The notes beneath the pieces were generated by a model, which ran no database searches, had not been told where the DNA came from, and worked only from the letters and a program-made list of their open reading frames with translations. From contig JAQTXC010000009.1 of assembly GCA_028689015.1 (NCBI GenBank), forward strand, positions 1 to 64,000: a stretch of 64,000 nt of DNA, given 5' to 3'. Origin of the DNA: Dechloromonas sp. (GTDB lineage Bacteria > Pseudomonadota > Gammaproteobacteria > Burkholderiales > Rhodocyclaceae). Below, in pieces: positions 1-64,000 of the stretch (position 1 is its first letter; the number at the start of each line of letters is the position of its first letter). Made by a program: the position numbers and the translations under genes.

Positions 1-2
1 TC

Positions 3-2711
3 AACCACCTCTTCAAACCTATTCTGCAAACCCTGCCTTATGCCACGTCGATCGTTGCCGGTACTTCCAGCGGCCAGGGCTGGATGCTGTTGCAGTTGCC
101 CGATGAGCACTGGCGCAACCGCCTGACCGACCTGCCGCGCTGGGGCAAGAAGCACCTTTTCCAGGAGCAGAAAACCGGTACCGCGCCCCACCAGTTCTGG
201 CAAACGGTGGATTACGACCCCCGCACGCGCGCCTGGTACAAAGGAGCCATGAGCAAACCGGGCAGCATCCACTGGACGGCGCCCTACACTTTCTTTACCA
301 CAGGCGACCCCGGCATCACCGCGGCAATTCGCATGCCGCTGGCCGATGGCCGCGACCTCGTCCTGGGCATCGACTTGATGTTGCGCGACCTGTCACTAAC
401 CACCATGCAGGCCCGGATCAGCCCGCATGGCCTTGCCCTGGTCTTGACCGATGATCTGAAAACACTGGCCTTGCCCAGTCCCCCCGCCCAGTTGAGTAAC
501 GGCCACTGGCTGAGCAAGATACTGCAACCCGCCAACACCTTGGGGCATCCGGCGGTAAGCGATGCCCTGCTGGCCTGGCAAGCAGGAGGTCAAAAGATCC
601 AGGTCAATTTTCAAAGTAACGGGCAACCCTGGTTTGCCAGCTTTGCCGATTTTGACCTGGGTGAGCGGCATTTTTGGGTCGTCACCCTGGCACCGGCCAG
701 TGATTTCGCGCCCCCCTGGTTATCCATCACCCTGGCCATGACGGCTGGCCTGGTGATTATGTTGCTGCTGGCAGCCTGGACCGCTGAGCGGCAAGCCCGG
801 CGCATTGCCCGCCCACTGGAGCAATTGTCGGATGCCAGCCAGCGCATTGGCCAACTGGACTTCCACACGCTGCCGCCGGACGACTCCGGCATCGCCGAAA
901 TTTCTTTACTGGCCAAGTCGCATGATCGAATGCGCGCCCTGCTGGCCGAAAATCAGCAACAAATTGCCGAACAAAAAAATACCCTGCTCGAACAAATCGC
1001 TGCGCTCAACCTGGCCAAGTCACGGCTACGCGAAAGCGAGGCCTACACCAAAGTCCTGTTTTCCGATTCGCGGATTCCGTTGGTCGTTCTCGACCCGGAA
1101 AATGGCAAGTTTATCGACTGCAACCTGGCGGCCGCCCGTATCTACGGCCTGACCGACAAGATCAACGTGATCGGCCTGACTGTCGGCGACGTCTCACCGG
1201 AAAACCAGGCCAACGGCAACCCCTCCGCCGACGCGGTAGAGGGCAAAATCAAGCAAGCCTGCGCTGAGGGTAGTTGTGTTTTTGAATGGCTGCACCGGCG
1301 ACCAGATGGTCAACTATGGGATGGCGAAGTTCACCTGATGGCCTTCCAACACGATGGTCGTCTGCTGCTGCAGTTCAGTCTTCAGGATGTCACCGCGCGC
1401 AAGCATGCGGCGGCTGAACTTGAACACATGGCGCTTTACGATGCCCTGACCCAACTGCCCAACCGCGCCTTCTTCCTCGACAATCTGCAACAGGCGATCC
1501 ACACCGCCAGCCATTTCCAGCACACGGTCGCCGTCTTTTTCCTCGACCTGGACCGTTTCAAGGAAGTTAACGATACCCAAGGTCATGCGGTCGGCGATGA
1601 AGTGCTGCGTGAAGTCGCCCTGCGTTTCCGTGCTGTCTTGCGAAATCACGAATTACTGGCCCGCCTGGGGGGAGACGAATTTGCCGTACTGGCCACCGAT
1701 ATTGATCAAAGCAAGGCGTCGACCGTGGCCAATCGCCTCAACAGCGCACTAGCCGCCCCCCTGGAAATTGGTCACCACACCTTTAGTTTAGGGGTCAGCA
1801 TCGGTATTGCCATTTATCCCAGTGATGGCCTGAATCCCGACGCCTTGCTGCGGGCGGCCGACATCGCCATGTATCGCGCCAAGACCAGTGCCAGCGGCTT
1901 CACCTTCTACGATCCCAAGATGAGTAGCGGGCTGATCGAACGTATCGCCCTCGCCCGCGATCTCAAACTGGCACTACAAACCACCGACCAGCCCTCGCTC
2001 AGCCTGTGCTACCAGCCGCAATTCAATCTGGGCAGCGGCCAGTTGATCGGCGCCGAAGCCCTGCTACGCTGGCAGCATCCACTACACGGCCCGATCAGCC
2101 CGGCAGTCTTCATCCCCATTGCCGAAGAGCGCGGCATGATGACCCTGGTCAGCACCTGGGTGATGCGCGAAGCCAGCCGGCAATTGCTGGCCTGGCGCCA
2201 CGATGGCCTGCAGCTACCTGGCCGGCTAGCTATCAATATCGCCGCCCAGCAAATGGAAGACAGCAGTTTTCCACAACAAATCGCCGAACAGGTTGCTGCC
2301 AGCGGGTTGGAACCACGCTTTTTCGAACTGGAGCTGACCGAAAGCGGCATGATGCGCAACATCGAACACGGCATCGCCGTGATCTCGGCCCTCAACAATC
2401 TGGGCTTTGCCCAGGCAATCGACGACTTTGGCACCGGCTACTCGTCGCTCGCTTACCTCAAACGACTGCCGGCCGAAAAGCTCAAAATCGACCAGTCCTT
2501 CGTTCGCGACATGATCGAAGACAATAATGACCACGCCATTGTCGCAACCATCATCGGCATGGGCCGCAACCTGGGCATGAAAACCATCGCCGAAGGCGTG
2601 GAAACCCAGGCCCAGGCCGACGCCTTGCGGGCGCTGGGTTGCGACGAAGCGCAAGGCTATTTTTACGGTCGACCGGTCAACGCTGCGGAATTTGCCCAGC
2701 GCTGGCTTTGA
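3..2711 (+). CDS. GGDEF/EAL cyclic-di-GMP sensor protein, 5' truncated
   Basis: This membrane sensor probably makes or degrades cyclic di-GMP. The reading frame is open from base 3 and codes sensibly upstream of the first internal ATG at 84, so the true start lies outside the window. In order: a Cache-like extracytoplasmic domain (to about base 700), one membrane helix (about 717-780), a HAMP segment, a PAS domain (about 1050-1420), GGDEF (about 1430-1920) with an intact GGDEF motif at 1669-1683, and EAL (about 1950-2711). The EAL domain keeps the EALLRW, ELTE, DDFGTGYS, KID and EGVE motifs, so phosphodiesterase activity is plausible. Whether cyclase or phosphodiesterase activity dominates cannot be told from sequence. 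It stands alone, 109 bases before the next gene. Confidence 0.93.
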   Translation, partial: NHLFKPILQTLPYATSIVAGTSSGQGWMLLQLPDEHWRNRLTDLPRWGKKHLFQEQKTGTAPHQFWQTVDYDPRTRAWYKGAMSKPGSIHWTAPYTFFTTGDPGITAAIRMPLADGRDLVLGIDLMLRDLSLTTMQARISPHGLALVLTDDLKTLALPSPPAQLSNGHWLSKILQPANTLGHPAVSDALLAWQAGGQKIQVNFQSNGQPWFASFADFDLGERHFWVVTLAPASDFAPPWLSITLAMTAGLVIMLLLAAWTAERQARRIARPLEQLSDASQRIGQLDFHTLPPDDSGIAEISLLAKSHDRMRALLAENQQQIAEQKNTLLEQIAALNLAKSRLRESEAYTKVLFSDSRIPLVVLDPENGKFIDCNLAAARIYGLTDKINVIGLTVGDVSPENQANGNPSADAVEGKIKQACAEGSCVFEWLHRRPDGQLWDGEVHLMAFQHDGRLLLQFSLQDVTARKHAAAELEHMALYDALTQLPNRAFFLDNLQQAIHTASHFQHTVAVFFLDLDRFKEVNDTQGHAVGDEVLREVALRFRAVLRNHELLARLGGDEFAVLATDIDQSKASTVANRLNSALAAPLEIGHHTFSLGVSIGIAIYPSDGLNPDALLRAADIAMYRAKTSASGFTFYDPKMSSGLIERIALARDLKLALQTTDQPSLSLCYQPQFNLGSGQLIGAEALLRWQHPLHGPISPAVFIPIAEERGMMTLVSTWVMREASRQLLAWRHDGLQLPGRLAINIAAQQMEDSSFPQQIAEQVAASGLEPRFFELELTESGMMRNIEHGIAVISALNNLGFAQAIDDFGTGYSSLAYLKRLPAEKLKIDQSFVRDMIEDNNDHAIVATIIGMGRNLGMKTIAEGVETQAQADALRALGCDEAQGYFYGRPVNAAEFAQRWL

Positions 2712-2820
2712 AATCCACTCATTGGCCGGATTTACACGCTCACTGTCTGGCCAAACAATCGGCAAAACCGGCCTCGCCCACTAAGATCTCCAACACCACA
2801 ACAACGCACCGGAGACTTTC

Positions 2821-3282
2821 ATGTCCGCTTTCCAGGATTTCTACCCCGACAATGTCGCCCACTGCTACGGCTGCGGCCGCTTGAACAGCCAGGGCCACCA
2901 GATCAGGACCCACTGGGAAGGTGATGAAACTGTCACCCATTACCAGCCAAAACCAGAACACACGGCCATTCCCGGCTTCGTCTATGGCGGCCTGCTGGCC
3001 TCGCTGATCGACTGCCACAGCACCGGCACCGCCGCCGCGGCGATGTACCGCCAGGAAAACCGGGCGATGGACAGCGAACCGCCCTTCCGCTTCGTAACGG
3101 GCTCGCTGCACGTCGATTACCTGAAACCGACGCCCCTCGGCCCGACCCTGGAAATACGCGGCCGGGTCAAGGAAATCCGTGGCCGCAAAGTCATCGTCGA
3201 AGCCACCATCTACGCCAATGGCATCGCCACTGTCCGCGGCGAAGTTCTGGCCGTGCAAATGCCGGACAGCTTCGTCAGCTGA
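2821..3282 (+). CDS. PaaI-like hotdog-fold thioesterase
   Basis: A 153-residue single-domain protein of the PaaI/YbgC-like hotdog thioesterase superfamily, which hydrolyses acyl-CoA or related thioesters in the cytoplasm. The family pattern is visible: a short Cys-containing entry (CYGCGRLNSQG), then the GGLLASLIDCHSTGTAAAA helix that carries the active-site Asp, then the strand-rich half with LHVDYLKPTPLG. A good ribosome site, GGAGA, lies 7 bases before the ATG. The substrate cannot be told. It sits between a c-di-GMP protein and a small Cys-rich gene, and neither neighbour points to a pathway. Confidence 0.8.
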   Translation: MSAFQDFYPDNVAHCYGCGRLNSQGHQIRTHWEGDETVTHYQPKPEHTAIPGFVYGGLLASLIDCHSTGTAAAAMYRQENRAMDSEPPFRFVTGSLHVDYLKPTPLGPTLEIRGRVKEIRGRKVIVEATIYANGIATVRGEVLAVQMPDSFVS

Positions 3283-3290
3283 ACAAAAAA

Positions 3291-3503
3291 ATGCTCGCTC
3301 AGGCCGTCGACCGCAAGCGTTGCGCCAGTTGCCAACGCTGGCGCGGTCCACGTCAGGCCGCACCGCCAGAGCATATCTTGATTGAAAGTGAAACCGTCAC
3401 CGGCCTATGCGACGGTGGCGGCTGGCACCAGGATGAACGCCGCGCCCGCTCAGCCTGCGGCCATTGGCAATGCTGGGACGTTTTGCAGCCGGCAGCGGAT
3501 TGA
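3291..3503 (+). CDS. Small cysteine-rich hypothetical protein
   Basis: A 70-residue open frame starting 8 bases after the thioesterase stop, so probably co-transcribed with it. I do not recognise a named family. It has C11 and C14 in a CxxC pair, then C40, C56 and C61, with H46 and H58. The RWRGPR and SACGHWQCW segments look like a conserved small metal-binding or redox protein rather than random sequence. The ribosome site is weak and the preceding bases are A-rich. It could instead be a chance frame, but its composition (Trp, Cys, His placed around Gly) argues for a real gene. Confidence 0.5.
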   Translation: MLAQAVDRKRCASCQRWRGPRQAAPPEHILIESETVTGLCDGGGWHQDERRARSACGHWQCWDVLQPAAD

Positions 3504-3522
3504 GCGGGGCGACCACAAAGCT

Positions 3523-3540
3523 TTGGCACCTTTATTGCTG
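3523..3540 (+). promoter_or_regulatory. Sigma-54 (-24/-12) promoter upstream of the Nif11-type gene
   Basis: The sequence TTGGCACC-TTTA-TTGCTG matches the RpoN consensus YTGGCACG-N4-TTGCW at nearly every position. The invariant GG (3525-3526) and GC (3537-3538) are exactly 10 bases apart. Transcription would start near 3550 and read into the small gene at 3726, leaving a leader of about 175 bases. I looked upstream for a NifA site (TGT-N10-ACA) and found none between 3300 and 3520, so the partner activator is unknown. Confidence 0.7.
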
Positions 3541-3549
3541 TAAGCCTGC

Positions 3550-3575
3550 AACACCTGGCATCCAGCCGGTGTTTT
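3550..3575 (+). terminator. Hairpin followed by T residues, possible weak terminator or 5' stem-loop
   Basis: AACACC (3550-3555) pairs with GGTGTT (3568-3573), and an inner TGG/CCA extends the stem; TT follows. It could end the thioesterase/Cys-rich transcript. Because it begins just where the sigma-54 promoter should start transcription, it could also be a protective 5' stem-loop on the Nif11-type mRNA. Confidence 0.4.
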
Positions 3576-3725
3576 GTCATCAATCCAACAGCCAGGCCAA
3601 GCCGACTTCGTCGCTTTCCGAACTTTTTTACCAGCGACAGCGCTAGCACCCTCCCGCGTCGACTCGTCGGCGAGTGACCTAGCCTGAGGTCCAAGCTACC
3701 CCAAACCACATCCGCAGGAGAACCC

Positions 3726-3944
3726 ATGTCCATCGTTCCAATCAAGGCTTTTTCCGACAAGGCCCGCAATGACGCCGCGCTCGGTGAGCAACTCAAAGCC
3801 TGCGTCAAAATCAAGGAATTGCGCGCCCTGGCCCAGGAACACGGGTTCACGATCGAGGAAAACTCGCTCTACCCGCCCAACGAACCGCAATTTACCGAGG
3901 AACAGTTATCCGAGCGCCTGGCTAAAGCCCTATTGCGCGTTTGA
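3726..3944 (+). CDS. Nif11-domain small protein
   Basis: A 72-residue protein that fits the Nif11 domain pattern over most of its length: KAF near the start, then nDxxLxxqLk, then LAqehGFtieE. Nif11 domains occur in nitrogen-fixation loci and as leaders of ribosomally made natural products. Here there is no Gly-Gly cleavage site and no Cys/Ser/Thr-rich core after the domain, so a free-standing Nif11 protein is likelier than a peptide precursor. The start has a strong AGGAG site. A sigma-54 promoter lies about 190 bases upstream, which suits nitrogen control, and a strong terminator follows. No nif, lanthionine or transporter genes are nearby. The molecular role is unknown. Confidence 0.72.
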   Translation: MSIVPIKAFSDKARNDAALGEQLKACVKIKELRALAQEHGFTIEENSLYPPNEPQFTEEQLSERLAKALLRV

Positions 3945-4011
3945 AAAGCACGGCATCAAGGCTTTTTTCCGCCAAACGGGGGAATACGCTTCTCAGCGAA
4001 GCCATAAGACG

Positions 4012-4041
4012 AATAAGGCCGGGATCGCTCCCGGCCTTATT
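4012..4041. terminator. Strong bidirectional terminator between the Nif11-type gene and ppsA
   Basis: A perfect 13-base-pair stem (AATAAGGCCGGGA, loop TCGC, then the exact complement) with A and T runs built into both ends. It can end transcription in both directions: the Nif11-type gene on the plus strand and ppsA on the minus strand. Confidence 0.9.
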
Positions 4042-4053
4042 CATTTATGAGCA

Positions 4054-4077
4054 ATTTTCACGGTCGACCGTGAAAAT
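4054..4077. repeat. 24-bp perfect palindrome centred on GGTCGACC at the ppsA stop
   Basis: A gap-free 24-base palindrome whose right end overlaps the last base of the ppsA stop codon. As RNA it folds to a 10-bp stem with a UCGA tetraloop. It lies 12 bases from the bidirectional terminator, making a tandem hairpin at the end of ppsA. Its core GGTCGACC is the word over-represented across this window. Confidence 0.75.
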
Positions 4078-6452
4078 CAGTCCTTTTTGTGCGTCGCCAG
4101 ACGGGTCCAGGTATCGATCACCGTATCCGGGTTCAGCGAGATGCTGTTGATGCCCTGATCCATCAGCCACTCAGCCAGATCCGGGTGATCGGACGGGCCT
4201 TGGCCGCAAATGCCAACGTACTTGCCGGCCTTGTTGGCGGCAGAGATCGCCATCGCCAGCAGCATCTTGACGGCCGGGTCGCGCTCGTCAAACAGGTTGG
4301 CGACCAGACCGGAGTCGCGGTCGAGGCCAAGCGTCAGTTGGGTCAGGTCGTTGGAGCCAATCGAGAAGCCGTCGAAGATCTTCAGGAAGTCGTCGGCCAA
4401 CAGGGCGTTGGACGGGATTTCGCACATCATGATCAGCTTCAGGTCGTGCTCGCCCTGCTTCAGGCCGTGTTCAGCCAGCAGATCAACGACCGCCTGGCCT
4501 TCACCGACGGTACGCACAAACGGCACCATCAATTGCACGTTGGTCAGGCCCATTTCTTCACGGACGCGCTTCATGGCGCGGCATTCCATTTCGAAACAGT
4601 CGCGGAAAGACTGGGCAACGTAACGCGAGGCGCCACGGAAGCCGAGCATCGGGTTTTCTTCTTCCGGCTCGTACAGGTCGCCGCCCAAGAGCTTGCGGTA
4701 CTCGTTGGACTTGAAGTCGGACAGGCGGACGATAACCGGGTTCGGCCAGAAGGCGGCGGCGATGGTCGACACACCTTCCACCAACTTCTCAACGAAGAAG
4801 TCCTTCGGCGACGCATAGCCACGGGCGCGGCGCTTGATTTCCTCGCGCTTCGAAGCCGGCAGGCGCTCGACATCAAGGATGGCCTTCGGGTGGATGCCGA
4901 TGACGTTGTTGATGATGAACTCAACGCGCGCCAGACCCACACCGGCATTCGGCAACTGAGCAAACTCAAAGGCCAGTTCCGGATTGCCGACGTTCATCAT
5001 GACTTTGACCGGCACGTCCGGCATGGCCGAGATATCGCGGGTGGTAATTTCGAAATCGAGGCTGCCGCGATACACGTGGCCGGTATCGCCTTCGGTACAG
5101 GACACCGTCACGATGTCGCCTTCGCTCAGGGTTTCGGTGGCATCACCGCAACCGACGATGGCGGGAATGCCGAGTTCGCGGGCGATGATCGCCGCATGGC
5201 AGGTACGACCACCGCGGTTGGTGACGATGGCCGAAGCGCGCTTCATCACCGGTTCCCAGTTCGGGTCAGTCATGTCGGCGACGAGGACGTCACCCGGCTT
5301 GACCTGATCCATCTCACGCGGGTCCTTGACGATGCGCACCGGGCCGACACCGATCTTCTGACCGATGGCGCGGCCGGAAGCGAGCACCTTGGAGAAGGAC
5401 TTCAGCTTGAACTTTTCCTGCTTGCCGGCAGCCGCCTGCGACTGCACGGTTTCCGGACGGGCTTGCAGAATGTACAGCTTGCCGTCAACGCCATCCTTGC
5501 CCCACTCGATGTCCATCGGACGACCGTAGTGCTTTTCGATGATCTGGGCGTAGCGGGCCAGTTCCATGACTTCTTCGTCATTGATCGAGAACTGGTGACG
5601 CAGGGACTCTTCGACTTCTTCGGTAATCGTGGACTTGCCAGCAACCTTCTCGGCAGCGAAGGTCATCTTGATCATCTTGGAACCGAGGTTACGGCGCACG
5701 ACGGCCTTCTTGCCAGCTTCCAGCATGGGCTTGTGCACGTAGAACTCATCCGGATTGACCGCGCCCTGCACCACAGTTTCACCCAGGCCATAGCTGGAGG
5801 TGACGAAGACGGCATCGCGGAATCCGGATTCGGTATCGAGCGTAAACATCACGCCGGCCGCGCCCTTGTCGGAGCGCACCATGCGCTGAATACCGGCCGA
5901 CAGCGCCACGTCGGCGTGCAGGAAGCCTTTATGAACACGGTAGGAAATGGCGCGGTCGTTGTACAGGGAAGCAAACACTTCCTTGATCGCGTGCATGATG
6001 TTTTCCAGGCCGACGATATTGAGGAAAGTTTCCTGTTGACCGGCGAAGGAGGCATCCGGCAAGTCTTCGGCCGTGGCGGAAGAACGCACAGCGAAGGACA
6101 TGTCGGCGGTGGAATCCGCCACCAGACGCTGGTACTGCTCGGTGATGGCGATGGTCAGATCCATCGGGAACGGGGTGTCGAGCACCCATTGGCGAATTTC
6201 GGCACCGGTCTTGACCAGGGCATTGACGTCTTCAACATCCAGCGCGTCGAGCGCAGCGTTGATCTTGGCGTCGAGGCCGGATTGGGCGAGGAAGACGCGG
6301 TAGGCGTGGGCCGTGGTGGCGAAACCGCCCGGCACACGAACGCCGGTGTCGGCCAGTTGCGAAATCATTTCACCAAGCGATGAATTTTTGCCGCCAACTT
6401 GCTCGACGTCGTTCATGCGCAGTTTTTCGAAGGGGATGACCAATGCTTCCAT
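4077..6452 (-). CDS. ppsA: Phosphoenolpyruvate synthase (pyruvate, water dikinase)
   Basis: A 791-residue cytoplasmic enzyme that converts pyruvate and ATP to PEP, AMP and phosphate, the entry to gluconeogenesis from lactate or pyruvate. The order is the family's: an N-terminal ATP-binding domain ([10 protein letters not shown] near the start), the swivelling phospho-His domain with [20 protein letters not shown], and a C-terminal PEP/pyruvate TIM barrel with GFRGASRYV and the terminal CGQGPSDHP motif. Length is as in E. coli. The start has AAAGGA 8 bases upstream. It lies 38 bases after the LldR-type regulator on the same strand, so the two may be co-transcribed. Its regulator PpsR is encoded at 16544. 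Confidence 0.97.
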
Positions 6453-6490
6453 GTGCTGTGTCCTTTCGGGGTCGAATTTAAAATTAAAAA

Positions 6491-7258
6491 TCAGGAAGTT
6501 GAAAAATCGGTACTGAGGCGGCGCTCGGCCGTTTCACGTCGGGCCACGGAACGCAGCGTCTGGGCCAGCGTTTCGCGGACAAAATCAATATGCGTTTCAG
6601 CCGCCGAGCGAGCGGCTTGCGGTTTCTTTTCGACAATGGCGTTATGGATCGCAGCGTGCTGGCTCATCAGCAACTTGCTGGCGGCCGGGACCATTTTCAG
6701 TTCGCCCAGGTTGAGGCGGATGTTGTCATGCATCAAGCGCAAGAGCGCTGCCGAGAGATGGCCGATCAGTACATTGTGCGAGGCATCACCAATCGCCTGG
6801 TGGAAGGCGATGTCGGCATCCGAGCGTTGTTCGGTGTTGTCATGCAGAAAAGTGGCCTGCAAGGCCGAGAAGGCCTGGCCGAGCCGTTGCAGATCGGCAT
6901 CGGTCGCCCGTTCGGCGGCCCATTCGGCGGCCTGCCCCTCGATCATGCGGCGAAACTCCAACATGTCTTCGCGCAGATTGGGGTAGCTGCCCATCATCTC
7001 CTGCCAGGGATCGAAAAAACTCGATTCCAGCGCGTCGGTGACAAAGGTTCCGCCGCCCTGCTTGCTTTGCACCATGCCCTTCGAGGCCAGCTTCTGGATC
7101 GCTTCACGCAAACTCGGTCGCGACACGCCCAGGTCAGCCGCCAACTCGCGCTCTGGTGGCAGCCGGTCGCCCGGCTTCAGCGAGCCTTCAAGGATACGGC
7201 GCTCCAGCGTGGCAGCAACCGCATCCGAGATACGAGGAACCTGAACCTTGTTTAACAT
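6491..7258 (-). CDS. lldR: FadR-subfamily GntR regulator, LldR/LutR-like
   Basis: A 255-residue DNA-binding regulator with an N-terminal winged helix ([23 protein letters not shown], about residues 35-55) and a C-terminal FCD ligand domain of mostly helices ([11 protein letters not shown], with late His residues that bind metal in the family). Placed divergent from lldEGF-dld, it is most likely the lactate-responsive regulator. I chose the ATG at 7258 over an upstream GTG at 7270, since the GTG would put coding sequence over the operator at 7259-7269. No clear ribosome site precedes the ATG. Two operator copies directly upstream suggest autoregulation. PdhR or GlcC are alternative family names. 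Confidence 0.85.
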
Positions 7259-7287
7259 TGGTAAGACCACTTTGATTGGTAAGACCA
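7259..7287 (-). promoter_or_regulatory. Tandem operators for the LldR-type regulator
   Basis: Two identical 11-base dyads, TGGTAAGACCA, occupy 7259-7269 and 7277-7287, 18 bases apart (about two helical turns), just before the lldR start. They match the TNGTNNNACNA pattern used by FadR-subfamily GntR proteins. Binding here would repress lldR and, if co-transcribed, ppsA. Confidence 0.8.
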
Positions 7288-7343
7288 GATCATTCTAAAC
7301 AGGGATTTGGCAAAGTGCAAGACCGGGGTTTTCCCTCGGTTTA

Positions 7344-7372
7344 TTGACTAAGTCACGGTATTGCCGTAAATT
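7344..7372 (+). promoter_or_regulatory. Probable sigma-70 promoter for lldE-lldG-lldF
   Basis: TTGACT at 7344-7349, a 17-base spacer, and TAAATT at 7367-7372. The -35 box is good and the -10 box is moderate. The third operator (7390-7400) falls just after the expected start site, where a bound repressor would block transcription. Confidence 0.55.
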
Positions 7373-7389
7373 TTTACCTCAGCAATAAC

Positions 7390-7400
7390 TGGTCTTACCA
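7390..7400 (+). promoter_or_regulatory. Third LldR-type operator, upstream of lldE
   Basis: TGGTCTTACCA, the exact reverse complement of the two copies beside lldR, 34 bases before the lldE ATG. With the other copies it ties both divergent transcription units to one regulator, and the spacing of about 113 bases between sites could allow a DNA loop. Confidence 0.8.
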
Positions 7401-7433
7401 TTTGACCGTTAATTAAAACAGAGCGGAGAGACA

Positions 7434-8222
7434 ATGAATCCAGCACCCAGCCTGCCAGCACGGCCCAGCGACGTCTATTTTTTTGCCACCTGTGTGGTCG
7501 ACCAGTTTTTCCCTGGCGCCGGCATGGATGCCATCACCCTGCTTGAAAAACTCGGCCTGCGCGTGCACTTTCCAGAAGAACAAACCTGTTGCGGTCAACC
7601 CGCTTACACCAGCGGTTTTCCTGATCAGGCACGAAAAGTAGCGGCGCATCAGCTCACCCTATTCCCCAATGATTGGCCGGTGGTCGTTCCCTCCGGCTCC
7701 TGTGCCGGGATGATGAAGCACCACTATCCGACATTGTTTGCCGCCGACCCGGTACGCAAGGCGCAGGCCGACAGGCTGTCGGCACGCCTCTACGAGCTGA
7801 CCGATTTTCTGGTCAATGTTCTGGGCTGGCAGCCAGAGGATCAAGGGGAGGCGTGCACCGTCGCGCTGCACACCTCCTGCTCGGCCCGCCGCGAAATGGG
7901 CGTACACCTCACAGGCCGGAAACTGCTCGGTGACCTGGGCCAGGTCAATATCGCCCAGCAGGACCACGAGTCCGAATGCTGCGGCTTCGGCGGCACCTTC
8001 TCGGTCAAGCAGCCGGAAATTTCCGGCGCCATGGTTGAAGACAAGGTCAAGGCGCTGCAGGCGACCGGCGCCGAGCGCGTGATCAGCGCCGACTGTGGCT
8101 GTCTGATGAACATCCTCGGCCATGCGGCCTGGAAGGATGCGCAGGAAGGCCGGGCCCAGCCCAGCCTGCCCGGCGAGCACATCGCCAGCTTCCTGCTGCG
8201 CCGGATCGGCGGTGCACAATGA
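7434..8222 (+). CDS. lldE: L-lactate oxidation Fe-S protein LldE/LutA
   Basis: A 262-residue member of the CCG-domain (DUF224) family, one subunit of the LldEFG/LutABC complex that oxidises L-lactate to pyruvate and passes electrons to the respiratory chain. Both CCG motifs are present: TCCGQPAYTSGF near residue 45 and CCGFGGTFSV near residue 182, with a later DCGCLMN. The ribosome site GCGGAGAG precedes the ATG. Its stop overlaps the next start (ATGA). It is the first gene of the lldE-lldG-lldF operon, divergent from the regulator. Confidence 0.92.
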   Translation: MNPAPSLPARPSDVYFFATCVVDQFFPGAGMDAITLLEKLGLRVHFPEEQTCCGQPAYTSGFPDQARKVAAHQLTLFPNDWPVVVPSGSCAGMMKHHYPTLFAADPVRKAQADRLSARLYELTDFLVNVLGWQPEDQGEACTVALHTSCSARREMGVHLTGRKLLGDLGQVNIAQQDHESECCGFGGTFSVKQPEISGAMVEDKVKALQATGAERVISADCGCLMNILGHAAWKDAQEGRAQPSLPGEHIASFLLRRIGGAQ

Positions 8223-8899
8223 GCGCCCGCGACCGCATCCTGGCCAAATTACGGCAAAACGCGCCGTCGACCGCAAATGCCCTGCCCGATGTCGCCACCT
8301 GGTTCGCCACGCATCGGCCAGTTGAATCGATGACCGACAAGGCGAAGCGTTTCCACCACGTCATCGAACTGGCCCATGCCGAAGTGCATGCGGTCAACGC
8401 CGACACCTGGACCGGCAAGCTGCATGAGGTATTGAAGGCGCGCGGCATCGAAAAATTGCTGGTTGCCGAAGGCACGCCGCACGGCGACGCCGCGCTCGAT
8501 GACCTGCCGCCACGCGGTATCGACTGCAGCGTCTACGAGATGGCGATCGAAGCCTGGCAGTCGGAGCTATTCGATGACACGCCGGCCAGCCTGACCGCCG
8601 CCCGCGCCGCCATCGCCGAAACCGGCACACTGATCCTGTGGCCGGACGCACTGGAACCGCGCCTGATGTCGCTGGTGCCGCCGGTGCATGTGGTCTTGCT
8701 TGATGCGTCAAATATCCACAACACCTTTTACGAAGCGATGACCGCCGAAGGCTGGTCGAGCGGCCTGCCGACCAACGCCCTGCTGATTTCCGGCCCGTCG
8801 AAGACCGCCGACATCCAGCAAACGCTGGCCTACGGCGCACACGGCCCGAAAGAACTGATCGTGTTGATGCTGGGCGCGCCGGAAGGAGCGGCACAATGA
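8219..8899 (+). CDS. lldG: L-lactate oxidation LUD-domain protein LldG/LutC
   Basis: A 226-residue LutC/YkgG-type protein with a single LUD domain: the IAETGTLILWPDALEPRLMSLVPPVHV segment and the later SGPSKTADIQ segment are typical. It is the third component of the Fe-S lactate-oxidising complex, and its exact catalytic part is unsettled in the family. It overlaps lldE and lldF by 4 bases each, so translation is probably coupled. Gene order here is E-G-F; the E. coli-like and Bacillus orders put this gene last. Confidence 0.9.
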   Translation: MSARDRILAKLRQNAPSTANALPDVATWFATHRPVESMTDKAKRFHHVIELAHAEVHAVNADTWTGKLHEVLKARGIEKLLVAEGTPHGDAALDDLPPRGIDCSVYEMAIEAWQSELFDDTPASLTAARAAIAETGTLILWPDALEPRLMSLVPPVHVVLLDASNIHNTFYEAMTAEGWSSGLPTNALLISGPSKTADIQQTLAYGAHGPKELIVLMLGAPEGAAQ

Positions 8900-10326
8900 G
8901 CGAACACACCTTGCACTTCAAGCCAACGGAAGGCTTCCGCACCCGTTCCAAGGCGGTCGTCGACAACCCTGTCTTGCGCCAGAGCTTCCGCGGTGCGATG
9001 GATTTCCTGATGAGCAAGCGTGCCGCGCAATTCCCCGACGACGAGGAACTGCAAAGCCTGCGCAGCCTGGGCGAAGCGATCCGCCAGTACAACCTGGCCA
9101 AGCTGCCCGACCTGCTTTTGCAACTGGAAAGCCAGTTGACCGCGAACGGCATCCAGGTGCACTGGGCGGAAACGCCAGACGAAGCCAACACCATCATCCT
9201 TGGCATCTGCCAGCGCCATTCGGCCAAACTGATGGTCAAGGGCAAGTCCATGGTCAGCGAGGAAATCGAACTCAACCACGCCGCCGAAGCCGCCGGCATC
9301 GGCGCCTTGGAGTCGGACATGGGCGAATACATCGTCCAGCTGGCCGGCGAGAAGCCGTCGCACATCATCATGCCGGCCATCCACAAGACCAAGGAAGAAA
9401 TCGCCCGCCTGTTCGCCGACAAGGTCGACGGCGTCGATTACACCGACAACGTCGATGCGCTGATCCAGATCGGCCGCAACGTCCTGCGGGAAAAATTTCA
9501 GGAAGCGGCCATCGGACTGTCCGGCGTTAATTTCGCCGTTGCCGAAACTGGCACCCTGTGCCTGGTCGAAAATGAAGGCAACGGCCGCATGTGCACCACC
9601 GTACCGCCCATCCACATCGCCATCACCGGCATCGAAAAGATTGTCGAAAAACTCGAGCACGTCCCGCCGCTGCTCTCGCTACTCACCCGCTCGGCGACCG
9701 GCCAGAACATCTCGACCTACTTCAATATGATCTCCTCACCGCGCAAACCCGGCGAGAAAGATGGCCCCGAGGAAGTCCACCTGGTCCTGCTCGACAACGG
9801 CCGCAGCCAGGCCTACGCCGACGAGCAACTGCGCAAGACGCTGCAGTGCATCCGCTGCGGCGCCTGCATGAACCACTGCCCGGTCTATACGCGCATCGGT
9901 GGCCACGCCTACGGCACCACCTACCCCGGCCCGATCGGTAAGATCGTCTCGCCGCACATGCTGGGGTTGGAAGCGACCGCCTCCATGGCCACCGCCTCGT
10001 CGCTATGCGGCGCCTGCGGCGAAGTCTGCCCGGTGAAGATCCCGATCCCGGAACTACTGATGCGGCTGCGCGAAGAAGCCTTCTCCGAACCGCACGCCAA
10101 GCCGGCGATGCGCGGACAAGGAGCCGGCTATTCGCCGCTGATCTCCGCCATCTGGCGCGCCTGGGCGACGGTTTATCGCTCGCCAGCGCTGTATCGGCTG
10201 GTTTCGTGGCTGGGCAGTCGCTTCGGTGGCTTGCTGCCGTCCCGACAAGGGGCGTGGACCTCGGTGCGGGTGCCTTTGCGGCCGGCGCCAAAGCGGTTGA
10301 GGGATATGCTGAAGGAGCGGGGGTAA
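8896..10326 (+). CDS. lldF: L-lactate oxidation Fe-S protein LldF/LutB
   Basis: A 476-residue protein with an N-terminal LUD domain (about residues 70-300, with VAETGTLCLVENEGNGR) followed by two ferredoxin-type clusters, CIRCGACMNHCPVY near residue 317 and CGACGEVCPVKIP near residue 374. The extra domain after the clusters and the overall length match LutB/LldF. It is the electron-transferring subunit of the L-lactate dehydrogenase complex and acts in the cytoplasm at the membrane. A large hairpin follows the stop. Confidence 0.93.
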   Translation: MSEHTLHFKPTEGFRTRSKAVVDNPVLRQSFRGAMDFLMSKRAAQFPDDEELQSLRSLGEAIRQYNLAKLPDLLLQLESQLTANGIQVHWAETPDEANTIILGICQRHSAKLMVKGKSMVSEEIELNHAAEAAGIGALESDMGEYIVQLAGEKPSHIIMPAIHKTKEEIARLFADKVDGVDYTDNVDALIQIGRNVLREKFQEAAIGLSGVNFAVAETGTLCLVENEGNGRMCTTVPPIHIAITGIEKIVEKLEHVPPLLSLLTRSATGQNISTYFNMISSPRKPGEKDGPEEVHLVLLDNGRSQAYADEQLRKTLQCIRCGACMNHCPVYTRIGGHAYGTTYPGPIGKIVSPHMLGLEATASMATASSLCGACGEVCPVKIPIPELLMRLREEAFSEPHAKPAMRGQGAGYSPLISAIWRAWATVYRSPALYRLVSWLGSRFGGLLPSRQGAWTSVRVPLRPAPKRLRDMLKERG

Positions 10327-10340
10327 TGGTTTCCAGGTTC

Positions 10341-10380
10341 TGGCAGGGGGTTCCGCCCTCAAAGCGGGACCCCCCTGCCA
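10341..10380. repeat. Large hairpin between lldF and dld
   Basis: TGGCAGGGGG (10341-10350) pairs perfectly with CCCCCTGCCA (10371-10380), and the inner TTCCGC/GCGGGA extends the stem around a CCTCAAA loop. No T run follows, so it is more likely an mRNA processing or stability element, or a REP-like repeat, than a simple terminator. Confidence 0.6.
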
Positions 10381-10425
10381 ATTTCAGCCCCCAAAAATAA
10401 CAAACCGAGACACCAAGCCAAAACC

Positions 10426-13245
10426 ATGAGCCAATTGATCCAGCACCTCCGCCAACAGCTGCCCGAAAATCAAGTCATTACCGATGAGCTGCGCCGCCTC
10501 GCCTACGGCACCGACGCCAGTTTCTACCGCCTGATTCCTGAAGTCATCACCGTTATCGAAACGGAAAATGACCTGAAAGCGGTGTTGACCGCAGCCCAGG
10601 CCCATCAGCGTCCCATCACCATCCGCGCTGCCGGTACCAGCCTGTCCGGACAGGCGATTACGGACGGCATTCTGGCCCTGATCGGCGAGGGCTTCGCCAC
10701 TTACCAACAAAATGCCGATGCCAGCAAGGTGACACTGGGTCCTGGCATGGTCGGCGGCGAGGTTAATCGCCGGCTGGCGCCGCATGGCCGCAAAATCGGC
10801 CCGGACCCGGCGTCGATCGGCGCCGCCAAAATTGGCGGCATTGCGGCCAATAACGCCTCCGGCATGTGCTGCGGCACGGCGCAGAACAGTTATCGCACGC
10901 TGGCCGGCCTGCGCGTCATGCTGGCTGATGGCACGGTACTCGACACCGAGGATCATCTGAGCATTGACGCCTTTTCCAAATCGCATGCTGTCCTGCTCGG
11001 CGAACTGGAGCGTCTGGCCCGCCGGACGCGGGACAATGTGCGTCTGGCCGAACGCATCCGTCACAAGTTCAAGATCAAGAACACGACCGGCTACAGCCTG
11101 AATGCACTGGTTGACTACGAAGACCCAATCGACATTCTGTCGCACCTGATGATCGGTTCGGAAGGCACGCTCGGCTTCATCAGCCGCATCACTTACCACA
11201 CCGTCGTTGAGGACCCATTCAAGGCCAGTGCGCTGGTTTTTTTCCCGGACATCCGCACCGCCTGCGAAGCGGTGATCCGCCTCAAGCCACAACCGGTCTC
11301 GGCCGTGGAACTGCTCGACCGCCCGGCGCTGCGTTCGGTCGCCGACAAACCCGGCTTGCCGGCCATCATGCGCGAACTGGGCGAAGAGGCCGCCGCCCTG
11401 CTGATCGAAGTGCGCGCCGCCACGGTCGACGGCCTGCAGGAGAGGATTTCTGCCGTGCACGCGGCCATGGCTGGCATGACCACCGTCGAACCGCTGCAGT
11501 TTTCGACCGACCCCGCCACCTGCGACATGTACTGGAAAGTACGCAAGGGGACCTTCCCGTCGGTCGGCGCCATGCGCCGCACCGGCACCACCGTGCTGAT
11601 CGAGGACGTCGCCTTTCCCATCGCCGCGCTGGCCGATGCCACGCTCGACCTGCAGGCGCTGCTGCGCCAGCACGGCTACCACGAGGCGATTATTTTCGGC
11701 CACGCCCTGGAAGGCAACCTGCACTTCGTGTTCACCCAGGATTTTGGCGATGCCGCCGAGGTCGACCGCTATGCCCGCCTGATGGACGACATCTGCGCGC
11801 TGGTGGTCAAAAAATACGACGGTTCGCTCAAGGCCGAGCACGGCACCGGCCGCAACATGGCGCCGTTTGTCGAAATGGAATGGGGCCAGGAAGCCACGGA
11901 TCTGATGCGCCAGATCAAGGCCTTATTCGATCCGGGCAACCGGCTCAACCCGGGCGTCATCCTCAACGACAACCCGCACGCCCACCTGGAAAACCTGAAA
12001 CCGATGCCGGCGGCCGAAGACCTCATCGACCGCTGTATCGAGTGCGGTTTCTGTGAGCCGCTGTGCCCCTCGCACCGCCTGACGCTGTCGCCACGCCAGC
12101 GTATCGTCAGCGTCCGCGAACTGGCTCGCCGGGCTGCGGCGGGTGAAGAAAGCGGCCAACTGGGTGAAGACTATGCCTACATGGGCATTGATACTTGCGC
12201 CGGCTGTGGCCTATGTTCGACCGCCTGCCCGGTCGGCATCGATACCGGCGACCTGACCCGCCGCCTGCGCGGCCGCCGTCTGGGCGATGCGGCGCGTGCG
12301 GTCAACGCCTGGACGGGCGAACATTTCAGCACGCTGGCGACGATCTCCCGCCTGGGCTTGCAAGCGGGCCATGCGGCCGCCGCAGTTCTGGGCAACCGCC
12401 TGCTCGGCAAACTCTCCGGCGGCGCCTGGAAGACGCCGATGCCCCGTGCCGGGCGCGTACCCCTCAACGGCCCCGTCGACCACGGCACCGAATCGATCGA
12501 AAAACTCAACCGTCACGGCGCCCTGCTGACCAGCGACCCGGTCGTCTATTTCCCGACCTGCGGCGGCCGTATTTTTGGCCCGGCCCAAGCCGGCGAGCCG
12601 CAACTCGGCGAAGTCATTCTTGAACTGCTGCGCCGGGCCGGCTACTCACCCATCCTGCCCGCGCAGGTGGACCGCCTGTGCTGTGGCCAGATGCTGGCCA
12701 GCAAGGGCATGGCCGAAGAAGCCGATGCCCTGTCGAATACCCTTGAGGCAGCACTGATGCAGGCTTCGGACAACGGCCGCTATCCGGTGATCATGGACGC
12801 CAGCACCTGCACCAGCCGCATGCAAAAGCATCTGGCTGGCCGCCTGAAAATCTACGATTTCCACGAATTTGCTGTGGACGCCCTGCTGCCGCGCCTGATG
12901 ATCGAAAAACAGCCCGGCCCAGTCGCCCTGCATGTCAATTGCAGCGTCAGAAAGAATGGCAGCGACGCCGCGCTGCGTACCCTGCTGCGCGCCTGCACCG
13001 CGGACATCATCGAGCCGGCTGGCGTTACCTGCTGCGGTTTTGCCGGTGACCGTGGTTTCGTCGTTCCCGAATTGAACCAGCATGCCCTGCGCCATCTGCC
13101 GGCCGCTTTGCCCGCCGGCTGTGCCTGCGGGGTATCGACCAACCGCACCTGTGAAATCGGCCTGAGTGCAGAAAGTGGCCTCAATTACCAGTCCATTGCC
13201 TATTTGCTTGAAAAATGCAGTCGACCGCGGGACAGCACCTGTTGA
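10426..13245 (+). CDS. FAD/Fe-S D-lactate dehydrogenase, Dld-II type
   Basis: A 939-residue fusion protein: an N-terminal FAD-binding_4 domain (RAAGTSLSGQAITDG near residue 67), the FAD-oxidase C-terminal domain, two 4Fe-4S motifs (CIECGFCEPLCP near residue 537 and CAGCGLCSTACPVG near residue 590), then a CCG domain (CCGQMLASKGM and CCGFAGDRG). The architecture and length match the Dld-II respiratory D-lactate dehydrogenase described in Shewanella, where it also neighbours lldEFG. It would feed electrons from D-lactate to the quinone pool. No lactate permease lies next to it. A related glycolate or 2-hydroxyglutarate oxidase is the main alternative. Confidence 0.87.
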   Translation: MSQLIQHLRQQLPENQVITDELRRLAYGTDASFYRLIPEVITVIETENDLKAVLTAAQAHQRPITIRAAGTSLSGQAITDGILALIGEGFATYQQNADASKVTLGPGMVGGEVNRRLAPHGRKIGPDPASIGAAKIGGIAANNASGMCCGTAQNSYRTLAGLRVMLADGTVLDTEDHLSIDAFSKSHAVLLGELERLARRTRDNVRLAERIRHKFKIKNTTGYSLNALVDYEDPIDILSHLMIGSEGTLGFISRITYHTVVEDPFKASALVFFPDIRTACEAVIRLKPQPVSAVELLDRPALRSVADKPGLPAIMRELGEEAAALLIEVRAATVDGLQERISAVHAAMAGMTTVEPLQFSTDPATCDMYWKVRKGTFPSVGAMRRTGTTVLIEDVAFPIAALADATLDLQALLRQHGYHEAIIFGHALEGNLHFVFTQDFGDAAEVDRYARLMDDICALVVKKYDGSLKAEHGTGRNMAPFVEMEWGQEATDLMRQIKALFDPGNRLNPGVILNDNPHAHLENLKPMPAAEDLIDRCIECGFCEPLCPSHRLTLSPRQRIVSVRELARRAAAGEESGQLGEDYAYMGIDTCAGCGLCSTACPVGIDTGDLTRRLRGRRLGDAARAVNAWTGEHFSTLATISRLGLQAGHAAAAVLGNRLLGKLSGGAWKTPMPRAGRVPLNGPVDHGTESIEKLNRHGALLTSDPVVYFPTCGGRIFGPAQAGEPQLGEVILELLRRAGYSPILPAQVDRLCCGQMLASKGMAEEADALSNTLEAALMQASDNGRYPVIMDASTCTSRMQKHLAGRLKIYDFHEFAVDALLPRLMIEKQPGPVALHVNCSVRKNGSDAALRTLLRACTADIIEPAGVTCCGFAGDRGFVVPELNQHALRHLPAALPAGCACGVSTNRTCEIGLSAESGLNYQSIAYLLEKCSRPRDSTC

Positions 13246-13322
13246 GGATTTCCCTAACAGTCGAAAAGCCGCCGACTTGCTAACGTACGCGCCAGCCTCA
13301 GCCATTCACCAAGGAGAACCCG

Positions 13323-13769
13323 ATGTACAAGACAATCATGGTCGCCATTGACGACAGCGACACTTCGCAATGCGCCCTCGAAGAAGCCCTGCACCTGGCC
13401 CGCACCAGCGATGCCAAGTTGCTGATCACCCATGTCGCCGATGAAACCCTGATGGGCATGCATGGCCGCACCTTCAGCAGCACGCTGGATGTCGACGGCG
13501 CACTGAGCCAGATTGCCCAGGCCGGACGCAAATTGCTGGACGAAGCCCTGCAACTGGCCGAAGGGATCAAGGCCGAAACCTTGCTGCTCGAAGCGCGCAA
13601 CCGCCGCGTTTCGGAAGTCATGGTTGATCAGGCCAAGGCGGCCGGCGTTGACCTGATCGTCATCGGTCGCCATAGTCAGCGCGGCTTGGCCCGGCTGATT
13701 CTTGGTTCGGTGGCCGAACAGGTGGCTAAAATGGCCGACACCTCCGTACTTCTGGTCAGGAAACACTAA
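13323..13769 (+). CDS. Universal stress protein, UspA family
   Basis: A 148-residue single Usp domain. It begins MYKTIMVAIDDSD and carries the ATP-binding signature G-x-H-S-x-x-G-x9-GS-x-x-E (about residues 120-138). Such proteins are small cytoplasmic nucleotide-binding dimers induced by starvation or stress. The ribosome site AAGGAG is strong. Its stop shares a base with the ppc start, which suggests co-expression with PEP carboxylase; a functional link is inference only. Confidence 0.92.
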   Translation: MYKTIMVAIDDSDTSQCALEEALHLARTSDAKLLITHVADETLMGMHGRTFSSTLDVDGALSQIAQAGRKLLDEALQLAEGIKAETLLLEARNRRVSEVMVDQAKAAGVDLIVIGRHSQRGLARLILGSVAEQVAKMADTSVLLVRKH

Positions 13770-16531
13770 TGAACGACAACCCGCTCGACAGCCTTAAAGA
13801 CGAACCCCTGCGTAACGACATCCGCCTGCTCGGCCGGATGCTCGGCGACACCGTGCGCGAACAGGAAGGCGATGGTGTCTTCGAGATTGTTGAACGGGTA
13901 CGGCAAACTGCGGTGCGCTTTGCGCGCGACGGTGACCCGGCGGCGCGCGATGAACTCGCCGCCCTGCTCGACCCCCTGCCGCGCGACACCACGCAATCGG
14001 TGGTGCGCGCTTTTTCGTATTTTCTGCAATTGGCCAACATCGCTGAGGACGAGCATCACACCCGCCGGCGCCGCGCCCATGATCTGGCCGGCTCGCCGCC
14101 GCGCGAAGGCAGCCTGATTCATGCCCTCGATGCGCTGTCGACGGCGGCTGTTTCGCCCGAAACGATTGCCGATTTCTTTGCCCATGCCCTGGTCGCCCCG
14201 GTCCTCACCGCCCATCCGACCGAAGTCCAGCGCCAGAGCCTGATCCGCAACCACCGTGACATCGCCCGCCTACTCGACGCCCGCGAACGCCAGCAGATGA
14301 CGCCGGAGGAACAGACCGACAACGAACTCGGCCTGGCCAATGCCATCCTCACCCTGTGGCAATCACGCATGCTGCGTCCGGTTCGTCTCAAGGTGCTCGA
14401 TGAAGTCAAAAATGGCGTCAGCTATTTCCGCGAAACCTTTTTCACTGAATTACCGCGCCTGTACATTCAGGTCGCCCAGCAATTGCAACAGCGCTACCCG
14501 CAGAAAATCTGGGCCTTGCCGCCCTTTTTCCGCGTCGGCAGCTGGATCGGGGGCGACCGCGACGGCAATCCCTTCGTCACCGCCGACATCCTGACCGAAA
14601 CCCTGCGCCTGCAATCGGCCGCGACGCTCAATCATTACCTGGAGCAGGTGCACGAGTTGGGTGGCGAACTGCCGCTGTCCGATGTCCTGGTCTCGGTCAC
14701 GCCCGAATTGGTAGCGCTGGCCGAACATTCCCCCGACAAATCACCCCAACGCGCCGACGAACCCTATCGCCGCGCCCTCTCCGGCATCTACGCCCGCCTG
14801 GCGGCCACGGCCCGCGCCCTCGACCAGGTCGAACCGGTTCGCCACGAAATTGCTCAGGCCGCGCCCTATGCCAGCCCCGACGCCCTGCGCGGTGATCTGA
14901 AAATTCTCGCCAATTCGCTCAAGCTCAACGGTGCCGCCCGCTTGGCTGGTGGCCGCCTGCGCCGCCTGCTGCGTGCCGTGCAAATTTTCGGCTTCCATCT
15001 GGCACCGATCGACCTGCGCCAGAACTCCGAAGTACACGCCCGCAGCGTCGCCGCCCTGCTCGCCGCCGCCGGCCGCTGCCCGGATTACGAAGCGCTACCA
15101 GAAAATGAGCGAATTGCGCTGTTGACCGCAGAAATCACCACGCCACGCCCGCTCTATTCACCCTATCTCGACTACGACGAGGAAACACGGGGCGAGCTGG
15201 CGATTTTCTTCGCCGCCCGCAGCCTGCGCGACAAATACGGGGCTGCCGCCCTGCCCAACTGCATCATTTCCAAGACCGATGGCGTCTCCGACCTGCTGGA
15301 ACTGGCCCTGCTGCTGAAGGAGTCCGGGTTGCTGCTGCCAGGTAACCAGCCGCGGTTGGACGTCAATATCATCCCGCTGTTCGAAACCATCGAGGACTTG
15401 CAAAAGAGCGCCGCCACCATGACCGGCGTTTTCGCCTTGCCGGTCTATCGCCAACTGATTGCCGGGCGCGGTGACGAGCACGAGGTCATGCTCGGCTATT
15501 CCGACAGCAACAAGGACGGCGGCTTCCTCACTTCCGGCTGGGAGCTGTACAAAGCCGAGATCGAACTAACCTGCGTCTTTGCCAAGCACGGCGTTCGCCT
15601 GCGCCTGTTCCACGGTCGCGGTGGCTCGGTCGGTCGCGGTGGCGGCCCGTCCTACCATGCCATCCTCGCCCAACCAGCCGGTGCCGTGTCTGGTCAGATC
15701 CGCCTGACCGAACAGGGCGAAGTCATCTCGACCAAGTACGGTAACGCCGACACCGGCCGACGCAACCTCGAGGTGCTGCTCGCCGCAACGATGGAAGCCA
15801 GCCTGACCGACCACGAAAACCGCATCGAACCGGCCGAGCAATTCCATGGCGTGATGGATGAACTATCGGCCCGCGCTTTCAACGCCTATCGCGGCCTGGT
15901 CTATGAAACGCCGGGCTTCACCACCTATTTCCGCCAGTCGACCGTCGTCTCCGAAATCGCCTCGCTCAACATCGGCAGCCGCCCCGCCTCGCGCAAGGCC
16001 TCCGAGCGTATCGAAGACCTGCGGGCCATTCCCTGGGTATTCAGCTGGGCACAATGCCGCCTGATGCTGCCCGGCTGGTATGGCTTCGGTTCTGCGGTCG
16101 ACGGCTATCTAGCCGAAAATCCAGACGGCCTGGCGACCCTGCGTCGCATGCTTCATGCTTGGCCCTTCTTCAAGAGCCTGCTGTCGAACATGGACATGGT
16201 GCTGGCCAAGACTGACCTGGCCATTGCCTCGCGTTACGCCGAACTGGTGGCTGACAGCGAATTGCGCCAGCGCATCTTCGGCCAGATCCGTGCCGAATGG
16301 GTCCTGACCCGGCAGCATCTGCTGGCCATTCTCGACCAGGAGGACTTCCTGACCGAGAATCCGATGCTCAAGCGTTCGCTGCAACTACGTGCCCCCTACA
16401 TGGACCCGCTCAATCACTTGCAGGTCGAACTGCTCAAGCGCCACCGTGCCGGAGAAACCGATGAGCGGGTCGCCCGCGCCATTCACATTTCGATCAACGG
16501 CGTCGCCTCCGGCCTGCGCAACAGCGGGTAG
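13769..16531 (+). CDS. ppc: Phosphoenolpyruvate carboxylase
   Basis: A 920-residue cytoplasmic enzyme that carboxylates PEP to oxaloacetate, refilling the TCA cycle. The catalytic His motif VLTAHPTEVQRQ is near residue 148, GGDRDGNP near 258, VMLGYSDSNKDGG near 570, and the mobile loop FHGRGGSVGRGGGP near 614. The C-terminus ends in the conserved RNSG (usually RNTG), needed for activity in the family. It overlaps uspA by one base and ppsR begins 12 bases later, so uspA-ppc-ppsR looks like one operon around the PEP node. Confidence 0.97.
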   Translation: MNDNPLDSLKDEPLRNDIRLLGRMLGDTVREQEGDGVFEIVERVRQTAVRFARDGDPAARDELAALLDPLPRDTTQSVVRAFSYFLQLANIAEDEHHTRRRRAHDLAGSPPREGSLIHALDALSTAAVSPETIADFFAHALVAPVLTAHPTEVQRQSLIRNHRDIARLLDARERQQMTPEEQTDNELGLANAILTLWQSRMLRPVRLKVLDEVKNGVSYFRETFFTELPRLYIQVAQQLQQRYPQKIWALPPFFRVGSWIGGDRDGNPFVTADILTETLRLQSAATLNHYLEQVHELGGELPLSDVLVSVTPELVALAEHSPDKSPQRADEPYRRALSGIYARLAATARALDQVEPVRHEIAQAAPYASPDALRGDLKILANSLKLNGAARLAGGRLRRLLRAVQIFGFHLAPIDLRQNSEVHARSVAALLAAAGRCPDYEALPENERIALLTAEITTPRPLYSPYLDYDEETRGELAIFFAARSLRDKYGAAALPNCIISKTDGVSDLLELALLLKESGLLLPGNQPRLDVNIIPLFETIEDLQKSAATMTGVFALPVYRQLIAGRGDEHEVMLGYSDSNKDGGFLTSGWELYKAEIELTCVFAKHGVRLRLFHGRGGSVGRGGGPSYHAILAQPAGAVSGQIRLTEQGEVISTKYGNADTGRRNLEVLLAATMEASLTDHENRIEPAEQFHGVMDELSARAFNAYRGLVYETPGFTTYFRQSTVVSEIASLNIGSRPASRKASERIEDLRAIPWVFSWAQCRLMLPGWYGFGSAVDGYLAENPDGLATLRRMLHAWPFFKSLLSNMDMVLAKTDLAIASRYAELVADSELRQRIFGQIRAEWVLTRQHLLAILDQEDFLTENPMLKRSLQLRAPYMDPLNHLQVELLKRHRAGETDERVARAIHISINGVASGLRNSG

Positions 16532-16543
16532 AATCCTCGCACT

Positions 16544-17362
16544 ATGCCCACACCCATCAAACGCACCGTCTTTTTCATTTCCGACGGCACCGGCCTGACC
16601 GCCGAGGCGCTCGGCCACAGTCTGCTGACCCAGTTCGAGAATGTTGAATTCAAGCAGGTTCGCATCCCCTTTCTCGACAGCATCGAAAAGGCCCAGGAGG
16701 CCGTGGCCCGCATCAATCTGCAAAGTGAAATCGATGGCATGCGCGCCATCGTGTTCACCACGCTGATCAATGCCGACCTTGCAGCCATCGTGCATCAGGC
16801 TGACGCTTTCTGCCTGCCGTATTTCGAAACCTTCCTGGCACCGCTCGAGGCCGAGCTGGGACAGAAATCGAGTCATACGGTCGGCCGCTCGCACGGCTCG
16901 GCCGATAGCTCGGACTACAAGAAACGCATCGAGTCGATCAACTACACGCTGGCGCACGACGACGGCATCACCGATCGGGACCTGGCCGAAGCCGACGTCA
17001 TCCTGGTCGCCGTTTCGCGTTGTGGCAAGACGCCGACTTCGCTGTATCTGGCCATGCAGTTTGGTCTGAAAGCTGCCAATTTCCCACTGATTCCGGAAGA
17101 CTTCGATCGCGGTCGACTGCCCGGTACGCTGGAAAAGCACCGCAGCAAGCTGTTTGGCCTGACCATACAGCCGGAACGCCTGCACCAGATCCGCGAGGAA
17201 CGCCGCGCCGACAGCAAGTACGCCTCGCTGGCCAACTGCCGTTACGAAATTGCCGAAGCCGAAAAAATGATGCGCCGCGAAGGCATCCGCTGGCTGGATT
17301 CCTCAACCAAATCGATTGAGGAAATATCGACCACCATCCTGCAGGAACTGAAACTACGCTGA
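16544..17362 (+). CDS. ppsR: PEP synthase regulatory protein (kinase/pyrophosphorylase)
   Basis: A 272-residue DUF299 protein. PpsR inactivates PEP synthase by ADP-dependent phosphorylation and reactivates it by phosphate-dependent removal. Visible features are the N-terminal [12 protein letters not shown], the nucleotide-binding loop [14 protein letters not shown] near residue 152, and the C-terminal [14 protein letters not shown]. Its target ppsA is about 10 kb away in the same neighbourhood on the opposite strand. It follows ppc by 12 bases, so carboxylation of PEP and control of its synthesis are co-expressed. Confidence 0.94.
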
Positions 17363-17396
17363 AGCCTTACTGGACACCCAAAGAGCCCAGCAGGCG

Positions 17397-18167
17397 TTAA
17401 ATCAGACGGCGACGCAAGGCCTCAAATATGCAAATCGCGGCGGCAGCGCCGACGTTGAGCGACTCCACGCCACCAGGCATCGGGATCTTGATTTTGAGGT
17501 CGGCGACGGCAATAAGTTCTGGGCGCACCCCCTGCCCTTCGGCCCCCATCACCCAGGCCAGCGGCCCCGACCACTGCGCGGCATACAGCGAGGTGGCGCC
17601 GTCAAGGCAGGTGACCGCGCTGGTACCTCGATAGTCCGCGAGAAAGGCGCCCAGGTCGGCATCTTCATGAATCGTCAGGGCGAACTGCGCGCCCTGGCCG
17701 GCACGCAGCACTTTGGGCGACCAGGCGGCAGCACAGCCCGGCGCTAGCAAGACCTGACGAATGCCGGCCGCCGCCGCGGTACGCAGCAGGGTGCCGACAT
17801 TGCCCGGATCCTGGAGACCATCGAGTAAAAGAGCATCCGCAGCGAGGTCGACCGCAAGCGGCTCGGCCGGCAAAGCCACCACAGCCAGCAAACCGGTGGG
17901 GGTGTCGACCAAGCCCAGTTCTCGCATCAAGGCATCGCTCAGGCTGATGAGGGGACGGCCGGCCAGATAGTCGGCAATTTCGCCGCCTACCAAGGCTGAT
18001 TCTGCAACGAAGAGCTGCGCCACCGGCCCGTGCTGCTGCTCCCAGGCTTCGACCAGATGCAGACCATCGAGCAAGGTCTGCCCGGCTTTACGCCGCTCAC
18101 GGCCTGACTCAGCCAGTTTTTTCAATTGTTTGTAGACGGCGTTGTCGCGCGACTGAATGTGTTTCAT
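17397..18167 (-). CDS. SpoU/TrmH-family RNA methyltransferase
   Basis: A 256-residue SPOUT methyltransferase that adds a methyl group from S-adenosylmethionine to a ribose 2'-OH of rRNA or tRNA. The N-terminal substrate-binding domain (residues 1-100) precedes the trefoil-knot catalytic domain with [20 protein letters not shown] (motif 1), [13 protein letters not shown] (motif 2) and [18 protein letters not shown] (motif 3). RlmB-like rRNA methylation is likely, but the exact nucleotide cannot be assigned. Its start overlaps the rnhB stop by 4 bases. It is the last gene of the long minus-strand lipid A/outer-membrane run. Confidence 0.88.
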
Positions 18168-18754
18168 AGCAGGGACAGTTGGCGGGCGACCGGGCCAAAA
18201 CTCTTGCGGTGGACGGGCGAGGCACCGTATTTTTCCAGCGCCGCCCGATGCGCGGCGGTCGGATAACCCATGTGCCGGTCAAAACCATACTCGGGATAGT
18301 GCGTGTGCAAGGCCAGCATCCCGGCATCGCGCACCGTTTTGGCCAGGATGGAGGCTGCGGCAATCGAGGCGATCTTGCCGTCACCCTGAACAATGGCTTC
18401 GCTCGGCATCAGCAGGGATGGGCAACGATTGCCATCAATCAAGGCGCGCTCGGGCTGGATGGTCAGGGCGGCGACTGCCCGCTGCATGGCGAGCAGGCTG
18501 GCTTGCAAAATATTGAGGCGGTCGATTTCCTCGACACTGGCTTCAGCCACTGCCCAGGCCAGGGCGTTCTGGCGGATCAGCGTGGCGAGCGCCAGCCGTT
18601 TCTTTTCCGACAGCTTTTTTGAGTCATTCAGGCCGTCGACCGGGCGCATCGGGTCGAGAATGACCGCCGCCGCCACCACCGGTCCGGCCAGCGGTCCTCG
18701 GCCGGCTTCATCGACACCGCAGACCAGACCTTCGGGAATGATCAGCGCAAGCAT
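18164..18754 (-). CDS. rnhB: Ribonuclease HII
   Basis: A 196-residue enzyme that cuts the RNA strand of RNA-DNA hybrids and starts removal of single ribonucleotides from DNA. The catalytic motif [14 protein letters not shown] begins about residue 14, followed by LIDGNR and the [19 protein letters not shown] helix. A longer in-frame start exists, but its extra 61 residues are low-complexity and lie inside lpxB, so I chose the ATG at 18754, giving the family's usual length. It overlaps lpxB by 13 bases. The order lpxA-lpxB-rnhB is shared with many proteobacteria. Confidence 0.93.
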
Positions 18755-19890
18755 GCCAGCACGGCATTGGCCGCCTTGTCCGCCGTGTTTTGCCGTAACA
18801 GGTGGTGTAGTGCGGTAAATGCCGACTCGATTTCGGCCAGCTTGTCCTGATTCTGATAGAGCTCGACCAGGGCCTCGGCCAGTTTTTCCGGGGTGGCGTC
18901 GTCCTGCAGGATTTCCGGCACGACAAAGCGTCCGCACAGCACATTAGGCAGGCCCACATAGGGTAGATAGGCCATCCGCTTCATCAGCCAGTAGGAGAAT
19001 TTGGCGATTTTGTAGGTAATGACCATCGGCCGCTTGATTAGCGCGGCCTCCAGCGTCGACGTGCCGCTTTTCACCAAGGCCACGTCGCAGGCACCCAGCG
19101 CATCCTGAGCATGGCCGAAGAGCAGCCGAAAGGGGATATCGGCGGCCTGCTGCTGATAAATCGCCATTTCAAATTGCAGGCGGGTTTCTCGGGTAGCCAT
19201 CGGCACGACGAAAACGGCATCCGGCAAATACCGTTCACGAATCACTTTGGCGGTTTGCACGAAGGTCTCGGCCATCGCCGCCAATTCGCCATGCCGACTG
19301 CCCGGCAACAAGGCAAAGATGGGCAGGTCGCGCGGCAGGGCCAGCAATTCGCGGACGGCTTTCTTGTCGGTATGCAGCGGAATGCTGTCGGCCAGCGGAT
19401 GGCCGACATAGGTCACCGGAATGCCTGCTTTTTCGTAGAGCGGCGGCTCCATCGGAAAAAGCGCCAGCACCTGGTCGACCGCGTGCGTGATCTTCTTGAT
19501 CCGCCCACCCCGCCAGGCCCAGATCGACGGGCTGACATAATGGATGGTGCGGATGCCGGCCGACTTGAGATCCTTTTCCAAGCCAAGATTGAAATCCGGC
19601 GCATCCACACCGATGAAAATATCCGGCCGTTCAGCCAGCAGACGACGGCGCAGGCGGCGGCGGATACCGGCAATTTCACGGTAATTTTTCAGGGCATCCC
19701 AATATCCCATGACGGACAAGGTGGCCATTGGCCACCAACTGTCAAAACCCTGGCCTTGCATGCGCGGGCCACCAATACCGAAAAAAACGGCATCGGGATG
19801 CCGTTTTTTCAATGCTGCAATAAGGTGACTGGCCAGCAGGTCACCGGAGGCTTCGCCAGCCACCATGGCAATACGCAGAGGACGCGCCAT
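18742..19890 (-). CDS. lpxB: Lipid-A-disaccharide synthase
   Basis: A 382-residue peripheral membrane glycosyltransferase (GT19) that joins UDP-2,3-diacylglucosamine to lipid X to make the lipid A disaccharide. The N-terminal [15 protein letters not shown], the FFGIGGPRM segment, [17 protein letters not shown] and the late [11 protein letters not shown] motif identify it. I chose the ATG at 19890, two bases after the lpxA stop, rather than an upstream frame start; this gives the standard N-terminus. It is part of the fabZ-lpxA-lpxB-rnhB block. Confidence 0.95.
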
Positions 19891-19891
19891 A

Positions 19892-20662
19892 TCAGCGAAT
19901 GATGCCCCGCTTGGATTGCTGCAGGAATTCGACAAAACGCAATACTTCTGGCTGCGTTTTCCCCTCCTCGGCCAGTTTCAGCTTGGCCTCTTCGAGCAAC
20001 AAACCGGACTTGTACAAGGTCCGGTAGGCCCGCTTCAAGGCCAGCAGCGCCTCCGGCGTAAAGCCACGGCGCTTCAGTCCTTCAACGTTAATGCCGTAGG
20101 GCTGGGCGGTATTGCCGGCCGCCATCAGGTAAGGCGGCACATCCTGCAGAATGACCGAGCCCACCGCCGTCATGACGTGGGCGCCAATGCGGCAGAATTG
20201 ATGAACACCGGTGAAGCCACCCAGAATCGCCCAATCCTCGACCATAACATGACCGGCCAGCTGCGAATTGTTGGCAAAGGTCGTCTTGTTGCCAACCTGG
20301 CAGTCATGGGCAATATGGACGTAGGCCATGATCCAGTTGTCGTCACCGATGCGCGTCACCCCGAGATCCTGCACCGTCCCGAGATTAAAGGTACAAAACT
20401 CGCGAATGGTGTTGCGATCGCCGATTTCCAGGCGGGTCGGCTCGCCGGCGTATTTTTTGTCCTGCGGCACTTCGCCCAGTGAACAAAACTGGAAAATGCG
20501 GTTGTCGCGGCCAATGCGGGTATGGCCCTTGATGACCACATGCGGGCCGATGACAGAGCCGTCACCGATCTCCACATCCGGGCCGATGATCGAATAGGCA
20601 CCGATCTCGACCTTGTTGCCGATCCGGGCCGCCGGATCGATCAGGGCAGTCGGATGAATCAT
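19892..20662 (-). CDS. lpxA: UDP-N-acetylglucosamine acyltransferase
   Basis: A 256-residue left-handed beta-helix acyltransferase that performs the first step of lipid A synthesis, transferring a 3-hydroxyacyl chain from ACP to UDP-GlcNAc. It starts [15 protein letters not shown] and shows many hexapeptide repeats through about residue 190, then a helical C-terminal domain. The catalytic His lies in the [14 protein letters not shown] region. It begins one base after fabZ and is followed by lpxB. Acyl-chain length preference cannot be read with confidence. Confidence 0.96.
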
Positions 20663-20663
20663 C

Positions 20664-21101
20664 TTACAGTTCCCGCTTAGCGCACATCAGGCGCGCTTCT
20701 GCCGCCAACTGGCCATCGACACGGGCCTCAGCCTTGTATTTCCAGACGCCGCGCATCTGGCGTTCGATCTCGACATGCAGATGCAATTGGTCGCCCGGCA
20801 GCACCGGCTTCTTGAAGCGGGCATCGTCGATACCGGCAAAGTAGAAGACATTGCCTGGCGTCGGCTTTTCACCCAAGGTCTTGAACGACAGAATGCCCGC
20901 CGCCTGAGCCAGCGCCTCCATGATCAAGACGCCCGGCATCACCGGGTAATGTGGAAAATGACCGACAAAAAAAGGCTCATTAACCGTCACATTCTTGTAG
21001 GCATGGATCGATTTACCCGGCTCGATGCTAAGCACACGATCGACCAGCAGGAAGGGGTAACGATGCGGCAGATGCTCGAGAATTTCGCTAATATCCATCA
21101 T
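20664..21101 (-). CDS. fabZ: 3-hydroxyacyl-ACP dehydratase
   Basis: A 145-residue hotdog dehydratase of fatty acid elongation that removes water from 3-hydroxyacyl-ACP. The catalytic His48 ([12 protein letters not shown]) and Glu62 (MEALAQ) are both present, and it begins with [12 protein letters not shown], the FabZ signature. Placed between lpxD and lpxA, it competes with them for the same 3-hydroxyacyl-ACP pool and so sets the balance between phospholipid and lipid A. ATG at 21101 or the adjacent ATG at 21098 are both possible. Confidence 0.96.
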
Positions 21102-21124
21102 AATAATCAGTCCTTTACTTCTAT

Positions 21125-22144
21125 TTATTTAAGTTTTTTCTCAAGTTCTGCAAGACGTTCGGCCAGCTTGCTCAAGCGCCGGATATGCGCCGCATTGTGC
21201 ACCCAGTTGTCGTGCGCATCGAGCGGAAAAACGCCCGTATGCACCCCCGGCTGCTGAATGCTTTTCATGACAAAGGTGCCCCCGGACACCGTCGCCCCAG
21301 CGGCAATGCGGAGGTGACCGGCGATCATCGCCGCCCCGCCGATGATGCAATGCTCGCCCAGCGTGACACTGCCGGCGATACCGGCACAACCGGCAATCAC
21401 GCTATTGGCACCAATATGGCAGTTATGGGCAATCTGCACCTGGTTGTCGATCTTGCATCCATCACCGATGACCGTATCTTCCAGTGCGCCACGGTCGACC
21501 GTGGTATTGGCACCAATTTCAACGTCATCACCAATCGTCACGCCACCCAACTGCGGAATCTTGACCCACAACGGGCCCTCCGGCGCGAAGCCAAAACCAT
21601 CGGCGCCGATCACCGCACCAGCATGCACAATGCCCCGCGCCCCGATGCGACAACCGTGATAAATCGTCACCCTCGGGTAGAGCCGGGTGTCATCGCCCAG
21701 CGAAACCCCATCACCAATCACGCACCCGGCATGAATACATACCTTTTTCCCGAACACCACACCGCAGCCAATACTGACCCCCGGCCCGATGGCAATGTCG
21801 TCCGGCAAGGGCGAAGCGCTGACCACCGAGGGATGCACGCCCTGCGGCCCCGGCAGTGCCGGGCTGAGCAAGGTCGCCACTCGGGCATAGGCGGCATAGG
21901 GATTACGTAAGACCAGACGCGGGCCAGCAAATCCGTCGGCCATCTCCGGAGCCAGGATGACTGCGGCGGCCTGGGTCGTCTGCAACTGGGCGCGATATTT
22001 CCGATTGGCCAGAAAGGCGATATCGCCTGCACCGGCCGTCGCCAATGTCGCCACCCCGGAAATCAGCGTTTGCCCATCCCCAAGCACATCGCCGCCCAGA
22101 TGGGCGGCGATTTCTGCCAGCGTGAAACTCTTCGCGCCAGCCAA
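21125..22144 (-). CDS. lpxD: UDP-3-O-acylglucosamine N-acyltransferase
   Basis: A 339-residue enzyme of the third lipid A step, N-acylating UDP-3-O-acylglucosamine. It has an N-terminal uridine-binding domain (to about residue 100, with [14 protein letters not shown]), a long left-handed beta-helix of hexapeptide repeats ([15 protein letters not shown], with the catalytic His), and a C-terminal coiled helix ending [13 protein letters not shown]. It lies 5 bases after skp and upstream of fabZ, as in E. coli. Confidence 0.95.
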
Positions 22145-22149
22145 GACGA

Positions 22150-22656
22150 TTACTTCGCTTCGGACAGCGACTTGATCACGCGCTCGGTGATGTCCAGACG
22201 CGGGCTGACCCAGACCACATCTTGCAGGATCAAGTCATACTTCTCGGTTTCAGCAATCTGCTTGATAGCGCGATTGGCCTTCTCGATCACGGCTGCATTT
22301 TCTTCGTTCTGACGCAGATTCAGGTCTTCCCGGAATTCACGCTGGCGACGCTGGAATTCCCGTGACAATTCGCCGAACTCCTTTTCCTTGGTCCGACGAT
22401 CAGTCTCGGCCATGGTCAGGGAGTTCTTTTCCAGGTTTTCCTGCATGCCTTGCAATTGCTTGGCCATGCGCTGCAGATCCTGATCACGCTTGGAAAACTC
22501 GCTTTCCAGCTTTTTGGCAGCTTTCTGGGCCGCCGGCGCATCACGGAAGATGCGCTGGGTATTGACGTAGCCGACTTTCAATTCGGCCGCACCGACACCG
22601 GTGACAAACAGCGCGGACATCAGGGAAGCGAGGACGACGTTCTTGATTTTCAACAT
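22150..22656 (-). CDS. skp: Periplasmic chaperone Skp (OmpH)
   Basis: A 168-residue periplasmic holdase that keeps unfolded outer-membrane proteins soluble on the way to the BAM complex. A signal peptide covers about residues 1-23 (ending VGAAEL), followed by KVGYVNTQRIFRDAP and a long charged coiled coil (residues about 45-120), then a C-terminal strand segment with VVWVSPRLDIT. The length and layout are those of OmpH/Skp. It lies directly after bamA and before lpxD. Confidence 0.94.
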   Translation of the reverse strand: MLKIKNVVLASLMSALFVTGVGAAELKVGYVNTQRIFRDAPAAQKAAKKLESEFSKRDQDLQRMAKQLQGMQENLEKNSLTMAETDRRTKEKEFGELSREFQRRQREFREDLNLRQNEENAAVIEKANRAIKQIAETEKYDLILQDVVWVSPRLDITERVIKSLSEAK

Positions 22657-22668
22657 GACACTCCTGGA

Positions 22669-24954
22669 TCAAAATGTGGTGCCCAGCTGGAACTGGAAGG
22701 TTTCTTTTTTATCCGCACCGGTCGAATTCAGCGGGATACCATAGCTGAACTTGAGCGGTCCGATGGGTGAAATCCAGGCCGCGGACAGGCCGGTAGAATA
22801 CCGCATATCGGTCACCGAGAGCTTCTGGCCCTGGCCATAAACCTGACCAACGTCGAAGAAAAGACCCATACGGAAAGATTTTTCCATGCCTGGCAGGCCC
22901 CACAACAACTCGGCATTACCTACCAGACGGCGATTGCCGCCAATGCGGTATTCGGAACCGGTGGTTGTATCGAGATAGATCGGGCCAAGCGATGACGCCT
23001 TGTAGCCCCGGACCGAACTGACACCGCCGGCGTAAAAATTCTTGAAGAAAGGCAAATCGGACCCGCCCAAGCCATCGGCCTGGCCATATTCGCCATTGAG
23101 CATCAGCGTGAAGCGCTTGTTCAACGGAATGAAATGCTGCAATTGGTAGCTGGCGCGGTAGTACTTCAAATCGCCGCCGGGTGCCGTGACTTCCAGGCTG
23201 GCTTTCTGGTAGGTGCCCTTGGTCGGGAAGAAATAGCTGTCCTTGCCGTCATTGACCCAGTTGAAGGTCAGTGGTAGCGACAAATTGGTGCTACCAAAAT
23301 TCTTGACGTAGTCCTTGTAATACTGCGGACTGGCGTCGTAGGTGTTGATCCGGGTGGAGTCGATCCCGACACCCACACCAATCGACTGCTTTTCGCTGAT
23401 CGGGAAACCGAAGCGCAAACCACCCCCTGTCGATGCCGAGGTGTAGTAAGCAATGGCCGTCGATTCGGTATTGGTCGTCCGGTGGTAAACGTCAAAGCCC
23501 TGGCTAACCCCATCCTGCGTGAAGTAGGGGTTGGTGTAGGAAAAGACGTAGGTGCGGTAAGTCTTGGCCGAATTGACCTGGATCGACACCGCATTGCCAC
23601 TGCCCATAAAGTTATTTTGCGAAATGGCACCGGACAGGATGACACGGTCGGTACTAGACGTCCCCAGACCCAACATCAGGTTGCCAGTCGGCTTCTCGAC
23701 CACATTGACATTCACATCCAGTTGGTCGGCCGTCCCCTGCACCGCCGGCGTCTCGATGGCGACATCGGTGAAGTAGCCCAGACGGTCGATGCGCTGTTTG
23801 GACGCCGTCAACTTGTCACCGTCAAACCAGCCACCTTCCATCTGGCGCATTTCGCGGCGCACGACTTCATCACGCGTTTTGGTATTGCCGGTGATGTTGA
23901 TACGGCGCACATAGACCCGCTTGCCCGGATCAATGAAGATCGTGAAGGCAACGAGACGCTTGTCCTTATCGACCTCAGGCACGGCATTGACGTTGGCGAA
24001 GGCGTAACCTTCCTTGCCCAGGCGATCGCTGATCGCCTTGGTTGAATCGTTAAGACGCTGCCGGGAAAAAATATCCCCCGCCTTGAGGACCACCAGCTTC
24101 TTCAGCTCGTCCTCGGTCATCTTGAAATCACCGGCCAATTTGACCGACGACACCTGATAACGCTCGCCTTCGCTGACATTGGCCGTGATGTACACATCCT
24201 GCTTGTCCGGCGAAATGGAGACCTGCGTGGACTCGACATTGAATTCGAGATAGCCCTGATCAAGGTAAAAGGACTTCAGCTTTTCCAGATCAGCCGACAG
24301 TTTCTGCTTGGAATACTGGTCATTCTTCGAATACCAGGTAAACCAGCCTGGCGTCGTCAGTTCAAACAGAGCGAGCAATTCCTTGTCCGAAAAGGCCTTG
24401 GCGCCAACGATATTGATCTGCTTGATCTTGGCCGCTTCGCCTTCGTCGAAATTCAGGTTGATGCCGACCCGGTTGCGTTCCAGCGGAGTCACGGTCGTCG
24501 TGATATTGACTGCATACTTGCCGCGGGTCAGGTACTGGCGTTTGAGCTCCTGCTCGGCACGATCAAGTAAGGCACGGTCAAAAATACGCCCTTCGGCAAT
24601 ACCGGTTTCCTTCAAGGCCTTGAGGATGACATCCTTGTCGAATTCCTTCAGTCCGACGAAGTTGACCGCGGCAATGGCCGGACGCTCGTGCAGAACAATG
24701 ACCATGACATCCTGCTCGACCTCAACCCGGACATCCTTGAAGAAACCGGTGGCAAACAAGGCCTTGATCGACTCGGCGGCCTTTTCTTCCGTCAGGGTAT
24801 CGCCAACCTTGACCGGCAAATAGCTGAACACCGTGCCGGCTTCGGTCCGCTGGACACCCTCGATACGGATATCCTTGACAGCAAACGGCTCGAACGCCAT
24901 GGCCGGCAAACTGAAAAGACCGGCAACCAAAACAGACAACAGGGATTTTTTCAT
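22669..24954 (-). CDS. bamA: Outer-membrane assembly factor BamA
   Basis: A 761-residue outer-membrane protein, the essential core of the beta-barrel assembly machine. A signal peptide (residues 1-20, ending PAMA), five POTRA domains (about 21-420), and a 16-strand barrel are evident. The barrel holds the conserved VRGY motif (SVRGYKASSLGP) and ends with Phe (QLGTTF), the usual outer-membrane sorting signal. It sits between rseP and skp, the conserved order, and 5 bases separate it from rseP. Confidence 0.97.
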   Translation of the reverse strand: MKKSLLSVLVAGLFSLPAMAFEPFAVKDIRIEGVQRTEAGTVFSYLPVKVGDTLTEEKAAESIKALFATGFFKDVRVEVEQDVMVIVLHERPAIAAVNFVGLKEFDKDVILKALKETGIAEGRIFDRALLDRAEQELKRQYLTRGKYAVNITTTVTPLERNRVGINLNFDEGEAAKIKQINIVGAKAFSDKELLALFELTTPGWFTWYSKNDQYSKQKLSADLEKLKSFYLDQGYLEFNVESTQVSISPDKQDVYITANVSEGERYQVSSVKLAGDFKMTEDELKKLVVLKAGDIFSRQRLNDSTKAISDRLGKEGYAFANVNAVPEVDKDKRLVAFTIFIDPGKRVYVRRINITGNTKTRDEVVRREMRQMEGGWFDGDKLTASKQRIDRLGYFTDVAIETPAVQGTADQLDVNVNVVEKPTGNLMLGLGTSSTDRVILSGAISQNNFMGSGNAVSIQVNSAKTYRTYVFSYTNPYFTQDGVSQGFDVYHRTTNTESTAIAYYTSASTGGGLRFGFPISEKQSIGVGVGIDSTRINTYDASPQYYKDYVKNFGSTNLSLPLTFNWVNDGKDSYFFPTKGTYQKASLEVTAPGGDLKYYRASYQLQHFIPLNKRFTLMLNGEYGQADGLGGSDLPFFKNFYAGGVSSVRGYKASSLGPIYLDTTTGSEYRIGGNRRLVGNAELLWGLPGMEKSFRMGLFFDVGQVYGQGQKLSVTDMRYSTGLSAAWISPIGPLKFSYGIPLNSTGADKKETFQFQLGTTF

Positions 24955-24959
24955 CGCGT

Positions 24960-26327
24960 TCAGCCGCCCAAGAGGCGATTAATGTCATTTAAAAAAGCGA
25001 AAGCCATCAAGGCAAACAAAATGGACAGACCAATGCGCTGTCCTATTTCCATCGCCCGCTCTGACAGCGGGCGGCGCCTGACGACTTCGAGAAGATAATA
25101 CATCAAATGCCCCCCATCCAGCACCGGGATGGGCAGCAGATTCAGGACCCCCAGGCTGATGCTCACCATGGCCATGAACTTGAGGTAGTAATCGATCCCC
25201 AGGCGCGCCGACTGTCCAGCGTAATCGGCAATGGTGACCGGGCCTGAGAGGTTTTTCAGTGACACCTCGCCAGTCAGCATCTTGCCGAGCATGACCAGAC
25301 TGAACACCGATTTGTCCCAGGTTTCCTCGACCGCCTTGAACAGCGCATCGAGCGGCGGATAGCTGACAAAGGTCCGCAAATCGCGTTTGATCGCCTCACC
25401 ATCCGCCACGGCGATCCCCAGTTTACCCAAGGTTCGTCCCTGTTCGGTTTTGCCCTCGGGACGGGCGTCGACCGTAAGCAGCTCGCCATCGCGTTCAATC
25501 GTCAATTGCAGCCAGATATCAGCTGAATCGCGGACGATCAGGACCAAATCATGCCAGTTCGCAATCGGTTTCTGGTCGATTTCGAGCACCCGGTCACCCG
25601 GCTGCAGGCCCGCGGCTTCGCCCGGCCCATCGGCCACCACCCGACCAATCACCGGCGGCAGTTCGGGACGGTAAAAACGTATGCCCAGGCGTTCGAGCGC
25701 ATCGCCCTCCCAACCGTCCTCACCCGCGCTAGCCAGAAAAAGCCGACGGGTCACGATCAATCCACGCTCATCCATCACTTCCAGATCAGCACTTTCCTGA
25801 TCCACAGCCTTGTGCAGCAAGGCCCACCGTAAATCACTCCAGGTCGCTACAGCCTCGCCATCCACTCGACGGACTTGATCGCCATTGGCCAGTTGGGCCA
25901 TCGCCGCCGGCGTATCATCCGGTGGCCCACCCAGAATAGGCAACAGCTCCTGGCTGCCGGCCATGAAGACCGCCCAATACAGCAAAATTGCCAAGCTGAA
26001 ATTGGCCAGCGGTCCGGCCGCGACAATGAAACTGCGCCGACCAACCGTCTGCCGGTTGAAAGCGCGGTGCTGTTCAGCCACATCCACCGGCGCTTCCCGC
26101 TCATCAAGCATGCGCACATAGCCGCCTAACGGCAGCGCACTGACCGACCAGGCGGTCTGGTCACGACCCAGGCAACGCTGCCACAGCACTGGCCCGAAAC
26201 CGACGGAGAAGCGCAAGACCTTGACCCCGCACAGGCGGGCCGCGGTGTAATGTCCCAATTCGTGGATGACGATCAGAACGCCCAGGACAATGACAAAGGC
26301 GCCGAGATAAAACGGTAATTGGCTCAC
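24960..26327 (-). CDS. rseP: Site-2 zinc protease RseP
   Basis: A 455-residue inner-membrane metalloprotease that cuts the anti-sigma factor RseA within the membrane and clears signal-peptide remnants. The zinc site HELGH is at residues 22-26 in the first membrane helix, and the second metal motif [13 protein letters not shown] lies near the C-terminus. Two PDZ domains sit between (about 125-310, with [18 protein letters not shown]). Four membrane segments fit the family. It overlaps dxr by 4 bases. Confidence 0.95.
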
Positions 26328-27514
26328 GTAAAACGCCGTTCCTGCAACATCCGGTGGGCCCGTTGCCGTGCCTCGGCATCGGCCGCCAGCACATCGGCCA
26401 GATTTCCTTCTGGCCCCGCCGGCAAGGCGGCGAGCACGGCCGCATTGAGCTGGGCAATACCCAAAAACGGCAACTGACCATCAAGGAATGCCGCTACCGC
26501 CACCTCATTGGCGGCATTGAGGATTGCCGGGGCAGTGCCGCCGCTGGCCAGCACCTCATAGGCCAGACGCAGGCAGGGGAAACGATCGAAATCCGGGGCG
26601 TAAAAATCAAGGTGGGCGATCTTGAACAAATCGAGCGGCGCCACCCCGGCATCAATCCGCTCCGGCCAGGCCAGCGCATAGGCAATCGGCGTCCGCATGT
26701 CGGGATGGCCTAACTGGGCGAGCACTGAGCCATCGCTGTATTGCACGGCAGAATGGATGACGCTCTGCGGATGAACGACCACCTGGATGGTTTCCGGCGC
26801 CGCGTCAAAAATCCAGCGCGCCTCGATCACCTCCAGACCCTTGTTCATCATGGTCGCTGAATCGACTGAAATCTTGCGGCCCATCACCCAGTTGGGATGG
26901 GCGCAGGCCTGCTCCGGTGTCACCGCCGCCAGATCGGCCAGCGGCGTGGTCCTGAAGGGCCCCCCCGAGGCGGTCAGCAGAATTTTTTGCACACCGCAAG
27001 CGCTCAAGCCGCGAGCGAAGTCACCGGGCAGCGACTGGAAAATAGCGTTATGTTCGCTGTCGACCGGCAACAACACGGCCGCATGCGTCTTGACCGCATC
27101 CATGAACAGTTCGCCGGCCATGACCAGCACTTCCTTGTTGGCCAGCAAGACCTTTTTACCGGCCCGCGCGGCAGCCAAGGTTGGCTCGAGGCCGGCCGCG
27201 CCCACGATGGCAGCCATCACCGCATCGACCGCCGGATGCGCCGCCATCTCGACCAAGGCCGAGACACCGTAGCGCACTTCAGTGGCTAAACCAGCCGCCC
27301 GGCAGCGTTGAGCCAGATCATCGGCCAGCGCCGCATCACGCACCACCGCATAGGTCGGCTGAACCGCCAGGCATTGCTCGAACACCTTATCGACCTGGCT
27401 ATGCGCACAGAGGGCAAACACCCGGTATCGATCCGGATGACGGCAAATGACATCCAGTGTACTGACACCGATCGAACCGGTCGAACCGAGGATGGTAATG
27501 GCTTGTTGGCTCAT
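26324..27514 (-). CDS. dxr: 1-deoxy-D-xylulose 5-phosphate reductoisomerase
   Basis: A 396-residue enzyme of the MEP isoprenoid pathway that converts DXP to MEP with NADPH. The Rossmann motif ILGSTGSIG begins near residue 7, followed by [13 protein letters not shown]-like sequence ([10 protein letters not shown]) and the GWPERID region before the helical C-terminal domain. I chose the ATG at 27514, seven codons inside the longest frame, since it overlaps the cdsA stop by 4 bases and gives the standard N-terminus. It provides precursors for UppS in the same operon. Confidence 0.96.
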
Positions 27515-28347
27515 GCGGCAACAGACAGGAAGCACAGCCAGACAAAGGCGACAACGGGTAGTGTCGAGGTCAGGCTATCGATCCGATCCAGCACCCCGCC
27601 ATGGCCGGGCAAGACATGGCTACTGTCCTTGATGCCGGCCTGACGCTTGAGCAGCGACTCGAACAAATCACCGATGATGCTGATCGCCGTCAGCGCTGGC
27701 AACAACAGCAGCCACCAGGGCAAGGGCAGCAAATCCGGAAAAGCCGTCTGACGCAGCAGTAGACCGTAAAGGGCAACGCCCAGCAAGGCACCGTAGGCAC
27801 CTTCCCGCGTCTTGCCCGGACTGATGCTGGGTGCCAACTTGTGGCGGCCAAAACGCCGGCCAGCAAAATAGGCCGCAATGTCAGCCATCCAGACGATGGC
27901 AAAAACAGCCAGCAGCACCAGCGGCGAGACGGCACGCAACTGAACCATGGCCAGCCAGGTGGGGAAAAGCAGCAAGCCCCCCACCAGCAAACCAGAGACC
28001 CCAGTCAGCGCCCATTTGTGGCGCAACCAGAATGGCATCAACAGACACCAGAACGCGGTCGACAGGCCATACAGGGCAAAAACCCAGGGGGCGCCTGGCG
28101 CAAAAGTCGCACCGGCACCGATGGCCAGGGGATCCAGTGACGCCAGGCCGACGCAAATCAGGGCCACCACCAGGCCCAGCAGACGACGACGCGCCTCGGC
28201 CCAACCGAGTAGCCCGCCCCACTCCCAGCCGGCCACGCCGATAAAGGCAGCAACCAGCCAGGCCCAAGCTGCCTGCGGCAGCCAGAACAGGCTGGGCAGG
28301 AGGACCGCCATCATCAACAAGGCGGTAATGACACGGGTTTTAAGCAT
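27511..28347 (-). CDS. cdsA: Phosphatidate cytidylyltransferase
   Basis: A 278-residue inner-membrane enzyme that makes CDP-diacylglycerol from phosphatidic acid and CTP. There are about eight hydrophobic helices, and the family signature falls in the last third ([16 protein letters not shown], then [38 protein letters not shown]). I use the ATG at 28347 (MLKTRVIT); the longer frame start adds 33 residues that lie within uppS. It overlaps uppS by 8 bases and dxr by 4. Confidence 0.95.
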
Positions 28348-29107
28348 GCGGTGGCGCGCTTGATTGCAACTGTTCGCTCGTCCGCCCAAAACGACGCTCG
28401 CGCTGCTGATAGGAAGCAATCGCCTGCCCGAAGGCCGCCTGATCAAAATCAGGCCACAGGGTATCGGTAAAATACAGTTCGGCGTACGCCAGTTGCCAGA
28501 GCAGGAAATTACTGATGCGCTGTTCTCCGCCGGTGCGGATGAAGAGATCCGGCTCGGGCGCGTAGTGCATCGTCAGATACGGCTCAAGATCACTTTCCTG
28601 CCAGGTGTCGTGCTTGTCAGGCTGAGCCGCCAGCATGCGATTGACGGCCTGCATGATGTCCCAACGACCACCGTAATTGGCGGCGATGGTCAGATCCAGC
28701 TGGGTGTTCTCAGCCGTACGCGCCTCGGCCGCTTGAATCAGTTGCTGCAAGCGCGGCTCGAAACGTGACAGATCACCGATCACCCGCAGGCGAACGCCAT
28801 TACGATGCAACCTGTCCACTTCCTGCTCTAGCGCCTTGACGAAGAGCTGCATCAGCAACGACACCTCTTCTTGCGGTCGACGCCAGTTTTCGGATGAAAA
28901 AGCGAACAGCGTCAGGTAACGGACCCCCTGGTCGAGACAATGACGCACCATCTCGCGCACGGCATCAACGCCTTTGACATGCCCCGCCACCCGGGGCATG
29001 AAGCGCTTTTTCGCCCAACGACCGTTACCGTCCATAATGACAGCAACATGTTCCGGAACGGCGGGCGCCGACGGAATCTGCCGAGTAGAACTCGAGAACA
29101 AGGCCAT
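28340..29107 (-). CDS. uppS: Undecaprenyl diphosphate synthase
   Basis: A 255-residue cis-prenyltransferase that builds the C55 lipid carrier for peptidoglycan and O-antigen. The active-site loop [12 protein letters not shown] carries catalytic Asp26, followed by [18 protein letters not shown] and the late [23 protein letters not shown]. The length is as expected. It lies 14 bases after frr and overlaps cdsA. Confidence 0.96.
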
Positions 29108-29121
29108 TCAGCTGCTGCGAA

Positions 29122-29679
29122 TCAGATCTGCAACAGCTCGGCCTCTTTCGTGGCGAGCATCTTGTCAACTTCAGCGATGTACTTGTCAGTCAGTTTTTGA
29201 ACGTCATCCTGGGTCCGACGCTCGTCGTCCTCAGGAATTTCACCCTTTTTCAGCGCATCCTTCAGATGCGTATTGGCGTCACGACGCAGGTTACGGATCG
29301 CCACCTTGGCACCCTCACCTTCGTTTTTGACGATTTTGATCATTTCCTTGCGACGCTCTTCGGTCAGTGCCGGCATCGGCACCCGAATCAATTCACCCTG
29401 CGAGGCCGGGTTCAGGCCCAGATCGGAATCGCGAATGGCTTTTTCGATCTTTTGCAGCATGTTTCTTTCCCACGGCTGAACACCCAGCGTGCGGGCATCA
29501 ACCAAGGTGATGTTGGCTACTTGGTTCACCGGCACCGGCGAACCATAGTAATCCACCTGAACATGGTCGAGCAGGCCGATATGCGCCCGGCCGGTACGAA
29601 CTTTCAGGAGATCGTTTTTCAACGCCTCCAAGGACTTCTGCATCTTGTGTTCGGCAGTTTGCTTCAATTCAGCAATCAT
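29122..29679 (-). CDS. frr: Ribosome recycling factor
   Basis: A 185-residue factor that, with EF-G, splits the post-termination ribosome. The sequence runs through the family pattern: an N-terminal helix ([23 protein letters not shown]), domain II with [16 protein letters not shown], then the long helices of domain I ending in the [16 protein letters not shown] segment. It follows pyrH by 11 bases. Confidence 0.97.
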
Positions 29680-29690
29680 TCGGTTCTCCC

Positions 29691-30407
29691 TCAGCAGTAG
29701 ACCAGCGTGCCTTCATCCTCACCACAAACCAGGCGCTTGAGCGCACCGGCCTTGAAGATGGAAAACACGTTGATCGGCAATTTCTGGTCGCGACACAGGG
29801 CAAAGGCGGTGGCATCCATAACCGCCAGACTCTTCGCAATCGCTTCGTTGAAACTGATCCGGTCATAGCGCGTTGCCGTCGGATCCTTCTTGGGATCAGC
29901 GCTGTAAATCCCGTCGACCTTGGTCGCCTTAAGGACGATTTCGGCGCCGATTTCCGCACCGCGCAGGGCCGCCGCGGTATCGGTGGTGAAGAAGGGATTG
30001 CCGGTGCCTGCACCGAAAATCACGATCTTGCCTTCTTCGAGATAGCGGATGGCCTTGCCCCGGATATAGGGCTCAACCACCTGTTCGATGCGTAGCGCCG
30101 ATTGCACCCGGGCAACCAGTCCCGTCTGGCGCAAGGCGTCGGACAAGGCCATGGCATTCATCACGGTTGCCAACATACCCATGTAGTCTGCGGTGGCACG
30201 GTCCATCCCGGTAGATGTACCGGCCATACCACGGAAAATATTACCGCCACCAATCACCACACCGATTTCCACGCCCAAATCGGCAACAGCCTTGATCTCC
30301 CCACAAATTTCCGCAATCGTTTGCGGATTGATCCCGTAGGCGTCGTTGCCCATCAGGGCTTCGCCGGAGAGTTTGAGCAGAATGCGTTTGTACTTGGGCG
30401 TGGTCAT
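29691..30407 (-). CDS. pyrH: UMP kinase
   Basis: A 238-residue amino-acid-kinase-fold enzyme that phosphorylates UMP to UDP. It starts [18 protein letters not shown] and carries [12 protein letters not shown], the [20 protein letters not shown] region and the [14 protein letters not shown] loop. I chose the ATG at 30407 rather than an ATG six codons upstream, as it gives the usual N-terminus and leaves an 18-base gap from tsf. It is hexameric and controlled by GTP and UTP in the family. Confidence 0.96.
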
Positions 30408-30425
30408 CGGCGTTGTTCCTGGCAA

Positions 30426-31325
30426 TTACTTCTTGGCAGCGGCCGCAGCGGCCTGTGCAGCCACTTCGGCAGCAAAGTCATCAACCTTCTTCTCGATGCC
30501 TTCACCAACCATGAACAGCGTGAAGCTGGCGACCGAAGCACCCTTGGCCTTCAACAACTGCTCAATGGTCTGCTTGCCGTCTTCCGCCTTGACGAAGACC
30601 TGACCCAGCAGGGTCACGTCTTTCAGGTACTTCTGCACGGTGCCGTCAGCAATTTTTTCCAGCATCGCTTCCGGCTTGCCGGCTTCGCGCGCCTTTTCAA
30701 TCGCCACGCGACGCTCGGCGTCGAGCAGTTCGGCAGAGACACCGGAAGCATCCAGCGATTTCGGCTTGGAGGCCGCGATGTGCATGGCCAGATCCTTGCC
30801 CAGTTGCTCGTCGCCACCGACCAGATCAACCATCACGCCGACTTTGGCGCCGCCGTGGATGTACGACACCACCTTCCCCTGGGCTTCGCAACGAACGAAG
30901 CGACGGATGCTCATGTTTTCACCAATCTTGCCGACCAGCGCAGTGCGGGTCGATTCGACCGTGCCTTCGCCCATCGGCAAAGCCGACAGCGCAGCCACAT
31001 CAGCCGGATTGTTAGCCACCACCAGCGCGGCGCAGCCATTGGTCAAGGCGATGAAATCATCGTTCTTGGCCACGAAATCGGTTTCGGAATTCACTTCAAT
31101 GATCGCACCGGTCTTGCCATCAGCCGAGATGCTCACCGCGACGATGCCTTCAGCAGCGATACGTGTCGCGGCCTTGGAGGCCTTGTTGCCCAGCTTGACG
31201 CGAAGAATCTCTTCCGCCTTGGCCATGTCGCCATCCGCTTCGGTCAGGGCTTTCTTGCATTCCATCATGGGCGCATCGGTCTTGCCGCGCAGTTCTGCCA
31301 CCATGCTTGCGGTAATTGCCGCCAT
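30426..31325 (-). CDS. tsf: Elongation factor Ts
   Basis: A 299-residue guanine nucleotide exchange factor for EF-Tu. The N-terminal UBA-like module ([34 protein letters not shown]) and the core TDFVAKN motif are clear. The C-terminal end is an Ala-rich tail ([10 protein letters not shown]). It lies 59 bases after rpsB with a hairpin in the gap, matching the usual rpsB-tsf operon. Confidence 0.97.
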
Positions 31326-31344
31326 ATTTTTCTCCTGAGCTTTT

Positions 31345-31371
31345 AAAACAGGCGGAGCTTATCGCCCCGCC
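31345..31371 (-). terminator. Partial terminator in the rpsB-tsf gap
   Basis: On the minus strand GGCGGGGC pairs with GCTCCGCC (one G-U pair) around a GATAA loop, followed by TGTTTT. It is a moderate intrinsic terminator inside the operon, likely to reduce tsf expression relative to rpsB rather than to stop it. Confidence 0.65.
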
Positions 31372-31384
31372 GTGACAACCGTAT

Positions 31385-32131
31385 TTATTCGGCGGCTTCT
31401 TCAACTTCGACGAATTCGTCGTCGCCAGCAGCGGCCACGATGTCCTGGATGGCCAGGCTGCGGCCTTCGAGGATGGCATCGGCCACGCCACGGGCGTAGA
31501 GTTGAATGGCACGGGACGAGTCGTCGTTACCCGGAATAACGTAGGTCACGCCATCCGGCGAGTGGTTGGTATCGACCACACCGATGACCGGGATACCCAG
31601 CTTTTCAGCTTCGGTAATGGCAATCTTGTGGTAACCGACGTCGACCACAAAAATGGCATCCGGCAGACCAGCCATATCCTTGATGCCGCCAATGGACTTC
31701 TGCAGCTTTTCTAGTTCGCGACGGAAGGTCAGGGCTTCCTTCTTGGACATGCGCTCCAGATCGCCAGCTTCAACCGCCAGTTCCATATCCTTCAGACGCT
31801 TGATCGAGGTGCGGACCGTCTTGAAGTTGGTCAGCATGCCACCCAGCCAGCGCTGGTCAACAAACGGTGCGCCGGCGCGCTGCGCTTCTTCGGCGATGAT
31901 TTCACGAGCCTGACGCTTGGTGCCGACGAACAGCACGTTGCCGCGATTGGCGGCCAGCTTTTTGACGACAGCCATGGCTTCGTTGTACTTGGCCAGGGTC
32001 TTTTCGAGGTTGACGATGTGAATCTTGTTGCGGGCACCGAAGATATACGGGGCCATCTTGGGGGACCAGAAACGGGTCTGGTGACCGAAGTGGACACCAG
32101 CCTCCAGCATTTCGCGCATGGTAACGGACAT
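31385..32131 (-). CDS. rpsB: 30S ribosomal protein S2
   Basis: A 248-residue ribosomal protein. The signature [24 protein letters not shown] opens the protein and the later [33 protein letters not shown] is typical. The start at 32131 has a strong AAAGGAG site; an upstream in-frame ATG is in the leader and is not used. The C-terminal acidic tail (FVEVEEAAE) is common in this group. It heads the long minus-strand operon. Confidence 0.98.
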
Positions 32132-32318
32132 GTAAAACTCCTTTAAGGGTTGAACCTCCATCCGCCGGAAACGCCCGCCAGTCTTGAATTCTGGCAGACA
32201 CCCTTAAGTGGCGGATGTGTGGATTTTGGTCGGGCACACGGTGTAACCGACCGTTTCACCCGGTCATGACGACCGGGAAAAACCATAGAATTATAGCAGC
32301 ACCGAACGCTGCCCGGAA
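32132..32318 (-). promoter_or_regulatory. rpsB promoter and structured 5' leader
   Basis: On the minus strand TATAAT occupies 32290-32295, with TTCCGG (a poor -35) 17 bases upstream at 32313-32318. The leader is about 150 bases, unusually long. It contains a hairpin with 7-bp arms, CCCGGTC/GACCGGG (32259-32277), and other paired segments. A long rpsB leader is the site of autoregulation by S2 in other bacteria; that role here is inference. Confidence 0.65.
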
Positions 32319-32320
32319 GC

Positions 32321-33232
32321 TCAATATCCGTTCTGCTTGCTCGACAGCAACTGCAGCATGCGTTCCAGATAAGGTTGCCAGTCAGGCAGTTGCAGATTGA
32401 AGTCATTTTCCAGCTGCCGGCAATCCAGTCGGGAATTGGCTGGCCGCCGGGCCGGCGTCGGGTAAGCGGACGAGGGAATCGGCTGTATGTCGTCGACACC
32501 GAGGCGCAACGCAAAGCCAGGCAAGGCCGCGGCCCGGGCGATGATGGTCTGGGCAAAGGCATGCCAACTGACCGGCCGCGCCGCCGCCAGGTGATAAATC
32601 CGGTTTTCACCCGCAACCAGCCGTTGACCGTAAGCAAGCTGCGACAACATCAAACCGGTGACTGTCGCAATCAAGGCCGCCGGCGTCGGCGAGCCTAGTT
32701 GATCATCAACCACCTTCAACTCGCTGCGCTCACGCGCCAGACGCAGCATGGTCTTGACGAAATTCTGGCCGCGCGCCCCAAATACCCAACTGGTTCGCAA
32801 GATCAATGACTTGCCGCCCACCGCCTGAATCGCCGCCTCGCCGGCCAATTTACTGGCGCCATAAACCCCTTGCGGCGCCGTCGGGTCGCTTTCGATATAC
32901 GGCGATGCCTTCTCGCCGTCAAACACATAATCCGTCGAATAATGCACCAGCAAGGCGTCGACCGCAGCAGCTTCCTGGGCCAGCACGCCAGGCACCTCGG
33001 CATTGATGCGATAGGCCAGCGCCGCCTCGCTTTCGGCCTTATCCACCGCTGTGTAGGCAGCCGCATTGACGATCACCCTGGGCTTGAGGCGACGCACCGT
33101 GTCTTGCAAGGCGGTCAAGTCGCTCAAATCACACTCGCTACGATCAAGCGCCACCACCGGACCATGCGGCGCCAAGGAGCGCTGTAACTGCCAACCGACC
33201 TGACCATTCTTGCCCAGCAACAATATTGTCAT
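32321..33232 (-). CDS. rfbD: dTDP-4-dehydrorhamnose reductase
   Basis: A 303-residue NADPH-dependent short-chain reductase for the last step of dTDP-L-rhamnose synthesis. It begins ILLLGKNGQVGWQL (Rossmann motif) and has VHYSTDYVFDGEKASPYIE with the catalytic Ser/Thr and Tyr (VYGASKLAGE), and LRTSWVFGARGQNFVKTML. Start at ATG 33232; the longer frame adds unconvincing residues. It is alone here: rfbA, rfbB and rfbC are not in the window, and it separates rpsB from map, which usually neighbour each other. Confidence 0.93.
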   Translation of the reverse strand: MTILLLGKNGQVGWQLQRSLAPHGPVVALDRSECDLSDLTALQDTVRRLKPRVIVNAAAYTAVDKAESEAALAYRINAEVPGVLAQEAAAVDALLVHYSTDYVFDGEKASPYIESDPTAPQGVYGASKLAGEAAIQAVGGKSLILRTSWVFGARGQNFVKTMLRLARERSELKVVDDQLGSPTPAALIATVTGLMLSQLAYGQRLVAGENRIYHLAAARPVSWHAFAQTIIARAAALPGFALRLGVDDIQPIPSSAYPTPARRPANSRLDCRQLENDFNLQLPDWQPYLERMLQLLSSKQNGY

Positions 33233-33346
33233 GATCCCATCTCTCGCCAAAAAGCTTGAAGTATGCCATTTCGCCGCCGCCTTGCTTTGCGAAAAACGCC
33301 CCATCCTTTATCCTTGCCCCTCCCCAAACGCCCCCCGCAGATCACC

Positions 33347-34147
33347 ATGAGCATCACTATCAAGACGCCGGAAGAAATCGAAAAAATGCGTATCGCCGGC
33401 CGTCTCGCCGCCGAAGTGCTCGACTACATCGAACCCTTTGTCACCGCCGGCACCACGACTGAAACCCTCGACAAGCTGTGCCACGACTACATGGTCGACG
33501 TCCAGGGCTGCATTCCGGCCCCGCTCAATTACGCGCCGTCCGGCTACAACCCCTACCCGAAATCGATCTGTGCCTCGATCAATCAGCAGGTCTGTCACGG
33601 TGTTCCCAACGACCGCGCCTTGAAGCTTGGTGACATCGTCAATCTGGACATCACCACCATCAAGGACGGCTATCACGGCGACACCAGCCGCATGTTCATC
33701 GTCGGCGAAGGATCGATCCAGGCCCGACGTCTGTGCGACATCACCTTCGAATGCCTGTGGCTGGGCATTTCGGTGGTCAAAGCGGGGGCCCGACTGGGCG
33801 ATATCGGCGCCATCATCCAGAAACACGCCGAAAAAAACGGCTACTCGGTGGTGCGCGAATTCTGCGGTCACGGCATCGGTCAGAAATTTCACGAAGACCC
33901 GCAAGTCCTGCATTACGGCAAGGCGGGCACCGGCATCGTGCTCGAAGCCGGGATGATGTTCACCATCGAGCCGATGATCAATGCTGGCAAGGCGGCGATC
34001 CGCGAAATGGCCGATGGCTGGACCATTGCCACCAAGGACCGCAGTCTGTCGGCGCAATGGGAACACACCCTCCTGGTCACTGAAACCGGCTATGAAGTGA
34101 TGACACTGTCCGCCGGCTGCCGCCCGAAACCAGACTGGATCGCCTGA
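33347..34147 (+). CDS. map: Methionine aminopeptidase, type I
   Basis: A 266-residue metalloenzyme that removes the initiator methionine from new proteins. The five metal ligands lie in [15 protein letters not shown], the [12 protein letters not shown] segment, MFTIEPM and the late [11 protein letters not shown] chose the ATG at 33347; an earlier frame start adds 28 Pro/Arg-rich residues with no family match. The ribosome site is weak (CCCCCGCAG). It overlaps the glnD start by one base, so the two are probably co-transcribed, and it diverges from rfbD. Confidence 0.95.
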
Positions 34148-36705
34148 TGCCCATCGATATCGCCGCCCTGCGGGCAGAAGTCAAAGCGGGTCACGCCCAA
34201 CGGCGGGCCGATTACGAACACGACAACGATGCAGCGGCGATCCTGCGGGGACGCTGTGCCCAGGTCGATGACATCTTGCAGCGCCTGTGGTCAGCGCAGG
34301 ATTTTCCGGCCTCGATGACCCTGGCAGCGGTTGGCGGCTACGGCCGCGGCGAACTCTACCCCTATTCCGACATCGACCTGCTGATTCTCTTGCCACGGGC
34401 ACCCAGCGCCGCTACACAGCGCAAGCTGGAAGAACTGGTCAGCCACTTCTGGGACATTGGCCTGGAAATCGGCCACAGCGTGCGCACCATTCAGGAATGC
34501 CTGGACGAAGCAGCCAACGACATCACGGTACAGACCGCACTGGTCGAGGCCCGCCATCTCGCCGGCTGCGACCGCCTGTTCGCCACCTTCCGCAAACGCC
34601 TGCAGGGCAATCTGGACCCGCTGCAATTCCATCGCGCCAAGCGCCTGGAACAGCAGGAGCGTTACCTGCGTTTCAACGAAACCCCGTTCAGCCTCGAACC
34701 CAACTGCAAGGAATCCCCGGGTGGCCTGCGGGATCTGCAGGTCATCTTCTGGGTTGCACGGGCCGCCGGCTATGGCCAGCAATGGGACGAACTGGGCGAC
34801 AACAACATCATGATTGCCGAAGGCGTCGCCTTCGGTAAGCAGTTCGACGACTACCTGCAACACCTGCGCATTCGTCTGCATTTCATCGCCGGCCGGCGTG
34901 AAGACCGCCTGCTCTTCGACTATCAAGGCGCCCTGGCCGAGCGCTATGGCTTCGTCGCCCAGGCCGGCAAACGCGCCTCCGAACAACTGATGCAGGCTTA
35001 TTACCGCAACGCCAAGGGCGTCACCCTGCTCAACACCATCGTCATGCAGAACATGGGTGCGGCCCTCGCCCCGGAAAACGAGAAAATCCCCCAAGCCTAC
35101 GACGATCATTTTCAGATTGTTGGCAATCTGCTCGACATCAGCGACGATCACCTGTTCGAGCACACCCCCCACAAGATTTTTGACGCTTTTCTGGTCATGC
35201 AGGAAAACCCCGAACTGCAGGGCATGACGGCACGCACGCTGCGCGCCCTGTGGTTGGCTCGTGACAGCATCACGCCGGATTTCCGCACTGACGCGGTCAA
35301 CAAAGCCAATTTCCTGAAATTGCTGCAGAGCGAGCGCGGTATTGTTCATGAATTCCGGCGCATGAACCATCTCGACATCCTCGGCGCCTATCTGCCCAAC
35401 TTCGGTCGCATCGTCGGCCAGATGCAGCACGACCTATTTCACGTTTACACGGTCGACCAGCACATCCTGCAAGTTTTGCGCAATTTGCGGCGCTTCTCGA
35501 TGAGCGAGTTTGCCCACGAATACCCGCTTTGCTCGCGCGTCATCAACCAACTGGACCGCCCCTGGCTACTCTACATCGCCGCCTTGTTCCATGACATCGC
35601 CAAAGGGCGCGGCGGCGATCATTCCGAACTGGGCACGGTCGACGCCCGAGAATTTTGCGAAACCCATGGGTTGACCGCAGACGACACCGAACTGGTCGTC
35701 TGGCTGGTCCGCAACCATCTGGTGATGTCGCAAGTCGCGCAGAAGGAAGACCTCACCGACCCCAGCGTCATCGGCCGTTTTGCCGAGCGGGTCGGTGATG
35801 CCCGGCACCTGCAGGCCCTGTATTTGCTCACCCATGCCGATATTCGTGGCACCAGCCCGAAAGTCTGGAACCAGTGGAAAGGCAAACTGCTGGCTGATTT
35901 GTATTACCAGACCCTGCACTATCTGGGACAAGACGAAAACCCCGTTGCCCACGGCATCATCGCCGAACGTCAGGCCGAAGCGATGCGTCTGCTACGTTTC
36001 TTCGCCCTCTCCGACACCGTGCACGAGCGCTTGTGGAAACAGCTCGATACCGTCTATTTCCTGCGCCACTCGGCGGAAGAAATCGCTTGGCACACCCGCG
36101 CCCTGCACTACCGCATCTTCAACAACCAGCCCGTGGTCCGCGCCCGCTTGTGGCAGGAAGGCGCCGGCCTGCAGGTCATGGTGTACACCCAGGATCAGCC
36201 CGACCTGTTCGCCCGCATCGTCGGCTTTTTTGCCCGGGCTGGCTACAGCATCGTTGATGCCAAGATTCACACCACCGAACACGGCTACGCCCTGGACAGC
36301 TTTGTCGTCCTCGACGTCGACAAACGCGACGATCCCCGCCAGATGCTCAATTATGTCGAGCATGAACTGGAGCAGCGCCTGCTGCACAAGGCCGCCATCG
36401 AAGCCCCGGCAACGGGCCGGCTATCGCGCCAGGTCAAGCATTTTCCGATCAAGCCGGAAGTCAGCATTCGCGGCGATGAAAAGGGTACACATTTCATCCT
36501 GTCGCTGACCGCTGCCGACCGTCCTGGCCTGCTCTACATGGTGGCCAATGCCCTCACCGCCCATGGCGCCAGTCTGCACACCGCCAAGATTGCAACGCTG
36601 GGCGAGCGGGCCGAAGACGTTTTCCTGATCAGTGGTGGCGACCTGCGCGACACCGGCAAACGGATTCGCCTCGAAACCGAGTTGATTGAGCGCCTGAAAA
36701 TCTGA
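34147..36705 (+). CDS. glnD: Bifunctional uridylyltransferase/uridylyl-removing enzyme
   Basis: An 852-residue nitrogen sensor that adds UMP to PII proteins when glutamine is low and removes it when glutamine is high. The nucleotidyltransferase core [19 protein letters not shown] carries Asp75 and Asp77. An HD domain follows ([17 protein letters not shown] near residue 480), and two C-terminal ACT domains bind glutamine ([19 protein letters not shown] and [19 protein letters not shown]). All four functional regions look intact. It governs the NtrB/NtrC and NifA cascade in related bacteria, which bears on the sigma-54 promoter found at 3523. Confidence 0.97.
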
Positions 36706-36709
36706 ACAC

Positions 36710-37039
36710 TCAATTAGCCGGCGCAGGCATCGCAGTCAGCGTCTGAGGGGTGATCACCGTGCGCTTGATCACCTCGCCGCTGATCGGGTGAAAGTAGATC
36801 TCGATGATCTCCCCCCCCTGGCCAATGGCGTAAAACTCATAACAGCGGGTCGACGACACCTTGAGTTGGGCGACCACATAACCATCCGCGCCAAAGGTCT
36901 GCCGGATACGCGCCTCCGACAACCATTGACTGCGCGGCAGATCGGTACAATTCTTCTTTTCGGCTGGCGGACTGGCCATGGCGAGCGGTCCCAGGAGCAG
37001 CATGGCCAGGCCGATCAGCAACTGCTGAATTTTCCACAT
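36710..37039 (-). CDS. Secreted PepSY-type small protein
   Basis: A 109-residue protein with a clear signal peptide (about residues 1-22, ending LAMA) and one PepSY-like domain: QWLSEARIRQTFGADGYVVAQLKVSSTRCYEFYAIGQGGEIIEIYFHPISGEVIK. PepSY domains are periplasmic and often inhibit or sense proteases or handle redox partners; the role here is unknown. Two Cys (31 and 67) could pair. It is convergent with glnD and lies 43 bases after the MTI phosphorylase gene on the same strand, as the last member of the smc-led run. Confidence 0.7.
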   Translation of the reverse strand: MWKIQQLLIGLAMLLLGPLAMASPPAEKKNCTDLPRSQWLSEARIRQTFGADGYVVAQLKVSSTRCYEFYAIGQGGEIIEIYFHPISGEVIKRTVITPQTLTAMPAPAN

Positions 37040-37082
37040 AAGGTGTCTCCCGTTGGCAAGACACCATGTTAACGGTCGAAGA

Positions 37083-37874
37083 TTAAGTGCCGCTTAGCGT
37101 AGCCGCTGCCGGACGGGTGGCGGTGGCAACACAGGTTTCGCAACCGACGACATGTTCGATCAGGCTACGCACCTGGCCCATGGCTTCGCGCAAGACATCG
37201 TCAAGGCGCTCAAAGTGAATGCCATTCAGACTGTCGCCCCGCCCAGCAGCGTGATTGGCCACAACATTGATGGCTGCATACGGGACCTGTAGTTCGCGGG
37301 CCAGCACGGCTTCCGGCATGCCGGTCATGCCGACCAGGTCGGCGCCATCGCGCTCAAGGCGATTGATCTCCGCCGCCGTCTCCAGCCGCGGTCCCTGGGT
37401 GGCGGCATAGACGCCACCACTTTTCAGCGCAATGCCCAGCGCCATGCCTGCCGCCACAATGTGCTCACGCAACAAGGCATCATAAGGTTCGGTGAAATCG
37501 ACGTGAGTGACTGGCGTACCCAGACCGTCGAAAAAGGTCGACTGCCGCCCCCAGGTGTAATCGAGGATTTGGTCCGGTAGCACGATATCGCCCGGTGCTA
37601 GGTCAGCGCGAATGCCACCGACCGAGGCGACCGAGATAATGCCGCTCACCTGATGATGATGCAGCGCCCACAGATTGGCCCGGTAATTGACCTGATGCGG
37701 CGGGATGGTGTGGCCATAGCCATGACGCGGCAGGAAAACCACCGGCTGACCACAAATCTGCCCGAAAACCAGGGGACCGGACGGCTCGCCATAAGGAGTG
37801 CGCGCTACTTCTCGATGCGACACATCGAGAATGGATAGCGTCGTCAGACCGCTACCGCCAATAATTGCCAACAT
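37083..37874 (-). CDS. S-methyl-5'-thioinosine phosphorylase (PNP/MTAP family)
   Basis: A 263-residue purine nucleoside phosphorylase of the MTAP branch. IGGSGL opens it, followed by FLPRHGYGHTIPPHQVNYRANLWAL and GPRLETAAEINRLERDGADLVGMTGMPEA. In the base-binding loop it has Asn in NVVANHAAG where adenine-specific MTAPs have Asp, which favours a 6-oxopurine (methylthioinosine or similar) as in Pseudomonas MTIP. It would release hypoxanthine and methylthioribose 1-phosphate. Start at ATG 37874, one base after the methyltransferase stop. The nearby hpt supports the hypoxanthine reading. An MTA phosphorylase is the alternative. Confidence 0.82.
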   Translation of the reverse strand: MLAIIGGSGLTTLSILDVSHREVARTPYGEPSGPLVFGQICGQPVVFLPRHGYGHTIPPHQVNYRANLWALHHHQVSGIISVASVGGIRADLAPGDIVLPDQILDYTWGRQSTFFDGLGTPVTHVDFTEPYDALLREHIVAAGMALGIALKSGGVYAATQGPRLETAAEINRLERDGADLVGMTGMPEAVLARELQVPYAAINVVANHAAGRGDSLNGIHFERLDDVLREAMGQVRSLIEHVVGCETCVATATRPAAATLSGT

Positions 37875-37875
37875 G

Positions 37876-38577
37876 TTATTTGCTCCGATGAGCCAGCAGC
37901 GAGGCCAGCGTGGGAACGACACTTTTCAGCGCCGGATGGGACTTGCGCAGATGGGCCAGATTGACCACCTTGTCCTCGAGTTTGCGGTACAGCGCATTGC
38001 GCCGTTCGGCCTGCCACGGCAAACCGTGCAAGGTCTTGCCATGGTGATAGGACAGCAGTGTGTCGCGACCGATATCCTTGGCCTGCCAGGGAATCGCCGT
38101 CCGGTCCACCAGGTGCAGCGCTTGCACGCTGGGTAATTGCGCCGCCAGTTCGGCCACCGCCCGGTGGATAGCCTCGCGATAGACCGCCACCGCCTTGCCG
38201 GCATCGCTACTGCTGGCACCGGTGGTATCGGCCGGCGCCCCCATCAGCCAGCACACCACGCTGTCCGGGGCGAAATCGCGCAGCGCCTGACGATCCGCTG
38301 CGGTCAAGGCGGTGACATCGCATTGCCGCACATCGGGCAGCCGCTCAGCCAGACGTTCCGCCGTCGCAGCCAGACATTCCGGCAGCAGATCGATGGCCAT
38401 GACCTGCAATTCACGGTCGACCAGCGCCTGGGTACCAAAACCCAGACCACAACCCACCTCAAGCACGCGTTGCCCCGGCACCAGGCTGGCCATCCATTCA
38501 TAATCGCCCCGCCGGACATAGGCCTCACCCTCGCTCGCCCAGTAGGTCAGGAATTCGCTGACGGTGGCGCCGCTCAT
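37876..38577 (-). CDS. SAM-dependent class I methyltransferase, unknown substrate
   Basis: A 233-residue protein with a seven-strand methyltransferase core: VLEVGCGLGFGTQALV (motif I, about residues 39-54), then VMAIDLLPECLAAT (motif II acidic residue). The C-terminal part has no motif that names a substrate. It overlaps hpt by 4 bases and lies one base from the MTI phosphorylase gene. The tight coupling with two purine-salvage genes suggests a link to SAM by-products, but that is inference. Confidence 0.75.
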   Translation of the reverse strand: MSGATVSEFLTYWASEGEAYVRRGDYEWMASLVPGQRVLEVGCGLGFGTQALVDRELQVMAIDLLPECLAATAERLAERLPDVRQCDVTALTAADRQALRDFAPDSVVCWLMGAPADTTGASSSDAGKAVAVYREAIHRAVAELAAQLPSVQALHLVDRTAIPWQAKDIGRDTLLSYHHGKTLHGLPWQAERRNALYRKLEDKVVNLAHLRKSHPALKSVVPTLASLLAHRSK

Positions 38578-39121
38578 GTCGTCGTGGCCATGGCGTAAAT
38601 TGCTGGCAGGTTGCGCCAGGCACCACCGGCATCCATGCCGAAACCAAACACAAAACGATCCGGCACGCTCAGCCCGACAAAATCAGCCCGGATCGGCTTG
38701 ACCTGGCCATTATCCTTGTCGGCAAAGACGGCCGTCAGCACCTCGGCGGCGCCCATGCGCAGCAAACTGTTCTTGACCGCCGCCAGCGTGATCCCCTCAT
38801 CGAGAATATCGTCGACCACCAGCACGCTGCGCCCCTTGATGGGCGTCCAGGGCGCCGAGCGCCAGGAAATCTTGCCGCCCTGGGTTTCGGCCCCATAACG
38901 CGTGGCGTGCAGGTAATCGAAATCGAGCGGAAAATTGAGCCGGGTGAGCAGTTGACCGCAAAACACCACGCCGCCCGTCATCACGCACAAAACCAGCGGA
39001 TAACGGTCAGCCAGGCGTTCGCTCACCGCCTGGGCCACCCGGTCAACCGCTGCCTGGACCGCCTCGGCTGAATGGATCAGCTCGGCGCCGTCCCGCATTG
39101 CCTGCGCTGCCTGGCGGTCCA

Positions 39122-39122
<1 letters not shown>
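38574..39122 (-). CDS. hpt: Hypoxanthine-guanine phosphoribosyltransferase
   Basis: A 182-residue purine salvage enzyme that makes IMP or GMP from hypoxanthine or guanine and PRPP. The PRPP-binding motif VLVVDDILDEGITL is near residue 100, and PDRFVFGFGMD, with the flexible-loop MTGGVVFCG region, completes the family picture. It overlaps galU by one base and the methyltransferase by 4. With the MTI phosphorylase two genes downstream, it would recycle the hypoxanthine that enzyme releases. Confidence 0.92.
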
Positions 39123-43267
<4,145 letters not shown>

Positions 43268-43271
<4 letters not shown>

Positions 43272-46200
43272 ACGTCCCTCATTTTCAAGGCTTCCTGGAT
43301 ATCCACTTCGACGACACGAGACACCCCGGATTCCTGCATCGTCACGCCGACCAGTTGTTCGGCCATTTCCATCGCAATTTTATTATGGGAAATAAATAGG
43401 AACTGCGTATTTCCCGACATCTTTTTAACCATACCGCAGAATCGCTCGGTATTCGTGTCATCCAGTGGCGCATCTACCTCATCGAGCAGGCAGAACGGCG
43501 CCGGATTGAGCTGGAACATCGAAAAGACCAGGGCAATCGCAGTCAAAGCCTTTTCACCCCCCGACAGCAGGTGGATAGTCGAATTTTTCTTGCCGGGTGG
43601 CTGGGCAATAACCTGGACGCCGGCATCGAGGATTTCGTCGCCAGTCATCACCAGTTCGGCCCGGCCACCGCCAAACAATTCAGGGAAAAGTTGCCCGAAA
43701 TGGCGGTTGACCGTATTAAAGGTGTTTTGCAACAAATCGCGCGATTCGCGGTCGATGCGGCGAATGGCGTTTTCCAGCGTTGCCATCGCCTCGGTCAGGT
43801 CAGCCGCCTGCATGTCGAGATAGCCCTTGCGCTCGGTCGCCGCCGCCAGCTCCGCCAAGGCCGCCATATTGACTGCCCCCAGTTCGGCAATGGCGTTACT
43901 CAGCCGGGTGATTTCGCCCTGCAGCGCCGGCGCCCGGGCCGTAGCCAGTTCCGGGGCGAGTGCTGCTTCATCGGCCGCCGCCTCAAGCAATTGCTGGGCA
44001 AATTGTTCGGCATTGAGCGCCGCAGCTTGTTCCTTCAGCTTCAATTCGCCGATGGCCAGCCGCAAAGGTTCCAGGCCTTGTTCAAGGCGCAGACGCTGCT
44101 CTTCCAGCTGGCGCAAGGCCTGGGTCGCGGTTTCCAGGGCATCGCGGCGAGTCGCCAGGGCTTTCTCGGCGAGCAAGCGATGATCGAGCGCCGTCTGCAA
44201 CTGGCTTTCCATGGCCTCGTCCGGCGCCGCCTGAACCTGACCAGCGCAGGCCGCCCGGTCGCGCTCGATGCGCCCCAGTTCGCGCTGAGCCAGCGCCTGC
44301 TGGGCAAAAATATCCTGTAACTTACCGGCGGCCTCGCGGGCTGAAAACTGCGCTTCGCGTAGCGCCCGGTCAAAATCGGCGTGACGTTCGCGTTCGGCCC
44401 GCACGGCGCGCTCGCAGTCATCAAGCCGCGATTGCGCCCCGCTGACCAAAACGCGGATACGGCTCAAGCCTTGGCGAATCTCTTCGATGCGTTCATCGGC
44501 GGCCATGTCACGCTCGCGCTCATGCGCCTCTTCCTCGGCCAGTTCAGCCCGTTGCTCGGCCTGGCGTTCCTGCTGCTCCTGGTAACGAGCCAGCGCCTGC
44601 GACAGCTTCAATACCTCGACCTGAACCTGATGGACACGCTGCTGACGGTCGGTGACGTATTGTCGCGTTTCGTCGATCTCTTCCTGCTTGTCGGCAAACT
44701 GTTCGTCAAGCAGCGCGAGTTGCTCACGCAGACTGTCACCGCGCGCTTCGGCCAATGCGATGCCGTCGGCCAGCGCCTCGATCTCGCGCTGCCGTTCGAG
44801 CAAACCATGCTCGCCCTGATCCGGCGCAAAAAATGTCAAGCTGTGACGGGTCAGCACCTCACCACCCCGAGTGACAATAACCCCACCGGCCACCAACTGC
44901 GCCCGCTGGCCGAGCGCTTCAGCCAGCGTCTCGGCGGTCTGTACCGAACCCAGCCAGTCGGCCAGCACGGTTTGAATGGCCAGCACCTCGCAGCGCACCC
45001 GGGCCGCCAGGCTGCTAGCCGGTATTTTTGCGGTCGACCCGGCGTCGACCGCAACATCGCCCAGCATCACCGACAGTCGGGCCGCCGGCCGGTCATCCAG
45101 CCAAGCCGGTAATTGCTGCGCCGCATCGTCGCTGGCAATGGCCGACAGGCGTTCGCGCAACACCGCCTCAACCGCCGTTTCCCAGCCGGCCTCGACCTGG
45201 ATCTGCTGCCACAGCGCCGGCACGTCAGCCAGGCCGTGCCGCTGCAGCCATTCGGGGAGCTGGCCACGGCTGGCCGTCTTCGCCTGCATCTGTTCGAGCG
45301 CCGCCTGCCGGGCCTGGCCGGCGGCCAATTCGCGCTCCAGACGCTGCAAATCTCCCTGCACCCCCTTGCGCCGGCTATCGAGCCGCGGCATTTCCTGCTG
45401 CAATTGCTGCACGTGCTCCTGGTCGCCGGCCAGTTCCTCGCGCAACAGTTCGAGTTCCTCTGCCTTCTCGGCCAAGGTCAATTCGTCCGGCACCTCGCCC
45501 AGCGTTTCGCCGCGTAGCCGCTCGCGGCGCTGAACAATCGTTTGCAAGGCACGCTGGGCATGCGCCTTGTTCGTCAGTTCAACTTCCAGTTTCTGTTCGC
45601 CCTGCGCCGTCCGGGCTTTCAGGCGTTGTAACTCTTCAAGGGCCTGGGCGTGGTCTTCCTCCACGTGCGGTGCCACATCCATCTGGGCCTGCAGCCGCTC
45701 TTCCGCCTCGGCCACCCGCAACTCGGTCATTTCCTGCAATTCTTCCCATTTCTCGCGGTCGACGGCGAGTGTCTCGGCATTTTTCGTCCAGTGCGCCAAC
45801 TCGTCTTCGAGCTGCACCAGCCGTGCTTCCAGTTGGCTGCGCGATTCGCGACGATGACGAATTTCCGCCTCCAGTCGAGCCACGTCGGCATTGGCGGCGT
45901 ACATCTCGCTCTGCGCCGTGTGCAAGGCATCGCCCGCAGCAAAATGCGCTTCGCGCGTTTCCTCGGCCCGCGCCTCGGTATCGCGCAGTGCTGCGCTCTG
46001 TGCCTCCAGCTCGGTACTGGCTCGCGCCACCTCCAGCGCCAGCCGCTGCCGCTCGGCCGCCGCCTCGCGCTGCTTGAGCAACCACAGTAATTGCTGACGC
46101 TGTACCCGTTGCTCGTTCAAGCCCTGGTAACGCCGTGCCACCTCGGCCTGCGCTTGCAGACGGTCCATCTGATGGCCCAATTCCTGGCGAATGTCCTCAA

Positions 46201-46780
46201 CGCGCAGCAGGTTTTCGCGCGTATCGTCGAGTCGACCGTGTGTTTCCTTGCGCCGCTCCTTGTAGCGGGTCACCCCGGCGGCTTCTTCAAGAAAGACCCG
46301 CAGATCGTCCGGTCGCGCCTCGATAATGCGCGAGATCATACCTTGGCCGATGATGGCGTAAGCGCGTGGCCCCAGGCCGGTGCCTAGAAAGAGGTCGGTA
46401 ATGTCCTTGCGACGGACCTTCAGATTATTGATGAAATAATCCGACTGCCCCTGCCGAGTCAGGACTCGCTTGACCGACAATTCACTAAACTGCGACCACT
46501 GACCCAGCGCCCGACCCAGCACGTTGTCAAAGATGAGTTCGACCGAGGCACGCGACACCGGCTGACGATTGGTCGAGCCATTGAAAATGACGTCCTGCAT
46601 CGACTCGCCACGCAATTCGGAGGCTTTGGACTCGCCCAGCACCCAGCGCACCGCATCCATGATGTTGGACTTGCCGCAGCCATTGGGCCCGACGACGCCG
46701 ACCAGTTGCCCCGGCAGGGCCACCGCAGTCGGATCGACAAAGGACTTGAAACCAGCAAGTTTGAGTTTGGTCAGGCGCAT
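43268..46780 (-). CDS. smc: Chromosome segregation ATPase SMC
   Basis: A 1170-residue chromosome condensation protein. The Walker A motif GPNGCGKSN lies at residues 31-39, a long coiled coil runs to a central hinge (about 515-640), a second coiled coil follows, and the C-terminal head carries the LLSGGEKALTAIAL signature and Walker B CLLDEVDAPLDD. I chose the ATG at 46780 (MRLTKLKLAGFKSF); the longer frame adds 99 residues antisense to guaD that look random. ScpA/ScpB partners are not in the window. It starts the compact minus-strand run. Confidence 0.97.
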
Positions 46781-46864
46781 GCGCGAAGCCACCGGGCGGC
46801 TGCCCGCCAATTGGGGGGCCGTATGATAGCATCGTCGCATCGCCAGGCTCCCGATCTCCCCACC

Positions 46865-47338
46865 ATGCATCCGGACGACACCTTTCTTTCCCGCACCCTC
46901 GACTTGGCCCGGCAGGGCAGTAGCCAGGGCGATGGCGGCCCCTTCGGGGCGCTGATCGTCCATCAAGGAAAAATCATTGCCGAAAGCTGGAATCGCGTCA
47001 TTGCCACGGTCGACCCCACGGCACACGCTGAAATCGGCGCCATTCGCAGTGCCTGTCAATCCCTTGATCGTTATCACCTGACCGGCTGCACGCTCTACGC
47101 CTCCAGCGAGCCCTGCCCGATGTGCCTGTCAGCCGCCTATTGGGCGCGCATCGACCGCATCGTCTTCGCCAATCGCCGCGATGCTGCAGCCGCCATCGGT
47201 TTTTGCGATGCCGATTTGTACGATGAACTACAGCGCGATCCGGGCGAGCGCCGCATCGTCATGGAACATCGCCCACAAGCCGGCGCCCGGGAAATCATGA
47301 CCGCGTGGGCAGCCAACCCTGACCATAGCTCGTATTAA
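46865..47338 (+). CDS. guaD: Guanine deaminase, cytidine-deaminase-like fold
   Basis: A 157-residue zinc deaminase. The metal and catalytic residues are H54 and E56 (HAEIGAI) and C84/C87 (EPCPMC). The fold, length and C-terminal tail match the Bacillus GuaD type of guanine deaminase, which makes xanthine, more than TadA, which has a different C-terminal end. A longer upstream start is possible but has no ribosome site. It diverges from smc. With hpt and the MTI phosphorylase on the other strand, this area holds three purine-salvage genes. tRNA adenosine deaminase is the alternative. Confidence 0.82.
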   Translation: MHPDDTFLSRTLDLARQGSSQGDGGPFGALIVHQGKIIAESWNRVIATVDPTAHAEIGAIRSACQSLDRYHLTGCTLYASSEPCPMCLSAAYWARIDRIVFANRRDAAAAIGFCDADLYDELQRDPGERRIVMEHRPQAGAREIMTAWAANPDHSSY

Positions 47339-47377
47339 CGCACTGCGGCCCAAGCGCTCGCCCTGGACACCTCCCCC

Positions 47378-47806
47378 ATGCTGCTCGGCCTGCATCACCT
47401 CGCCATCCTCTGTAGCGACTACCAACGCGCCAAAGCCTTCTATGTCGACCTCCTCGGCTTGCGCATCATTGCCGAGCATTACCGCGCCGAGCGCGACTCT
47501 TACAAGCTGGACCTGGCCCTGGCAGACGGCAGCCAGATTGAACTCTTTTCCTTCCCCCACCCCCCGCCACGCCCCAGCTATCCCGAAGCCTGCGGCCTGC
47601 GTCACCTGGCGTTTGCCGTGACCGACCTCGACGCCGTCATCGCTCGGCTGGCCGAGCAGGGCATTCGCTGCGAAGCCATCCGGCTGGATGCGGTCAACCA
47701 GCGCCGCTTCACCTTTTTCAGCGACCCGGACGGCCTGCCGCTGGAACTGTATGAAGTGGGCAGCGGGCCGTCCCAGGTCAATGATGACCGGCCCAGCGGC
47801 TGTTGA
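47378..47806 (+). CDS. VOC-family protein, GloA2/YaeR-like
   Basis: A 142-residue single vicinal-oxygen-chelate protein. The paired beta-alpha-beta modules are clear: GLHHLAILCSDYQRAKAFYVDLLGLRI first, and GLRHLAFAVTDLDAVIARL second, with the metal ligands H6 or H7, E56 and a second-module His and Glu. It resembles the GloA2/YaeR group, a likely lyase of unproved substrate. It follows guaD by 39 bases. Confidence 0.8.
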   Translation: MLLGLHHLAILCSDYQRAKAFYVDLLGLRIIAEHYRAERDSYKLDLALADGSQIELFSFPHPPPRPSYPEACGLRHLAFAVTDLDAVIARLAEQGIRCEAIRLDAVNQRRFTFFSDPDGLPLELYEVGSGPSQVNDDRPSGC

Positions 47807-47888
47807 GGCGTCGACTTTGCCGCATCCTGGCCGGCTGAAAAGATCAATTTCAGGCGATAATCGCCCCTTTATTTCAGCCGCTGACGCC

Positions 47889-49079
47889 GTGAATCCTCAT
47901 CTCGCCCAACTCCAGCCCTACCCGTTTGAAAAACTGCGCGCCCTGTTTGCCGGCGTGACGCCGCATGCGCAGTTCAAGGAAATCAAGCTGTCGATCGGCG
48001 AGCCGCAACATGCCACGCCGGCTTTCATCATGGACGAACTGGCCAAGGGCCTGCATGGCCTGGCCAATTATCCAACCACCCAGGGCATGCCCCTGCTGCG
48101 CCAGACCATGGCCAAATGGTGCCGTCATCGTTATGGCCTGGAACTGAACCCGGACACGGAAGTTCTCCCGGTCAACGGCTCGCGCGAGGCACTTTTTTCC
48201 TTGGCCCAAACCGTCATCGACCCCAGCCGTGGCCCGGTGCCAATTGTCGTCAGCCCCAACCCGTTCTATCAGATCTACGAAGGGGCCGCCTACCTGGCCG
48301 GCGCCGAGCCGCGCTTTCTGAATACCCTGCCGGATAACGATTTCGCCTTCGACTATGCCAGCCTGAGCGCAGCGGAGTGGGCGCGCGTCCAGTTGTTCTA
48401 CGTCTGCTCGCCGGGCAATCCGACCGGCAAAGTCATGTCACTGGACGACTGGCAGACCTTGTTCGCCTTGTCCGACAAATACGGTTTCATCATCGCCTCC
48501 GACGAGTGTTATTCGGAAATCTACTTCGACGAAGCTCAGCCGCCGATCGGCGGTTTGCAGGCCGCCCAGTTGCTCGGCCGCTCGAACGAACGGCTGGTCA
48601 TGTTCTCCAGTTTGTCCAAGCGCTCCAACGTACCGGGCATGCGTTCCGGTTTCGTTGCTGGCGATGCCGAAATTCTCAAAAAATTCCTGCTGTACCGCAC
48701 TTACCATGGCTGCGCCATGGCCCCGCCCGTGCAACTGGCCTCAATAGCCGCCTGGAACGACGAAACGCACGTACTCGACAATCGCAACCAGTACCGCGAA
48801 AAATTTGCTGCCTGCACGCCGCTGATTGCTGACGTCCTGGGTACCGCCCTGCCGGACGCCGGTTTTTACCTGTGGGCGAGAACGCCGATTGCCGATACCG
48901 ACTTCGCCCGGGGCCTGCTGGAACACTATAATGTCGTGGTTTTGCCTGGCAGCTTCCTCGGCCGCGAAATCAACGGCGTCAACCCCGGCGCCCATTTTGT
49001 TCGCATCGCCCTGGTTGCTTCGCTCGATGAATGTCTCGACGCCAGCCAGCGCATCCGCCAATTTGCCCAACAACTGTAA
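47889..49079 (+). CDS. dapC: Succinyldiaminopimelate transaminase
   Basis: A 396-residue PLP-dependent aminotransferase that makes N-succinyl-LL-diaminopimelate in the succinylase lysine pathway. The catalytic Lys lies in [17 protein letters not shown], and the [16 protein letters not shown] motif is clear. I chose a GTG start at 47889 ([13 protein letters not shown]), because upstream sequence in the frame overlaps the VOC gene and no ATG gives a family-like N-terminus. The ribosome site is unclear. dapD follows 14 bases on and dapE two genes later, supporting the assignment. Confidence 0.92.
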
Positions 49080-49093
49080 ATAGAGAGAACCCC

Positions 49094-49909
49094 ATGACGC
49101 ATCCGCTGCAAGCCACCATCGACGAACTTTGGGAAAAGCGCACCGAGCTGACCACGCAATCCACCGAGGCGATCAAAATCATCGAAACCGTGATCGGTGA
49201 CCTGGACAGCGGCAAACTGCGCGTTGCCGAAAAGATCAATGGCGAATGGGTGGTGAATCAGTGGGCCAAGAAAGCCGTCCTGCTCTCCTTCCGCACCCGC
49301 GACAACCGCGTCCAGGAAGCAGGCGACGTCCGCTTCTACGACAAGGTTGACACCAAATTTCAGGGCTGGACTGAAGAACAGTTCAAGGCCGGTGGCTTCC
49401 GTGTCGTGCCGGGTGCATTCGCCCGCAAAGGCTCGTTCATCGCCAAAAACGCCGTGCTGATGCCCTCCTTCGTCAACATCGGCGCCTACGTCGATGAAGG
49501 CACCATGGTCGATGCCTGGGCCACGGTGGGTAGCTGCGCGCAGATCGGCAAGAACGTGCACCTGTCGGGCGGCGTTGGCATCGGCGGCGTCCTTGAACCG
49601 ATCCAGGCCGGTCCGGTCATCATCGAAGACAACTGCTTCATCGGCGCCCGCTCGGAAGTCGTCGAAGGCGTCGTCGTCGGCGAGAACTCAGTGATCTCGA
49701 TGGGTGTGTATATCGGCCAGAGCACGCCGATCTACGACCGCGAAACTGGCGAGGTCACCTACGGCCGCATCCCGCCGGGCTCGGTCGTCATTTCCGGCAA
49801 CCTGCCGAAGGATGGCGGCAAGTACAGCCTGTACGCCGCCATCATCGTCAAGAAGGTCGACGCGCAAACCCGCTCGAAGACCAGCATCAACGAGCTGCTG
49901 CGCGCCTGA
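49094..49909 (+). CDS. dapD: Tetrahydrodipicolinate N-succinyltransferase
   Basis: A 271-residue enzyme of lysine and diaminopimelate synthesis that succinylates tetrahydrodipicolinate. It has an N-terminal helical domain and a left-handed beta-helix with hexapeptide repeats ([21 protein letters not shown]). Start at ATG 49094 with a GAGAGAA site. A REP-like palindrome follows the stop and separates it from pilU. Confidence 0.97.
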
Positions 49910-49928
49910 TCCCGGCGTAATCGCCTCC

Positions 49929-49974
49929 GTCATGGCGAACCCGCCGGCCCTCCGCTCGGTGCGCTCGCCATGAC
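49929..49974. repeat. REP-like palindrome, copy 1
   Basis: GTCATGGCGA (49929-49938) and its exact complement TCGCCATGAC (49965-49974) enclose a GC-rich loop. The arms closely resemble those at 60841-60885 (GTCATCGCGAGG). Together they look like one family of intergenic palindromes. It is also placed to act as an end-of-mRNA hairpin after dapD, with TTTT downstream. Confidence 0.65.
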
Positions 49975-49997
49975 TTTTCCTTCCTGAAGAGGCTGGC

Positions 49998-51185
49998 ATG
50001 ATCCTCGACAAGCTGTTTCAGTTGATGTCGGAAAAACAGGCGTCGGATATCTATATTTCCGCCGGCGCCCCAATTCATATCAAGATTCAGGGCAACACCC
50101 TGCCGGTCAATCAGCAAATGATGATGCCGGACATGATCGACAAGATCGCCAGCGAGCTGATGTCGCCCGATCAGGCGCAGATGTTCGAGGCGACCAACGA
50201 GATGAACCTGTCGTTCGGGGTGCCGAATGCCGGCAACTTCCGGATCAACCTGTTCCGCCAGCGCGGCTCAACCAGCATTGTCATCCGTTTCATCCTGGGC
50301 AACATTCCGCCGCTCGACACCCTCGGACTTCCCCCTGTCCTGGCCGAAATGATCATGGAGAAGCGCGGTCTGATCCTGATCGTCGGCTCGACCGGCTCCG
50401 GCAAGTCGACCACCATCGCGGCAATGCTCGACTATCGCAACACGACGCGAACCGGCCATATCCTGACCATTGAAGACCCGATCGAATTCCTGTTCAAGCA
50501 CAAGAAATCGATCGTCAATCAGCGCGAAATCGGCATGGACACCCACGACTGGGGGACGGCGCTGAAAAATGCCATGCGCCAGGCTCCTGACTGCATCATG
50601 ATCGGTGAAATCCGTGACCGCGAAACGATGCAGGCGGCGATTGCCTACGCCCAGACCGGTCACCTGTGCCTGGCCACACTGCACGCCAACAACAGCTACC
50701 ACGCCTTGAACCGCATCATCAGCTTTTTTCCGATGGAAAACCGGCCGGCGCTGTTCCTCGATCTATCGGTCGCCCTGCGCGCCATCGTCTCGCAGCGCCT
50801 GATCCGCATGCCGAATGGCAAACGCATGCCCACCTGTGAGGTCATGCTCAACACCCGCCATGTCGGAGAGCTGATCGAACGCGGCGATGTGCCAGGACTC
50901 AAGGAAGCCATGGAGAAATCCATGGCGCCGGGTTCGCAGACCTTTGAACAGGATCTGGTCCGCCTCTATCAGGCGGGCCAGATCTCGCTCGACGAAGCGC
51001 TGGCCAACGCCGACTCGCCGAGCAACTTGTCCTGGCTGATCAACAACACCGAAGCCAACCCAAGCAACGAACAAAAAGAACAAAAAATCGACACCACCGT
51101 GAATTTCGACAGCACCAACGAAGGCGGCGCTTCGTTCAAGGAATTCACCCTCAGCCTCGCCGACGATGATGATGAATCGCCCTGA
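49998..51185 (+). CDS. Type IV pilus retraction ATPase, PilU-like
   Basis: A 395-residue PilT/VirB11-type hexameric ATPase that helps retract type IV pili. Walker A GSTGSGKST is at residues 130-138, the Asp box IEDPIEF follows, Walker B is in DCIMIGEIRDRETMQAAIAYA, and HLCLATLHANN holds the His box. The Asp/Glu-rich C-terminal tail and the RQAPDCIMIGEI wording favour PilU over PilT. It sits within the dap genes with no other pilus genes nearby. dapE begins at the next base after its stop. Confidence 0.87.
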   Translation: MILDKLFQLMSEKQASDIYISAGAPIHIKIQGNTLPVNQQMMMPDMIDKIASELMSPDQAQMFEATNEMNLSFGVPNAGNFRINLFRQRGSTSIVIRFILGNIPPLDTLGLPPVLAEMIMEKRGLILIVGSTGSGKSTTIAAMLDYRNTTRTGHILTIEDPIEFLFKHKKSIVNQREIGMDTHDWGTALKNAMRQAPDCIMIGEIRDRETMQAAIAYAQTGHLCLATLHANNSYHALNRIISFFPMENRPALFLDLSVALRAIVSQRLIRMPNGKRMPTCEVMLNTRHVGELIERGDVPGLKEAMEKSMAPGSQTFEQDLVRLYQAGQISLDEALANADSPSNLSWLINNTEANPSNEQKEQKIDTTVNFDSTNEGGASFKEFTLSLADDDDESP

Positions 51186-52352
<1,167 letters not shown>

Positions 52353-52373
52353 TTCGCCACTGAGCACGAGCCC

Positions 52374-53270
52374 ATGACCGCTGCTGCCAAAACCGAACTG
52401 ATCACCGTCCGTGACTTCATCCGCTACGCGGTCAGCCGCTTCAGCGCTGCCCGCCTCTTTTTTGGCCATGGCAGCGACAACGCCTGGGACGAAGCGGTGT
52501 ACCTGACCTTGCACACGCTGCACCTGCCACTCGATCGCCTGGAACCCTTCCTCGATGCCCGCCTGCTGCCCGAAGAGCGCGTCACCCTGCTCGACCTCTA
52601 CAACCGCCGCTGCCAGGACCGCCTGCCCGCCGCTTACCTGACACACGAAGCCTGGCTGGGCGAACACCGCTTTTATGTCGACGACCGGGTCATCGTGCCG
52701 CGCTCCTTCATCGCCGAACTGCTCGACGAACAACTGGCGCCATGGATCGACGACCCCTGGGCCATTAACAACGCACTCGATCTTTGCACCGGTTCCGGCT
52801 GCCTGGCGATCAAGCTGGCGATCAATTTCCCCAACAGCCAGGTCGACGCGGTCGACCTGTCGCCCGAAGCGCTTTTGGTCGCCGAACGCAATATTGCCGA
52901 CTATCACCTGGTCGACCGCGTGCACCGCATCCACTCCGACGGTTTCAGCCAGTTGGCCGGCAAACGTTACGACCTGATCATTTCCAACCCGCCCTACGTC
53001 GATGCCCAAGCCGTTTCCACCCTGCCGCCTGAATACCTGCACGAACCGGAAATGGCGCTCGGCTCAGGGAAAGATGGCCTGGATTTCACCCGTCACCTGC
53101 TGGCTGCCGCACGGCAACACCTGACTGACGACGGCCTGCTGGTCGTTGAAATCGGCCACAACCGCGACGCTCTGGAAGCGGCCTACCCCACCCTGCCCTT
53201 CACTTGGCTCGACACCCGCGCTGGCGACGACTACGTCTTCCTGCTGCGCGCGGAAGACCTGCCCGCCTGA
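52374..53270 (+). CDS. prmB: Ribosomal protein L3 glutamine methyltransferase
   Basis: A 298-residue SAM-dependent methyltransferase that modifies a Gln of ribosomal protein L3. It shows LDLCTGSGCLAIKLAINFPNSQVDAVDLS (motif I) and the catalytic IISNPPYVDAQAV (NPPY). The extended N-terminal helical domain and HEPEMALGSGKDGLDF separate PrmB from PrmC. It follows dapE on the same strand. Confidence 0.92.
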   Translation: MTAAAKTELITVRDFIRYAVSRFSAARLFFGHGSDNAWDEAVYLTLHTLHLPLDRLEPFLDARLLPEERVTLLDLYNRRCQDRLPAAYLTHEAWLGEHRFYVDDRVIVPRSFIAELLDEQLAPWIDDPWAINNALDLCTGSGCLAIKLAINFPNSQVDAVDLSPEALLVAERNIADYHLVDRVHRIHSDGFSQLAGKRYDLIISNPPYVDAQAVSTLPPEYLHEPEMALGSGKDGLDFTRHLLAAARQHLTDDGLLVVEIGHNRDALEAAYPTLPFTWLDTRAGDDYVFLLRAEDLPA

Positions 53271-53331
53271 GCCGCCATTGCCAGCACTGTGCAGCCCCTG
53301 TCAGCCCCCCCTGAGCACTGAACCGCCGGCC

Positions 53332-54198
53332 ATGAAGCTCTACGCCCTGCCCAGCCCGTTCGAGATCGAAACCGGCACCGTTCTGCTGCTCGAACCAGAC
53401 TGGGCACGGGCCGGCGAATTACGCGCCCAGTTGCTCGATGAGAGCTATCCCAAACCCTTCGTCATCGACGACGGTCAATCGCGTTATCTGTATTTCAACG
53501 TCCGCCTGATGCAAAGCGAGATGTCGCTCAAGGCACCGCACGACCTGGCCTTGCGGTACACCCAGAAAATGATGGCTTTTCTGCTCTTCCTGCCACGCCC
53601 GAAACGGCTGGTGCTGATCGGTCTGGGCGGCGGCTCCATCATCAAGTTCTGCCATCGTCGCCTGCCGGGCGTCCATCTCACTGCGGTGGAACTCAACCCC
53701 GACGTGATTGCATTGCGCGAAGCCTTTTTCGTGCCGCCCGATGATGAGCGCCTGCACATCCTGCACGGTGATGGGGCCGATTACATCGCCCATAGCGATA
53801 AGGGCATTGACGCCCTGCTCGTCGATGCCTTTGATAAAACCGGCTTTGCACCCACCCTGGCCAACCGGGAGTTTTTTGAACAAGCCTACGGCAAGCTCTC
53901 CGGCAACGGCGTGCTGGTCATCAACCTGGCCGGCGACAAGGACAGCTACGCTGGCTTGATCGGCGAAGCAATGCACGTTTTCGACGATCAGGTCATCGTC
54001 ATCTCGGTCCCGGAGGACGGCAACCACATCCTCTACGCCTTCAAGGAACGTTATTTCGAACCACGCTGGCGCTGGCTCAACAATCACGCCAAGGAATTGC
54101 GCGCCCGCCTCGGCCTCGACTTCCCGGCCTTTGCCCAAAAAATCGAACGCTCCAGCAAACTCGGCCTGGCCCGTCGCGAAGCCATTCGCGGCCGCTGA
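53332..54198 (+). CDS. Spermidine synthase-like protein
   Basis: A 288-residue protein with a spermidine-synthase-type Rossmann core: VLIGLGGGSIIKFCHRRLPGVHLTAVELNPDVIALREAF, then LHILHGDGADYI and a DALLVDAFDKTGFAP segment. It may be an aminopropyltransferase or a relative with another role, as such stand-alone homologues are common. The polyamine-binding gate residues cannot be judged. I chose the ATG at 53332; the longer frame overlaps prmB. Confidence 0.75.
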   Translation: MKLYALPSPFEIETGTVLLLEPDWARAGELRAQLLDESYPKPFVIDDGQSRYLYFNVRLMQSEMSLKAPHDLALRYTQKMMAFLLFLPRPKRLVLIGLGGGSIIKFCHRRLPGVHLTAVELNPDVIALREAFFVPPDDERLHILHGDGADYIAHSDKGIDALLVDAFDKTGFAPTLANREFFEQAYGKLSGNGVLVINLAGDKDSYAGLIGEAMHVFDDQVIVISVPEDGNHILYAFKERYFEPRWRWLNNHAKELRARLGLDFPAFAQKIERSSKLGLARREAIRGR

Positions 54199-54227
54199 TC
54201 AGGCGCCGGCCAGAACGCCCCCACACC

Positions 54228-55454
54228 TCAAAGCACACAGGCGGCCAGATCAGCCGCAGGAAAATGGAACAAGGACGAAAAACCAAAGGCAGTCGGTTCC
54301 TCGGTCGTCAGATGCCCCTCCTCCTCATCCCGGAAAACGCACTGAATTTCCTCGATTTCCCGGCGATGACTGATCAGGATGTCAACACACTGGCGATCCA
54401 ACTTCCAGCGACTCATGTCGCGCAAGGTTTCAAAAGCCGCGTCGTTGCTCCAGGCCTCTTTGTAGGGACGCTTCGAGGTTAGCGCATCAAACACATCGGC
54501 TACGGCGATGATGCGAGCCTCGATCGGAATAGCAGCCCCGGCCAGCCCCCTGGGATAACCGCTACCATCGAAATTTTCGTGGTGATGCTCGGCAATATGA
54601 CAAACCACCGACACAAAACCCGCGCCGTTGAGTCCAAAATTACCCAGCATCGCCTCAATCATCTGCCGCCCCTTGGTGGCATGGGTCTTCATGATCTCGA
54701 ACTCATCCGGGGTCAGTTTCCCCGGCTTGCGCAGAATCTCGTCGGGAATCGCGATCTTGCCAATATCGTGCATGGGTGCGAACCAGAAGATGGACTCGAC
54801 GAATTCGTCATCGAGCCCATTGTCCCGGGCGATGTCATTGGCGATCAAACGGGAAAAACGGGCCATGCGTTCCAGATGCCCACCGGTTTCCGGGTCCTTG
54901 TGGCCGGAAAAACAAATGGCCGTCCGTAAAGCCCCTTGCAGGGTCTGCACCTGTTTCAGCTCGAAGCTGACCAACAAGGAGACCAGCCGGGCAATCATGT
55001 CCAGATAAGGCAGCATCGCCTCGGTGAACACCCCGGGACGCTGAGAATTGAAAAAGACGAAACCTGCCAACTGCTGGTTCTGGTACATCGGCACGGTATA
55101 ACTGGCGCGATAACCGTGGGCCTTGATCTTTTTTGCATGTTCGCTGTGGCTCTGATCAAACACCGCCAGATCATTGATGACCCGCGGTTTGCCATCCAGA
55201 TAGGTCTGATAGAGCGAACCCGCATCACGCAGCTTGCACTGGTAATGGCCCAGCGGATTGCCGCCCTCCGTGCTGTGGGCAAATGTTTTTAAAATGTCGC
55301 ACCGCGGGTCGTAGACCGCGACACCAATCCGATCGACGAAACTGCATTTCTGACGCAGCACCCGATGCAGAAAGCTGATCTTTTCCGACACCGAGATCTT
55401 CTCGTTCAGCTGATTCAGTAGATCCTGATGTGCACACGCCGTCTTGTTTCTCAT
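54228..55454 (-). CDS. HD-GYP cyclic-di-GMP phosphodiesterase with GAF-like sensor
   Basis: A 408-residue soluble protein. An N-terminal GAF-like sensor (about residues 20-170) precedes an HD-GYP domain with GHKDPETGGHLERM, MHDIGKIAIPDEILRKPGKL, and HHENFDGSGYPRGL (the GYP motif). HD-GYP proteins hydrolyse c-di-GMP to pGpG or GMP; the metal-binding His and Asp residues all look present. A ribosome site GAGGTG precedes the start. It is divergent from the hemerythrin-LuxR gene, and their shared gap of about 195 bases holds an inverted repeat. Confidence 0.9.
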   Translation of the reverse strand: MRNKTACAHQDLLNQLNEKISVSEKISFLHRVLRQKCSFVDRIGVAVYDPRCDILKTFAHSTEGGNPLGHYQCKLRDAGSLYQTYLDGKPRVINDLAVFDQSHSEHAKKIKAHGYRASYTVPMYQNQQLAGFVFFNSQRPGVFTEAMLPYLDMIARLVSLLVSFELKQVQTLQGALRTAICFSGHKDPETGGHLERMARFSRLIANDIARDNGLDDEFVESIFWFAPMHDIGKIAIPDEILRKPGKLTPDEFEIMKTHATKGRQMIEAMLGNFGLNGAGFVSVVCHIAEHHHENFDGSGYPRGLAGAAIPIEARIIAVADVFDALTSKRPYKEAWSNDAAFETLRDMSRWKLDRQCVDILISHRREIEEIQCVFRDEEEGHLTTEEPTAFGFSSLFHFPAADLAACVL

Positions 55455-55574
55455 CGGAACACCTCGCGTACCTGGCCTGGAAAAAAAGATGGGGTGATCG
55501 CCGTCTATATGGACGTGCCTGCCGGAGCAAACCGGATTCCCGAATGCACTTTATCCATGGATCATGGGTCCGTC

Positions 55575-55592
55575 ATCACCCCATAGGGTGAT
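55575..55592 (+). promoter_or_regulatory. Inverted repeat at the hemerythrin-LuxR promoter
   Basis: ATCACCC-CATA-GGGTGAT, perfect 7-bp arms around 4 bases. It lies just upstream of or touching the -35 position, the usual place for a FixJ/LuxR-type activator. An extra half-site, GGGGTGAT, sits at 55491-55498 on the HD-GYP side. It may be an autoregulatory site, but no regulator has been shown to bind. Confidence 0.55.
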
Positions 55593-55613
55593 ACCCGCCT
55601 GATCAGACCCTTC

Positions 55614-55619
55614 TATAAT
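55614..55619 (+). promoter_or_regulatory. -10 box for the hemerythrin-LuxR gene
   Basis: A perfect TATAAT (55614-55619) about 30 bases before the ATG, with no good -35 element 17 bases upstream. The missing -35 would suit a promoter that needs an activator, and the inverted repeat at 55575 lies at the right distance. Confidence 0.55.
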
Positions 55620-55649
55620 TCAAAGCCTTAAGAAAATTTAGCCGACGCC

Positions 55650-56423
55650 ATGTCCCTCACCCACACCGGTCACGCCGAAATTGACCAGCAGCACGCCATC
55701 CTTGATCAGATGGTCGTGCGACTGCAGTCGTTTTGTGAGCGCCCGGCCAAGGCGGCGCCTGCCGATTGCCGGCAATGCGCTCCCTTGCAGCAGCAGCAAT
55801 GCACCGCCCGCCTGAATGGCATCGTCGATGAACTCTCCGCCTTCCTGATCGGCCATGCCACCTACGAAGAACGGATGATGGAATTGCTGCCCGACACCGC
55901 GCCGTGCCAGGCCCACATCAAGGCCCACAAGGCAGCCCATGCCGGCATTTCACGGCAACTGAAAGTATTGAACAGCCAGATTGGCCACGAATTACCCCAG
56001 GTTACCGGACAAACCCTGTGGCAACTGATCGGTAATTGGCTGGGCGACCATGCGACGGTGTTTGACCACAAACTGGTTCGTCTAGGTAAATCGCGTGCTG
56101 CCGAAATCGACTTTGATGCCGAACTGGTCGCCATGCTCGATCAGCACGTTTTCCCCAATCGCCCCACCATCCGGCCGGTGGATCAAAACCAGCAAGCACG
56201 GGTTCACAGCCGGCGGGTGGAAATGCGGGGCCGTTTCGAATCGCTGACGCCGGCACAACGGAGCATTTTCTGGCCCATGATTGCCGGCCAGAAAAACCAG
56301 CAAATTGCCGAGGCGCAGGGCATTTCGATCAACACCGTCAAAACCCACCGCGCCGCCATCTTTCAGAAATTCGATGTCAATTCAGTGCTCGAACTGATCA
56401 AGAAAACCGACGCCTTACGCTGA
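55650..56423 (+). CDS. Hemerythrin-LuxR one-component regulator
   Basis: A 257-residue fusion. The hemerythrin half has a near-complete di-iron ligand set: H15, H69 and E73 (IGHATYEE), H89 and H93 (CQAHIKAH), H134 and D139 (DHATVFD). A Cys-rich insert (C29, C40, C43, C51, plus C86) lies between helices 1 and 2. The C-terminal half (about residues 195-250, SLTPAQRSIFWPMIAGQKNQQIAEAQGIS) is a FixJ/LuxR-type helix-turn-helix. It would bind oxygen or NO and regulate transcription directly. It diverges from an HD-GYP gene. The domain pairing is the most unusual in the window. Confidence 0.85.
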   Translation: MSLTHTGHAEIDQQHAILDQMVVRLQSFCERPAKAAPADCRQCAPLQQQQCTARLNGIVDELSAFLIGHATYEERMMELLPDTAPCQAHIKAHKAAHAGISRQLKVLNSQIGHELPQVTGQTLWQLIGNWLGDHATVFDHKLVRLGKSRAAEIDFDAELVAMLDQHVFPNRPTIRPVDQNQQARVHSRRVEMRGRFESLTPAQRSIFWPMIAGQKNQQIAEAQGISINTVKTHRAAIFQKFDVNSVLELIKKTDALR

Positions 56424-56452
56424 ACGCCGGCCCATTTGCGGTCAACAATCGA

Positions 56453-57922
56453 TCAGCGCACATTTCCGGTCAGGGCCAGTTCGCGCAATATCTGGCGCAA
56501 CAACTGCTCGCAACGCGCCACCGACGCCACCTCGACCCGCTCGCCCGGAGCATGTGCACCACGAATGGTCGGCCCGAAAGAAACGATATCCAGTCCCGGA
56601 TACTTGGCGCCGATAATGCCGCACTCCAGCCCAGCGTGGATGACCTGAACCGTCGAGTCGGCGCCAAATTCGCGGCGATAGACCGCCTGACAGGTGGTCA
56701 ACAAGGGGGAATCGGGATTCGGCGTCCACCCCGGATAATGGCCTGATTTTTCTGCCGCCGTGCCAGACAGGGCAAAGAGGCTAACAATTTCGTCGGCCAG
56801 GGCCAGCGCCGCACGGTCGACCAGCGAACGCACCATGAAATTGGCGGATCCGCCGGCCGGCCCCACATCAACGATGCCCAGATTATTGGACGTTTCAACC
56901 ACCCCGGGGACTGAACGGCTCATCCGCTTCACGCCATGCGGCGCCGCATGCAAGGAGGCCAGCCAGACGAATTGCGACGCATCATCGAGCACCTGCTCGG
57001 CGCTCGCCGCGTCGAGCGCCAGGGTCACCCCGTCATCAACACCGCGCCAGGCTTCGCGCAAAATAAGTTGCTGGGTGGCCAACCAATCCGCCAGTCCAGC
57101 CGCATCCGGCAAGGCCAACGTGGCGACGGCCTCGCGCGGCAAGGCGTTGCGTGCCGTACCGCCGCGCAAATCTACCAGCCGGTATGGCATGACCTCGGCC
57201 AGATCGTGCAGCAAACCAACCAGCCACTTGATCGCGTTACCGCGCTCCTGATGAATATCGACCCCGGAATGCCCGCCGCGCAGACCGCGCAAGGCCACCC
57301 GCTGCACCGACCAACCTGCCGGCAGCGGCTCGCCTTCGCCATCACGGCGCACATCCACATCCAGGCCGCCGGCGCACCCCAGATAAAACTCCCCCCACAC
57401 CTCCGTATCGAGGTTGAGCATCAAGCGTCCCTGCAAAGCGTCGGCGGCCAACGCGTGCGCACCGCCCATGCCGGCCTCTTCATCCACCGTCAACAAGGCT
57501 TCCAGGGGACCATGGACAAGCGTCTCATCGGCCAGTGCCGCCAGAATCAACGCCACACCCATGCCGTTATCTGCACCCAGCGTCGTGCCTTCCGCCACCA
57601 ACCAGCCCTCGCGCAGCACCGGCACGATAGCGTCGCGACTGAAATCATGATCACTGTCGGCATTTTTCTGGCAGACCATATCGAGATGCGCTTGCAGGAT
57701 GACGCCAGGCGCCTCTTCATGGCCAGGGGTGGCCGGTTTGCGCAAAATCAGGTTGCCACCGCGGTCGACCGTGGCTGCGATGCCTTTTTCAGCCGCCCAG
57801 GCCAGCAATTCATCGCGCAAGGCCGCCTCCTGTTTAGAAGCCCGGGGCACGGCACACAAGCGGGCAAAGTGCGACCAGACGGCCGCAGGTGACAAATTGG
57901 CGAAAACGGCAAGTTCAGACAT
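56453..57922 (-). CDS. pepD: Aminoacyl-histidine dipeptidase (PepD, M20C)
   Basis: A 489-residue cytosolic zinc dipeptidase (carnosinase-like) that cleaves Xaa-His and other dipeptides. The M20 metal ligands are in LQAHLDMVCQKN, GADNGMGVALIL, and VDEEAGMGGAHAL. A bound insert domain and late FGPTIRGAHAPGERVEVASV complete the family. I use the ATG at 57922, preceded by GGAG at 7 bases; the GTG at 57925 would be spaced worse. It is convergent with the hemerythrin-LuxR gene. Confidence 0.94.
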   Translation of the reverse strand: MSELAVFANLSPAAVWSHFARLCAVPRASKQEAALRDELLAWAAEKGIAATVDRGGNLILRKPATPGHEEAPGVILQAHLDMVCQKNADSDHDFSRDAIVPVLREGWLVAEGTTLGADNGMGVALILAALADETLVHGPLEALLTVDEEAGMGGAHALAADALQGRLMLNLDTEVWGEFYLGCAGGLDVDVRRDGEGEPLPAGWSVQRVALRGLRGGHSGVDIHQERGNAIKWLVGLLHDLAEVMPYRLVDLRGGTARNALPREAVATLALPDAAGLADWLATQQLILREAWRGVDDGVTLALDAASAEQVLDDASQFVWLASLHAAPHGVKRMSRSVPGVVETSNNLGIVDVGPAGGSANFMVRSLVDRAALALADEIVSLFALSGTAAEKSGHYPGWTPNPDSPLLTTCQAVYRREFGADSTVQVIHAGLECGIIGAKYPGLDIVSFGPTIRGAHAPGERVEVASVARCEQLLRQILRELALTGNVR

Positions 57923-57925
57923 CAC

Positions 57926-58155
57926 AACACTCCAATTGAAAAGCCCCGCAGACCTTGCGGTATGCGCTTCCCTCGGTTTTTCGTCTGCCCAAGGGTGGGT
58001 TTCATGCTAGCAGTTTTTCCTTCTGCTGCTCACTGAGCCAGTTCTCCATGAAGTTAATCCGAAAACACCCCGCACGATCGCCAACCCTGACAGGCGGTCA
58101 CGGAGAAAACGCCTTGTCCAACCCTGGTACTCTCAAAAGCCAACGGATATACGGC
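57926..58155. other. Intergenic region between pepD and vapBC
   Basis: No credible gene. It holds the pepD promoter on the minus strand and a CCGCA-AGGTC-TGCGG hairpin near 57940-57960. A 15-codon minus-strand frame (starts MENWLSEQQ) occurs at about 58010-58050, but it has no ribosome site and I do not call it. The rest has no recognisable elements. Confidence 0.5.
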
Positions 58156-58198
58156 TTGATACATACCACCTTCGGATATATTCTTTGGTATGTATCAA
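58156..58198 (+). promoter_or_regulatory. vapBC promoter overlapped by a 13-bp inverted-repeat operator
   Basis: TTGATACATACCA (58156-58168) and its exact complement TGGTATGTATCAA (58186-58198) flank 17 bases. The left arm contains the -35 box TTGATA (58156-58161), 17 bases before TATTCT (58179-58184), so antitoxin bound to both arms would cover the promoter. This is the expected design for VapB autoregulation. Confidence 0.8.
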
Positions 58199-58286
58199 CT
58201 AGATGGATGGTCTCCAGGTTTCTTCGATTCCATCCGCGACATACACCGTTCGCCCCTCGGGCCGAGCGTTGGCGAAGGAGATCGAG

Positions 58287-58547
58287 ATGACCCAGACCGC
58301 GAAAATTTTTGTAACCGGACGCAGCCAGGCCGTCCGCCTGCCACTCGAATACCGCTTCGAGGAAAAGGAGGTTTATATCCGCCGCGACCCGGTCACAGGC
58401 GACATCATCCTGTCGCGTCACCCCGAGTCCTGGGCAGGTTTCTTCGCTCTCGATGCGACAACGGAAGTTCCCGCTGATTTCATGAGTGAGGCGGATCGAA
58501 AGCAAGGAGTACCGTCGCGCGATCCATTCGAGGAAGCCGGTGAATGA
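58287..58547 (+). CDS. vapB: VapB-type antitoxin (AbrB/SpoVT fold)
   Basis: An 86-residue antitoxin. The N-terminal [24 protein letters not shown] is an AbrB-like DNA-binding swapped hairpin, and the C-terminal half, rich in Asp, Glu and Phe ([18 protein letters not shown]), would wrap the toxin. An AAGGAG site precedes the ATG at 58287; a longer frame start is inside the leader. It overlaps vapC by 4 bases. VapB also represses the operon, matching the operator upstream. Confidence 0.88.
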
Positions 58548-58981
58548 CGACTTACCTACTCGACACGAACATCGCGAGTCACATCATCAAGGGTGACATC
58601 CCACAAGTACGTGAGCGGTTGGTGGCCGTGCCCATGGCCAGCATTGCGATCTCTGCCGTAACACAGGCTGAACTGCTGTATGGCGTCGCCAAACGGGGCC
58701 ATCCGCCGGGCCTGGCCGCTCGCGTTCGCGAGTTCCTGATCCGCGTTACGGTCTTGCCATGGACAACCGAAGTCGGCGAGGTCTATGGTGCATTGCGCGC
58801 CGAGTGCGAGGCGACAGGTATCACACTCGCGCCGATGGACATGATGATCGCTGCGCATGCCAAAACTCTGGATCTTGCAGCAAGCACAGTGCGTAACGAA
58901 GTCGTGCTCATTACCCGGGATCGCGTCTTCAGACGTGTACCCGGAAATTTCAAGGTGGATGACTGGAGCCACACCACCTAG
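58544..58981 (+). CDS. vapC: VapC toxin, PIN-domain ribonuclease
   Basis: A 145-residue PIN-domain RNase. The acidic Mg-binding residues are all present: D7 (LLDTNIAS), E43 (QAELLYGV), D99 (APMDMMIA) and D126 (ITRDRVF). VapC toxins cut initiator tRNA or rRNA when not held by VapB. Length and motif spacing are typical, so it looks active. It sits between pepD and tRNA-His, a place where gene transfer is common, but no mobile genes accompany it. Confidence 0.92.
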
Positions 58982-59249
58982 CCTTGCCACGCCTGCCTGG
59001 CCATAGTCCTAAAGCGCATTGTCCGGCACCGTTACCGGCGCTGCAGGACCTAGACCTTGAACCCTACCGCAAGAAAGGGGGTTTTGAAACGCGGATAACG
59101 GCAGGGAAGTGAGCAAAGCAGACCAATTCCCAAACAATCAACAAGCAGTTGTTTTTATTAACAATTACTCAACGAATTTGGAAGGTTTGGCGCTCGAAAG
59201 CGTTGATTAAATTTGCTTACAGCAGCGCTTATACGGGATCAGAAATGAA
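58982..59249. other. AT-richer intergenic region after vapC
   Basis: No credible gene. The stretch from about 59100 is clearly more AT-rich than its neighbours (poly-A/T words such as GTTTTTATTAACAA), which may be a remnant of transferred DNA. No copy of the tRNA-His 3' end, no integrase and no IS end could be seen. Confidence 0.5.
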
Positions 59250-59282
59250 AAGAGGTTACGGACAAATTGCACGTAACCTCTT
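59250..59282 (-). terminator. Terminator of tRNA-His
   Basis: AAGAGGTTACG (59250-59260) and CGTAACCTCTT (59272-59282) form a perfect 11-bp stem. On the minus strand it ends in CTCTTTTCATTTC, a T-rich tail, placed directly after the tRNA-His 3' end. Confidence 0.85.
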
Positions 59283-59290
59283 GAATTCTT

Positions 59291-59367
59291 TGGGGCGACT
59301 GATGGGGCTCGAACCCACGACAACCGGAATCACAATCCGGGACTCTACCAACTGAGCTACAGCCGCC
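59291..59367 (-). tRNA. tRNA-His (anticodon GTG)
   Basis: A 77-base tRNA on the minus strand. It shows an 8-base-pair acceptor stem including G-1 paired to C73 (the tRNA-His mark), AGCTCAGTTGGTAGAG in the D arm, anticodon GTG in TTGTGAT, GGTTCGAGCC in the T arm, and an encoded CCA end. Conserved T and D arm bases are all present. Confidence 0.97.
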
Positions 59368-59384
59368 GCTGCAGGAAGGCGCGC

Positions 59385-59413
59385 ATTATATGTCGCCTAA
59401 ACGGCTCTGTCTA
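59385..59413 (-). promoter_or_regulatory. tRNA-His promoter
   Basis: On the minus strand TAGACA (59408-59413), a 17-base spacer, and TATAAT (59385-59390), followed by a GCGCGCC discriminator. The GC-rich discriminator is the mark of a stable-RNA promoter under stringent control. Confidence 0.85.
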
Positions 59414-59451
59414 GGCCTTTTGCAGAATTTCTTCGAATGGGTGCAAGCATC

Positions 59452-59478
59452 TTGGCGACGATGGGAGCGTGATAGAAT
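59452..59478 (+). promoter_or_regulatory. Likely tig promoter (extended -10)
   Basis: TTGGCG (59452-59457) and TGATAGAAT, whose TAGAAT lies at 59473-59478. The 15-base gap is short, but the TG of an extended -10 box is present. Transcription would start near 59485, ahead of the tig ATG. Confidence 0.5.
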
Positions 59479-59520
59479 TACCCGCTTTATTTTTCGGCTC
59501 CGAAGTCACAAGGAACTTTC

Positions 59521-60828
59521 ATGGAAGCAACTACTGCACAAGCTAACGAACTCGAACGCACCATCGACCTGGCGGTCGCCATTGCCGATGTGGAAAAGGA
59601 CATGGAACAACGCCTGAAGCGCATGGGCAAGAATATCAAGATGGCGGGTTTCCGTCCGGGCAAAGTGCCGTTTTCCATCGTCAAGCAGCAGTATGGTGAG
59701 CAAGCTCGCCACGAAGCGCTGGCCGAACAACTCGACCGCATCTTTGCCGACACCGTGAACGCCCAGAAGCTGCGCGTCGCCGGCTACCCGCGCATCGAAC
59801 CGAAGACTTCAGAAGACGATAGCCAGATGCTGTTCGCCGCCACCTTCGAGATTTACCCGGAATTTGCCCCGGGTGACGTGTCGACCGCAGAAATCGAGCG
59901 CCCGCTACTCGACGTCGGCGCCGCCGAAATCGACAAAACGGTCGACATCCTGCGCCAGCAGCGCATCCGTTTCGACGCCACCGACCGTGCCGCCGAAAAG
60001 GGGGACCGCGTCGTGATCGACTTCCTTGGCAAGAAAGACGGCGTGGCCTTCCAGGGCGGCGCCGCCAACGATTACCCCTTCGTCCTCGGCCAGGGCATGA
60101 TGCTGCCCGATTTTGAAAATGCCGTGACCGGTTGCACCGCCGGCGAGAGCAAGACCTTCGACCTCGCCTTCCCGGCCGATTACCACGCCGCTGACCTGGC
60201 CGGCCAGACCGTCCAGTTTGACATCACCGTCAAGCAGGTCATGGCACCGCGCCTGCCGGACGTTGATGCCGATTTCGCCAAGATGATGGGCGTTGCAGAT
60301 GGCGACGTCGACAAAATGCGCGGCGAGATCGAAGCCAACCTCAAGCGCGAAGTGAAGAACCGCATCGAAGCCAAGGTCAAGGATCAGGTCATGGAAGCCT
60401 TGCTCAAGGCCAACCCGATTGCCGTACCGGCCGCCCTGGTCGACATGGAAGTTCAGCGTCTGATGCAGGCGGCCCGCCAGGACATGGAACAGCGCGGCAT
60501 GAAAACCAAAGACATGCCGATGCAACCCGAATGGTTTGCTGACCAGGCCAAGCGCCGCGTCACTCTTGGCCTGATCCTTGCTGAAGTGGTCAAGACGGAA
60601 AATCTTCAAGCAACGCCGGAACAAGTGCGCAGCATGGTCGAAGAATCGGCCGCCAGCTACGAACAACCGGAAGAAGTGATCCGCTGGTACTACGCCCAGC
60701 CACAGCGCCTCGGCGAAGTGGAAGGCGTGGCAATCGAAAACAATGTGGTCGCCTGGGTGCTGAGCAAGGCCCAGGTTGCCGACAAGGCGGTCGCCTTCGA
60801 CGAACTGATGAACCCGCAGCAGCAATAA
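59521..60828 (+). CDS. tig: Trigger factor
   Basis: A 435-residue ribosome-bound chaperone and peptidyl-prolyl isomerase. The N-terminal ribosome-binding domain contains the GFRPGKVP signature (residues about 43-50). The FKBP-like PPIase domain follows (VVIDFLGKKDGVAF, about residue 160), and then a helical C-terminal domain. It leads the tig-clpP-clpX-lon protein quality control block. The start has an AAGGAAC-like site. Confidence 0.96.
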   Translation: MEATTAQANELERTIDLAVAIADVEKDMEQRLKRMGKNIKMAGFRPGKVPFSIVKQQYGEQARHEALAEQLDRIFADTVNAQKLRVAGYPRIEPKTSEDDSQMLFAATFEIYPEFAPGDVSTAEIERPLLDVGAAEIDKTVDILRQQRIRFDATDRAAEKGDRVVIDFLGKKDGVAFQGGAANDYPFVLGQGMMLPDFENAVTGCTAGESKTFDLAFPADYHAADLAGQTVQFDITVKQVMAPRLPDVDADFAKMMGVADGDVDKMRGEIEANLKREVKNRIEAKVKDQVMEALLKANPIAVPAALVDMEVQRLMQAARQDMEQRGMKTKDMPMQPEWFADQAKRRVTLGLILAEVVKTENLQATPEQVRSMVEESAASYEQPEEVIRWYYAQPQRLGEVEGVAIENNVVAWVLSKAQVADKAVAFDELMNPQQQ

Positions 60829-60840
60829 AGGAAGAAACCG

Positions 60841-60885
60841 GTCATCGCGAGGACTACGCAACGCATCAACAGCCCTCGCGATGAC
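60841..60885. repeat. REP-like palindrome, copy 2
   Basis: GTCATCGCGAGG (60841-60852) and CCTCGCGATGAC (60874-60885) form a perfect 12-bp inverted repeat. The arms share the GTCATNGCGA outline with the element at 49929. Both lie between genes on the same strand. It may end the tig mRNA or mark a dispersed repeat family. Confidence 0.65.
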
Positions 60886-60943
60886 ATTCCTTCCCCTGTC
60901 ACAAAAGCGACAACCGTCTTAAATGCAACACACAAGGGCTGAC

Positions 60944-61573
60944 ATGAATATCGACAACGCAAGCAACTGGGACCCGCAGGCACTGGGCCTGGTCCCGATG
61001 GTGGTTGAGCAGAGCGGACGCGGCGAACGGGCGTACGACATCTATTCGCGCCTGTTGAAGGAGCGGGTGATTTTTCTGGTCGGTCCGGTCAACGACGTCA
61101 GCGCCAATCTGGTCGTTGCCCAATTGCTGTTCCTTGAAGCCGAAAATCCGGACAAGGACATCTATTTCTACATCAACTCGCCCGGGGGTTCGGTGACGGC
61201 AGGGATGTCGATTTACGACACCATGCAGTTCATCAAGCCCGACGTATCGACCCTGTGCATCGGTCAGGCCGCCTCGATGGGCGCCTTCCTGCTCAACGCC
61301 GGCACCAAGGGCAAGCGCTTCGCGCTGCCCAACTCGCGCGTGATGATCCATCAGCCGCTGGGCGGCTTCCAGGGCCAGGCATCCGATATCGCCATCCACG
61401 CCCGTGAAATTCTGTCAATCAAGGACAAGTTGAACCGCATCATGGCCGAGCATTGCGGTCAACCGCTGGAACAACTCGAAAAAGATACCGACCGGGACAA
61501 TTTCATGTCGGCCCAGGAAGCGGCTGACTATGGCCTGATCGACAAAGTATTGACCCGCCGCGACGCGGCTTGA
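60944..61573 (+). CDS. clpP: ATP-dependent Clp protease, proteolytic subunit
   Basis: A 209-residue serine protease that forms tetradecamers and works with ClpX or ClpA. The catalytic triad is S111 (GQAASMGAF), H136 (VMIHQPLGG) and D185 (TDRDNFMS). I use the ATG at 60944 with AGGG 6 bases upstream rather than the ATG at 60923. clpX begins 14 bases after its stop. Confidence 0.97.
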
Positions 61574-61587
61574 ACGAGGAGTTAGCG

Positions 61588-62850
61588 ATGACCAAAGGCG
61601 GCCAGGAAAAACTGCTTTACTGTTCCTTTTGCGGCAAAAGCCAGCATGAAGTCAAAAAGCTGATTGCCGGCCCGTCGGTATTCATTTGCGACGAATGCAT
61701 CGCGCTATGCACCGATATCGTGCGCGATGAATTGCCGGAAGAAGCCGCCAAGGCGGGTCGCTCCGACCTGCCAACGCCGCGCGAGATCAGCAGCATTCTC
61801 GACCAGTACGTGATCGGTCAGGAAGTAGCCAAGCGTATCCTCGCCGTCGCTGTGTACAACCACTACAAGCGCCTGCGCCACACCGCCAAGAATACCGGCG
61901 ATGTTGAACTATCCAAGAGCAACATCCTGCTGATCGGCCCGACCGGCTCCGGCAAGACACTGCTCGCCCAAACACTCGCCCGCCTGCTCAACGTCCCCTT
62001 TGTGATGGCCGATGCCACCACGCTGACCGAGGCCGGCTATGTCGGCGAAGACGTCGAGAACATCATCCAGAAACTGCTGCAAAAGTGCGACTACGATGTC
62101 GAGAAGGCCCAGCAAGGCATCGTCTATATTGACGAAATCGACAAGATCTCGCGCAAATCCGACAACCCGTCGATCACCCGTGACGTCTCAGGCGAAGGCG
62201 TGCAGCAAGCCCTGCTCAAGCTGATCGAAGGCACCACCGCTTCGATCCCGCCCCAAGGCGGCCGCAAGCACCCGAATCAGGACTTCGTCCAGGTCGACAC
62301 CACCAACATCCTGTTCGTCTGCGGTGGCGCCTTTGCCGGCCTGGAAAAGGTCATCCGCAACCGCTCCGAAAAGGGCGGCATCGGCTTTGCTGCCGAAGTG
62401 AAGAGCAAGGACGACGGCAAGGAAGTGGGCAAAACCCTGCTCGACGTCGAACCGGAAGACCTGATCAAGTTTGGTCTGATTCCCGAACTGATCGGTCGCC
62501 TGCCTGTCGTCGCGACCCTGCAGGAACTGGAAGAAGATGCCCTGATCCAGATTCTGACCGAACCCAAGAACGCGCTGGTCAAGCAATACCAGAAGCTGTT
62601 CAACATGGAAGAAGTCGAACTGGAAATCCGTCCGGCCGCTCTGGCTGCCATCGCCAAGAAAGCACTTGAGCGCAAGACGGGCGCGCGTGGCCTGCGTTCG
62701 ATCATGGAGCACGCCCTGCTCGACACCATGTACGAACTCCCGGGCATGGACAATGTCGAAAAAGTGGTGATCGACGAGAACATGATCAATGGCGACACCG
62801 CGCCGCTGCTCATTTACGCTGATCAGCCCAAGGTTTCCGGCTCCAACTGA
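61588..62850 (+). CDS. clpX: Clp protease ATP-binding subunit ClpX
   Basis: A 420-residue AAA+ unfoldase. The N-terminal zinc finger has C12, C15, C34 and C37. Walker A GPTGSGKT is near residue 117, and the IGF-type loop and IYIDEIDKI Walker B follow. GAGGAG lies 8 bases before the ATG at 61588, which I prefer over the upstream in-frame ATG. Co-transcribed with clpP. Confidence 0.97.
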
Positions 62851-62856
62851 TCCGGT

Positions 62857-62892
62857 CCTTGAATACCGGTTTCCTGCCCCCACTTAGGGGGC
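62857..62892 (+). promoter_or_regulatory. Sigma-32 type heat-shock promoter for lon, overlapping a hairpin
   Basis: CCTTGAA (62857-62863), a 14-base gap, and CCCCACTTA (62878-62886) match the RpoH consensus CTTGAA-N13-15-CCCCATNTA closely. Its -10 region overlaps a GCCCCC/GGGGGC hairpin (62876-62892). Transcription would start near 62893 with a leader of about 25 bases. It gives lon its own heat-shock promoter apart from clpPX. Confidence 0.68.
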
Positions 62893-62917
62893 TCATACCT
62901 ATTTCAAAGGCATCGTA

Positions 62918-64000
62918 ATGTCCAACCCCAACACGCTTCCGGAAACCGTCGAACTGCCGCTGCTGCCACTGCGCGATGTCGTCGTCTTTCCGCACATGGT
63001 CATTCCGCTGTTCGTCGGCCGCCCCAAATCCATCAAGGCGCTGGAACTGGCCATGGAAACAGGCAAGAACATTCTGCTGGTGGCGCAAAAGTCAGCCGCC
63101 AAGGACGACCCCGAGCCGGATGACCTCTACCGTATCGGCTGCATGGCCAATATTCTACAAATGCTCAAGCTGCCGGATGGCACGGTCAAGGTGCTGGTCG
63201 AAGGGACGCAACGCGCCCGCGTCGATGCCATTACCGTGCAGAACGAGCTGTTCATGGCCACCGCGGCAACGCTGCCGCAAGCCGGCCTTGAAGACCACGA
63301 AATCGAGGCCATGCGCCGCGCCGTGGTCGCCCAGTTCGACCAGTTCGTCAAACTAAACAAGAAAATCCCGCCCGAAGTCCTGTCCTCGATCTCCGGCATT
63401 GAAGATGCCGGCCGCCTGGCCGACACCATCGCCGCCCACCTGCCGCTCAAGCTGGAGCAAAAGCAGGACGTGCTGGAAATGGAAAATGTCCGCGACCGCA
63501 TCGACCGCTTGTTGTCGCAACTCGAAGCCGAAATCGACATCCTGCAGGTTGAAAAACGCATCCGTGGCCGCGTCAAACGCCAGATGGAAAAAAGCCAGCG
63601 CGAGTACTACCTGAACGAGCAGGTCAAAGCCATCCAGAAGGAACTCGGCGAAGGCGAAGAAGGTGCCGACCTTGAGGAACTGGACAAGAAAATCAAAGCG
63701 GCGGGCATGAGCAAGGAAGGCCTGGCCAAGGCCCAGGGCGAACTCAAGAAATTGCGCTTGATGTCGCCGATGTCGGCCGAAGCCACGGTCGTCCGCAATT
63801 TCATCGAAACGCTGATCGGCCTGCCTTGGCGCAAAAAAACCCGGACCAGCAAAGACCTGCTGGCCGCTGAAAAAATCCTCGACGCCGACCATTTCGGCCT
63901 GGAAAAGGTCAAGGAACGCATTGTCGAATACCTCGCCGTGCAACAACGCGTCGACAAGGTCAAGGCGCCGATTCTCTGTCTGGTTGGCCCACCCGGAGTC
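62918..64000 (+). CDS. lon: Lon protease, 3' truncated
   Basis: The first 361 residues of an ATP-dependent AAA+ serine protease that degrades damaged proteins and regulators. The N-terminal LAN substrate-binding domain is seen (LPLLPLRDVVVFPHMVIPLFVGRPKS), then a coiled region (MEKSQREYYLNEQVKAIQKELGEG) and the start of the AAA+ domain. The window ends inside Walker A (GPPGV). The start at 62918 follows an AAAGG site; a heat-shock type promoter lies in the gap after clpX. Confidence 0.95.
   Translation, partial: MSNPNTLPETVELPLLPLRDVVVFPHMVIPLFVGRPKSIKALELAMETGKNILLVAQKSAAKDDPEPDDLYRIGCMANILQMLKLPDGTVKVLVEGTQRARVDAITVQNELFMATAATLPQAGLEDHEIEAMRRAVVAQFDQFVKLNKKIPPEVLSSISGIEDAGRLADTIAAHLPLKLEQKQDVLEMENVRDRIDRLLSQLEAEIDILQVEKRIRGRVKRQMEKSQREYYLNEQVKAIQKELGEGEEGADLEELDKKIKAAGMSKEGLAKAQGELKKLRLMSPMSAEATVVRNFIETLIGLPWRKKTRTSKDLLAAEKILDADHFGLEKVKERIVEYLAVQQRVDKVKAPILCLVGPPGV

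Follow-up and report, generated by a model that had tools for sequence, protein, structure and literature searches.

The window considered here is a stretch of 64,000 nucleotides from a Dechloromonas sp. contig, and at its center of interest is a small nif11 gene. The gene encodes a stand-alone Nif11-type protein and is preceded by a sigma-54 promoter element, a TGT-N10-ACA site of the NifA type and the remains of a DUF6156 gene. A short cysteine-rich open reading frame lies immediately before the promoter, and a strong hairpin separates nif11 from a convergent gene (Table 1). The TGT-N10-ACA site, which the initial annotation overlooked, is the most unusual part of the locus.

Table 1. Features of the nif11 locus, in window coordinates.
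Feature	Position	Strand	Remarks
70-aa Cys-rich ORF directly before the promoter	3291-3503	+	no Pfam or NCBIfam match
sigma-54 -24/-12 promoter element, TGGCACCTTTATTGCT	3524-3539	+	zero mismatches; -24/-12 conserved in relatives
predicted transcription start	3550	+	placed 12 nt beyond the C of the -12 GC; inferred
possible hairpin at the predicted 5' end of the transcript, followed by a short T-run	3550-3573	+	-11.4 kcal/mol, z -2.35
NifA-type site TGT-N10-ACA, past the promoter at about +26 to +41	3575-3590	+	offset 51 nt from the start of the -24 box
DUF6156 gene remnant (residues 10-26), then a stop codon	3624-3674	+	10/17 identical, E 0.028
stand-alone Nif11 protein, 72 aa	3726-3944	+	PF07862 E 6e-13; subfamily alignment A3, 53 sequences
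probable terminator, a strong hairpin in the gap from nif11 to the convergent ppsA	4011-4042	+	z -6.5
ppsA, phosphoenolpyruvate synthase	4077-6452	-	NCBIfam

The search with the Nif11 model PF07862 that the initial annotation had proposed gave a match over residues 1-44 (E 6e-13, 49.3 bits, cut-off 23.8), which confirms a 72-residue Nif11-type protein in the next plus-strand gene after the promoter; TIGR03798 is matched over residues 1-61 at 39.6 bits (cut-off 32.3). In the genome from which the window comes (2.87 Mb, 86 contigs; G000) this is the only Nif11 match. For comparison we assembled a subfamily set of 81 loci, comprising the window and the best 80 of 233 relatives found by a contig scan. 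The source organisms of these best 80 include Azonexus, Dechloromonas, Zoogloea, Azoarcus, Sideroxydans, Marinobacterium, Oceanobacter, Pseudomonas and Methylomonas, among others. A second sample, here called the family sample, consists of 150 genomes of the same family.

The promoter element has GG-N10-GC spacing and is the sole zero-mismatch match to TGGCACN5TTGCW in the 64 kb, where matches with up to two mismatches stand at chance level (40 versus 42.5 expected). The near-perfect RpoN element, with ten bases from GG to GC, that had been described earlier therefore stands, and so does the conservation in relatives that was to be looked for: in 76 of the 81 loci the 500 nt before the gene hold a GG-N10-GC site with a score of 8 of 11 or more, and in 67 the score is at least 9, while the mean best score over 50 letter shuffles ranged from 1.3 to 7.1 depending on the locus. 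Within the family sample, nine of the 11 members of the subfamily reach a best promoter score of at least 9, the exceptions being those of G032 and G038. Judged by its sequence, the sigma-54 promoter before the window nif11 is convincing. The start in Table 1 is predicted by the rule that sigma-54 transcription begins 12 nt past the C of the -12 GC.

The kind of control exerted on this promoter is most likely nif control through NifA, because nifH, nifN, nifU and nifA are all present in the genome and nif11 goes with nifH in other genomes. The nif genes lie on other contigs (nifH at 470 bits, nifA at 672 bits against a cut-off of 529, together with nifN and nifU), and none was found next to nif11 in the window among the four nearby proteins, GlnD, PpsA and a PdhR-like regulator that were scanned. 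In the family sample any Nif11 gene is present in 17 genomes and nifH in 59; the window subfamily accounts for 11 of these 17, and all 11 possess nifH, compared with 59 of 150 overall. The other six carry different Nif11 proteins, and three of them have no nifH. Among the genomes of the best 80 loci, 49 were searched and nifH was found in 45 (E <= 1e-80), over the cut-off in 43; the four with no match are those of L074, L087, L142 and L143. The counts of 11/11 and 45/49 overlap, since three shared genomes are among the 49, and the loci L079, L089, L098, L119 and L134 correspond to the family-sample genomes G062, G133, G115, G130 and G038, respectively. Thus of the nitrogen-controlled unit put forward by the initial annotation, the sigma-54 promoter is retained and the control is more probably that of the nif system than general nitrogen control. 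General control by way of glnD was rejected, as nothing supports it: the gene does lie about 30 kb away in the window as reported (34147-36705), but it is unlinked to nif11 and does not count as evidence.

In Bradyrhizobium DOA9, a Nif11-domain gene with a -24/-12 box is lower in rpoN mutants (PMC13207237), which independently supports the view that Nif11 genes can be RpoN-dependent. Hypothetical genes under both RpoN and NifA are mentioned for Azoarcus BH72 (PMC3916325), and a Nif11-like gene is listed for the nif region of Pseudomonas stutzeri A1501 (PMC11332353). From its sequence context, the window gene is likely a stand-alone Nif11 gene of the nif regulon.

TGT-N10-ACA is the motif of the NifA site, known as the upstream activator sequence of nif promoters (PMC6066989). 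Such promoters resemble the present one in the -24/-12 element and the site motif, and the nif11 gene tracks nifH. The difference is in the place of the site, which lies upstream in nif11 orthologues, mostly gamma-proteobacterial, and at the genome's own nifH, nifN and nifU; at the window-type loci it is found in the leader, 49-52 nt past the first base of the -24 box and at near-fixed spacing. We classified all 81 loci from promoter candidates scoring at least 8 within 600 nt, the downstream class requiring an exact TGT-N10-ACA between 40 and 60 nt past the candidate. By these rules the site is upstream in 31 loci, 58-165 nt before the -24 box, and downstream in 34 including the window, while 16 follow neither rule; the upstream assignments are mechanical, and L136 was placed there by a promoter candidate some 509 nt away from its gene. 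Offsets from the start of the -24 box in the downstream class are 51 nt in 26 loci, 50 in five, 52 in two and 49 in one. No further TGT-N10-ACA occurs from -250 to +150 in the 34 downstream loci, the 250 nt before the -24 box of the window hold none, and there is none at +49 to +52 in the 31 upstream loci.

The TGT and ACA bases are invariant by construction, as the class was chosen by them, and the conservation has to be read from bases outside the selection. In the 32 distinct elements these are T at -3 (30), A at 7 (27), C at 11 (30) and G at 12 (31). In the spacer between promoter and site, the first 12 columns hold less than 0.4 bit each and the remainder, up to the T-run, 0.01-0.93 bit. 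The NifA-site consensus is asymmetric, TGT-N4-T-N5-ACA. Of 26 distinct downstream sites 21 have A at position 8, and of 30 upstream ones 18 have T at position 7, and because of this bias the asymmetric consensus tends to face the promoter in both classes.

The downstream site could in principle serve a second promoter placed after it. There is no room for another -24/-12 element and start, however, as the ATG of nif11 follows 9 nt past the site in L076 and that of DUF6156 4-5 nt past it in L068, L071, L072, L074 and L087. A promoter-like site on the minus strand scoring at least 9 and lying within 250 nt to the left of the TGT-N10-ACA site is found in one of the 34 loci. As a separate observation, the same five loci show no visible Shine-Dalgarno sequence for the DUF6156 start codon.

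Elsewhere in the genome the site lies upstream, at -114 for nifH, -72 for the nifU operon and -59 for nifN, and a fourth promoter-like match also has an upstream site (L157, -51), among the 30 of 72 promoter-like matches that were looked at. The downstream arrangement looks specific to nif11. A composite pattern, TGGCNCN5TTGC-N33-38-TGT-N10-ACA, was run on 23 chosen genomes with a backward pattern as control, and gave one match each in 14 of them, 13 being nif11 promoters, against two for the backward pattern; the remaining match is in a genome of the same genus with neither nifH nor a Nif11 match (G147). The nine genomes with no match are explained in part by the strictness of the pattern, which demands TGGCNC. 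In the window's genome, the looser TTGC-N34-38-TGT-N10-ACA occurs nine times and is accompanied by GG in two, the nif11 promoter and a position on contig C13; the latter, just after a tRNA-like sequence and with a poor -24 box, was taken as chance.

On a tree of nif11 coding sequences the upstream and downstream states are separated by one change when the 16 loci of neither kind are left uncounted, and the downstream label needs three changes when these are counted as a third state. The downstream loci form one branch of 36 rows, together with L075 and L084, with a support of 82; the tree is built on 216 bases, and 29 of its 77 forks are open. Four of the 16 unassigned loci (L075, L110, L115 and L143) lack any promoter candidate that qualifies within the 600 nt, and L075 appears to sit behind unrelated coding sequence. 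L084 has the same downstream site behind a -24/-12 element of GG-N9-GC, one base short, which may be a weakened or a tolerated promoter. All four loci titled Azoarcus fall in this group by the exact rule, and in the Azoarcus-type ones of eight family-sample genomes read by eye (G115 and G130 included) a half-site-like sequence alone is seen upstream, so that a full site may not be needed.

At the level of sequence, the evidence for a relocated TGT-N10-ACA site is strong. Our preferred reading, to which we give a probability of roughly 0.65, is that the window holds a nif-regulon gene for a stand-alone Nif11 protein, transcribed by sigma-54 polymerase with NifA acting from the downstream site. 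In Azonexus, Dechloromonas, Zoogloea and their kin the NifA site would then fall within the transcribed leader, from about +26 to +41 and at a near-fixed distance from the promoter. The upstream place, which the gamma-proteobacterial orthologues have, is probably the ancestral one. In the textbook view, bacterial enhancer-binding proteins are loop-forming activators that work from upstream, and NifA usually activates through a DNA loop from about 100 bp upstream. Bound in the leader, NifA would instead meet the polymerase on the promoter at its front edge, and would remodel it directly or by way of a very short DNA bend.

A further step can be offered only tentatively. If NifA contacts the polymerase from the front with no DNA loop, each round of transcription would displace it, because the polymerase has to get past both a terminator-like 5' hairpin and the activator on its site; this might make a self-limiting nif promoter, which would have arisen when the enhancer moved once, in the Azonexus-Zoogloea lineage. 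The nearest parallel is FleQ of Pseudomonas aeruginosa, for which Jyot et al. reportedly described atypical downstream enhancers in 2002 (cited in PMC10723142). The two cases are alike in having the site of an enhancer-binding protein downstream of the RpoN site, and differ in that FleQ regulates flagella and biofilm. Among the titles listed by searches of open-licence PubMed Central, none concerned a NifA site that lies downstream of its promoter. The natural switch from upstream to downstream, with orthologues of both kinds, provides a promoter pair on which front-side activation could be tested.

The alternative that survives best, although we consider it rather unlikely, is that NifA or another enhancer-binding protein such as NtrC acts through degenerate upstream sites, and that the downstream TGT-N10-ACA is, for example, a repressor operator or part of a leader RNA. 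The Azoarcus-type orthologues lend it some weight, having a -24/-12 element, no exact site and half-site-like upstream sequence by eye, and upstream half-sites may likewise be present in the downstream class where the exact rule does not recognize them. A leader site bound by an activator could also act as a brake, and the rigid spacing could reflect an RNA constraint instead. Against this, orthologues elsewhere carry the same type of motif in the classic position upstream, the tree needs a single swap between the two states (the unassigned loci being uncounted), and neither class keeps an exact copy at the other's place, as counted above within 250 nt upstream and at +49 to +52. As for a leader RNA, the TGTC/GACA stem that it would form is broken at the fourth pair in L091-L096 and L120 (TGTG...GACA), where TGT and ACA are kept, though these bases were selected for.

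Activation from the downstream site must also be set beside an improbable alternative, in which the 5' hairpin and T-run are a terminator or attenuator, so that the sigma-54 promoter would yield mostly a very short RNA with conditional read-through to nif11. The hairpin in the window does begin at the predicted start, and a T-run of at least three precedes the site in 26 of the 32 distinct elements. Class-wide support for the stem is mixed: its mean length in the downstream class is 6.25 pairs, above the mean of 5.53 and the maximum of 6.09 in 500 re-dealt controls, but stems of at least five pairs, present in 25 of 32, stay within the control range (mean 24, maximum 29). Several loci, such as L067, L080, L082 and L106, have a weak stem or none, and a hairpin at the 5' end may simply stabilize the mRNA. 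For this mixed support we treat a 5' hairpin in the downstream class, as read from sequence, as possible. Behind nif11, the 3940-4050 region folds at -48.3 kcal/mol (z -6.5), and none of 200 shuffles folds as well. The strong terminator claimed there by the initial annotation is thus upheld as a strong hairpin at about 4011-4042, and qualified in that a simple terminator scan does not list it.

Turning to the protein, its subfamily is uniform. The length is 72 residues in 79 of 81 members (one has 71 and one 141), Cys26 is present in all 81, and the C-terminus is conserved, with the tail LYPPNEPQFTEDQLSERL..ALLRV and YPPN within it. Databases give such proteins the automatic TIGR03798 name "Nif11-like leader peptide family RiPP precursor", under which the gene would encode the leader of a ribosomal peptide natural product; in favor, TIGR03798 is matched by each of the 53 aligned members at E <= 0.001, the curated cut-off being seen passed for the window protein, and the closest solved structure by sequence, 9zn4 (E 0.0006), is titled a Nif11 RiPP leader. 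We reject this identity as highly improbable, for Gly-Gly is absent from residues 46-72 in all 81 members, the length is fixed and the C-terminus is conserved where a core would vary, and no LANC_like match, the one RiPP enzyme searched for, occurs in the whole genome. It is the lack of Gly-Gly that makes the name look wrong for the 72-residue subfamily, and it bears out, for the window protein, the earlier description of a Nif11 protein with no cleavage site or core.

Nif11-type precursors (N11P) have a cleavage motif and a core according to Haft et al. (2010; PMC2887384). The likeness to the PF07862 and TIGR03798 leaders lies in a homologous Nif11 domain over residues 1-44, with the model match reaching residue 61, and the subfamily differs from the N11P leaders in having neither Gly-Gly motif nor core, in its fixed length and conserved tail, and in its sigma-54 promoter and association with nifH. 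An AlphaFold2 model of the window protein has a mean pLDDT of 73, and Foldseek with this model gave no significant match (best E 5.9, with a Nif11 RiPP leader second at E 8.1). Most likely the protein would be a small helical partner or adaptor in nitrogen-fixing cells. A subfamily named as a RiPP leader in databases would then belong, as seems likely, to the nitrogen-fixation regulon of many beta- and gamma-proteobacteria.

The initial annotation also spoke of a single-gene unit, which is a secondary state here, as in 27 of the 34 window-type loci a DUF6156 (PF19653) match separates the promoter from nif11. The match covers at least 85 residues in 26 of these and 62 in L095. The DUF6156 gene would thus be an ordinary part of most downstream-type loci, one that has decayed in the window. 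Six of the downstream loci have no DUF6156 match and the window has a remnant only, of 17 codons, with no PF19653 match in its genome; seven loci in this way retain promoter, downstream site and nif11 with no DUF6156 gene. Loss of the gene is shown for the window, where the remnant makes part of the 175-nt leader a decayed gene, and is supposed for the other six. DUF6156 also keeps company with nifH, which is present in all 14 family-sample genomes that have it (G133 is among the genomes with PF19653), and it is rare at large, occurring in seven of 369 genomes of a class-wide sample. In two gamma-proteobacterial loci, L108 and L113, DUF6156 is divergent from nif11, so that the two genes are linked in two layouts. 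A search of open-licence PubMed Central found no paper naming DUF6156. The leader as a whole (3551-3725) folds in an ordinary manner (z -1.05) and contains no Rfam family, the sole match at gathering scores in the window being a tRNA at 59294-59366.

Two minor observations concern other small proteins. The 70-residue open reading frame before the promoter begins 8 nt after a hotdog thioesterase gene and shows a C-x2-C...C...C pattern. By tblastn it has relatives in L065, L055, L057, L054 and L053, within about 1.3 kb of DUF6156 genes and downstream of them, and four of these five could be aligned at 31-39% identity. Their closeness to DUF6156 genes in five loci suggests, on this sequence comparison, a third nif-linked small protein. 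Separately, a second type of Nif11 protein, with the pattern MSV[DE]SA..YI.., is present at L017, L018 and L025, in three nifH-bearing genomes of the same family, and it lies within 10 kb of nifH.
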